DNA of 64,000 bases from Bugulina stolonifera (lineage: Eukaryota; Bryozoa; Gymnolaemata; Cheilostomatida; Bugulidae): assembly GCA_935421135.1 (NCBI GenBank), contig OW285187.1, positions 10,540,001 through 10,604,000 of the forward strand, in the 5' to 3' direction. The notes beneath the pieces were generated by a model. The model saw nothing but the letters and a program-made list of their open reading frames with translations, made no database searches and had not been told where the DNA came from. The position numbers and the translations under genes are program-made. Position 1 is the first letter of the stretch. Every line of letters begins with the position of its first letter. Below are positions 1 through 64,000 of the stretch, one piece after another.

Positions 1-1854
1 GTTCATCTTTTATTCCTGGAATAAATCGTCTTAGCTAGCTCACAGATCCACTGGTCTGATAAATTCTTTCCCCATGTGAATCTTATATAGCTATTGAGAA
101 CTCATGGAAGTTTGAAAACAACAGCACTATACAAACTTTAAATCTTTTGTTTCAATGGAAAACAGAATTATTAATTGGAAAAGATGTTAATTTCCATGTA
201 TGCGGACATAAAAAAATTCCCAACTAGCAATTATTTTTTCATTGAGACAAAAGATTTTAACTCTCTAATATAATGTAAACAATTTGAATTGAAGTGAGTT
301 AATAACAAAGGTTTGAATAGCCTCTGTTGTAGAGCTAACATAATATAGTTTGACTATATACCTTTTCAACTGTGTTTTATGCACTTACATTGTATTGTAT
401 GATTTCCGATAATGATATAGTTATTAAAATTAGGCTAAATATAATAGTACATGACAACTGTACTGCACACATGACTGTAATGTGAAGCTATCCTCTCTGT
501 ATTAGTTTCCCTTGAGTAACACATGTAGCAGTAAGAGAAGAAAACTTCTGGTGTTCATTGAATTATCACATCACAAGTCAACACTATCCGTAAAACCTTA
601 TCTCTTTGTTCATGTTGCCTAGTAAGCTATGTATTATAACATCTGTATGTGAAGCTACTGAGGACTCTTGCACTCCCTTGCAACCAGAAAGGTTTCCTTC
701 CTAAAGCAGGTTTCAAAAGTTTGGTACATCTCCATGACTGGGTACAGAGGGTGTTTATCATTCTTATTTCATAACAGTGGCCAATCACTAAACGACTTGT
801 CTGTGGTGACTTATCTATGGCGATGGCGTTTACAACCTATCGGGCAATGTTCAAATGGGCAATGGAAAATCCCTGCATAGTGTACAGCGATTCTGGCTAG
901 TAAAGTGTACGCCACTTCAGAATCAAATTCATGCTGTTATTTAGTCACTATGCATGTACATGTAGTTATTCTGATGCTACCATAAAAGCTGATATACTTT
1001 ATACATGTACATGTACAATAACAATAATATGTTGACTGGGGGAATTAGGAATTGTATTAATGATAATTAAATTAACAATAAAATATTCTATATTATGATA
1101 CAATTCATATTTTACAGTATTTGTGAGTTATCCCTATTCCATTGTTTTCTATATTTACAGCCTATTATAGTTACAGCATTGTCATGTCTTCCAACAATGC
1201 TGTATCATCAAGTTAGTCGTAAAGCATTTGCTCGCCGACACGAGTTCACTTTTACTATTCATCTAGTTCTACATGTACAAGTCGTGTAACTCCTTTAATG
1301 TTCACACTCAGTAGAAAAGTTACTTTTGCTACGTATGGAACTGTGACTGAGTAGCATCAACAAGGAAAGCTGGTATAACTAATACCCAACACTGAAGTTT
1401 TGTTCCAGTTCTGCTAAATCATGGATGAACTGCTGGTCAACAGCTCGTCTCAGTTTTGTGTTTATTTGAAAACTGACGTTCGGAGATCGAGTACAAGACT
1501 TAGCGTTACACTGGTGAATATACGAGTGTATTGTACTGCACATATGCACTGATGTTATTGTTTAGATAATTGTTGTGTTAATGTTCATATTATTGCTGTG
1601 ACAGTGTTCATTTTAAATGTTGTGGCAGTGTTCATGTTATTGTTGTAGCAGTTTTCATGTTAATGTTGTGCACTTGTGATAGTACTAAGGCTAATTAATG
1701 TTCAGTTACTGAGTTAGTATTAATGTTAATGTCTAGTCGGTGTTCCATGTTTTATAATATATGTTTACTTCTCATGAATGTGTAGTTGGTGTTGATGTTG
1801 TTAAGTTCTCTTATTAGCGTTTAACTGTTTAGCTAGTGTTCATCTTTGTGTTCA
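1..1854. other. Left-edge non-coding region
   Basis: No coding exon can be supported. Short open frames exist (for example near 668-880 and 1095-1289) but they lack recognisable domains or convincing splice context. ATGTACAT-type palindromes occur around 957 and 1004. From about 1560 onward the text becomes rich in 'ttcatgtt/ttaatgtt' words that grade into the minisatellite that follows, so this is probably its decayed edge. Confidence 0.5.
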
Positions 1855-3142
1855 TTCACTGTTAACGTTCATATTCAATCACTGTTCTTATACTTATGTT
1901 TGATTCACTGTTCATGCTTATGTTCATTCACCATTCATATTTATGTTCATTCACCGTTCATATTTATGTTCATTCACTGTTCATGTTGATGTTCATTCAC
2001 TGTTCAAGTTTATGTTCATTCACTGTTCATGTTTATGTTCATTCACTGTTCATGTTTATGTTCATTCATTGTTCATGTTTATGTTCATGCACTGTTCATG
2101 TTGATGTTCATTCGCTGTTCAGGTTTATGTTCATTCACTGTTCATGTTTATGTTCATTCATTGTTCATGTTTATGTTCATTCACTGTTCATGTTTATGTT
2201 CATTCATTGTTTATGTTTATATTCATTCACTTTTCATGTTTATATTCATTTACTGTTCATGTGTGTGTTCATTCACTGTTCATGTTTATGTTCATTCACT
2301 GTTCATGTTTATGTTCATTCATTGTTCATGTTTATGTTCATTTACTGTTCATGTTTATGTTCATTCACTGTTCATGTTTATGTTCATTCACTGTTCATGT
2401 TTATGTTCATTCATTGTTTATGTTTATATTCATTCACTTTTCATGTTTATATTCATTTACTGTTCATGTGTGTGTTCATTCACTGTTCATGTTTATGTTC
2501 ATTCACTGTTCATGTTTATGTTCATTCATTGTTCATGTTTATGTTCATTTACTGTTCATGTTTATATTCATTTACTGTTCATGTGTATATTCATTCACTG
2601 TTCATGTTTATGTTCATTCACTGTTCATGTTTATGTTCATTCACTGTTCATGTTTATGTTCATTCACTGTTCATGTTTATGTTCATTCACTGTTCATGTT
2701 TATGTTCATTCACTGTTCATGTTTATGTTCATTCACTGTTCATGTTTATGTTCATGCACTGTTCATGTTGATGTTCATTCGCTGTTCAGGTTTATGTTCA
2801 TTCACTGTTCATGTTTATGTTCATTCATTGTTCATGTTTATGTTCATTTACTGTTCATGTTTATGTTCATTCATTGTTTATGTTTATATTCATTCACTTT
2901 TCATGTTTATATTCATTTACTGTTAATGTGTGTGTTCATTCACTGTTCATGTTTATGTTCATTCACTGTTCATGTTTATGTTCATTCATTGTTCATGTGT
3001 ATATTCATTCACGGTTCATGTTTATGTTCATTCATTGTTCATGTTTATGTTCATTCACTGTTCATGTTTATGTTCATTTACTGTTCATGTTTATGTTCAT
3101 TCACTGTTCATGTTTATATTCATTCACTGTTCATGTTAATCC
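1855..3142. repeat. 23-bp minisatellite (about 55 copies)
   Basis: Tandem repeat whose unit is 23 bp, core TTCATGTTTATGTTC followed by ATTCACTG, with point variants (CATTG, TTTACTG, GTGTGTG). Because 23 is not a multiple of three and the unit lacks forward stops, all three forward frames stay open for hundreds of codons and give the same 23-residue peptide repeat; this is a by-product, not evidence for a protein. Variant blocks recur at exact multiples of the unit: a TTGTTTATG variant at 2206, 2413 and 2873 (207 and 460 bp apart, 9 and 20 units) and a GCACTG variant at 2089 and 2756 (667 bp, 29 units), so the array grew by block duplication. Confidence 0.95.
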
Positions 3143-3702
3143 TCTGTTAGTGTTTATGTTATTGTGTTGTGTCACTGTTCATGTATTGTTTATTGTTCAG
3201 TTAATGTTCTTTTAATTATTTAATTAGTGTTGCTGTTGATATGCAGTAAGTTTTATTATTTATTTTTCAGTTAGTGCATTTAATGCAAATAGTGAAGTTA
3301 GTGTTGATGCTATTGCTGAGGCTATTTTTTACTTGGACACCTTCCACTGTCATATCATTCACATGTAAAACTAATCATTATAAACAGTTCTGACTCACAT
3401 GTAATGTAGAGTGTAGAGTACAGATCACCTGTCTAGTGTCTAATAGATATACATGTAATAAGTTTATACACAACAATGTCACACATTTATTATAACCACA
3501 GCTACAGCAATATGAGCCATACTTGTGATATTATTAGAGTTATATCAAGTTTAATAATAATCCTTTTAGCATATTTAGTCTAGTGTGTACACAGTGTGAC
3601 TTACAGTCAATATTTACTTAAACACCCAGCTGTACACGTCTACCAGTGCCAGTTTAGCTGACCATGCGGTAACAGTACTACAGTAGTAGCCATCACACCA
3701 TC
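3143..3702. other. Upstream region of the EGF membrane-protein gene
   Basis: No coding exon seen. The stretch leads into the start codon of the EGF-domain gene at 3703 and presumably holds its promoter and 5' UTR, but I see no convincing TATA or CCAAT arrangement. Confidence 0.4.
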
Positions 3703-6700
3703 ATGGGTTGCACTCAATATTTTCTGGTGCTAGCAGTGTATCTCATCTCATCTACAGGTAAGTCAATCCCATGTTACTTAATCAAGTGGTGTGCACCATG
3801 TCTAGGTGAAATATTTTATCAGGAATGTTGTTCATTAACAAAATCATTCCTATTATTACTATTCTATTGCCTAAGACTTACAGTTTTAAACTACTCTGAA
3901 CTAAGCAGGGTGCAAGGTTGTGGTACATCACTGCTGCTGTCAGAGTAAGGAATAACATTTATAGTGCACAAGCCCTACGACAAGATTGTTATGGTCTCAC
4001 AAGAATTTACCAAGAAAATACATGTAATATATTACTATTATTATTAGTGTCCTGGAAGTTGGAGGACCCAGTGGCTGTCTATTAAAGTTTTTATAATTTA
4101 TACAGCCGCACTGTCCAGCTACCGAACATGTTGTTAAGTACATGTACATGTAGGTCCAAATCGCATGGTACTCCAGTGTCGTATGTGATTAACAGGTGGA
4201 AACAATATTTCTCCTGCTCAAAGTCAGTATGATGTAGAATTTGGAATACAAGCAACTCAAGCCTGTTCTCAGCAGGTCAGTAAGACTGTGATAGTGTTTA
4301 CATACATGTAGTTAGTAAATATATACCTTACTCATAGCAAAGATTGGATATATTCTATAAATCTGCTAATAATACTAAAAGTACCACAAGGTTATTGAGA
4401 TTCATATTGAACTAGTTGATTAAATAGGACCACATGCTACATGAATATATAGTGCACCTGCAACTGTAAAAGCAAAAGGCACATTGAGGGATTTTGTGAG
4501 AAAATGTTATCTCTTTATGAAAGGCTTATAATTATGTTCTTTTACTCCCATGATTGTTGCTGCGTATTATTTTACTTGTTGTGAATTTTTCACTAAACTG
4601 CAATATTAATTTTTGACTGCAGCTGAATATCCGTTATTCACTACTCTTTCTCTTTACCTAAGTCCTATATTCTACACATTTCAATGGTTTTATACTTTTA
4701 GAAACTTGACAGAGTTTGCTCAAATTTGCTGCCAATTCTGAACTATAGAGAGTGTGCCTTGTTAACTCAAAGCTGCAACAAAAATATTGTTTTGAGAATT
4801 TCCTTCACTTCGCATAAGGAACCAACTGCTGTTCTAAACAGCGTACAAGCATTCAAGGTAGGTCATTGAAAGTCAACACATGTGACTATGACCTACATGC
4901 AGATTCGCTGTATTTTGTTAAATTTTCACATAATATGGCTAATCAATGGTAAGAAAACAAGATTCTTGTTCACATTCTATTAAATTTTTTTATCAACAAA
5001 TCAGGTTATGAAGATGAGCCTTTGATATTGTCTTTCACAAGTAGAAGAGTCACACATATTTACACGTCGAAAGTTGAAAAGAATATCATTTTTGCCAGGT
5101 TTGCGTCATAATGTAGCCTACTGGTACCTGGTATTACGGAGTTAAACGTTAGTCAAGTAACCTTAATCCTTAATTAGCCATCGGTTCAATATTGACATTA
5201 TTGATAGCGTAATACTCATATTGACCTGCCATATTGCTTGGCCTCCGCCTACTAGATAAACACTTTCTCTCTAAACACTTGGTAATCTCTACTTGACTAA
5301 ACTGCACTCAGAACGAGGCACTTCATGTAAGGTTATAGCAAATAAACAGGGAAACACCCATAATACAATGCAGCCGTACTAAATACAGGTGATTTAAAGT
5401 TCTTCTAGTATGGCAGAACCCTATATTAAGGTATATCCTATTACAGTCTACTTGTACATGTACAATACATTTTGTATGTATTATATACATATCATGCAAA
5501 TTTCATGTACAATTATAAAACATACAAGTAGTACATGTACATGCATATGAAATATAACATAATATTTATATGCATAACCATATGAAATGTATGTCAATAT
5601 AACACAACATACTGTATGACTATCTAGATTCTAGACATACATGTATATGGTTGTATGATACATGTACACATGTACCTGTACGTGTCACTAGACTGTGGTG
5701 TTTCCATAATGTGAAACACAGGCTATAACCAGGGCATCAAACACTAATAGAGTAGCTTCTGAAGACACCTATTAGTCCAGGATTTAATTCAAAGCCTTAC
5801 AAAAAATGACAGAGCAACTGGCGATTACTATACATGTAGAACCTGTAGTTCTACAGTATCAATGCTTGCCCATTCTTTTGAAAAACTTGGAAGCCAGGCT
5901 AGCAGATTAAGTGACTAAACATCACCCTACTCTATTATATGAAATAGTAATAAATTTTACTAATTTATGTTGTTTTATAGCACGTTTGAGACTGATGTGC
6001 AGGCTAAATTTATGGAGTTATCACCTCTCATTTTCTTTAAAAATTAATGTTTTGCAGAATTACAAAGTAATACAAACATGTGTAGAATTTAGACTTTACC
6101 CTTATTTTAATTGACATTTTAGAATCTACCTTTGTATTTAACTGAACATGCCAGTTGATGCATGTGCTACTGTATTTTATACAGTCTAGTGATGGAATGA
6201 TAGTTACAAGTTATGACATCACAGATGTGAATGAATGCCAGGAGTCTATACACAAGTGCTCAAGGAACAGTGCATGTACAAATACACTTGGCTCATACCA
6301 GTAAGTAGACGATCTACTCAATCACAGGTTGTACAATGGAGGCCCTTCAGACATCCCATTTTTTCATGTCTTTGAATGACTTGATAAATGAAGGTCAGGA
6401 TAACCATGCAAGTCAGTTGAAAACTGGATCAAGAGATAGAAACCAGCAATTTACTTTAAAGATTTTACCCAAACTTGTGATATGAGTTGCCTACATTCCA
6501 CGTGTTAACCCACACCTTAATTTACAGTTAGGTATACATGAGTACATTTAGTATGTATAATAATAATAATATTATACTTATGGTACACGATACCATATAT
6601 GATATTATACACTTGTATATCATACAAACAGTGCACACATAATTGTTATATTATCAACACTCTAGATGCCACTGTGGATTTGGTTACAAGGAATTGACGG

Positions 6701-7302
6701 ATGCAAACATACTTCCTGGAACGTTCTGTGTGGCCAGATGTAATGGCAGGTCTTGTAGGAATGGTGCAACATGTGAGGATGCAGCAGATGAAGTGTCAGA
6801 GGTGACATGTCATTGTAGAGCCGGATATTCTGGCAACACCTGTCAACAGGTGTCTGGTACTGGTACAATCCCATACTGGAGCATCGTATTCATTTCTATT
6901 CTAACAGCGCTCGCTGCTCTTATTGGTATAACATTGTGTATTTACACATGCTACAGGTTGATAATTAAGGGTGGTTTGCGGGATGGTGACAGTGATACTA
7001 ATAGTTTAGCGAGTTACAAGCCTAGAGCTATACCACAGTTTGAGTATGATAGGATCACCGACATAGGGAGTGTGGCCTCTCGAGGGAACCGAGGCTATGC
7101 AAGTACCATAGATGAGGAGCCTGAGGAATATAACAGAGGCTTCTCTCTAAAAAATGATGGGCTCAAATTTGGCAGCAGATTGATGGGTTCTGGACTGAGT
7201 ATACCGAGTGAACACGGGGACCCTACACCTGTCCTCAACCCACAAACAGGGACAGACCGGCACTCAGCTACAGATATTGTACCTCAATCAGATTATTACT
7301 AG
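3703..7302 (+). CDS. Single-pass membrane protein with two EGF domains
   Basis: Five exons (3703-3757, 4196-4275, 4702-4857, 6185-6300, 6666-7302) join with matching phases into 347 residues. The start is the ATG opening a hydrophobic signal peptide (about residues 1-16). A unique ectodomain follows (about 19-107, with Cys pairs, unassigned; a small SEA-like fold is possible but unproven). Next come a calcium-binding-type EGF domain (DVNEC start, Cys 115-157), a second EGF domain (Cys 161-195), a transmembrane helix (about 207-232) and a 115-residue cytoplasmic tail rich in Ser, Tyr and acidic residues. The likely role is a cell-surface adhesion or signalling protein. An ATTAAA hexamer lies at 7447-7452, about 145 nt after the stop. 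Domain order is clear; no specific orthologue is recognised. Confidence 0.85.
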
Positions 7303-8175
7303 AGGGACTGTTGAGAACATATTTCACAGCAATGTGAACACAAGAAGATACCTCATATAATATAATGGACATTCACTCCCTACTATATGTGCTCTGGGTA
7401 CAAAGGAATATTTGTTCCCCCATTTCTCTGATATTTAAAATAGAAGATTAAATATATAAAGTATACAATATAGATACATGCTTTGCTGCGACTGGACAGA
7501 AACCAGACCATCACATCAGAAGGAATGATGGAACTTAAATGAATGCTTTTCTCCAACTTCCCATCCCAATAAGCTACCAGAAAGGAGCCATATTCAAATG
7601 AACCTTTACTGTGGCTCCTTTCTTAGCATTGGTTAATGTGATTTCGAAATTCACGCATGGTACTCCAAGGGAAACCTTTTATCAAACAGCAAAAGAAGCC
7701 TACAATGATCACGATTTTTGTTTCAATATATATTTTAATGAAGAGCAATCCATATCAACTGTGAACTCCTGTGACTGAAAACAAAATTAAATTTGTTCCC
7801 AAAAACTCTTTGTATATTTTTTATACTTTATACAAATGCTGCCTGCAATACTTCAGCATTTTTAAGTTTTTAAAAATCCTTGCAAATATATCTTGAGAAT
7901 TGTCAAACATTATAATATTAAGGTATTTATTTTCTATATACAGTTACCTTACACATACAACCGATTGCAAAATGCAAAATGATTGCAAAATAATTTGAGC
8001 TTTGACAATATCAATTCTTCATACAGAGGGAAGTAAATGGTGCTTGCAGCTCAAGTTAATATTACAAAATTAAATTAATTAGCGAGAGTTGCCAAAACAT
8101 GTTGGGCTTGAATGACAAAGCACAATACACAGCATATTATATACATTGTATATATCTAACCCATACAGGTGAATA
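7303..8175. other. Convergent intergenic region
   Basis: Lies between the 3' ends of the EGF gene (+) and the poly(A)-polymerase-like gene (-) and is probably the two 3' UTRs. Candidate polyadenylation hexamers: ATTAAA on + at 7447, and AATAAA on - near 7925-7930. No coding exon seen. Confidence 0.5.
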
Positions 8176-11100
8176 TTAAAATATGTGTTGAATTTTTTGA
8201 GGCAGCACTTTAGACAGGTGCTGTTTTATAGACTGTATATGGTTAGTGCTTATGTCATTGAGTTCAATCTCCACCTTTTCAAATGCTGCATCATGTGGTT
8301 GGAAGGAAATGGTAAAGTCCGAGGAACGAGCTAGATTACTTTTACTAGCGACTGACTCCACTGCATTCAAGTAGTCATTGTATATAAACACTTCAGGGTG
8401 GAGCATAGAGCAATCCTTTAGCTGCTGCCACCTGGTCCTTACTTGCACAGTGAATGGGAGGTACTGTTCTATAGATATCTTATATGGTGTAGTGCTAGCA
8501 GCAGCAGTAGAGGAGGTAGATGGTTGACCTGTTAAGTAATGATGGATTATTAGAATATATACGTAGTGTGGATAGAGAGTATAGTGTATATAGTTCACAT
8601 AAGGACAATCCCTCATATCTATGTTTAAACTCTTACATCAATCATAATCTAGATTAAGTGCATACAGGGTAACATAGCATGTAGATACAGGGTAACATAG
8701 CATGTAGATACAGGGTAACATAGCATGTAGATACAGGGTAACATAGCATGTAGATACAGGGTAACATAGCATGTAGATACAGGGTAACATAGCATGTAGA
8801 TACAGGGTAACATAGCATGTAGATACAGGGTAACATAGCATGTAGATACAGGGTAACATAGCATGTAGATACAGGGTAACATAGCATGTAGATACAGGGT
8901 AACATAGTATGTAGATACAGGGTAACATAGCATGTAGATACAGGGTAACATAGCATGTAGATACAGGGTAACATAGCATGTAGATACAGGGTAACATAGC
9001 ATGTAGATACAGGGTAACATAGTATGTAGATACAGGGTAACATAGCATGTAGATACAGGGTAACATAGCATGTAGATACAGGGTAACATAGCATGTAGAT
9101 ACAGGGTAACATAGTATGTAGATACAAGGTAACATAGTATGTAGATACAGGGTAACGGTAAAATTTTGAAGCTTTTGGGAAACAAAAATTGATTTGTTTA
9201 CCAACTTTCCAACTTAATGAAAAGTAGCATTACCAATGCACAATATACACATAATTTAAAGCTACTAGCAGTATGATTACCTGTTTGTGATGTTGTGCCT
9301 GCAGCACTCTGATCTCCATCACCTGTCAGATCAACTACTTCGGAGGTGAGATCAACTACATCTGCAAACACAATATAGACATAGACATTAGTGTTGGAAA
9401 GTCACAGCATGACAACAACACAACCATATGCTACCTGATATCATAGCCAACCAGGGAGAAACAATCATGTATTTGACAGAGTTATCCGCTCAATAGAACT
9501 CCATCTATAAGAAATAGCAAGAGATATAATCTGTAATCTAGTGTAGTGTGGTGGGAGTTGTCTTCTCATTGGTTTGGTGCACATCAAGCAGTGACATTCA
9601 GCTGTCAACAGTAGTGCAGATAACAAGACAAAGTAACTGTAGCCTTTGATTCTATTGAGAGTATAGCATTTAGTCTATAATGTATCTAATGTATGCTATA
9701 TTGGAGATAAGGCAACTCCGAATAAGTAAAAAGTATTATTCTGCTGAGGGAATAGCATGGGGGGGGGGATAACATTACACAATTTATGTGCGTATGATAC
9801 AATACTGACTTACTTGGGGCTGAAGAAGAAGAAGTAGGCGGGGAGTGGAACTGGCAGAGTCTGTCATAGAGGGGATGGTTAGACTGTGGTACATATAATG
9901 CCATGTGGTACGTGTCTCTAAGTACCTGCAGAACCTTTGAGCACACCTTACCATACGTTAGTGTCGGCCTCTCTCTGATCTCCTCAGGTATCTCAAGTGT
10001 TATGATTACATTACATTCTGAGTTTTTAGACTGAGATTTTCCTTGTGTCATTACATTAGTAGATTGGAGCATATACTGCAGGCCCCATGGTTCACCGTTG
10101 CTACTCGGGTAACACAGTCTATCTCTGTGAGCCCAGGCTTCGTGTAGGCACTTCCTGAACCACCTCTTCATTGGTGGCAGCACACCTTTAGCAGTGTTAT
10201 AGTCAGCTTCAAATGGATCCTGTACGTTTATCAACTTTGCCTATGAGAACAATCATATAGTAATCTACAGTGACGCATAATAGACCATTATGCAAACCTA
10301 CTGCATTGTATTTTAAATAACCATGTGCCTTAAATACAGCACAAGTAAGTATTAGACTAATGGGGTGCCAACTTCTTAAAATTTTGTAAAAGCTTTAAAC
10401 AACAATTCTCACAGACGTCAGGTTCAGACTCTTACATTACACAAACATCAACACTAAACCCCAAAACCCAAAGAAAAGCCTTCAGTATGAAATGAATAAA
10501 TTAACCCACATACAACTTCTCCTATTGTCATACGAACATTATAGGATATATTAATAGGCTGTATAACTCACATTAAAGAGTGGTTTGGACTCAACAGCTA
10601 TGGGTTCCCCATGCAGTACAGACACTATATTCTGTTCAAATGGAAATCTTATGTAATATTCCACAAATCCCTGTAGCAGTGTCACTACAAGCAAGACGTA
10701 AATGGAGCGATAATACCATACTGAAGTTGAGATCATCCTTCACTGTGAAATCAGTCTCAACTGATATGCTATGGTCAGTATCTCTTAGGTACCATGCTGT
10801 GTTTGACTTGACATTAGAGAAAATCACTTTCAACAGATTGTTCTTTGACCAAGCAATGGCGACTATACACACTGTATATAATTGTAACTGTACATGTACA
10901 TTGTATGTGTGATATACAATACTATCTACATGTATGTACCTTGGGAGGTCATTGCCATTTTCCCTTCAAACTGTTTGAAATCGGAGGGCTGTGTATAAAA
11001 GCTTTCCCCTTCCTTTGGGTCAATGATTGTATCTGGAATAGAATATTAACATATCAAATAGCACCTCAATAACCACAGTGCATAGAGAACCATGTGTTGG

Positions 11101-14100
11101 TGGTGATTCACAACTAACACTAGCTTAGTTCAGTTCTCAATACTAGTGAGAAGACAACACCTGACATAATAGATTGTATTACTAACTTCCGGAATGTTTG
11201 AGCTGTGACAGGGGAGGCAACACCCCGACTCTCTGGAGATAGAATATAACCATGAGAGTTATAGTGTAGCTGTTGAGTTTGGTTCCACCACCACCCACAA
11301 AGTTCTTCTGTTTGCCCCACAGTCTAATGGTGAATGTAAGCAGTCTGGCACACTCACTAAACTCCATAACATTGGCTATGAGACGGGAATTCAGCACACC
11401 CATTCTACAAGTAGTATTACAGTACATGCATGCTGACAGTTATATGACGAATATACTATATGAAGAGTACTAAATATATATCTACAAAAGTCAGGAAGTG
11501 TCTATACTCTGACTCCTATAGCCTAATCCTTAACTTGTAAAGAGATTCGCAAGACAACTGATTGACCACAACTACAAAATATGAGAGCCGCATAAGGACC
11601 AGGTCAGCTTCAAGGTCAACTACACCAGTTGGTAGAAAGGGGTGGATCACAGTTAGTAGAGAGAGAAGAGTACTAAGCAATTATGAAAGAGAAATATAAG
11701 AATAATGGAAGAGGAAGTAAAGGAATTAATGATTTGGAGCAGGAGAAGAGGGGAGAGTGGGAGGGGAATAGAGAATAGAGTGGGGGGAGGGATCTAGAGG
11801 ATATATGGAATAAATACTGCATATTATATACTGTATATAGTCATATGAAGGTGGTAATACCTTCTATTGAATGATAGATCACAGTTGATGTTGGTAGAGA
11901 TGTGTCTGAACTTGATAAGAGGAATCCTAGCTGACGTTATGGGTGTGATGTCAGCGATCCCAAAATTATATTGCTGACTGTAGAACATTCTCTTCAGTTT
12001 ATTTATAAGTTGCTTCTGATCAGGCAGATTCCGAGGCCAGATCTATAATAACATAATACTAATACATCATTTAGCTACTTACTGTCATATAAACAGAAGA
12101 CCTACAAATATTACCATGAGGTCTGAGAATATCTCATCAACCTCTATTACATCGTGGAGCTGTGTAGGTCGGGAATTATAGAGTGAAACAGACGATTCAA
12201 AAGTACATTACCAAAGGGGGAGTCTGAAGGAATTGTTAGTTTTATGATACAAATATTACTGTATGGTCTGTGGAGACAACTAAAAATAGCTTGTCTTTAA
12301 TTAATACATGTAGCTATACAATCTCTTACACTTTGAATATCTCCATTAGTTGTCAACACCAGGTCCAAATCACAATTCTTCATCCCCAACCGGTTAACGG
12401 AGGAGCCGAAAGCATACAGCTTACAATCTAAAACATAATTTTTATATCGCAAAATGAAAACTATCTCTGCTGCATTAAACCTGAGAAAAGGGTAATTATG
12501 TTGCATTTTATAATCTGTTTGGAAAAGAGTTAAATATTTTGATGAATGTGTGTTAGCAGATATGATTAGCCATTGATAGTCATCACCTGACCATACTGTG
12601 ACTACAAGTGCTCTCATAGCTACTAATAGCTAATAGTATTAACTACGGCTACTATAGACAACAACTGTTGTTACACACTACTGCTATCGACAACTACATT
12701 GTACTACTACGACTATTGTTACTACTAATGCAGCTGCTGGGTTACTGCTGCTACTACTACTAACACTACCACTACAACTGTAGGCCTATATTTCTACCAC
12801 TGCTACATACTACTGCTATAACTTACTGCTAGCCAAAGCCCTAGAACACTCATTCTCCAGTCTGAAAATGAAATCTTGTCTAACTTGATGATCCTCTAGA
12901 CTCAGTGAAAGCCAATTTAGTATTCGCTCCATCTGGCTTGTCAGCTGTAATACACATATACTCCCAGATGTTCATAACTACAGCCTACACATTCACTGTA
13001 GGTACATGTATATAACTAGAATACATAACTAGTACAGCCTACACATTTACTGTATGTTTTTCCATTTCACACTTACTGATGGCAACTGTCCCAGCAAAGG
13101 CAAAATGGCTTCTATTCTCTCAGATTCAGTCTCACCCTCCTAGAAATTGAAAAGTGTCCTCATGAACTGTTCAGAAATCATCCTAATAGAGCTAGGTCCA
13201 AGTCAGACTTCCGGTCAACAAGTCAAGTCATTTCTAAAATTTTTGGAGTCAAGTCGAAGTCAAGCCAGTGGTGTCTCAAATCAAGTCAGCGCGCATGCAA
13301 GTGCCAAGTCAAGTCAAGACGCAAGTCAAGTGGGAAACAATTCCAAAAAATTCAACATTTTCCAAAACCATCTTTTTCTTTCAGTATACATTCCAATCCA
13401 TGTAAAAGTACAAAATTTGTACAAAATTTTTATTTGCCACATTGACTTGGTAGACCCCAAATGTAATAATGATGTAACAAACCTTTACTTTTGGGCTCTG
13501 TGAACCACTAGTTTTTTCAGCAACCTCCACCGCTAGGAACTTCACACCATTAGTCATGTGAGGATTTTCCCGACAAAGTTTATTGGAAAACTTTTTGTCT
13601 GTCAATACCACTACAAGCTGACTCCTACCATTGCGACGTTTGTGCTGTAATTACAAGTGTTAAAGACATTGTTAGGCCTAATAAGGAGAAATAGAATGTT
13701 ACATTACATCATCTAGCTGAAATTCTTTTGATGACATGGTGAGGCAATTTCTCACTTACCAATCTGTAAAGATGATATCCCTGGTAACATTGTCTCAGAT
13801 ATGCGCAAATCACATCAACCTGACGCTCTGTATTGGCCTGACCTAGGTCAATTGTTACACTCCTACTTCTTTGTTTAGCTGTCAACCTAGGCACAATATG
13901 AGATCACATAAATTTGTGACCAGAAAAGGGCATTTTCATTGTTTGCCAAAATAAAAAGGAAATAGGAGAAGGAAAATGAGAGATAGAAAAAAATGTTTTG
14001 CAATGTCTTCAATAATAGTAGGTAAATACAGACATACATAATATGATTCTATTAGTACGTAGTAATAGTAGGCCCTATATAAACATCAGAGATAGTCAGG

Positions 14101-14416
14101 TGTAGTGAATGATAATTTTTAAAATCAAAATCGAAAATCAATGTTATTTTTAATTTTAAAGTATCATGGGCCTAATCATTAAGATTAGATGTATAATATA
14201 ATAATAATTGAAATTATATAATAACAATAATATAATATTATGATTATTACACTTGTATTCAATATTATACATAATATTCAACATCAAATATAAATAATTA
14301 ATAAATATTTAATACAATAATAATAAATAGTTATAGTATTTGCTTGTTATTGTTGGATCATTCAATGGATGAATGACACCATCAAACCTCACGGATACTT
14401 ACTTAAAGGAATCCAT
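8176..14416 (-). CDS. MTPAP: Non-canonical poly(A) polymerase, MTPAP/TUT1-like
   Basis: Fourteen exons on the minus strand (14416-14403, 13886-13760, 13644-13483, 13139-13077, 12944-12827, 12427-12330, 12159-12115, 12042-11861, 11404-11187, 11032-10940, 10720-10572, 10234-9814, 9361-9281, 8528-8176) join in phase to 707 residues. The N-terminal part resembles the RNP-like domain of mitochondrial poly(A) polymerase. The Cid1-type nucleotidyltransferase core has FGSS at 168-171, catalytic Asp181 and Asp183, and third Asp264 in a CDL context. A helical central domain contains LNSYTITLMVIFYLQ. The PAP-associated part has GFVEYY and a VQDPF motif (427-431). A C-terminal extension (about 510-707) is absent from typical MTPAP and holds two VVDLT motifs. 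Such enzymes add A or U to RNA 3' ends. No mitochondrial presequence is visible at the chosen ATG, so an upstream exon may be missing, or the protein may act outside mitochondria. TUT1 is the main alternative. Confidence 0.85.
8655..9157. repeat. 23-bp minisatellite in last intron
   Basis: About 22 head-to-tail copies of a 23-bp unit (core ACAGGGTAACATAGCATGTA, then GAT) with almost no variation except a GCATG/GTATG change in a few copies. It lies entirely in the intron between exons 13 (9281-9361) and 14 (8176-8528) of the poly(A)-polymerase-like gene. All three minus frames are open through it, giving cysteine-rich repeat peptides that are artefacts. Confidence 0.95.
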
Positions 14417-15359
14417 CAGATTGAGCTTAGACTGCAGAAGTGTATTGCATTAAACTGCGTTTATTAATGGGTGGTATAGTTCTTCTTATAGCACAATTTT
14501 AAATACGATCAATTTATACAAAATATTATTTCATTTTCGTTTTAATTTTCATGTGGGGAAATTAATTTTTTCATTAGCATCGGTTCTAGAATTTGAACTG
14601 ATTTAATTCAGTTTGTAAGTGGGGTAAGCGTCTAGTGTTGAAGTGTAATAGTATCATAGGACAACAGGCTACTCACATGAATATAAAACCTTGACCTCTA
14701 ATTAAAACGAATCTCCCTGAAATTCCAGTTGTTGCTAAAATGGGTAAACAACTCCTACACTCAAAGTAAAACGACTAAAGAAAGAGAGGATAACTTCCAC
14801 ATTGAGTAAAATGTTACCAATAAAATATAATACATGTAGTAATACAACATATAAATTGATCATAGCTTTTATCTGAACCTAGTAGTACACTTAGAGCTGC
14901 TTATACCAACTGTATTTTCAAGATTTTATCCATGAGACCAACACCATGATATACACATAGAAGCTCTAGTCAACCCTTCTTACAATAAAATTTCACTTTT
15001 GAGGATAAGGATAAAAATAGCAAGTTTTCTGTCTCTTAAGTGTAAATTTGGCAGCATTGCTAGGACTAAAACATAGATTGATTGTTACTCACATTCATTC
15101 AATCATGCTACAACAAACTCTATTCGTCTCCAGCTCATGTTACATGTACATGATGTATATCACAGCATAAATATCTCACCATTTGGTGTGCCATTACTCA
15201 TTAGCCAAACAAGAAAAGCGGTCCACTGCATGTACATGTACATTTGATTCTACATGTACATGTATGTATTATATTATACTCAACCAATATGAGTTATCTT
15301 CTTTCAGTTATATGCATATGTGCATGTCATATTTATGACTGCATTCAGTGGTTTCAAAT
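14417..15359. other. Region between polymerase-like gene start and TIR element
   Basis: No coding exon supported. It includes an AT-rich stretch and ATGTACAT palindromes near 15143-15262. It should hold the promoter of the minus-strand poly(A)-polymerase-like gene and possibly a missed 5' exon (a CAG acceptor lies just upstream of the chosen ATG at 14416). Confidence 0.4.
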
Positions 15360-15365
15360 CACATA
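15360..15365. repeat. Left target-site duplication CACATA
   Basis: The six bases CACATA directly precede the left terminus AGTAGTATAG; the same six bases directly follow the right terminus at 24301-24306. The match does not extend to seven bases, so the duplication length is exactly 6 bp. Confidence 0.9.
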
Positions 15366-15639
15366 AGTAGTATAGTCAGTGCACTTCTAGACAGACACGC
15401 ACTCATTGACCCCTGTTTTCAACCAATCACAAGCCGGTATTTCCGATTTCAACCAATCACAGAAGAGCACAAAAATTTTGCACACGACCTTGCCAAGGTC
15501 ACCCCAAAATCCCCCCTTCTGATTGGTCGAAAAAACATTTGCACACTTGACCCCGAACCCGGCCACGACCCCTTTCCTCCCTCCTTCCCGCCCTCCTCCC
15601 CCTCCCCCACCTCCCACTCCTCCCCCACTCCTCGCCACC

Positions 15640-15865
15640 GCCCTCGTCCCGTCCGCGCCACCGCCGTCGCCGCCGCCGCCACCGCCGCCCTCACCGCCGC
15701 CGTCGCCGCCGCCACCACCGCCCTCACCACCGCCGCCGCCACCGCCGCCACCACCGCCACCGCCGCCACCGCCGCCACCGCCGCCACCACCACCGCCGCC
15801 GCCGCCGCCACCGCCGCCGCCGCCATCACCGTCATCACCGCCACCCCTCCTCCACCGCCGCCCCC
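15640..15865 (+). repeat. (GCC)n trinucleotide tract, left TIR
   Basis: Imperfect GCC/ACC triplet array embedded in the TIR, mirrored at about 23815-24025 in the right TIR with a different copy number. It accounts for the Pro-, Ala- and Gly-rich frames on both strands. GC content here contrasts sharply with the AT-rich surroundings. Confidence 0.9.
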
Positions 15866-16239
15866 CCCCCCCCCGCAACCCCCACTCACCCGAACGACCG
15901 ATCGTTTGAGGCGGTCAAGCCGCGTCCGCCCACGTTGCGTGCGGCGCCGACCGTACACGTGGAGGCGACGCCGGTGCCCCGTATCCACCGGGCCAAGCGA
16001 CTAGGCAGCGGCCCGCCGCTTCTCCCGCGCCCCCACTCGGAAAGCTTGTGATCTAAACGAGCGAATTCGGCTGCGCTTCGCCTATAGCTCTCATCAGCGA
16101 TAAGAAGAAGTACTACGGAAGGCTTGGTTTATGATGTGCATTGCATTGTTAATAAAGAAATGTGTAAAGTCTTGGCTATAAATACACTGATGGGAAGAAG
16201 GGTTGGTTCTATGATATACATTGTATTGACAATAAAGAA

Positions 16240-16561
16240 ACGTGTGCATGTGTTAAGTCAGCATATATAATACATTAAATAAACTTTCCACAATGGTGAC
16301 AATAGAATGAATAAAAGATTGTGTACACGTGTTAAAACACAATTGAAAGAATAAAAGACACATATTTAAAAGAGTATGTCATATCTATTATTAGCAAGAA
16401 AGTCTGTGTGCATGTGTTAAGACAGTGTGTATTATACATTAGATAAACTTTTCACAATAGTAGCAATAGAATAAATAAAAGGTTGTGTGCATGTGTTAAG
16501 TCAGCATTATGTAATATATTAAATAAACTTTTCACAATAGTAGCAATAGAATAAATAAAAG
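16240..16561 (+). repeat. Sub-terminal tandem repeats, left
   Basis: Diverged units containing GTGTGCATGTGTTAAGTCAG followed by TTAAATAAACTTTTCACAAT and GCAATAGAATAAATAAAAG. Related starts near 16249, 16413 and 16493. Each unit carries one or more AATAAA words on the + strand, reading inward from the terminus. Confidence 0.8.
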
Positions 16562-16578
16562 AGGAGTTTAGGTACTTA

Positions 16579-18023
16579 TTACTCATCTTCATCAGAAGTC
16601 GTAGGAGCTATAATGTTTACGACTTCGGTCTCAGCATACTCTAATTGATATGCTCCAGCTCCAAACTCTTGACACAGTCTTACCTACAAGATGATTTTAG
16701 TTTTTTACTCAGACGAATATCACTCAAGGTGGACAAAGCAAGAAATCTATACTTCTTTATGTTGTTGGTCCCTTACCATATCTGCTGATTTGTAGAGGTG
16801 AGCTAGTTGTTGAGGGGTTTCACTTTTGTAGTTACGAACTTCAGAATCAGCTCCCAATCTTAGACATGTATGTAGACATTCGTAGTCTTCATTCTCTATG
16901 GCAATGTGAGATGGGGCGTATCCATCTCCCATTCGCTATAATATCAAACAAGAGAATAGAATTAAACTCCCCATCTAACTTATCAATTCGATCTACTCTA
17001 CTTTTATTCCACTGTAATGTATTCACTTACCCTCATATCTAAGTCAGCCCGAGTATTTTTTTTTAGTACCTTTAGTGCCTCTCTATGCTTGCTGCTATGC
17101 GCTGTTTCAACAATGAGGTGGACTACACTCCTTCCATCATGATTGTAGCTCTGTACATTGTCTTGGGGAAGTGATTTGTAAGGAACTCTGAAGTATGGAT
17201 GCTTTACTTCTGCTCTGGTCAAACTTGTGGTTAGAGCATGAATAACCTTAGCTCTACCCAGACGTGCAGCAATGTGAAGGGGGGTGTCACCTTCCAAATA
17301 AACATTAGCAATATAGATAAGTACCGAATTGTTACAAGTTTTGCAACACTTTATTTTTTAACAAGCAATGCATGCAAACATTGGTGCTATAAAACACTAA
17401 CCCCAAGCATCGGCTATTGCTCCATCCGCTCCCCTTGTGATGATGAGGCGAATTAGTGAATCCGAACAATAAGACTGTACAGTTAGGTGAAGTAACGTCT
17501 GCCGATTCGCATTCTTTGTATTCAGTTGTTTGTGACTCCTCGCAACAAATACCGCGAGTGCAACGGCTCTCTCATCTCTATCTCGGGCTGCTTCTAGTAC
17601 CTCACTACATCATTTAGCATGATATTTGTTTTTCACATAGTTGAGAGGTAGTTATATGGGAAATTTGTCTATCATATTTTATTTTGATCATAAAAGACAA
17701 TACGAAACAAAAAAAAAAAAATAGTTGGAAGTATGTATAACTTACAACTCTTCATCCTTTCCATCTTGCTCCCAAAAGATAGAACGAATTTCTTCTAGTA
17801 ACTGTGTGCTAAGCTTATTACGAATATCGGTTAAAGGATCCCATTTCTGCCAGTCTAGAGGTAAGCTTTTTTGGAGAAAGAGCTCAGACATCCCCTCAAA
17901 TAAGTCTTTATTCTCATACTTGCTTTGTTCTGTACATCTTTCCACTGTTACCTTCATCAGCTCTTGGTTTATAGGAGTCATTAGCTTGTTGCTATACTCG
18001 CTTGATCCATATCCACTTTCCAT
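16579..18023 (-). CDS. IkB-like ankyrin-repeat protein carried in the TIR element
   Basis: Five exons (18023-17746, 17604-17402, 17290-17031, 16935-16777, 16683-16579), all GT-AG and in phase, give 334 residues. The N-terminal 90 residues are charged with no assigned domain, but begin MESGYGSS, which resembles the phosphodegron DSGxxS of IkB proteins with Glu for Asp. About five ankyrin repeats follow: TLLHL near 129-133, GDTPLHIAAR 161-170, DGRSVVHL in exon 3, DGYAPSHIA 251-259, SETPQQLA near 286. A short acidic tail ends SDEDE. Ankyrin core plus N-terminal degron plus acidic tail is the IkB/Cactus layout; family members mask the nuclear localisation signal of Rel/NF-kB dimers in the cytoplasm. 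A generic ankyrin protein is the alternative. Retained introns argue against retrocopy origin. The stop lies 17 nt from the TIR boundary. Confidence 0.8.
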
Positions 18024-18108
18024 GCTATTTGTGTGCTAACCTTCTTTAATTTCTATTAAGAACAGACTGGAGCTAGAAAGAGTTAACTAAACTACTGTTT
18101 CCACCTCT

Positions 18109-18149
18109 CTTTATATAGTGAATAAAAAGATACAAATAAAGCTGATTGG
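18109..18149 (-). promoter_or_regulatory. TATA and CCAAT motifs upstream of the IkB-like gene
   Basis: On the minus strand, a CCAAT box (18149-18144) is followed by TATATAAAG (18117-18109), about 86-94 nt before the ATG at 18023. The spacing suits a TATA promoter with a short 5' UTR. It abuts the central minisatellite. Confidence 0.6.
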
Positions 18150-18175
18150 CTAACAGCATATACATTGGAGCGCAT

Positions 18176-19415
18176 TGGAAACACATCAGAGTGCATCGAA
18201 TCACATCGGGAAAGATCGAAAACACATAGGGAAACATCGAAACACATCGGGAAAGGTCGAAAACACATCGGGGGAGGTCGAAAACACATGGGGACACATC
18301 GAATCACATCGGGGGAGGTCGAAAACACATCGGGACACATCGAATCACATCGGGGGAGGTCGAAAACACATCGGGACACATCGAATCACATCGGGGGAGG
18401 TCGAAAACACATCGGGTCACATCGAATCACATCGGGGGAGGTCGAAAACACATCGAATCACATCGGGGGAGGTCGAAAACACATCGGGGGAGGTCGAAAA
18501 CACATCGGGACACATCGAATCACATCGGGGGAGGTCGAAAACACATCGGGGGAGGTCGAATCACATCGGGGGAGGTCGAAAACACATCGGGTCACATCGA
18601 ATCACATCGGGGGAGGTCGAAAACACATCGAATCACATCGGGGGAGGTCGAAAACACATCGGGGGAGGTCGAAAACACATCGAATCACATCGGGGGAGGT
18701 CGAAAACACATCGGGACACATCGAATCACATCGGGGGAGGTCGAAAACACATCGAATCACATCGGGGGAGGTCGAAAACACATCGAATCACATCGGGGGA
18801 GGTCGAAAACACATCGAATCACATCGGGGGAGGTCGAAAACACATCGAATCACATCGGGGGAGGTCGAAAACACATCGGGGGAGGTGGAAAACACATCGG
18901 GACACATCGAATCACATCGGGGGAGGTCGAAAACACATCGAATCACATCGGGGGAGGTCGAAAACACATCGAATCACATCGGGGGAGGTCGAAAACACAA
19001 CGAATCACATCGGGGGAGGTCGAAAACACATCGGGACACATCGAATCACATCGGGGGAGGTCAAAAACACATCGGGTTACATCGGGGAAGGTCGAAAACA
19101 CATCGAGACACATCGAATCACATCGGGGGAGGTCGAAAACACATCGGGGGAGGTAAAAAACACATCGGGTTACATCGGGTTACATCGGGTCACATCGGGG
19201 AAGGTCGAAAACACATTGGGACACATCGAATCACATCGGGGGAGGTCGAAAACACATCGAGACACATCGAATCACATCAGGGGAGGTCGAAAACACATCG
19301 GGGGAGGTCGAAAACACATCGGGTTACATCGGGTTACATCGGGTTACATCGGGTTACATCGGGTTACATCGGGTTACATCGGGTTACATCGGGTTACATC
19401 GAATCACATCGGGAT
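18176..19415. repeat. Composite ACATCG minisatellite between divergent genes
   Basis: About 1.24 kb built from short modules that all begin ACATCG: a 10-bp module ACATCGAATC, 10-bp modules ACATCGGGAC and ACATCGGGTT, and a 21-bp module with ACATCGGGGGAGGTCGAAAA plus C. Modules are shuffled rather than strictly alternating. The right end is a pure run of eight 10-bp units GGGTTACATC at 19321-19400. Two plus frames stay open for more than 400 codons with His/Arg/Ser/Glu-rich peptides, a by-product of a stop-free unit. It fills nearly the whole space between the two promoters of the element. Confidence 0.95.
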
Positions 19416-19452
19416 GCAATAAATCAGACTAAAAAAAAGGCAAATCACTTCT

Positions 19453-19477
19453 GATTGGACAGAGATTTCCATAAAAG
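19453..19477 (+). promoter_or_regulatory. Inverted CCAAT and TATA-like motif for the + cargo gene
   Basis: ATTGG (19454-19458, inverted CCAAT) is followed by CATAAAAG (19470-19477), about 110 nt before the ATG at 19586. Together with the CCAAT/TATATAAAG pair at 18149-18109 this makes a symmetrical divergent promoter arrangement around the minisatellite. Confidence 0.5.
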
Positions 19478-19585
19478 CAAGCGTGAGAGAGGATTTTTAT
19501 CATTACCACTCAACCACCTAGTAAAGACTTGCAACTCTGTGGATATTTACTAATTTCTCTGAATAAACATCACTCAACAATTAAT

Positions 19586-22510
19586 ATGGTGAGTAAACTT
19601 ATTTTAATATGTATTTTAGTATGAATTTACTCATTTGAGTTAACATTGGGACTAATTCTATTTTAGTAGTGATATAATACTCCCTTGGTATGACCAGAGC
19701 TTAGAAACTTTGTAAGCTTATGTATTAAACTGTTTTGATTCTCAACATGAGAGCAAGTATGTAGAGATCTGATCTGTCTATACTACAATTTGTGTGACCA
19801 GAGCTTAGAAGCTTTATATGTTGTGAGATTTATTTTCAATATGAGTAGTTATACCACTAGTAGTGTAATAAGTATCAAAACTGTTTATTACCACTTGTAC
19901 TGGCTATACTAGTACATCCTAGCTATTTTAATATGTATTTTAATATGAACTTACTCATTTGAGTTAACATTGGGGCTAATTATATTTTAGTAGTGGTATA
20001 ATTCTCCTTTGGTATGTCCAGGGCTTAAAAACGTTGTAAGCTTATATATTAAACTGTTTTGATTCTCAACATGAGAGCATGTGTGTAGAGATCTGCTCTG
20101 TCTATACTACAATCAGTGTGACCAGAGCTTAGAAACTTTATTATAAGTGGTTATACCACTGTAGTGTTTCTTTCTTTAGTAACTATGTTGCATTAGTAGT
20201 TCCATCTACTTGACTCATGCTTTGGTATATGTTTATTACTCTACATATACTTACAGGCTTCTACATCTAAATATCAAAGAAAGAAATATATAAGAAAAAT
20301 TAAAACATCAAAAAAAGGTATGAAGTATATGATTACGTACGATTCGGAAGACAGAAGACGAATCTCGAGGAAAAGAATCCCATCTCCAGAAATGGTTAGT
20401 CTATTATCTTATTTGTTCACACATGCATTACACCTTCAATCCACTATGGTGTTGGGTTTCTAAGATGTCAAAGGAGATTACTGACATTTCTTCAGAAGTA
20501 CATGTTAGTTACACATAATGATGATGTACTTTTTTATACTATAAGCCTCTTACCATGTCTAGAATGTCAAAAGAGACTACTTCCTTTTTAAAACCAGATG
20601 TTAATTAGCCATAGTATGATTTTCTCTAATTCTATAAGTCTCTTACCATGTCTAAGATGTTAAAGATTAGTGATATTTTTATTATAAGTATTGCACTTTC
20701 TTTCTTATGTATTATTTTTATCAATAAGACACTTTTTTTTCTTTTCTTATGTGAAAAAATATAACATAAATTACAACTGGTTTTCTTATGTTAATGATGT
20801 ATTTCTCTTTATGTGAGTAAATAGACAGGCTTTAGTAGACTTGCTTAGTACTTAGAGTGCTAGTTTTTTCATCAAATTCCTCAAAAATCATATATTACAA
20901 ATAACTATGTTAATGTAGTTTGTTAATTAGTCTCTGCACATTTTATTTACATTATAGAATGAAAAAGAAACAGAACTAGGGGAAGAAGAAATTGCGTTAT
21001 TTGAAGAATGTGGGGGAGTAGATGGGTTCGAGATAGGTAAGAATGATCTAGTATCTATTTGTATATTTAGAATCTTTTTTTTTTTTCTGATTTACAAGTA
21101 AGTCATATGTTCTCTCTCACTTATTCTTGTTATTTTCTTTCTTTTTTAGGACTCAGAGCAAAGCCGATATGTAAGGGGGGTCTAAGATTCTATGTCTTTG
21201 TTAGTGATGAGACAAAAAGAAGACTGGAGATGTCACTAACAAAGCCATTTGAATCGGACGACCCCTGCTTTTTATGCAATAAGAATGTTGGGCACCGACG
21301 AGGTGTCCACATTCAACAACATTTTTTGCTCCGAATCTGTTTTTGCTATCACATAACAGTAGATGATGAGGGGATGAATAGACACTACAACTTTCCATCT
21401 AATCATCATATTGATGGAAAGCCCTGTCACCGACACATCTCATTCAACACACGCTTTCTAACCGATATCTATTCATTAAAAAAGACCATATCCTTTTTGC
21501 AAAGGGTCACTGGTCACTCTCCACCTTCCAAAATACTCATCCCCGCATACACTCCAACAACTGTTGGTGGGGTAGTATACCCTCCCTTCTTTAAGGGGAT
21601 GTCTACTACTCCATTCTCTTTAAAGTCTGGGGTGTGCTCTTCACAATTTCCTCTCCCTTCTCACCATCATTTTGATTCAGATGCTTCTTCCATCAGTAAC
21701 TCTCTTACTAATGGAGACATTACCATCTCTACTTCTTCTCTTACAACTACTACTATTACTACTACTCCTTCTACTACTTCTTTTCCTCCACTCTTTTCTT
21801 CACATTCACCCTCTCATTCTCCTGAAAGATCTGTAAAGTCTGGGGTGTGCTCTTCACAATTTCCTCTCCCTTCTCACCATCATTTTGATTCAGATGCTTC
21901 TTCCATTAGTAACTCTCTTACTAATGGAGACATTACCACCTCTACTTCTTCTCTTACAACTACTACTATTACTACTACCATTACTACCACTCCTTCTACT
22001 GCTTCTTTTCCCCCACTCTTTTCTTCACATTCACCCTCTCATTCTCCTGAAAGGTCTGATGATACAGTTACCACTGTTTCGATACCTACTTCTACTCCCA
22101 CCTCTTCACCTGCTCCACTCTTTTTCTTAGATTCACCCTCTTTTTCTCTTGGAAGATCTAATAATACAATTACTAGTCTTTCAATACCTACTTTTATTAC
22201 TACTTCTACTACTACCACTTCTTCCTTTTCTTTAGCTTCACCCTCTCTTTCTTTTGGAAGAGAGCTACTTAGCTCGCAATCTCCTTCTTGTTCGTCTGAA
22301 CTCAATCTTAATACCCCCACCACTATTATCCCCATAGAAGAGGAGACTGTCAGTGAACTAGTTGATCGAAGCAGACTCCCCCCATCTTTTTTCTCTGGAG
22401 CAGTTGAGTATTACCGCTCTGCCATTTTTCTTCTCAAGAAGAATGGGTATCACAGAGAGGTAATAGCACAAGCTGAAGCTTACCTTCGAGTCAGTGAAGA
22501 AAAGCTCTAA
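19586..22510 (+). CDS. Unrecognised cargo protein: basic N-terminus, Cys/His cluster, Ser/Thr-rich repeats
   Basis: Four exons (19586-19588, 20257-20394, 20958-21036, 21150-22510) join in phase to 526 residues; exon 1 is just the ATG followed by GTGAGT. I do not recognise the family. Residues 2-47 are very basic (KYQRKKYIRKIKTSKK, later RRRISRKR), suggesting nuclear entry or nucleic-acid contact. Exon 3 is acidic. A Cys/His-rich block follows: CFLCNKNVGHRRGVHIQQH (C-x2-C-x10-H-x3-H, near a C2H2 finger) with further CFCYH and a His cluster, probably zinc-binding. The middle (about 190-450) is Ser/Thr/Pro-rich with an almost exact 71-codon duplication (near 21621 and 21834). The last 50 residues return to ordinary composition (VEYYRSAIFLLKKNGYHREV), possibly a helical hairpin. 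It is the divergent partner of the IkB-like gene. Confidence 0.7.
21621..22046 (+). repeat. 213-bp in-frame duplication inside the cargo gene
   Basis: Two copies of a 213-bp (71-codon) unit begin with TAAAGTCTGGGGTGTGCTC at 21621 and 21834. Coding includes SGVCSSQFPLPSHHHFDSDA, then a Thr/Ser run and SHSPSHSPERS. The length is a multiple of three and the frame is kept, consistent with selection on coding. A further weak copy of the Ser/Pro part follows. Confidence 0.85.
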
Positions 22511-22609
22511 TCATCTTTCTTTAGTTTTTTTTCTTTTTTCTCCCACTCTCTTTCTCCCACTCTCTCTCTGTAGTGTCTCATTCCCTCTGCATTTACTTTT
22601 ATGTGATAG

Positions 22610-23400
22610 CAAATCAGTGAGGATTTTTTTTTTAAATTATTTTTTTAAATTATTATATAATGGTATTCTAACACTTATACACATCCTTTTATACATTCTA
22701 TTGCTACTATTGTAAAAAGTTTATTTAATGTATTATATGTGCTGACTTAACACATGCACACAGCTGTCTCTTGCTATAATAGCTATGACATACTCCTTTA
22801 CATATGTGTCTTTTATTCTTTCAATTGTGTTTAAATCATATTATAATGATATTTCAACATGTGTACACAATCTTTATTTATTCTATTGCTACTATTGTGA
22901 AAAGTTTATTTAATGTATTATATATGCTGCCCTTAACACATGTACACAGACTTTTCTTGCTAACAATAGCTATGACATACTCCTTTACATATGTAGCTTT
23001 TTTATTCATTCTATTGCTAGTGTTGTAAAAAGTGTATTTAATGTATTACATAATGCTGACTTAACACATACACTCAATCTTTTATTTATTCTATTGCTAC
23101 TATTGTGAAAAGTTTATTTAATATATTACATAATGCTGACTTAACACATGCACACAACCTTTTATTTATTCTATTGCTACTATTGTGAAAAGTTTATCTA
23201 ATGTATAATATACACTGTCTTAACACATGCACACAGACTTCCTTGCTAATAACAGATATGACATACTCTTTTAAATATGTGTCTTTTATTCTTTCAATTG
23301 TGTTTTAACACGTGTACACAATCTTTTATTCATTCTATTGTCACCATTGCGAAAAGTTATTTAATGTATTATATATGCTGACTTAACACATGCACACGGT
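22610..23400 (-). repeat. Sub-terminal tandem repeats, right
   Basis: Six diverged units marked by CTTAACACATGCACACA-type words at about 22745, 22934, 23060, 23140, 23220 and 23384, alternating with CTTTTATTTATTCTATTGC and CATATGTGTCTTTTATTCTT modules. They are the reverse complement of the left sub-repeats, with more copies; only the part from 23079 outward aligns to the left TIR. They form the region downstream of the + cargo gene. Confidence 0.75.
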
Positions 23401-24300
23401 TCTTTGTTGTCAATACAATGTATATCATAGAAACAACCCTTCTTCCCATCAGTATATTTATAGCCAAGACTTTACACATTTCTTTATTAACAATGCAATG
23501 CACATCATAAACCAAGCCTTCCGTAGTACTTCTTCTTATCACTGAAACCAAGCCTTCCGTAGTACTTCTTCTTATCGCTGATGAGAGCTATAGGCGAAGC
23601 GCAGCCGAATTCGCTCGTTTAAATCACAAGCTTTCCGAGTGGGGGCGCGGGAGAAGCGGCGGGCCGCTGCCTAGTCGCTTGGCCCGGTGGATACGGGGCA
23701 CCGGCGTCGCCTCCACGTGTACGGTCGGCGCCGCACGCAACGTGGGCGGACGCGGCTTGACCGCCTCAAACGATCGGTCGTTCGGGTGAGTGGGGGTTGC
23801 GGGGGGAGGGTGGGCGGCGGTGGAGGAGGGGTGGCGGTGATGACGGTGATGGCGGCGGTGGCGGCGGCGGCGGTGGTGGTGGCGGCGGTGGCGGCGGTGG
23901 TGGCGGTGGCGGTGGTGGCGGCGGTGGCGGCGGCGGTGGTGAGGGCGGTGGTGGCGGCGGCGACGGCGGCGGTGAGGGCGGCGGTGGCGGCGGCGGCGAC
24001 GGCGGTGGCGCGGACGGGACGAGGGCGGTGGCGGGGAGTGGGGGAGGAGTGGGAGGTGGGGGAGGGGGAGGAGGGCGGGAAGGAGGGAGGGAAGGGGTCG
24101 TGGCCGGGTTCGGGGTCAAGTGTGCAAATGTTTTTTCGACCAATCAGAAGGGGGGATTTTGGGGTGACCTTGGCAAGGTCGTGTGCAAAATTTTTGTGCT
24201 CTTCTGTGATTGGTTGAAATCGGAAATACCGGCTTGTGATTGGTTGAAAACAGGGGTCAATGAGTGCGTGTCTGTCTAGAAGTGCACTGACTATACTACT
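23079..24300 (-). repeat. Right terminal inverted repeat
   Basis: Reverse complement of 15366-16561. Differences include a shorter GCC tract, a roughly 36-bp tandem duplication near 23518-23580 (AAGCCTTCCGTAGTACTTCT twice) and scattered substitutions. It begins about 570 nt after the stop of the + cargo gene. Near identity over about 1.2 kb suggests recent insertion or ongoing homogenisation between the arms. Confidence 0.9.
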
Positions 24301-24306
24301 CACATA
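24301..24306. repeat. Right target-site duplication CACATA
   Basis: Immediately follows the right terminus CTATACTACT; identical to 15360-15365. Confidence 0.9.
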
Positions 24307-24549
24307 CAATGATTAGTTGTTATAATAATTTGCAATAATTATTTAGTTGTTTGCTGCACTGTGGTCCATCCAGTGTTTACTGGTGCTTCGGAGTAAACTA
24401 AAATTTTGAATCATGAATAATACTTATAACAGTGTCCAGACAAGGTATTCAGATAGCAAAACGTACTTTTAAAGTAAGAGTACACATTTACAAAGCAATA
24501 AACAAGTGTGTATGGGTGATTTGTTTGTTAGATTATGCATAGGCGAACA

Positions 24550-24978
24550 CAGGGGTTTCCAACCTGGGGTACATTTTAGAGATCTAGGGGGTACTTAATA
24601 CATTTTTGACAGTGATTTTCAGTTACAGATTATTGATTATGAATTATCATTATCCATCACTTAACTGAACATCAAATGGCTCACTGATGCTAATGAAGTT
24701 GAGCTAAACCAATGTGAAAGCCATAAAACATTACAATCGATGAAAGCTACATGCATATTGCGTTGTCATCATTAAATAATATTGAGAAAGAAAGATTTCA
24801 TTCCATACTGCATTTATATTTTTGATAACGTATTATGCAATATTAATCAAATTAAACCAAATATATCCTTCATTAAACACAGTTTTACAGAGGGGTACAT
24901 TGTTTGCTACAAAGGGGTACATTGTTTGCTACATGAATGCTAAGGGGTACTTAGGCTAAAAAAGGTTGAGAACCCCTG
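24550..24978. mobile_element. hAT-like non-autonomous element
   Basis: The 429-bp unit begins CAGGGGTTTCCAACCTGGGG and ends AAAAGGTTGAGAACCCCTG, the characteristic inverted ends of many hAT elements (CAGGGGTTCTCAACC type). The 8-bp flanks GGCGAACA (24542-24549) and GGCTAACA (24979-24986) match at 7 of 8 positions, as expected for an aged 8-bp hAT duplication. The interior is AT-rich and non-coding, with a small GGGGTACATTGTTTGCTAC tandem duplication near 24895-24930. Confidence 0.8.
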
Positions 24979-25771
24979 GGCTAACACATTGTGCAAGCTG
25001 CATGTACTGTATACCACAAGTTTGTAATGTCCTCAAACTGTCTCTTATTCCAGGTGCTCATTTAAATGAAAATTATCTTCAATAAAACAAAGATGTTTAT
25101 ATTTATTTACTGGGTGATTAACAAATTACAATATTTTAAACCAAATTGAGAATACTATTAAAACATTTAAAAACTACAATACATTAAAGTGCAATGGGCT
25201 CATTGCATAACAATGACTATAGCATATATTGTACACATATATAATAAAAATAATTCCCCACAATCTTCTAAATTTAAGGCAAAGCGTTAAATTAACCAGT
25301 TATACACAAAATTATTTACAATTCATAGTCAAGGTATATTACTACCTGTTATATAATATATAACCGTTATTAGGATGCTCAGTTCTAATAATAGTGTTTG
25401 TATCAGCAGATATCTCACTTCAACAAGTATAATATTTAATAATATAATTATATTTAAAAATAGATTTCCTATATGTAATAATATATTTATATATTAACAA
25501 ACTTCCTTATCAGCAGTCGTATCGCATTCAAACTGGTGAGAAAAATTTATTAATTTCTATAAAATACTATTATGATTGCCATCTGTTGTTACCAATTGAA
25601 GAACTTGGAACATTTCTTATCAGTTATAGTTGCATATACATTGTACATTTACATACTATAGACTGCTTTCTACTATATAAAGTTCTATTTAATGTCTTTA
25701 TAACATAACAATGTGCATGAGATTTCTTGTTAGCAGAAAAGAATATTCTAGAAGGGTAAAAGTTTGTACTT
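24979..25771. other. Downstream region of TFAP2
   Basis: AT-rich, no coding exon. Presumably the 3' UTR and flank of the minus-strand TFAP2 gene; several AATAAA words occur on the minus strand (one overlaps the stop codon at 25771-25776, another near 25101). Confidence 0.5.
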
Positions 25772-28700
25772 TTATTGCTGCAACGGAGCTCGTTCATTCA
25801 TATCCTTAGAGCTGTCATCGCCCGTCATCTGTGATGAAGACTGACATTTCTTATCAACAATTTTGAGCATTTCATTTAAATAATTCTGAGTGGCAGTTAG
25901 ACCAGCAATGACTGATGGAGAACCAAAACCATGTGTAAGGAGTGCAAAGTTAGTTAGATGTCTTTGTATACTAGGGTCAAGGAGAGGTTGATGAGGCCTA
26001 GTATTGCCACCTATGGGTGATCTGTCTTGGCTTAGTAAATCTATTAATTCTTTGATTAATTGCCTACAAAGTAAATAATATCTTACAATATAATGATTAT
26101 CAAGAAGGGTGTACATTTCCTTATCCCATGACACTGTGATTGTTGGAACTAAGAAAAGCTTTCTATAGCAGCAAATTTAAAATTCATATTCAACATTGCC
26201 AGGGGTATGATGATTAAAATATATAAATTATTCTAAAATAACATCGGTTAGCAAAATAAACATGGACTGGAATCGAAGAATTTTTCTGTAACACAAAATA
26301 ATTACTGGTAAAAATCTGATTCAATGACTACACATGATTCAAATATTTCTAGTAACACTTATTTATCACCAACAAAAACTAGTAAAATTATATACTACAA
26401 CTACCCTGGGATGAAAACTAGCCAATATGTATTCTATTGGCAAATATGAAAAATATAATTATTTTGACTGAAGTAAGTAAAATGTCTGAGGCCTAAGCAT
26501 TAGCCAATTAGATTCGCCCTAGTAAGATTTGCATGAGGAGAGATGTCAATAATGTAATAGGAATAGGAAGTTTGTCTAGCAGCTTCAGTTCTCAGCGTGA
26601 GTCAGTTTGACAGCTACCCTTAATTGGTTGATTTTCAGTGCATATTCCCTCCCCTCCTTACAAGCACAACTTAATATATAACCCACTTCTGTCTTTAATT
26701 TAAAAATTAAATGTTGGGATTACATAAAAAGAATTAGTAGCTTATTTAATTCACTAAATATAACCATATGGAATAAATTAGTACATTGGATACTAGTTTA
26801 GCTAACCAAGATATTACAATGGCACTAGCATAGTAGAGCATTGCTTAGAACTAAATGTATATTCAATATTTGTTAGTTATCCATTCAGCCAAATTAGCTG
26901 CATTTTCCAATTTACTAGCACTGCACATGTATTGTATGGTTTTGTTTCAATAGTGGATACAATTCACTGTATCAACTCACAGGCTAAGGTAAAAAACGAC
27001 TTGCATCATGTGCAGATAAGACTCGAGTGCTGTATCACTAAATACTCATAATCTATTGTACATCTAAAACCTGCAGGTACAAATTTGCATGTGAGTTACA
27101 ATGCTGATATACTGCAGAATGTAATTTACTAGGCTATCGGCCATCTAAATTGACTTTAACTTCACCACAAGATACTCTGAATACGGCCAATACAATTATG
27201 AAAATGTTACATTTTTTTCATCAGCTTAGTTTAGAGTGTATTTTGAAATTTTCTATGCAAGGACCAAATAAATGCACCTACTGTAAATATTGATACCTAA
27301 AACTGTAATAGTTGTACCTACTGTGATAGGGATAAAGTTATTTCTTATGAAGTTTTCTAAAAAAAATATTACTTACTTAGCTGCAAGCACCATGTTTTTT
27401 CTAGTGTGTAAATCTGTAGGGTCAGCAATTGTTCTACTATTGTAATCAGCACACTGTTTAGCTGGAAATTCTGTTTCACATATATATGCGTAATCTTTGG
27501 CAAGACGGATTGCTTCTCCTAAAATACAATTATATCACAATGTTTATAACCCATATAAATTACAGATTAAAAATTTTTGCTATAGGTTAAGCTTGAGACG
27601 CTTTTGTCAGAAAGAACAATATCTAACAGGTGCCCTTTAAGACAATCTTAATATCAAGGAAATAAAGTCTAATATTGATGTTTAAACTGTATGCTGAATT
27701 CTATTAATAACTTTGGAAGGAATTTTGGGCCATAACTCTGTTAACATCATTCGGACACAGTAAACACAGTTACATCAGTTACTAACAGTCTATCTATACC
27801 TTCTACTAGTGATGTGAGCAGAGTTACATTAGCTGCTTTCCTTCTCCCTGCAGGTAAGCTAAGACCAATCTGCTCTAGTTTATCTCGTAATGATCTTCCA
27901 CCATTCTTTGACTTGGCTCTGAAACATGAACCAAGCTATCTGTAGTCTGATATAATACTCTTATAGACTTAGACTTCTGTTTAATAGAAAATCGAAACAT
28001 ACAGTTGAAATTTGATTTTTCCATCGCGATATGTCTTAAATAATATTCACATGATTTTTTATTGGAAACCCTTGCTGTATAATGTGGGGTGTTTTTCTCC
28101 TGACCAAATAGAAATAGCCCTACCTTCTTAAAACTCCACCAAGTAAGGAAGCATTGAGGCATTCTGGAGGACTAAGTCTACGCTGTACTTCTGCAACAGT
28201 AACTTTGTATTTACTAGTGCTGGATAGAAGAGATAATCTACCAGGTACTGAACAGAATACATCTCCAGGTGCTACCATGCTGTCTGACATGTAGTCCTTC
28301 CCTTCTAGCTTTGCTTTCATACCTAGAGCAAACAGCAATACAGTGTTAATTGCTGCACAGCAGTTACATTGGCTATCTCAATCAATAATACTATATAATA
28401 TTATTTCATCAACTTAGAGAAAGTTTGGACATTTACATGCACATGTACATGTATATTTTCCAACATAGAATTGAGAGAATATGATGTGACTCTGTGATTG
28501 TTTTGTATAATAATTCTAAGATAAATAATATAATTATATTGAAACATGATAATTGCAATTCAGGCCCTACACGCATATATTACTTTGGAATTTTTATGTA
28601 TGCTTAGGCTTAAATTCAAAATACGGTTTCAATAAAACGACGAGCATCTTTATCATACACATGATATGTTCTACTTTTATTAGAGGTGGTGATCATTCAA

Positions 28701-31700
28701 AAAGGTTACAGTTAATTCTTTTATCTCTCTGAAGGGATTAAGCTAAGAAAACAGGTCATGTTTCTAATATCTAGTGTAACGCGAATGTCATAACATTAGT
28801 TCACCATTTTAATCAAATTGTAATTTCTGCCACAAAATATTTTGCAAAAATTTATAACTCACCTTTTCTGTAGCCTTCTCCTAACATATAATCATCGGGT
28901 TCCTAAAAAAATTGGTGATAGTTTAATTATATAGTGGAACATGTATTGCTACTGTGAGGACAACATTGTGTTATAGCATAGAAAAAATTCCATGTATGTT
29001 AATGCACAACTTAACAGTTATGCCCATGAAATGTGGTCAAAATTTTGTAAAAATTTGCTTTGGTCTATCTGTACTGGTGTGTTACACTTCTTTCCCAGAG
29101 GGTATTTATTTACATCTGAACAAATCTATTGTGAAACATGTTTTATAGAAATCTGATCAGGTAGAGACATGCATATACTGAACTGTGTGAACATAGAAGC
29201 ACTATATAGACGTGTGCCTATTTATTGTGGTATATTAGTTACAAATTACTGTCTACTATGCTAAGTGCCCTTAACCACTTTCATACCAACTAGTTTTTAT
29301 AAAACCAATTTTCTTCTTGCTGGCTAATGATGCTTTTTACCACAAAACACAATGTATAACCTAAGTAGATACAAGACTGCTACGTAGGTGTAACCATTGA
29401 ATTAGCTACCAGTAGAGGAGCTGTATAGGCATTGTGGGTATTTATTATTTTTTAAATTCTTTCATATGATTGTCTTATATATCTTAAGATGAAATGTATT
29501 ATTATTTGTGTAATTTACATTCAACATGTTGGAATAAGAGATATACCAAGTGTACTAAACATGTGCATACAAGCAGAGTATTTCCAGCATAACATAATTT
29601 AAAAATAATTTATGTGAAACAAATTAAGATGCAAGGAAGCTCTGATATGAATAAATGCTGACACAACTGCAGTTAATTCCGCAGCGGTAAGACTTATATT
29701 GTTTGAAGATGAGCTAATACAAAAATATTTACTAGATTAGTGCAATGAAGTGTAGATGAAATGATAACATAATGTTTCATATTCCGCTGAAGAAGGTTTA
29801 TGACAAATGTGGGACAGAAATTTCTCATCATATGTTCGAGTACTTCCTTTCATAACATGCATAAACCTCTCATACATGTCAATATTTAGCTGAAGTTGAA
29901 AAAAGTAGAAAGTAGTTAAGAGCTCTTGGTGAAGAGTTATTATTATAATTTCAAGTAGTTGAATTCTGATCATAAATGTAAATAAACTCAACATTTACAT
30001 TCAAATTTTGTCATCCAGAAAATTGGGGGCCTTTAATCTTGAACTAATCCGATAAACTTGAAGTAATGTCATGTTTGAAGAAGTAGCTGTATGGTTATGT
30101 ACCAAACTCACTGCTCTACTTTAACGGCAGGAATTGTTCTTCACTCAAATAATATTTTGAAGTACCAATTGGACTGTTCAACTTATAAGGTATTATTTTG
30201 ATATTATTATGATATTTCTGCTCTCATCTCTGTTGTATGACAATTTATATTCAGTTGAGGAGATTTCTAGAGTTTTATTATTTTAACACGTGTGTGACTG
30301 CCATTTCTAAATCTTTGTCCTTAGCAATTGGTCAGAATTTTTAAAGTTGTAAAGTAAATGTCTCTTGACTTTGCTTTTTTGAAAGCGTCTCAGTAATTTG
30401 ATGATAACAGCTATCTAACCTGTTCCACTTTACTCTTATAGAACATAGAAAGCTTGCTTATTTCTGGTTACCACATTAGCAGGTCAAGGTCTAAATAATA
30501 AACTTATGCTCCACATAAAACGACATAAAACGTTACTGCTTATATTTTCTCAGTATAAACCCCAAACCCCAAATGAAGTGTTTGTAAATTGTTGCATTTC
30601 CTATTAGCCAATGAAATGTTACAACTACAACAAGTTGGTCACGTGACAGGAAATGTATACAGTGTGTAGCGTATAGTATTTTACCTGTGGTGAGGCATCT
30701 TCACCGGACATAGAACTCTGCTGCATCATTTCATGATGACTGCTGCTGTGTCCTCCATATAACAATGTGTCCGGTCTCCTCATGTAATCCCTCCTCGCGT
30801 CATACGCTGACTGTAGAGATGCTTGTTGGATCTGCTGCTGTAACTGTAAAATGTCACCATTACGTAGATGTACGTGTATATGTATAATGTATGTGTATAT
30901 GTACGTGTATATGTATAATGTATGTATAATGTATGTGTATATGTATAGTGTAAATGTATAGTGTATGTGTATATTATGTAGATGTACATATATGTGCACG
31001 TCTCTATATATAATGTACATGTATGTGTACTTCTATATGTATAATGTACATAAACACGTTGAAAAATGCACTTGGACAAAGAACATAATACAGCATGTCC
31101 ATATACACAATATGATACATGAATATATAAATATGTACATCCATATGTACATTGTATATGTGATGTACAAGTGTTATACAACATCAGCACCTATATAATG
31201 TACATGTATGTGTACTTCTATATGTATAATGTACATAAACACGTTGAAAAATGCACTTGGACAAAGAACATAATACAGCATGTCCATATACACAATATGA
31301 TACATGAATATATAAATATGTACATCCATATGTACATTGTATATGTGATGTACAAGTGTTATACAACATCAGCACCTTGTCGGTGCATGTACACCTTGTA
31401 TATTTCCTTATATATGCACAATCATATAAATGTCTCGATATCCCCTCGGCCTCAGTCCCCATATCACCTCGGCCTCAGTCCCCATGTCCCCTCGGCCTCA
31501 GTCCCCATATACCCTTCCTTCTAGCCCCCCCACAGCTACAACATGGTGTATGGTGATGAGATAAAAAATTTCCAGTGGGCTAAATTATTATAATGTAAAT
31601 GTGTGAAATGTCCACTGATTCAAATCATTGTGGTCAGAGTAGAAGAGATTTGAAGTGTTTAATATACCTTAAATATGAATAATAACAGTTTATACTCCAT

Positions 31701-34700
31701 ATTTATTAAATTATCACAATATGAATATGTATGTACAATGCATATATTATATTGTCATGTATGATATACAATGGTATAGGGTCAAACACTTAATTTTCCC
31801 TTCAATAAGAAGAGAGGGAAGAAATTAGCCAATTTATTTGAGGTTGAGTGTCAATCTGGTAGCTGCGACCACTGTAACACCTAATACTTAAAAGCAGTAG
31901 CCTCAGTCCCCTATACCTTCCCCTCAGACGACTCTACATTGTGACCACTGTACCACCTAGCCTCAGTCCCCATATACCTCCCTCCCAGTTGACTCTACAT
32001 TGTGATCACTGTAACACCTAGCTTCAGTCCCATGTATGCCCACTCCCATCTAATTGTACCCCATGGCCTACCTATCCCATCTACTAGCCAACTACTAGTC
32101 TAAGCTAAATCGAAACTACAAGTAAACTACACGAGTAAACAAATATCCTAAAACTATTACACTACATGTATTATATGTCTATACTCCGTTGTATACAGTT
32201 GTTATAACATTACGTTAGTATACCCCATGTACATAGATTTCAATTACTAAAAAAGTTGAATGTTCAAATCTCAAATCTGTCATACTGCCAAAAACACTGC
32301 TTGGAAAGATTTTAGAAATAATCATAGTTGTAAGATTTATTAAATAATAAATCACCTGCATGTACAATTGATTGTACATCTTACTAGTCTACTAACACAT
32401 GCAGGATCAACGACATGTAGTTAATATTATGAAATATGATTCGTGTATCCAAATTTATATTAATCCAGTGAATCACCATCTAATATCATATGTACATGTA
32501 CATGCATATTGTAAAAGTGAATTCCAAAATACTACAATTATTTTGTAGCTAGACAGAATTGAAGGCATGAACACTAAATCAAATAGTAGTGCTGAGAATT
32601 TTATTACATAACTTTTTCTCAAGACATGTGACAGTTTTATTGGAATTGAGGTTATATTTCTCGGAGTGAAACTGAAACCTAAGAGGGTTCGTGAATTCAC
32701 CGCTGGTGTTTTCCGGCGAGAGGTGCAGTAGGGACAATTGGGTAGAGTTAGGTTAAACTCAATGGTTTAGCAACATTTAAAACAAATTGAAGCCTATTTT
32801 GGAAAATCGGATTTGTCACATGATGCGAGCCAAAGCACTCAGTGTTTCTAAGGTCAGTAATATAGGCGATGTTTACACTTATGTACATGTATAATATACA
32901 TATGTTTAATTTCTAATGTACATGCAAGTGTGATGTCATATAAATTATGTGTATATATATGGAGCTTACTTGTTCTTCTCGATGTCTAAGCATATTCTGC
33001 TGGTAACTATGCTGCTGATGGTGTAGAGCATGATACGGATCGTGGGAGGAAAAGTCTACAGGTTGCTGTGCATGTCCTGGCATATACGGTGGTGGAAAGT
33101 ATGGTGGCTGAAACTCTGCAGCTGCTGCAGCTGCTGCTGCACCGGGTGGGTGCGTCAGCCTTGGGGCTCCGACCTGCATGAGTGGTGAGGCTGTGGTACT
33201 GCTGGCTAATGCTCCTAATGTAGCTGCATTAAAATCTCTTCTCTCCTGTAACATGTAATGGTCACCATGAATACACTTCAAGTCAATAAAAAATCCGTTA
33301 AATTTTATCAAATAAAGTTATAGATGCATTTACAGGAAAAATAATTTGTTATCTTTATAAACTTGTTATATTACTATTTCCTGTAGTGGCAAACATTATA
33401 AATGTTATTAAAATCATGTTACATATACAACGTATAATTATGTAGATGGCCTCCCATTCTACATGTTTTAACATTTTAACGTCGTCTTCTCTTGTGTTTT
33501 CCTCTTCATGTATAATATATTTTATGTGCTGAAATATACTAAACTAAAAATTGCAAGAAATCTACATATACTTATTTGATGCAGGAAATTTTACTAATGA
33601 TATTTATATTTATATGATTGTTACACTACTGAAATAGGCTTGAACCTGGTCTCACTCCTGTTGTGGAAGCAAAGTAAACATTTTACTAACGGCCAAAAAT
33701 CATATGGAAAATTCCAAAATCGTACTGCCTTACATTATGTTTATGTCAGCACATTCCATATACATATACATTGTATTACTAGCAAATATCATACAATTTT
33801 CAGACTCAGTCCGTCATTATTCCCTCTTGCTGGAATGATCGAAGCAAGTTTACCCTATGCATAGTGCACAAGTACATGCAGCTGTAGGCATACAAGTATC
33901 TGTGTTATAAACTACCCAGTACATGTACATGTTTTAAACAATGTAACATGGTATTATATTATCACAAGTTGAACTAAGAAATTTTCAAAAAGTCGATATA
34001 GGAAACTACAGTATATTATAATATCAATTATTAAAAATAACGTAAGATGAAAATCAATGGATAATTATGTAAGAAAGACTATACTGTCTAATAACATTAA
34101 ACTAGAATTATTTATAGATTGCCAGAGAATTCAAATTTAAATTTATAATTTAGTTTATAATTAAATATAAGTGGAACTTACGAGTTGATAATGAGTAGCA
34201 ATTGGCATGACTACAGTTAGCAAACTACTAATGGCTTATGAATGCATCTCATTCAACATCCCACAGTGCATCTAACCACCACTCTACTGCTAACAATGGT
34301 TGACCATGAAGCACAAAAAATACCCACAAGCAATTTTCACTCTACAAGTGTGACTTAATAAATAATGCTACAAACAATTAGCTTGAGCTGTTAGCCTTGA
34401 GGCTAGATTTAGCTGTACAATATACTCTGTTATAAGATAATGATTAATTGATAAGATATAAAAGCAATTTATATTTATCTTTTAATTGTTTTATATCAGC
34501 GTATATATTATACATTATCACCCAAGACTAACAATTTTATTAATAGCTTAAAATTCACACAAAATGAGTTATTAATATTTAAAATAGTGCACTTGTTAAA
34601 ATGATATTCACCATTTCTTGCTGGGAGCTGCTGCTGAAGCGGTTAATTGCTGCCGTGATGCCATTATTCCTACAGTTATATACCATTCCACTACTTCCAC

Positions 34701-37700
34701 TTCCATTACACTGAGTCTGAACATTGTTATTCAGCTCTTGTGTTGTGTGTATATATTTGGCTGCCATATTTAAATGAGCAAAATTGCCTTCACTTACTAC
34801 AAATTTTCTCTTACTACAAACAATATTTGTCTTGCTCGCACTGTTACTGACTAGAGCCATTAATAGCAATATTATAAATAAAGAATTAGTAAAATATTTT
34901 CTAACACAACTATGAGATAATAATGCTCTTTAGTAAACAAATCTTTACACCCAGAAGTCATGAATTCAGAAGGCATAACAGCCAGTCATAGCCAACCTGA
35001 GGCTAGCTCTAAACTCCGCCTTAATAATGAACACAGCCAATGAAAATTAATGCAACTAGAAACAAAGATGTAGAGATGCACTCTGTTTCTTTAGTAAAAC
35101 AATTAACATTTCTGTTTGACACTCTAAGCTAATTTTCCACTTAAATAATAGAAATAGTTGTAGTATTCCTTTTTGCTGTGATGTAGCAAATGTAAGTTAA
35201 TAGGGGCTTCCCATGGATTCTAGTCATTCAGTTATTGGATGTAACAAGTGACATGGGATAAGTTTCTCAATGTATCATCCATGATATAAAATCTTCTGAT
35301 ATTTAGTCAACTTTGACACAGTTTTATATAATATGTGAAATACAATATAATTTTATAATGCGTAATCGGACATCAAATTGATTTATTATTAGCTAATTTA
35401 ATACATTTTGTGGACCTATAGTATTATATACAATATATATTATACTATAGGTCTACAAGTCTATAATCATGCATCTAAATAGCAGTAGCTAACCGTCCCT
35501 GCATTGCCATATATTTAAGTATATATATACTTCATGGAAAAATATAAATACAACATTATATAAAATTTAGAATGCTTTACGATAGAATGCTTCATTGTGA
35601 TCCGTTGACTTGTTAAAATATTTTTAGCTGATACAGTGTCAAACTATTAGCAGAATTCACATAGAGAAAAACAGGCTAGGCAAATGCCTAAAATCTTGAC
35701 AGAAATTTTTGCTTTCTATACTTATTTTTGTCAACTTCACAACTGCCAATTGTCATATTTACTGAATAAAAATATTTTAATATGCCACTCAGAGATGTCT
35801 GCCTTGAGGTTTATACTTAAAAATTCTCTAAAGAAAGAAAATAATGGGCTAAACAATTATACTCTTCTACCCTCTTCAGGTCCTTCACTAAATAATATAC
35901 CTTTTATTTATTGAGGCCATATTCATGTGTAATTGGACATGTTAAGATTTTCAAGGCTTTTATACCCAGAATTTATTAACCACAATGACTAATTACTGAA
36001 AATAAAAGGCTTTAGATTCAATGTTAACATTCCTTGTGATAAAACTCCGGTGAATATAATATACAGTGCATATGTAACAGAATGTATATGTGACAGTATT
36101 TGCATTTATAGAGAGAACGTAACTCCTATTATACTGCATATGATTGGAGGCTTGTCAGGATCATGTGTACGTCACCTGCCTACATCCTCCTATATGGCAT
36201 CAATGATTTAAATGTTTCATTATAATATAAATTATTGGGTGTGTCATCTGGTAATATTGAAAATAAACTGGAAATATAATAATAATAAAAGATTAGCAGT
36301 ATTTTTCTTTTGCTCCTAAATTAAATATCAAATTCTATACATTATGCATGCATACAGGTACGGTATACACATATATTATATTATGCATGTATGGTATGCA
36401 CGTACATGCATTGAAAAGAGTACCACCTTTATAATTTTATACACATTGGAAATGCAAAGGCGTTCAACTATTTTGTAACTTCAAGACAAATTTTTTTAGC
36501 GTTTTTGAATTTTTTTGGCTTATATTGGATAATGCAGTAAAACCATTTATCCTTTTCTTTGGTGGTATTTATACCAATAGAAGCCAATACTACTATGACT
36601 TGTATTACAGAGCATGTAACTTTGTAATACCAATACTACTATGTACTACAGAGCATGTAACTTTGTAATACCAATACTACTATGGAATATTTAGGAATGT
36701 GATCTTCAAATCTTTACACATGAAGAATATTATTAAAAGAATGTGGTAAAGTCTGGATTTATATTTGTGATAGTACGTCTTAATAACAGTACTACATATC
36801 AATTGTAAATATACATTATAATTGTAGAGCCAACAGTTCACAGTTAATAGACGTACGTGTAGAAAGGGAATATCTGAATATATGATGCATTAAATAGAAT
36901 AATAAGTTTTACATAAAACTGTATTTTGAAAAGTTGTATAAAATTGCACCCCTTATACATGTATGTTTTTATCAGCTTGTAATGTGACATAGCACGCTAA
37001 TTAAGCAATTACCATATAAGGTGATATATCTACATGTACATGTACATGTACATGCATAATGATTTTTGCATTTAATGACATTTTTGTACCACCTTTACTA
37101 CCATTCAAAGCTTGATTTAATTCCTGCCCCAAATAAAGCTTTACTTTTTGTTAAAAATCAAATTTCTACGAAATGACTGTTTATATCAACTACAGATTTT
37201 AATGGCATACATTTATAAGTGGGTGGTGTGCTCAAATCGTTAAAGTCCCATACTGCCATGTAGTGTACTTTATATCTGTATTACTAACTGCATTACTGTA
37301 TTACTACATTATTGCGCTACTGTATTACTACCGTACAGTATTACATAATACCTTTATACACGGCAATGCGATAGCATCCTGTTACCGGAATAAAAATGGT
37401 TGTAGTATTGTAGGACTGTAGCCATATACACAGTATTATATGTGATATAATAATATGCACCACCTACCTAGTGGTGAATATATGTACACAGTAGTCAAGA
37501 CAGGAGTAAGAATGTGAGATGATATTGAATAATATGAATTACATGAAATTGTAATATGACTTTATCTATGTTACATCTGTCTAGCCAACATATTTATATT
37601 TTATGCAAGTAAATGTTCCCTATAAGTATATTGTACATAAATATGAGCAGTTAGGTCAACACTGTGCCTCGCTATTGGAGCAGGCATGTGCACACAACAC

Positions 37701-40700
37701 TATACAACATATATTATACTTTAATATTGAAATAATATCAATAGATCAATAACACTGACACACTATAAGGCAGACGCAACTATCTGTAGTCATCATATTT
37801 CATGTATGAGCTATTTTTTCGCTGCGTCTATGTACATGTAACATGTGAACTTTCTCTAAAATTAAGTACATAGTCTACTCTACATGTAAATTCTTTGTTA
37901 GAAGAGCTGGATACAGCATATGCATATGTACATGTATCTGAGTCTACTCAAATAAACATGTGCTAAAATAGAATTAATAAACTGCGCTAGTGGCCTGCCA
38001 CCTAATGCAAATGTATGTCAGCATTTAACTCTAGCTAACTTTAAAATTGGAGTATTACATGTAAGGCAATTGAGACTATTCGTAGTTTGATTACAAATTT
38101 GTGTAAATGTACAGACATATTATATGTTGTAGAATATTAAATGACCGTATGTTGTGTTGTAAGCTGAACTTTTTTCTACCTCCTTAGCCATTAAAACATT
38201 ATATTTCATAAAATAAACACTTCTCTCAGATTTTAAATAGGCCAAATTCTACATACACTGCATTATACCACCTCTACTGACTAATGCGTTACTACTCATA
38301 TTGTCTGTTTGTTCGTTTGTTCGTTTTTCCTCTATAAAACACATATATTTTATATAATAATTATCCTTAGGGGGGGGGGAAGAAATTTCCAAATTTTTTA
38401 ATTGACCATTACACAGTTGTTTAGATAACGACAGTGTATCATCATTTCACATCAAAAACTAAGAAGTTTTAGCAAATTTTATTCTTTAACATGGTGCAAT
38501 CGTTTTTATAGCCATAGTTTTGGACGTTAAAGAAATGTATTATTATCAAATGATGATTATAAATGGAGAGTAAATTAAATAGGAGTATCTAGTTCAAGTG
38601 GCATATTATTATCACTTAATTGCACTACTTTAGCAAACCAATTTACTGCTGCTTGAGAATTAGTCTATACACCAATCAGTACAATAGGAATATGAACCCT
38701 AACATGTACACTTCTCATCTACTTGATAACAAGATATACACCACTCTCTGTAAATACTATCCCAACTGATAAACGGAGATAATTAGGTTAGTGACAACTC
38801 CCTTATGTCACAGGACGCATATAATGAAATAAAAAATGAGAGAAAACTTGAAAAGCAACTTGAAAAGCGGGCAAGTATTTGTTATAACTCCTTAATGCCC
38901 ATCTTTACTCTGATATGCAAACTCATAGACAAAGAGAACAGATGTGCACAACTTTTACATTCCGTCATGAATATTTTGCGTAATTTTTCGTAAGAAATAG
39001 AAAGTATGAGATTTTTTCAATTAATAACTGCTAGATTAATTGATTTCCTGTGCTAACCTAATCATCATAATAATAATTTTTAACGAAATTTGCTTGAGGC
39101 TATTGACTTGTCGTATGATGCGATCAGCCTTCGTATCACCTAACAGATTGCGTGTTAAAGATGTGAAAGAAAACTATTACATGTACTACAACTAGCATGT
39201 GTTCCTTGAGCACACATAAGATATTATATGTATTGAGCTAGAACTAGTTGTACGACATAATTAAGGTGTGTTTTAAGCTTTATCCAATGGCTTCAGATAA
39301 CAAGTTATACAACATACTAGTCAGAAGATATGTAGTTTGACTCACTAGTCCTGCAGTTAATTATAAATGTCTACTGTAAGGTTATACTTCACGTACCTGT
39401 ATGATATAATCAGCTTCCAGACAATGTTATATTCTCACCTCACTTCTGACAAAATACCTTCGAGGCCAAATGATCAAACTCAAATACTCTTGTACTTTGT
39501 ACTTAATCATACACAATACAGCAATTTTATTGAGTGCATATTTTCATAAACGGATATTGTTTTTGTTACAGCAATATTGATTGGTTAAAATCAAACCTAT
39601 CCGTCGTTGCTTCAACGCGAATTGAATTGATAATTGCTACAATTTAACAGACATCAACCATCCCTGCAGGAATTGACCAAACCTAAATAAGATTTACTCA
39701 CTTTCCCTGTTATTGAATTATTTTTTCTACCACAGAGCCGAAGACGCATGTCTGCCCCTGTCTCCCTCCCATGCTGAGTCTAACAAAAAGACTCACTCCC
39801 TCAACACCAATTATGGTTTTGAGTTACAAAATTAATCGGTTTTGCTCCCCTGCTAACATGATGCATCAAAACAATCAAAATATTTTAATTACAGCATTTT
39901 GTGGCAAGTCTCTAGAACTGGTCTACAAAATTATCTATTTTTTCTCATGTTTGAATGTTTAATAATTGAAACAATTTTCTCTGCTAGGGCCACTTGAGTA
40001 GCCACCATCAATACAACACTTCATTACTATAAACAATGTGCACATTTTCAAGGTTTTATAGCTTTTCTATAATTATACAAATGTAGGTAAAAAATAATTT
40101 CAACTTCCACTCTATATTTGTAAGTGTGTTAATTGTACCCACAGCATGTGTTATGCAAGTGCATTCTTTCCCTCCCAAACTCTGTAGCGCATATACATTG
40201 TATATGGATACGTACACTTTTAACAGTGTTAGTGCATCTATATAATTTTGTGTACTTTGCATCTATAATATGCACGTAAAATAATGTTATGATCACTTTA
40301 GCTAAAACTGTTAGTGGCTTACAGTAAAGTACACTATGTAATAATATTATTTGCCTTTATTACATAATTTGCATTTCTTTATCAACTTTTATTAAATGGG
40401 TTAATCTAATTTTCACTGAAATTAATCTACACTACACTACATGCACACAATATTGTATTTAGTTAAAACATACAGCATACATGTTATATATAATACAAGA
40501 ATAAATTTAGCAGTTATTACGTGCATTGTACGTTACAGGCCTTCGACAACCTTATAGTTCTGATAAATGACGGGAATTTATGTATTTACTCGTACCTTTT
40601 AGCCATTAGGCCTATCTACATAATATATGCTGTATATGTACATGAATACATCTTGAGGATTAAAGAAATGACAAAGTAGAACAGGTTATCCTCTTATACT

Positions 40701-42287
40701 AATGGATGTTAGATCTCCAGAAGTTTGCAAGACACAGTTCACTAGATAAGCACATATTGTATACTTTCTAAGTCAAATAAGAGCATATGCCATCTCAAAC
40801 ACCACTTATTATCATTTTTACAGTTCCTCAATACAATACAATAATTTTTCATTAATGTTGGGCTATTTAAAGATGTCCATATTGTCTGTAGAATATTTAT
40901 TGTGTCATACTCATTGAAATTTCTATTTGACAGCATCACAGTTTAAAGTTTACCCATAGGCTATTAAACAGTAAAGTTTAATTGAGTCGTATAATGTAAG
41001 GTGAGACCTAACTGTTTCTTTATTTGCACTAAGTGTATGCATTAAGTAGTTACTCCTCTCTAATCCGTTTATACTATTCACACTTGTTTGTAGTTTGAAA
41101 GGATTTCCACACATTTACTGCAAGATATAGATAATCTGTAGATATTAACAGCCTTCGTTTTCTTCATCTATTAAACACAATTAATATAGCCAGAGGGAGA
41201 TTTTTAAGTTAATGATTGAGTAGGCTGCTAGTAGTTGTTCGTTACTAACCGGATATGGTAACATGAAATGTATCAGATAGTAATTTGAATAATAATGGAA
41301 ACGTTAAAACAATCCGCACAATGAAAGTTTTATGGTTCAAATGAACGCAGAACTTTATATACCTTCAGGCTAGCCGTGTTTTTTCTCAATGAAAGACTGC
41401 TGGAACAAAGCAAGACAGAGATACAAGTAGATTACGTTGCACTGTCTGTTACATAACAATAGCTAATACTTTTTCTGTAGTCTCATAACCTACCCAGAAT
41501 TATATACTGAAAAGTGAAAAATTATTAAAAATATAATTATGATGTTACATGTACACTTTATATCTATAAGTCTGCTAGTTCAATTCATAAACTCTTCTGC
41601 ATTAAATTTGTCATAATATAGATGTATATGTATATTTTCCATTTTTATTCTGGCGGAGAATAAGTCCAGGGAACTTTTGTCCAGAAAGCAAGTAGTTAAA
41701 ATACAAAAATTAGGATTACAGTATAGTACATTATAGTCAAATATTTTTATTGTATTCTTTATTTTTATCAAAAAACATGTAATATAAATAATTTTAATGT
41801 AGGCCTATATTTACTTGCTAGTTTTCTGCATGGTAAGTGTTAACATGGATATCATATCTGTACAAGTGGAATGAAGTAATATATTTTAGCGCCTCTAAGG
41901 CCTCCATGGTTTTGTTATTCAAATTTTTGAATTAAGGAATTTGACTTGAGTCGTATTGTTGCTGTGAGAGCCCTGGTATTTTATGCCACAAGTTACATGA
42001 ATTAACATTATGAACCATATACAATGCCACATTACTCTCTAATATACATCTCACATACAAAAGAATGATTTTTCTTTGCAGATAATTAAATGAAAGTACA
42101 TGTAACAAAACTAATATTCGAAACACATAATACTAAATATTATGTACTTTTGATATGTGCTTTTGTGTACAATGTACTAATGTCGCTGTAAATAATACCC
42201 CATTCAAGTATAAATACAAAAGGACATAACATGATGTAATACAGCACTTACCTGCCAAGAATTGGAGTGGTCAAGCAGGAATGACAT
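25772..42287 (-). CDS. TFAP2: AP-2 family transcription factor
   Basis: Seven common exons (33245-32970, 30843-30685, 28902-28863, 28322-28124, 27918-27800, 27518-27377, 26063-25772) follow a first exon; from the 42287-42252 start the protein is 420 residues. The first common exon carries the proline/tyrosine activation motif [10 protein letters not shown] after an alanine run; the next has [15 protein letters not shown], also seen in vertebrate AP-2. The DNA-binding and dimerisation region is highly conserved: [91 protein letters not shown]-2 proteins dimerise through the helix-span-helix and bind GCC-N3-GGC-type sites in the nucleus to control development. All junctions are GT-AG and in phase. 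First exons are listed separately. Confidence 0.95.
30860..31012. repeat. TGTATATG-type simple repeat
   Basis: Alternating purine-pyrimidine tract (GTATATGTATAATGTATGTG and variants) in a TFAP2 intron, directly beside the exon at 30685-30843. Confidence 0.8.
31013..31380. repeat. 185-bp tandem duplication in TFAP2 intron
   Basis: Two nearly perfect head-to-tail copies with a period of 185 bp (GTATGTGTACTTCTATATG at 31021 and 31206; ACATCAGCACC ends both). The near absence of differences indicates a recent duplication. No coding content; the frames over it repeat with the unit. Confidence 0.95.
31436..31515. repeat. CCTCGGCCTCAGTCCCCATA short tandem repeat
   Basis: Three to four copies of a 24-27-bp unit in a TFAP2 intron. 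A related longer unit (CACCTAGCCTCAGTCCC with GACTCTACATTGTGA) recurs as a tandem of about 65 bp at 31866-32035. Confidence 0.8.
31866..32050. repeat. 65-bp tandem repeat in TFAP2 intron
   Basis: About three diverged copies containing GACTCTACATTGTGACCACT, CACCTAGCCTCAGTCCC and a CCTCCCTCC tract; partly related to the shorter repeat at 31436-31515. Confidence 0.7.
34182..34208 (-). CDS. TFAP2: TFAP2 alternative first exon A (9 codons)
   Basis: ATG followed by PIATHYQL and a GTAAGT donor in phase 0, compatible with the common exon at 33245. Supported by the consensus donor and the matching phase; no independent evidence of transcription. Would give a 417-residue protein. Confidence 0.5.
34612..34860 (-). 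CDS. TFAP2: TFAP2 alternative first exon B (83 codons)
   Basis: Opens [10 protein letters not shown] and ends SSSSQQEM before GTGAAT, phase 0, which fits the common exon at 33245. Rich in Asn, Ser and Gln with no recognised domain. The open frame extends slightly upstream only through a TTG. Would give 491 residues. It could instead be an internal 5' exon. Confidence 0.5.
34861..42251. other. Long first intron / upstream region of TFAP2
   Basis: About 7.4 kb of AT-rich sequence between candidate first exons B and C. No coding exon supported. It contains a 50-bp tandem duplication (ACAGAGCATGTAACTTTGTA near 36608 and 36648), a poly-G run at about 38371, and a chain of ATGTACAT palindromes at 37031-37055. 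Candidate long-range regulatory sequence, but I can point to no specific enhancer. Confidence 0.4.
36570..36685. repeat. Short tandem duplication (ACCAATACTACTATG unit)
   Basis: A unit containing ACAGAGCATGTAACTTTGTA and ACCAATACTACTATG occurs twice head to tail, with a third partial copy before it. Confidence 0.8.
42252..42287 (-). CDS. TFAP2: TFAP2 alternative first exon C (12 codons)
   Basis: [12 protein letters not shown] followed by a GTAAGT donor, phase 0. It is the same size as, and ends in WQ like, a short alternative first exon of vertebrate TFAP2A, so it is the best candidate for the distal start. It implies an intron of about 9 kb to the common exon. Confidence 0.65.
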
Positions 42288-44060
42288 CTCTGCAGCACTG
42301 GATGATAGATATGCTGCTAGCAGATGCCAGCAGGTTCCCTATGTAAAATAAATCCTTGATCAAGATCTGTCAGGTAATCTCCAGGTATTGCCACTTGACA
42401 GTCTCCTAGATGATATAGAATATAAAAGTGCACTTGTATGAGAACAGCCAGCACAGCAGGCAAACACATACACGTTATGTTAGGCATTGGAGTCAACTAA
42501 ATCCATGAGCAACATAAATTAAGGAGGCGATGGATTCCATAGTTTGGTTAACTCTTCTATAAGACATGTGCCTGTAAGCTCGACTGTGATTGGTTAATGG
42601 CTAGATTAGAGCCTGGGGCCATGAGGGAACTATAATGGATTTTTTTGTGTTTCATACTACAATGTTGGTGTCAACAATGTGTAGTAGTTAGCCACAGCCT
42701 AAGTGGACTATCTTATGAGATTTTTATGATAAGGGATCATAATATACAGTTGCAGTTATGGTACACCGTGGACAGGGAAGAACAGTGAAGTTCCTCAATG
42801 TCATAACATACTTATCTACATGAATAAACCACTTAGAAAGTGGTTTTGTTTAAACAAATCTCTTAAAACTAGCACTTTAATTAATTATATACATCTAAGT
42901 ATTTGAAGTTTAACTTTCAATTAGAACTTTAAAAGCTGGAATTTTTATCTCAAATATTGACATACATGTAGTTTTATATTACTGTGATTTTGTGGTGTAA
43001 TTATATAATATGCTATCAACTGCATAACTGACAAATCCAACATCTAAGAACTATGGCATTAAGTACTACGCGCAGGTACTTCATTGCTGTGATATAAAAT
43101 ATAAAGTATGTCTTCTGCGCATCAACAAACTTATGTAGATTCGTAATATTATGATGTGTAACCAACCATCCTTCTATGTATGTGATGTACAATTATTGAT
43201 CGCCAAATTTTAAAAGTGCATTCTAAGGACCCAGACATGTAGATACCATGTCTGCTGACGCTGCTAATCGGAGCACACCAAAGGATGCATTTCTACATAT
43301 ATTTAATTATGTACATAGTTAAATTAGCGTTCTGATATTTATTAATTTATTGTTCATTACTATAATATCATCGTTCATAAAAATATTTGCTACCTTATGC
43401 TGCATTAACTGTAGCATATGGAGATACAAACGAGAAAGAAAATAACATATTCAATACTGGTGCATCGTGACGTACTCGGATGTGGAACGTGTGACGGCTA
43501 AAATAGTAAATTCAATAATTTGTCAATTTGATTTATGATAGCATCATAATTTTTTCCAAAGCAAGAATTCTTGCTATTCACTACTTCAATCAACAACATA
43601 CTACACATGTACATCCTGTAGATCAAATTTTATTGTACATGTAACTGTAACCAATTCTATAACATTACGATTGTATTCTAAATAAAATATTTGATGATAA
43701 TGTGATTCGAGCATTTACATTACTAACTTACAATATATTATAATGGTTTACCTGCAGTGCATGGAAAAACAAAAATTCTCTTAATCTCAAAATCTTCCCA
43801 ACAGTGACTCCACAAAATAGAGTTTGTAGTCAGACTAAACTGAATAGTGGTTTAAAATGGCAGCAGTATAATTGCTACATGTGATCTGCAACTTCCTCCA
43901 ATATTTGCATTCTGTTAGCGAAACTTAAGTATCACACGATACCTGAAGGCTGATAATGTCACTCTGATCTGCTGCACTGCACGTCAATGACCGACAGTCA
44001 CCACAAATCTAGTGCATGAAACGTAAAAACGTATGCTGTGCAGACAAAATGGCTGCCAGC

Positions 44061-44070
44061 TATTTATACA
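44061..44070 (-). promoter_or_regulatory. Candidate distal TATA box (minus)
   Basis: TGTATAAATA on the minus strand, followed by a CCATTTTGTC stretch and, about 310 nt further, a CTGCAG|GTAAAC donor at 43752. This could be a distal TFAP2 promoter with a 5' UTR exon. Motif-level support only. Confidence 0.3.
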
Positions 44071-47000
44071 AATAGTATAGACAACGATACTAAAAGTGAT
44101 ACCTCGATTTCTCTCGCTATGCCCTCTCAACGTATAGGTGTTGAGTGAATTAAACCACCTACCTGGCCCTCAGCTATCTAAGTCAATGAACGGCTCATGT
44201 AGGCTAATAGTATGTTTGACGATGTAAATCGAGACAGGGAATTAATTTGGCACGAGTTCCATGCATAGAAACATGTATGTCCTCAGGGTGTACATTTGGT
44301 ACAAAAGAAAACTGAAAGTCAGATTTTAATGTGTATCTATATCAATGTCACGGGCAATAAATAGCGAGAATATAAATTTGTAGGCGACGGATAGGGGCCT
44401 TCCCTAGGACTAGAAAAGCATAGGTTGGCCAACATACAATAGTGGGAATAAAGATGAGTGAACAAAGGAGACTAATAGTGGAACAATAGTTTAATGACAG
44501 TTGCGCCAATTAAAGTTGTATTTGCAAACCATAATTGCAGGTATTAAAATAATAATAAATAGGTCTTTGGTTTTTTCTTTACATTTGTATGTTTTGTATA
44601 TTTTTTATCTTTTTCAATCAGAAAATCTCAGTGTCGACGGGACGAAAAAACGAAAATATCGATTGACACAAGGCGCAGAAGGAATAAAACGTGAAAACTC
44701 GCCTCTGGCTACAAACTATAAATTGAAAGTGACTATATGGAATTCTGGCACAATTATCACTGACAGCCTTTAGCAAAAGTCATTTCATATACAAAGATTA
44801 ATATTTGATGTGTTGACATTACGAGTAAATTACAAATGTGCATTGTAAGTACCCTAGTTGTAAGTAGGGTCAGCCATATTCATTTTTTACACTGATCTGA
44901 ATGAAGATATAAAAGTAACACTGTAATGAATAGAGCTATAGAAAGTATTGTTAATTGGACAATGTTTTATTACAAGGACATATAAGGACTATTATGATAA
45001 ATCTATTCAATGGAAACAATCCACTACAGAATTGAATAAAATGGAGTCAATAGATGATACATTTTGTATACAATATTAATAATTATATTATGAAATCGGT
45101 AAAAAATATTTTACAAGTTACTAGACTCAGCTGTAAATGGGGAATACCAGCACAAATACACGTTCTATATATTACCCGATGTTTAATTTTTGACCCTTCT
45201 GCGATAACCACAAGACACCTTATAATTGAGGTTCAGAAAAGTTTACCTCTGTTAAACAATATGTTGATATACAAGAACAAAACATCGTCTCCTATAATTG
45301 CAGTAATTAAGTACATTGATCTACATTTGAGAATACATATATCAGCCGACTATATAGACATACAGTGTAGCAATATGCTACCAATTAACTCAAATACATG
45401 TATATCTGTAAATGTGTATGGACATTGTTTTATGTAGCGTTTGGGTAGAAAAATGACGCCGTCTGGTATCGATTTTACTACAAGAGTTCAAATCTAATGT
45501 ATGCCTGAACAGAAAATTGAAAATAAATTCTATTAAAATGAAACCACCAATTAGACACAACATTTAAATATAAACTGCAAACTTTTTGGCTTGGAGGCAT
45601 AAACCATCAACAAACATATTATTAGTATAGCAGGCAATACCAAAATAGTACATTTACAAAGGTACACAGTATAATTTGCTTAAATTGTTTGAATGCATGC
45701 ATTATAATATTTAACCGATTCTGTTTGAGATATTGATGTTAAATATATCTTTACCTGTTCAAATTAGATCTCCTTTTGGCTACACTCGTCACTGCAGGGC
45801 AAGAGGAGGCGGTGCTTGCTCTAGTGATGGATCCTGCATGCGCTGCGCTCCGAGCTAATTGTTTGCACAAACCCACAAGGATGCTTGATATCTCATTACG
45901 CTCCGTCTAACAACGCAAACTAAAAAGTCTCCAATTTACCCAATAAAACATAGTTTAGAATATTTAAACTGAATATTTAAAGAGCAAAATGTTGACTTCA
46001 CAGACATATTGACATGGAACCCCAACGATTGGGCATTTAGCTCAAAGGCTTCTGCTCTAGATATGATATGGGTATGAATACATAATTGATTAGAGACGCA
46101 CAAGGTACGACACAGACGTAGTAAATTATACTCGATCATTAAAAATCTGATAGACCCCGTAACTATTTATGTGCATATAGACCCGAGGCAAAAATATTTT
46201 GACAACGATGGCACCAACGTCCATGAACATGTAAATTAGTTTGCTGCCGAGTCATAGGAAGAATAAACAAAGTCTCTATGCACTAATAACAAATGCTGCA
46301 AAGCATATTCTGTGGAGAGAATAAGAGTAAATTGATGGTATATGCACCGTTCTACATTAAACACAACATCATGCTATTTTACTGTATAACTCACAAAGAA
46401 ACAGTCAAATTTGTACTACATTTATTTTCTGTGCTGTGTGTATGTAAATAATTTTTACAGTTATACATGTAGTCTAATGCTCAATCAACAAATTGTGTAA
46501 TAGTACTACAGGATATGCTAATGTTGCATACAAGCACAAAATGGTGGTGAGCTGCTGTTAACTCTTTCACATGTCACAGTTTCTATTATTTTTCCATGGA
46601 TACAGAGTAGACAAAGTCTACGCTGGCTTATATTCACGATGTTTTGTATTCACAGGTAACAGAAAAATCCGCTAATGTTATATGCATTTGGTTGCATATT
46701 TTGGAAGATAATGACTATACCATATATAACTGCTGCATGAGAAGATGTGATTTCAGCAGAATTCTAAGTGCATTACATGTATGTTATAAACTAGGATTCT
46801 GTTATATTATAAGTGATATTATGTAAATATTGTTAACACAGTAATGTACCTTGCATGACCAGTCTTATTTCAAGCAATTATGGAACTATTGTTAAACTGG
46901 TATAGTCACATTCATCATAGTGCTGGTAGTATACATACTGTATTAAAAATATTTAAATAACATTATTGATAAAAAAATGCAACCAAAGATTCCTTAAAGC

Positions 47001-47869
47001 TGTGGTCTCTCTATGTCACAGTCTATAGCAGTCAAGTAATGCATGGACTTATAGTGTTTATGATTTGATATAGTTCTGTATATATGGTTATATTAAATAC
47101 GACTGTACATGATTGTATAAATATAAGTTGGAAATATTGTTTTCCTTTATTGCAATCTACAATCTGCATACTTCAGTATTGTAATTTAAAAATTATTTCA
47201 CATCTAATCACTAACCGAGTGTCATATTGAAAAAATTATTTAATAGTTACAAACTAGAGTGCTTGGTATAGTGGTATATCAACAAATGTGGAGGCTCTTC
47301 AGTGTACTTTAGCTACAAGTCGAGATGTATGACTTACATGCATAGCAGTTCACCACATAAAGCTATTATTGAGACCCAATCAATTGTGGAAATAATTAGG
47401 TTTCCCACTCAGCACCAGCTGATTGCTTTTTCAAAATCTCAAATATTCAAAAGTTTTGCTGCCAAAGATGTTGGCCAATATGTTTGAAGCAAGCCTAGCC
47501 TAATATGTAATTGATTTTAAGGCTCACAAATACTTTGAAAATAAATTTGTCAAACTGATTATCTCTGTTAGTTTGTATTCCAGGATTTTCAATTTGTTTA
47601 TGGAGCAGCCAGGAGCTCAATTTTACATTTATTTCTGTTTTCATGGATATGAATTCGAGTTCCTCATTGCTCTAAAGACAAATTGAGAAATTTTTGCATA
47701 TAAAATCTAGCATTAAAATTGAAAAATATGGCCAAACCCTTTACCATTGATAGGTTTGTTTTGCATTTGATAGAATAATTATGTATAATTAAATACTGCC
47801 AGTTTCCATAGCACAATGTAGATGACTAAGGCTACTAGGGTTGTGTTAGTTCCAACTCACAGGCTATAA

Positions 47870-48172
47870 TTATGGTACATGATGATTGTAATATTTACCA
47901 GTTATTCTGATGGGAGTCAGAGCACCTACATTGAATAGACATGGAGCTGCTGCTGATGCACCTGGTGTAGTGGAGATAAATATACCAGTTATGCAATGGA
48001 CAGCTATATCTATGGCTGAGCACCAAAAAATAAAACGATATATGATATTGCAACATCTGAATGTGGCTCCTTTTTCGTCTCTATTCACGTAATCCTGATC
48101 GTTTGAGTCCCATATAGCTGGATACGTCTCTAAATTGCTCACCAAACTTCGCATAACTTGCCTTAACTTCAA
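47870..48172 (-). pseudogene. MADF-like fragment
   Basis: An open frame starting MLKLRQVMRSLVSNLETYPA (minus, ATG at 48172) continues IWDSNDQDYVNRDEKGATF, which fits the first part of a MADF domain (aromatic-x-LWD...DY.DR..K..A). MADF domains are DNA-binding modules in animal transcription factors and in the accessory protein of PIF/Harbinger transposons. The rest of the domain is replaced by unrelated hydrophobic sequence. A donor-like GTAAAT follows near 47901, so it could also be a first coding exon of an incomplete gene. Upstream (48250-48380) is a CpG-rich block with inverted AAATCGTTGT / ACAACGATTT words, which could be a transposon end. Confidence 0.35.
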
Positions 48173-49579
48173 CATGTTGTTTAATGACTTGACGTTTCCT
48201 TGGTAACACGAAGCGCTTTCTGATTGGTCAAGGCAAAAGTAATCGGGCGAATATTTCAGCACGAAAATAACCAGGCCGAAATCGTTCTAGAGCCAACAAA
48301 TCGGCCGATTTTTCGTCCACACAACAACGATTTCATCAAATCCAAGAATCGTCCATAAAATCGTTGTAGTCTGGACTCAGCTTAACACACAACCCACATA
48401 CTGCATGCATTAGATATTGAGCAAGATACCACCAAGTGCAGACTAACAATCTTTACCTGTTGAAAATAGCCTCCTTCCCCTTACGGCTACTGCAGAGTAT
48501 CACTTACACAAATTGATCAAAAGGTTTGAAGTGCCCCATCATGTAACCACATGTATATCCCTAAGGCTGACCCTGTGTCAGGTCCAACATGTGTGTGTAT
48601 AGGTATTATATGCTACTACATTAGGTACTCTGGGTCTTCAGTTCTTCTTGGGAACTAGTCTAAGAGACTTCCGGATAGTCATAGTCATTTTCTATGAAGA
48701 GAATTTAGCAAAGAAGAAAATATGTCACTTAATTGCACAGACTAAATCAAATTTGAGTTTCTACAAAAGATGCGCCACCTTTTATACAATATAGGCTCTG
48801 TCCAGGATCTGAGGAGCCAATGGGCCATCGGCCTATAATAACGCTCTATCCTCAAAGCATCAAACTTCATCACCAGGTAAATGCAAAAAATAATAAATAT
48901 AAAACCATATTGCGAGAAACAACTGGGTGGAGATATGCGGCATAAGGTTGGCTTATCAAGGTCAGGAGAAGGGTTGTAATATAGGTAAAGCATTATAAAA
49001 AGAATATAACATTTTACAGGTATAATCCTTATTCAACTGACCATTGGTCTACATCGTACATACAGTTATTTACCAGATTAGGTTTAATTTGTGCAGTATG
49101 AGTTTGATACTTGCTTAACATAACTGTAGTGGTTTATCACAATATTATATTATGCAGATTGTTTTGTAAATTGTACAATGTCTTGGGATAAAATGTGAAA
49201 TATGTCAAATAATGTATCCATGGTGATTAAAATGTATATCTTCTAAAGCCAGTAGCAAATACTTGTATTTCACAACAGAATAGCGGATGAAGCATGAAGG
49301 GCTAAACTAAGATTAAATTATCATCTATAATATATAATGATGATGTGCTCAATAAATACATGTATATTCTATAAGTAAACAATATCATGTCTGATCATGG
49401 CTAAAAGTCATGCAAAGTGAAAACCAAGTTTTGATAGAAGTATAATATATTCTATATGGTTAATAATTATGGTTCTTTGCGACTACTAAGTCAAGGCCTA
49501 GTGCCAGTGCCTGTGGAAGCAATGAGCCTAAACACTTCCGGTTGAAAATGCATTGTGGTATATCGAAAGAAAAAGCAAG

Positions 49580-52500
49580 ATGGCGTCTACCAGGGATGCA
49601 TTGAAATTTCTGAGAACTTTCCCTAGAATTTCCCTCAGTAACCTTAAACCACGTGTTCCACCGGTAATAACCCATGTTATTTAGTGTTTACATGTTTTTT
49701 GAAAAGTAATATTAGCTGTTATATCTGGCTAACTGTACGATTATAGTAATATTGGCAAGTCGAAAAATTAAAATAGAAAAAATTATTTTCAATTAAAAAT
49801 TTTATTATTTACCAAGTAGTTTTAATTCAAAACTAAATGATGGGAATAATATATGGCCACGAACCTAAAAAAATTATAGATTAGATGTTTTTTATACGGA
49901 TAATTCGGGTATAGAAATAGTATTAATGTTATGTTAGTGAACTGGAGCAGTAGTTTAGTTACAAGTTCAAGTTAGGTAACAAAGATAAGATAAATGGGAT
50001 AAAAAACTGTAATATATATTATATTGGTAGTATATTTAGTCATGAGGTAATAATACATAATTAAATAGTTAATTGTAAAAATGAATGCTATAATTTAAAT
50101 TTTGTTTTCTTATTTAATTTGAGTTATTTATATAACAACTGCAATTGTGTTGTCCAGATGAATGAAAATTCAATAATGTGATCGGAGTTTAGTTTCATTA
50201 ATCTGTGAAACTAAAATTGTTAAATTTTAATTTGTTTTTTATCTACATGCACATTAGGCTGCTTCTTTGCAATTATATTGTTATTATATTTGATTTCAGT
50301 AGCACAATTAGCGTGTTGATGAGTGTAGGTCTAAGAAACCGGGTTACAGCAGTAATATTAATCAAAGTTAATTGTTGAAGCAATTCTTAAAGTAATGATG
50401 GTGATGGATATGAGTTAGAGGTTCTTTACAAACTTATAGACCTATAAAATAATTTTCAATTTTAATTATCTAGAAATATTTAATTATTAGAAACAGCTAC
50501 TTATTTTGCTGTGAGATAATAAATTATTGTTTAGCGTAAGTATAAGTAGTTCAGATCAATTTTTGAAAATCATTCAGTAGCACAGGCCTAAAACTAATCA
50601 ATTGATTCCATGGATGTCAGAATGAAAAATTCACATCTGTTTTATTATAGGCCTCACAATAAGCTCAAAATGAAACACGCTATAAGCCTACACAAAGTAT
50701 ATTCATAAAATTGAGGCTAAAATTACCATTGAAATCTCAGTTATTTGATAGGATAGTGCAATACAAGCAGCGGTGGTTGACACCCTAAAAGCATATACTG
50801 TGTCCAGTTTTAACTTATTTGAATTTAGCAAATGATTAATTTGTTAATAATATTTATCAAAATCAAATTCTTCTTCCAAAACAGTTTGTCTAATTGCTTG
50901 CTTGAACAAAACATAGCTATTTAGCTATTATATAGTACACTGTTGGGTATGTAAAAAAGTAACAGGTGCTTGCTACAATATGCTGTAATTGACAAATGTC
51001 ATGGGACTGGAGGTTAATTTGTGAGCAAGTTATGGTAGTTATGGGAAGAGGAGGAAGACTGCTGCACCTGTGTAGAAATCGGTGCCAATTTTAGGCTTTA
51101 TGTAAATATGATTTAAATTTGAATAAACGGTTTAGCTTAGCTTAATTCTAATATGTGAAAGCTTAACTATTAATTTTGGAACTTGGCAAATTTGGCAATG
51201 GAACAAGTTCGATAAAATTTTCTAACTCAAAATATCTCAGTATTGGCAGACTCGCAAAACTATCTTAATGCAAATAGTTTCTACTTAGTCAATAGCTAGT
51301 TAGTTATCTGTTTTAACTAGGAAATGGAATATTTTTTTCATTTCTTACTCTATGAGACATCTTGTACGTATAATGACCAAAAAGGTAGGTTCAGTAATCT
51401 TAAGGTGGGTGCGAGTCTAAGGTTTTAGTATTAATACATTAAAGTTGAAATATTAACATTACCTTGTTTTAACAATTTGGTGAAATTAAAATACATTCAA
51501 TGCTGCGTGGAGACCACGTGAGCTTCTCTTGTTCTGTGAGCTTTTGGTTGCTATATCGACTACATGTAGGCTGCACATTATAAACATATATGAGATCGTT
51601 ACTCTGAATATAAAACTTCATAAAAACACAAATTGCAATAAAATTAGTTAGGCCTATTTTTTGAGTATGGCTTCTGAAAATTTCCCAGTATCTACTGTGT
51701 TGTATCATAAATTTAGCTTCAAGAAAAGTGCACAACAATTTCTGTTTGTGTTATTATTTTTTATACTTTCCAGTCCAGTTCATGGCATATTATTTTCTAT
51801 TTTCCTTTTTTTTGGTCTGTGCAATAGCATGAAAAACATGCAAAGTTTTCATATTAGCCATGAAAATCAACATAATGCTAGTATAATGTACACTTTACTA
51901 TATTGTGCAATAAATAAAGTTGCATATATTTTATGTACATGTACATTTTTTGTGTGTACACCATATGTGTCAAGTTATTTGCTCAATCATTAGACATTTA
52001 CCTTGCAGAGTAACTCTTCTGCATTTGCATAGCAGAGTTTATATTTTTATTAAATCATTGCCAAGTCTAACTGTCTACGCGTACTGAGAGTAATGTTTTT
52101 CTTGCGTAATTGGAGTAAGTTTGCTTAGTTTACTTATGGGAACATGTACTTTTGTGACTCAAATTTGAACTTGTTTAACTAGACTAGGCCGAAGTGAGCA
52201 ATTTTAAATAATTAAATGTCGGATAAAATTGTTCACTTTGATCTAGTGCAGCCAAATATGTTCAGATTTGCGTGATGAAAGCGTATGTCCCGATAGGTAA
52301 ACTCAACAAACTGATTCCAATAATGTAAGAAAAATACTGATTGGTGTTCCTTTATTTTGGAGGAATGTTGCTATTTTTACTTGTATGTGCTTTACAAGCT
52401 GCCACAGACGGATTTATTCATTCAAAATAATGATGTGAGATGATTGTTGATGTCAAATGTGATTGCATCTTCAGTCATGAGTAGTTTTGTAGAGACTCTT

Positions 52501-55500
52501 AGCATGTTAGACAATATTATCATTGCTATTATTCTAAAATGTGGGAATGGCTGTTGTTATTTTACAAGGGTCCTCTGTGGTCCTATACATATCCTTCAGG
52601 TGCTTTGTGCCTCAGGCCATTTTCTTTTCACCTACTTTGTAGGTTGTTAACCTGTTGTTCGAAATTGCCTATGTTGCCACTGTGCTTGCTAGATAAAAAT
52701 TAAAGTAGACGAATTTCTGTGTTTGTTTACATAGTTTTAGACTAGATTGTAAATGCTGAGGATTTTAGGTAACACTTTGCTTTAATTGTTCGTTCAAATG
52801 AACAACAGCCATGATAGATATTTTGCAAATTCTTTGTATGTTGAATTTGTGTCAAGAGCCTGTGAAAGGCTATAGTTCTTGAAGAAGATTTTTAAGGAAG
52901 TCAATTGGGATTTTTTTCTGTATACTGTGCTAGCTATTGACAATGTTACACGATGCAATCTGTTCTATTTTTCTCCCCTAAATTAGTGCTTGGTTGTGTT
53001 TTTCAAATCACTTTTTCTATAATTTTTTAATAGACTAACCATAGTCTATTAAAAAATTAGTTGTGAAAATTTTATTTCCATTTAGATTAAGCGCAAAAAT
53101 CTAAAGAACAACAGAGGTATTGGAGACCGTGGTCAAGGGAAGCATGGAACATTACCGAGATTGGGTTTTGAAGGTGGCCAAACTCCATTTTATATCAGAA
53201 TTCCCAAAGAACCGTACTACAAGAACCATAGGTATTATAATTTACTAATCAACTTGTATACCAGAATTTTTTCTATAAAGTTAGGACGGTTAATATATAT
53301 GTATGTGTGTACAACAGAGGATCGTACTGTCTCCAGTTACACTCGATGACTCACACTACCCAACTTGCCCATGGGGTACCAAAGGCTACTTGTATGTCAA
53401 CTTGACTATCCTTACACAATTTCTTTCTTGCCCTCCAACAAGTTGCCGAGCCATCTTGTTAATTGATAACACATTTTAACTGACATAGCCTGTAACCAAA
53501 CGGCGACATATATTATCATCTGCCAGCTTTGTTTGTCAGTCATTTGAATTCAGACCTCTGATATCTGCTACACAGTTTGTATCTTCTAGTCACTTTTATA
53601 TCACTAGTGATGGAAATACAATCTCTCATGATATACATGGTAAGTGTGCTTTTGACAGCAGATAGTACTCAATGTAGGTAACTCAATATGTTTTATGTTT
53701 AAATATTAAATGTTATTTTGCTTGTTGCTTAAATTTGTAAACTTTAAGCTCTAATGGGGAATTTTCTGTCACAGCTAGAAAATACTCTCACTGACTTCTA
53801 TTAAACGATTTGAATATTATTATTTTCTTGACAGCCAGAGGAAGGAGTATGTACCGCTATCTCTACTGCAGCTGCAGAGAATGATAGACTTGGGAAGAGT
53901 TGATACCAGTCGACCTATAGACCTCACTGCCCTCTGTAACACTCAGTTAGTTAAAGTAGACAGGGACCTCAACCAGTACGGTATTCACCTCACAGATGAG
54001 GTAAGTTATTAGCTTTTGCCGCCCAACTGCTGACATCTTTTACCTGCTGAGCTGCCTTCTTCGTTAGCAACCAATTGAAGTTATTTCTCTGCCAAAGTAT
54101 GAATGAACTGTTTTTAGAATTGTTTACAGTTTGTACTCAAATTGATTTATAACAATGAAAACATTTGAGGGTTCACACTTGTTGCTCTAGGCCTATGCTG
54201 ATATTTAAAGTGTTAAGCTCAGTGCTATATAAATGACGAATAAACAGAATACAAAATGCTAAATTAGAATACGTGAAAGTTGGATGGCTTGCGGCTGGGA
54301 CATACCTGGCTTGGCATTTACTTATGACATTGCTAATAACGTTGTGAGCATACTTCACTCCTCCCTAATGAGTTGAGAACATTTCTTAATGAATGTGAAA
54401 TTTGAGCTTCGACACTTCCGTAAAGCACCGAGTGTTACCTGCAGTATCAAGTATTACCAATTACTCTGTACTTATCAAAATGTCACTCTTAATTTAGTTA
54501 TTTTGTAATCACTTGCTTTTTATACTCGTGCAGTGATAAATCAACGTAGTATGAAACCATCATCATGCAACATATGCCATTAAATTTATACGTTTCAAAT
54601 TTATTAAGAACTACAAATACATATACATTGTACATGTACATTACTTGCATTAATTTATGCTGGGTTGCTGTTTTATCACCTTGCTGCATTAGGCTATATA
54701 TCTGTACAGGTTTGCTAGTACGCCTAAATGTACGTGTGTTTTATATTCTGTGAAGGGAGCAGATATATTCAATGCCGAAGTGTTCCTGGAAGTCCAGTGG
54801 GTTGACGAGCTGGCAGTGGCTGCCATAGAGAGGTCAGGGTCACTAGTCAGATCTCGGTACTATGACCCCAGGTCTTTATCCACTGCTATTAATCCAGATA
54901 AGTAAGTGAAACTGTCTACTATGCTAAATGTTATTAAGTACATGTATTTTTCACCAAGTCAAATTTTCATCGGGAATTCGTTAGCCTAATAGTTTGAATT
55001 GATATGGAGGTGAACATGTACATGCTGAATAAGGTCAACCTGATTTATAAGTAGAACCTGCATTGTATTACCTTACTGTATTGTTTGATTACTAATGTCT
55101 GCATTGCAGTTCTGGAATTCAACTAGACCTAATCATCTATATTCAATTTTTTTAAGTTATATGATATTTGTATTAATAGTTGTCTCATGTATAGTCTCCC
55201 AAATTCCTTACCTTCAAGCACTTGCTAATGGGCTACATCTTTTATTAGATCTGTATATACATGTATATCCTTTATTTCAATAATAATTTCATTAGATTGG
55301 TTGCTGCAACCAAGTCTTCTAATTGTCAATGGACACTGGTAATATCTACACGAATTGGGTGTGCTATAGTTATGCATTGTCCATCATCTGTATGGTAGAA
55401 CTGTTATTTTGAAACTTTCAGTATATACACATGTAATGAAAAGAACTTCACCAATGAACTGACTTCATCTTTCCCTTGTAGATTCTTTGGGTATGGTAAG

Positions 55501-55806
55501 CCAATTCCTGCCTGTAAGACACCTACTGTAGATGTTCTAGAATACTATGCAAGTGCTAGAGGAAGAGGGTACCTTGCAGATGGTTCAGAGATTGAGAGAG
55601 ACCAACACGAGTTGGCCCAAAAGTATGGATATCAGTTACGACTATCTGACAGGGTAAAACAGCTAGCAGCTGAACCAAAGACTGAACTACAAATATTTTA
55701 TGGACTACAACCTGGCTGGATTGTAAACTTAACAGATAAAGAGATACTTAAACCTACAGACCCAGAATTAGAAAAACTATATAATGCCAGTGGGGTGTGC
55801 TTGTAA
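49580..55806 (+). CDS. MRPL15: Mitochondrial ribosomal protein L15 (uL15m)
   Basis: Five exons (49580-49663, 53086-53231, 53835-54000, 54756-54901, 55482-55806), all in phase, give 288 residues, close to the usual animal length. The first exon starts in the context AAGATGGCG and encodes a basic, hydroxylated presequence-like N-terminus ([20 protein letters not shown]), consistent with mitochondrial import. Exon 2 carries the family signature [20 protein letters not shown] followed by FYIRIPK; later exons give [65 protein letters not shown] and ILKPTDPEL. It belongs to the large subunit of the mitoribosome. A polyadenylation hexamer AATAAA lies at 55885-55890, about 80 nt after the stop. Intron 1 is 3.4 kb and AT-rich, with no recognisable nested gene. 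Confidence 0.95.
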
Positions 55807-56019
55807 TATTTTTTTGGTATTTCATAATTTTGTATTTTACTATACCAATATACACTGAGAATTAAATATAAATTTTATCTAAATAATAAATACTGTCATC
55901 ATGATGTAAATTGTCTGTACACTTAGCTACCAACCTATGAATTGCTTTACCAAAAAAAAAGGATTATTACTGCCAGAGTAAAATTCTTCTGAACAACATA
56001 ATTATGTATTGTGTTTAAA

Positions 56020-56270
56020 GGGGTACAAACAGTTAATTTTGTCTACACCATTTGGATACGGCTTTTATGCTCATTCAGAATTTGGCAACCTAAACTGGCA
56101 ACCTAATTTGGCTACACTAGATCAAAGTTTGCAATTTCACCAAATAGTACTCAAGATTTTTAACTTTGACCTAGTGTAATTAACATGGTCAAGTTACAAA
56201 AGCTTATGTAATTCTGAATGAGCATAACATCTTATTAAAATGGTGAAAGACAAAATAACTGTCATTACCC
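56020..56270. mobile_element. Small inverted-repeat element (MITE-like)
   Basis: About 250 bp bounded by inverted arms of about 60 bp: left arm starts GGGGTACAAACAGTTAATTT and includes ATGCTCATTCAGAATT; right arm includes AATTCTGAATGAGCAT and ends ATAACTGTCATTACCCC. The arms match imperfectly. There is no coding capacity. The target duplication is unclear (flanks TTTAAA and CTCAAA), so the superfamily is not assigned. It lies between the 3' ends of MRPL15 and the receptor gene. Confidence 0.65.
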
Positions 56271-56303
56271 CCTCAAAGAGAATATCAATCCCAGAAAAAT
56301 TTC

Positions 56304-59300
56304 CTACAGTATATCACTTTCTAAACGTGTTAAAGTCATTTGTTGTGGGTTAGAACTTTGTTGCTGTTTGAACGTATTGTATTCATCTCGCAACCTATAA
56401 AATCGTTGAGAATTGTCAGAGACTAGAGGGGAACGTTTTTCAGCATATAGAGACGGCTTCCTGATGCCTTGACTGGTGAGAGAGTCGGTTTCTGCCGGTT
56501 CTGGCATGCCTACGCTGTGTATATGGAAAAAGTCCTGAGGTTCACTATCTATCAAAATTGGGTCAAACTCATAGTTTTCATCAACAGAGTCTGATGGAGC
56601 CCAGTTTGGTAACTTAGAAGGATATGGAGGAGTTGGTGGGCTCGGTCTGTATTGCTGCTGGTTATACCGATTTAAAAGGAAACTAGGGTCATAGCTCATC
56701 TTAGAAGTTTGATAAGATGTACTTGGTTGAGAGGTGTGACTGCTGGAATATCTAGGTTTGGTGTAAAGCCCAGGGTATCGTATGCTACTTGAAGTAAACT
56801 TGGGTAGAACGACAGCTGGGGAAGACTCGCAACTGATATCGTACTCATAAGGTGTGGGTGCTGATGAGCGAGACCACGAAGGTCGACTTCTCCTCTGACT
56901 AAGATCGCCTCTTGATTGAGATCTTGCACTGCCTAGACCATTAGGTACACTTGCAGAAAGTGCAGGTTTGTTGCCATACTGAGAAAACTCTGGAGCTCTG
57001 TACCGAGTAGATGTTAGTAGACCAGAATTCTCATACTGAGGTGTTATATTGAGAGAGCTCTGGTTTACAGGGGCCTGGAGATTTCCTCTCCTTGGTGAGT
57101 TGGCATCTGACTGTCTATTATTGTTGTTATTGTAATATACTGGTGACACTAATTCCGGGTAACACTCTGTTAGCCGATACGGTGGAGGTAGTGGAGAGTT
57201 AACATATGCGTTGGGTTGAGGACTAGATTGCCCACTACTCAGGCTACCAAAACTACCTGGCTTCCGTGACCTTGACCCCGAGCTTCTTATCCTCTCAATG
57301 GTGCCAACGAGCTTGTCCCTACTGTAGTGAGCCCTCATCTCATTCACGCTTGAACTTATGCTTGAGCCTCTATCCATTGGACGTCTGGCCCCGATTTGAT
57401 GCTGATAAGATGGGAGCCGAGCTGCACCATTGGGTGCTAAAGTATGGTAGCCTTGTAATCGGGTTGGTGGTTCAGGAATTCTCGAACGAAATGTATTTGA
57501 ATGAGTTGGCAGTGACTGCCTGCTAATAAAAGCAGGCGTCTGACTTTCCACCCAGCCGTTAGTATAGGGGTACTCGCTAGTGTTACGGAAATCATAATCT
57601 GGTTGATCTACTGTGGTGCTAACACTACTTTCTTTTACAACACTTAGGTTTGCATCAAAGAGCACATCTCCATTATCTGCAGGAACCTGTATTGACGGTT
57701 TCATGGAACTTTGTCGCGGTAAAGATGGCTTTAATACTATTTCCTGCTCTCGATCATATGATAAACTAATTGGCGACATTGTAGAAGAATGGGCATTGAA
57801 ACCATTTGACGGGCGGAAATGGGGTGCAAACCAACTAGAGTCAATATTATGTTTCAAGATTGCTTGATTAGCATATATAGGATGAGATTCATTACGTTGC
57901 TGAGATAGCCGAGCTCGTGGTATAGGTGTAACTCTATCTGCAGGAACTGGTCGGATGTAATGGCGATTAGGTATGTCATGTGACATGTTTCCATCAGTAG
58001 TATCACTCGCTTCAATTCCCGAGTGGGGATAATTCACGACATTCTGCGATATTTGAGTTCCAGTCCTGGCATCATAATAGCCGTGAAGTAAACCGTTATA
58101 ATTAGAGTAGTTTGCGGTATAACTAATACCGTGTGGTGGAGGTTTATCGGATGAACTGGACTCGTAGGTTCTGGTGAGGTCCTGCTCAGGGTGGCCATCT
58201 CTTGGAAAATACCAGCCCTGTTCATGCCTCACCATAGACCCATCTCTACCATTTGATGAGTTGGTACGGACAGTATCTTTATGACTATCGACTACATAAA
58301 CATTATCTGCTTCACCATTTACAGCAAATCTTCCTCCATGATAAGGGTAGAATGATTGCCATTCACTGGAATATAAATAACAAGTATTTCAAAGAAGTGA
58401 GCTACACAAATACACCAGAGCTTGAAGGGATCTTTTCTCTGATCTTATCATATGAAAGAACTCCATCAATTACTACAAATTACCATTTGGGAATCTCGAA
58501 ATCTAGCTGCAGGGAATTTGGACACCTAAATGACATTGCCAAAGATCACCAATCTCTGCACTTGTAGTCGCAGAGTCTAACATTATAATCGTTGGCACAT
58601 GACCACTATTAGTCACAAAATAAAAAGCATAATCACAGACAATTAGCAAAGCAAGATCTACCAAGACAACATTCAAATTAAAAAAATTAAGACTCGATTT
58701 TTAATGTGTTAACCACTACAACAACAAGACAACAAAAATGCCAACTATTCAGAACTTTGCATCTATTTGTAATTTTATGGTAATTTGATATCAGGTTTAA
58801 TAATTAAGGTTCATTGATAAATCATGTTAATTTCTTTGTAAACAGTAAATTCAAACAACACTGACAGCAGATACAACAAAATTGAAGCATCAATCATGAG
58901 TCATCGGTGATGACCATCACCTTTATGCTGTCTCTGAATTGTCCCAAATGAAGATGAACTATTCAGTCTGAAATTGGATCAGAGTTGAGTGCATTTGTAC
59001 AGTAATTTACACCGTAGAAATAATAACATAAACAATGACAGCGCATTGGCTGCCAAGAGATTGCACTGTATCAAGTATCCCCCTTACAAGTTAGGTAGTA
59101 GTAGTATAATTTATGTACATGTCTATAGAGTAAGTCAAGTCACCAATAATTCATTTAGACATTTCATCCAAGTAGAAATACTGGACATCAATAATTATAC
59201 ATTCAGTATGCTAACCTGGTTCCAATAGGTGTCTGTGGGGCAATGCTGTAGTGAGTCTGACCTGAAACAATAAACATGTACAAGTGAGAAAACCTAATTC

Positions 59301-62300
59301 CATTATTATTATAATATAGTGTACATGTATGATGGTGAATGAAGGCTTTATTCAATGAGAGAAGAAAACTCCAGTCAAGTCATGAGTTTAACGTGTAATT
59401 ATGAAATAAAGATGCATGTTTATGTTGAGCTGTTGAATGTGTGTCATTTGAGTATTACAATGTGATACAAAGCAAATTTTGTCTGCATGTATACAATCAT
59501 GCGCAAATTGGAAGTTGAGTTTTCAGCTACACTTACACTTAAATTTATTGTACATCTATATGTCGTATTTAGGTGTAGGTACAGTAGATACGTTCACTTA
59601 CACGTACATGTAGGTATTTATAATACGCAAATATAACACTTGTACATGTAGTGATGTATTTTTAACCAAGGAAGTTGTTTTTTGAGCAGTCAGAGACTTG
59701 TTTCAAATCCATGAAAATACCAGTTCCTGACCAGGGTTTGAACCCAGGGCCTCTACGGCACCTATTCGCCTAGCACAGTGAACTGAACATGCTACCACTA
59801 TACTAGCTCAGCAAACTTAAAAATACATCACTATATAAAAAAATGGCCAAACCCCCTTGTACATGTAGGTAGTAAACATTGTACATGTATATATACTTAC
59901 CATTCTTATCATTGTTAGACTTGTGTCTATTCTTAAATGGCTTCAGATCACACAGTATAACCACCACTACTATCAGTAATCCAACAAAGAAGAAAGACGC
60001 CACCCCTATACCTATCTTAGCCCCAAGACCAAGGCCTGCCGGTACTTTCTCTTCTGTAAATGCAAATGGATATAACATTAACCATTGTGATTGTAGTGAA
60101 CATAAAAATAATAATAGAAAAACAAAATGTTTTCTTCATTGTAAAGAAGGCAGAATATTTTCATCATGTAATCATATACTGTACATAGTACAGCTCGCAT
60201 CATGCAATCATATTCTTAGGGCTAAATTCAGGGTCTTTCAATGACGTGTAACATAAAATAGTGAACCCCTAATATCTTGGTCAAAAGCTCAGCAAGAAGC
60301 AACTGCACCTCTCACGATGCACATAATAAGTTAATATGATAGATTAATTAAAAGACGTCATTATTGCTGACTATTGATAAGTCTGGTAATGCACATGTGA
60401 GGTAGTATTAGTATGGCCTTAGCCTCAGTACCTGGATAATATATTATAGCTCCATTGCTGTAGTCACTGTAGGCCAGCAGTCCATAGGCTCGAACTCTGA
60501 AGATATATTTGACTATTTTATTATCCGGTGTCTTCTTCGGTACAAATCTAGTAGAAGTCTTATTAGCTAATACTGGTTTGTCTTTATTCCAGATTGTTCC
60601 ATTTCCATACTTGTATTCTACTCTATAATAGAGTATCGGTACATCTGACTCCAATGGCTTCTCCCAGCTGATGTTTATTCCTCCATTTTGATCATGTCGG
60701 ACTGTAAGGTTATCGGGAGTAGCCGGTTCTGGACCTAAAATATGGAACCAACAGAACATCACTATCACACCACAGACTTCTGTTTCAATTCAAACACATT
60801 ACTAGTTTACGTGCAACTCTGACCTCATTATGTAACATGAAAAAATATCTGCAATAATGAGTTCACCGCTCTGGTTCCAGACTTTCAGAAAGATTGAGTA
60901 ATTGTGTGGATGCTTGACTGTATAGAACTAAGGCTTTAGACCTCGGCTGTGGCTGAGTTTTACCCCAGCATTTTGGGAGACTGTTTCGATTATTTATTAT
61001 TTATATATTCTGTACAAACCTAAGGGCTTCACAATAGATGGAAATACTATTTGGCCAGAAGCATCAACAGGCAACGAATGTGGTACTCCAGGAGTATAAC
61101 CTGCAATAGTAAAGGTCACATGACTAATACGGGATTGCGAGATATCCATGCAAGCGTAGTGTCACATATAAATAGATATTATATACAACTAAGAATTTGA
61201 TAATAATACAAACAGAAACTGCTCATCTTCTGTTTTTTGAGTAATTATTCTGCTTGCGCAATAGATTGCAATTATTTGTAGTTGCCCACTCTTGCCCAAT
61301 GTGCATTATGCAGGTGAAGGCAACTCCACAATGTGAACAAAATTCATTGAAGCTGTATATGTGCATGTACGTACACTCATGAATATTGATTCCTGTAATA
61401 ACTGCAGCATTAAAACTAAGTTCTGTCTGATGAAACAGTAGCAGAGTTAAATTGGTTCACTACTGCTACAACATATAAAAGTAGTAATAGTTCAAATCTA
61501 GTTACTGTAATAGTCATAGAAGTATTGTGTTATCTATATACATAATTGCATAGTCTATAGTGTGTATAGTGTATACATGTAGGCACTCACCAAGTGTTTT
61601 GCCAATGACAGATGCACTGTACATGCCGTCACCCAACTTATTCCTGGAGAGAACCTTCAACTCGTACTCTGTATCAGGAGTCAGACCTGGTATCATGTAG
61701 TCTGTACGCTGGCCATAGCTTGGCAGGTGCTGCCAGTTACCATTAGCCTTTCCAGTCTCTCTGAACCTGTAAGGTTCAACATCATACAGTCTACATGTAC
61801 ATACTAATTTACTTAAGTGCAAGCAAAGGGAGTTGTCCATCCATCTACCAGTCAATCATTCTGACTTGAAAACGTGGAACATTAATCCAATGGCTACTCT
61901 TGATTCTTCTAGGATATAACAGCTTCTTATCAACACCTGTTATGTGTGTTCCAACAATGTACAATGTAACAGATAAGAAATATTTAACAAATTGGAGTTG
62001 TTTTTTCTCTTAATAATAAGTTACAAGAGATGACAACTACTTAGTAGCTTCTACATCTTGTATGGCTGTAATTATAATTAATAATGATGATATGAGGCAA
62101 TGAGGATTGTAATTCCTTCAGCAGATTAATAATGTTTTACTCTACATACATAATCATAACACGTGCTGCCTAATACTTACAGTATGACGTATGTTTGTGT
62201 ATATCCGCCATCAAATCCAGGTGTCCATGAAAGTTTAATATCATAGTGACCAAACCAGGCTGTGACGTTAGTAGGAGCCAGGGGTGTGGTATCTGCAATA

Positions 62301-63929
62301 AAACAACACCATATACATGTATAATCCACAGTTGCTACAAACCAATCTATCTCTTCACCACAGGCTATCGTATGACCCAGTAGTAAATTATACCATGCCT
62401 AAGTAGTTATTTTATCCATGTTTACCCTAAAATTCCACTTATACACCAATGTTTTACCTTATGGATACTATCAGTTTTTAGATTCTAACATTGAAAAATA
62501 CATACATGCATTTGGTCTGAAAACTTATTCTATACGCTATATCCAATACTAGTCAGTATATTAATATAATTCAATCAAATGGGTAAAGGGATAGCGTTAG
62601 CTGAATAAATGCGACGTATATGTTAGTATATGTAATTAAAAACTCACTTTCTATGATAAGCTCAGTTCTGGCAAATGAACTAATTTCGCCGTCAGTCGCT
62701 TCACACTCATAGATGCCGCCATCTTGTTTCTGTATATTGTGAATAGTGATGTGACCTCTGGGTCTCTCTTCTAGTGATTCGGGTAACGCACCGTTTACCT
62801 ACAATATGCAGAAGATACAGGACATGGTCTACATTCATTTATACCAACCAAACGTCACATAAACATGAGTGGTAGAAAGTAGACTGAAGCAATAAAACTT
62901 CGTTAGATTCTAAAATAATATAACATTGTCAGCTACCAAAGTTGTTCACGATGATAGACATTCATTCCATTTCCATAATTTGGATATGTACCAAAATTGC
63001 GCCCCCAATAGACAAAATAATAAGCCTAATAATATCTTGCATGATCCAATAATGTGTAATGCCATGTTTCATGTGTTGCATAAACAACACTGCAGTACAA
63101 GTTGACATCAAATAAGAGTATGTTACATTACATTAAGTCTTGGAGCAGTTTTTGCTCCCAAATTTTTCAGAGGATTAACTTAGCCTTAGTCACAACAAAC
63201 CTTTTTCCAAATAATGGTTGGCTGGTCGACCCTCTCTGATTGTGCTGAGCAAGGAATACTGATTGAACTATCTATTTTTATAGTATAGACTGGTTCAGGG
63301 GTAGCTGTGAAGTATGGTGGCTCTAAAAAAGGTATTACCCATTTTTATCAGAACAAAGTGTACAGTATTGTTTTGTAGCAGCTTTGAGCCAATGCTGATC
63401 CAATATCAATTCTCTCCAAAATCCGCCTGGCATGACCAAAATCCAATAGCTAAATATCTAATATTAATAATCAACAGTATTGTATTGAATATTGGCGCAT
63501 CTGAACTGAAGCTAGTAGCTACATGTAAGTAGTATTTACTGTATATATGCATTATTGGTTGAACATCAAATTCGTCACAAATAAAAATTGTAAAAAACCT
63601 GCATCAAAGATGGACTACAACTTCTGCACTAGATTGCACGGATGTAAATGGTACACTACAAATAGACTGGAAGACATCTCAGCTTTACTAGCGGTAAATA
63701 ATCTCACTGTGTCCTGGTAAAGCATAAGGGAATGCTGCTTCTTACAATGTATATAGCATCTGCATGTCTACATAGCAACTCACCCAAAGCAATAACAGTC
63801 ATGAGATCAGACTGAACTCCTTGACCATTCTGATTGTGGGGGGTACATGTATACCACCCTGTATCTGCATTAGTCACATTCTTGATTATCAGTGTGAACA
63901 AAGTGTCCTGTTCCTTCACCAACTCATAC
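56304..63929 (-). CDS. Ig/fibronectin-III transmembrane receptor, 3' part
   Basis: Ten exons on the minus strand (63929-63784, 63322-63201, 62798-62648, 62292-62181, 61766-61591, 61100-61020, 60734-60432, 60053-59901, 59261-59216, 58365-56304) join in phase; the 5' end lies beyond 64000. Encoded in order: end of one Ig domain (ADTGWYTCTPHNQNG), a complete Ig domain (IPCSAQ, IIWKK, DGGIYECEA), a fibronectin III domain (PLAPTNVTAW ... LTPDTEYELKVLSRN), a linker, a second fibronectin III domain (PATPDNLTVRHDQNGGINIS ... FRVRAYG), a transmembrane helix (IGIGVASFFFVGLLIVVVVI) with a basic stop-transfer, and a tail of about 740 residues, mostly in one exon. The tail is Ser/Pro/Tyr-rich and ends ESDIL, a possible class III PDZ ligand. 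Domain order fits the Robo/DCC/L1/contactin-type adhesion and guidance receptors; no L1-type FIGQY ankyrin motif is seen and I do not assign an orthologue. Confidence 0.9.
59719..59814 (-). repeat. tRNA-derived SINE-like head
   Basis: On the minus strand, A box TAGTATAGTGGTAGC (59804-59790) and B box GGGTTCAAACCC (59745-59734) sit about 45 bp apart as in RNA polymerase III internal promoters. Acceptor ends do not pair well and the variable region is long, so it is not a functional tRNA gene. It lies in an intron of the receptor gene, in the same orientation. Confidence 0.5.
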
Positions 63930-64000
63930 CTTCAATATAGAAACTTAGGCTATATATACATTGTAGATGTCTACTGTATTTGAATAAAATTAGTAAACAA

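Follow-up and report, generated by a model that had tools for sequence, protein, structure and literature searches.

A young two-class Polinton-type provirus family in Bugulina stolonifera, in which an IκB-carrying class is probably moved in trans by a partner with the same ends

The window element and its two genes

The window, a stretch of 64,000 nucleotides from the genome of the bryozoan Bugulina stolonifera, harbors an element of 8,935 bp (15366-24300) which is a copy of class A, one of two classes, A and B, that have their ends in common (Table 1). The element opens with AGTAGTATAG at its 5' terminus and closes with CTATACTACT at its 3' terminus, and the inverted arms of about 1.2 kb, the AG...CT ends and the perfect 6-bp CACATA duplication described in an earlier, sequence-only reading were confirmed by alignment of the arms and by reading of the flanks. 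Over the columns of this alignment the arms are 95.05% identical (1,172 identities, 15 mismatches and 46 gap letters). The window element displays the long terminal inverted repeat (TIR) of Polintons, which measures hundreds of bp or more (here 1,197 and 1,223 bp, 95%), together with the AG...CT terminal nucleotides that are a feature of Mavericks/Polintons. The heptamer CATCGGG is found 54 times in the element and 3 times (both strands) in the remaining window. Outside the element, at 1866-3150 and 8638-9229, the window contains long open frames composed of tandem repeats.

Table 1. Features of the window element, in window positions
Feature	Position	Strand	Basis or remark
Left target-site duplication CACATA	15360..15365		sequence read directly
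Left terminal inverted repeat	15366..16562	+	1,197 bp, arm-to-arm alignment
Terminal 29-mer, family marker, left end	15366..15394	+	genome-wide count
IκB gene exon 5, including stop	16579..16683	-	splicing and comparison with C5 locus
IκB gene exon 4	16777..16935	-	splicing and comparison with C5 locus
IκB gene exon 3	17031..17290	-	splicing and comparison with C5 locus
IκB gene exon 2	17402..17604	-	splicing and comparison with C5 locus
IκB gene exon 1, start MESGYGS	17746..18023	-	splicing and comparison with C5 locus
Tandem array based on ACATCGGG	18160..19419 (borders approximate)	+	heptamer CATCGGG, also arrayed in class B
Orphan gene exon 1 (ATG only)	19586..19588	+	inferred from splice signals
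Intronic direct duplication, copy 1	19600..19817	+	92% to copy 2
Intronic direct duplication, copy 2	19924..20141	+	92% to copy 1
Orphan gene exon 2	20257..20394	+	spliced reading
Orphan gene exon 3	20958..21036	+	spliced reading
Orphan gene exon 4	21150..22510	+	Cys/His core to about 21601, then Ser/Thr-rich repeats
Right terminal inverted repeat	23078..24300	-	1,223 bp; 23656-24300 is the general match to class B arms
Terminal 29-mer, right end	24272..24300	-	genome-wide count
Right target-site duplication CACATA	24301..24306		perfect match to left copy

The two spliced genes reported by the same reading have GT-AG introns and can be translated without interruption into 334 and 526 aa. Its statement that no similarity to mobility or virion genes is visible in the element also held, since ankyrin repeats in the 334-aa protein were the only Pfam match over the cut-off, and an rve integrase was absent from both proteins in this search. 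The ankyrin protein is encoded by five exons on the minus strand, and its closest relatives are Bugula neritina cact (71% over 87%) and an NF-κB inhibitor alpha-like protein of Watersipora (60% over 85%). In the same genome, the exons of a locus at C5:15.18 Mb match this gene with identical boundaries and likewise begin with MESGYGS; from a 3-kb view we take this locus for the host's own cactus gene, its protein sequence having been pieced together from matching peptides. In a ten-sequence tree, the class A protein groups with the C5 locus (96/94) and B. neritina branches off outside the two (85/94). Since designed ankyrins and ankyrin-1 score above IκB chains in the PDB, a ranking which does not single out IκB, the identification relies on the nearest proteins, the exon boundaries and the tree; judged by these sequence comparisons, the minus-strand gene of class A is a captured host IκB/Cactus gene.

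Over four exons, the class A gene and the C5 gene differ with a pS of 0.71 and a pN of 0.19, corresponding to a dS of about 2.2, which is near saturation, a dN of 0.22 and a dN/dS of about 0.1. These values point to an old capture and a conserved protein, in a measure which includes the host branch. Between class A copies, the window copy differs in the same four exons from L021 by 6 synonymous and 2 nonsynonymous changes, and from the most different copy, L016, by 4.7 and 11.3, respectively; L016 is the second piece of the class A copy in L015. MESGYGS is retained in class A as in the C5 gene, and from its likeness to DSGxxS it may be a degron.

The plus-strand gene of class A comprises four exons and encodes a 526-aa protein with a Cys/His-rich core and a Ser/Thr-rich tail, for which nothing over the cut-off was obtained in Pfam and none of 359 candidates in the protein database reached E<=10. 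The first 224 residues gave two unconvincing PDB hits (E 0.58 and 0.81), and the structure model of this orphan protein was uninformative (pLDDT 32). In comparisons of the core spanning about 100 synonymous and 350 nonsynonymous sites, the window copy differs from L013 and L021-L023 by 5 synonymous and 1-2 nonsynonymous changes, from L024, L027 and L028 by 0-1 and 1-2, and from L015 by 11 and 10. The class A copy in L015 is interrupted at 7394-10000 by a long open frame which, we presume, resembles a non-LTR retrotransposon protein.

A second class on the same ends

On the shared ends, class B encodes an integrase with rve and chromodomain, an A32-like packaging ATPase (Pox_A32, 1.3e-6, 28.5 bits with a cut-off of 22.8) and a double-jelly-roll (DJR) major capsid protein, in addition to other virion-like genes. 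A 175-aa class B protein is a possible protease, with no Pfam match and a weak best PDB match to the S273R cysteine protease (E 0.086). Among the class B proteins the integrase alone matched PHROGs, and a scan of the class B capsid alignment against viral contigs returned zero matches. The gene sets of the two classes are complementary and have no gene in common, and in most genes of both classes synonymous change exceeds nonsynonymous change per site. Arrays of CATCGGG are common to both classes; 15-69 of the heptamers (both strands) are present in 14 of the 15 class B main pieces, while copy L009 has none in its main piece and 45 in its second piece, L010. The class B copy in L012 is broken at 1009-4172 by an insert with several frames, probably another transposon.

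Identical 6-bp duplications flank all 23 elements checked, the window element included; two of these, e40 and e42, share their flanks, so that the 23 elements represent 22 independent insertions. No empty site was found in the sequences examined, and each of the four spanning hits corresponded to the left flank of the same element (e23, e28). The stretch common to A and B is generally the outer ~650 bp, which in the left arm of the window element is the first ~654 bp (to 16019); its matches to the class B copies L011, L017 and L025 extend further, reaching 1,088 columns (~1.1 kb) at one end of L025. The proposal that the window holds a gene-carrying non-autonomous Polinton-type element is thus supported, its ends and 6-bp duplication being common to a class with integrase, ATPase and DJR capsid protein. 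Class A as a simple internal deletion of class B was considered and rejected, because the two share just the terminal part and a related repeat unit, and not genes.

A comparison covered 45 arms of 600 bp (both arms of 22 elements and the left arm only of one). The arms are not sorted by class, and identical arms occur across A and B. The nearest arm of another element belonged to the same class in 25 of the 45 cases, compared with a mean of 22.6 in shuffles, of which 1,679 of 5,000 reached 25. The right arms of the class A elements e13 and e23 are very different from all others. The lack of sorting suggests joint replication and recombination of the two classes within the same cells, although recombination between integrated copies, and not co-replication, could also be its source.

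Family size and the missing polymerase

The sequence-only reading had proposed a search for relatives by the TIR end. In the 234,951,659 bases searched (27 contigs), the terminal 29-mer has 553+553 sites (both strands) at up to 3 mismatches, far beyond chance and against 0+0 sites for the reversed pattern used as control; 271+279 sites are exact. Counts with class A markers gave 141 and 145 copies, and those with class B markers 198 and 198. Among the matches listed, 50 perfect-end pairs on C1, C2 and the first 2.4 Mb of C3 were classified by exact marker matches, giving 22 with the A marker, 26 with the B marker, 2 with neither and 0 with both, and median lengths of 9,514 bp for class A and 10,745 bp for class B. 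Copies with imperfect ends exist as well, since 3 A and 7 B markers of this stretch fall outside the perfect-end pairs listed; no imperfect ends lay within the sequence examined. If all 553 correspond to elements, about 210 end pairs (at up to 3 mismatches) carry neither marker, and these might belong to a third class or be copies of greater age. The two pairs without an exact A or B marker, C1:17537468-17546033 and C3:2413203-2421575, may hold a marker with mismatches. Two class B copies (L040-L043, C1:14.20 and 14.30 Mb) have common flanks and a common duplication, which indicates one insertion copied by segmental duplication, and more class B copies follow at a spacing of about 60-170 kb up to C1 14.68 Mb.

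The sequence-only reading had further asked whether relatives with both pPolB and integrase share these termini; the integrase is indeed found on them, in class B, whereas pPolB is not. A genome search with PF03175 gave 14 candidates, all of them scored, and 11 matches in frames of 387-1,415 aa, and the copies examined, 9 of class A and 15 of class B, contain none of the 11. In the pieces of the 15 class B copies, the last 0.9 kb of the L048 copy excepted, no unexplained frame of at least 150 aa was found besides repeats and inserts. Likewise, none of the six PolB loci on C1 and C2 falls in a perfect-end pair among the matches listed, though PolB may still lie between ends with 1-3 mismatches. 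Class B has no recognisable polymerase and so falls short of a complete helper. Sequence following one of the PolB matches (L050) carries the gene for another integrase, 27% identical to the class B enzyme, and we conclude that PolB-bearing Polintons with an integrase of their own exist in this genome. A low-copy PolB group comprises C1:12828897, which the integrase of L050 adjoins, C2:16262050, C10:524940, C1:4280945 and C4:2373604, with frames of 1,214-1,381 aa, one of them with a TGA.

A working model and its precedents

We consider it quite probable that the window element belongs, as a class A copy, to a young Polinton-type provirus family of two classes in which B moves A in trans, a reading which jointly covers insertion and probable packaging of A by B, carriage of IκB by A and a polymerase from outside. 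As the termini are common and interchangeable, the class B integrase most likely serves both classes and would insert them alike, with the same ends and duplication. The class B ATPase and capsid protein would probably package both, and the two classes would, as suggested by the termini, co-replicate and recombine in the same cells. The class A IκB would most likely retain NF-κB/Rel in the cytoplasm and thereby damp the host response during production, and the polymerase would probably be supplied in trans, either by the host or by PolB-bearing Polintons at other loci. Several observations count against this reading. In 7 of the 15 class B copies, one or more of the nine compared genes contain an internal stop; indels, frame-breaking or other, also occur; and constraint on the IκB gene is uneven, its exon 1 being almost neutral in the L016 comparison.

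Within this reading, the relation between the classes may take more than one form. There is about an even chance that class A is a satellite or hitchhiker which parasitises B and the polymerase source, with the IκB serving A itself, in line with the division of recognised mobility and virion genes (none in A; integrase, ATPase and capsid in B); two long spliced genes kept in A would nevertheless be superfluous for a minimal parasite, and the same data fit a bipartite Polinton. In the latter, which we regard as possible but doubtful, A and B would be two segments, each needing the other, with DNA synthesis borrowed from outside; B would provide integration and virions, while A would suppress immunity and might, through the orphan protein, contribute to replication. 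The similar copy numbers (141-145 and 198), the like sizes (medians of 9.5 and 10.7 kb), the CATCGGG arrays in both classes, the termini unsorted by class and the synonymous excess per site in most genes of both are what such a pair would display, but a satellite would leave the same marks, B may not need A and a polymerase was found in neither class. Passive capture, in which Polinton ends picked up a host gene in the manner of pack-type elements and its protein is useless to the element, is improbable: the exons are arranged as in the presumed host gene and constraint on the IκB gene is weak between the window copy and L016, but the gene is whole, dN/dS relative to the C5 gene is low, albeit with dS near saturation, and the orphan core is constrained as well. 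Another superfamily with 6-bp duplications (Ginger2, Dada) and Polinton-like ends was rejected as very improbable, for although AT-rich 6-bp targets and an integrase grouping near that of Polintons are given for Ginger2 in PMC2836005, the observed ends are AG...CT (AGTAG) and not TGTNR as its rule states, the TIR is ~1.2 kb and the class B partner encodes a DJR capsid protein and an A32-like ATPase.

The proposed two-class family resembles Mavericks/Polintons in the 6-bp duplication, the long TIR and the AG...CT ends and, in class B, in the rve and chromodomain integrase, the A32-like ATPase and the DJR capsid protein. It differs from them in that the window class has none of these genes, the gene sets being divided over two elements, in that no pPolB was found in either class, and in its medians of 9.5 and 10.7 kb, the usual Maverick/Polinton length being 15-20 kb. 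In nematode Mavericks cargo reportedly rides together with core genes, whereas the cargo of class A rides alone. Captured host genes are carried by nematode Mavericks (wosp, krma; PMC10680173). With adintoviruses and Polinton-like viruses (PLVs) the family has in common the character of small DJR viruses; PLVs, according to PMC11071308, are mostly without pPolB and RVE integrase and have other replication proteins instead, while class B retains an RVE integrase and has no recognised replication protein. Bidnaviruses, which are segmented, some up to twelve segments, and possess an adintovirus-type PolB, show that DNA viruses connected with this lineage can be multipartite; they differ in their parvovirus-like capsid protein, and the available text of PMC11071296 makes no mention of paired integrated classes with a common TIR.

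In the open-access literature there was no phrase match for a non-autonomous (or nonautonomous) Maverick or Polinton, Maverick, Polinton and bryozoan were not found together, and no title among the matches listed pairs Polintons with IκB. A comparable A/B pair was not found described among the matches listed, and described cases may exist elsewhere. Here, a Polinton-type capsid and integrase set and an immune regulator derived from the host are found on separate elements that have their ends in common, with several hundred insertions in an animal genome assembled to chromosome scale. With this pair one can test by what means non-autonomous Polintons move, whether multipartite Polintons exist, how replication proceeds without an own PolB and whether an invertebrate virus-like element makes use of a captured IκB. 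Were the bipartite alternative true, the pair would represent an animal DNA virus that integrates and has its genome divided between two elements whose termini are freely exchanged.

Virus-borne IκB homologues acting on NF-κB are known from polydnaviruses, whose vankyrins are without sequences for regulated degradation according to PMC3757122; the class A IκB differs from these in having introns and in keeping MESGYGS, which may be a degron. Two further predicted IκB-like proteins, P0014 (318 aa, contig of 8.5 kb) and P0016 (240 aa, contig of 13.2 kb), may represent additional IκB genes on mobile elements.
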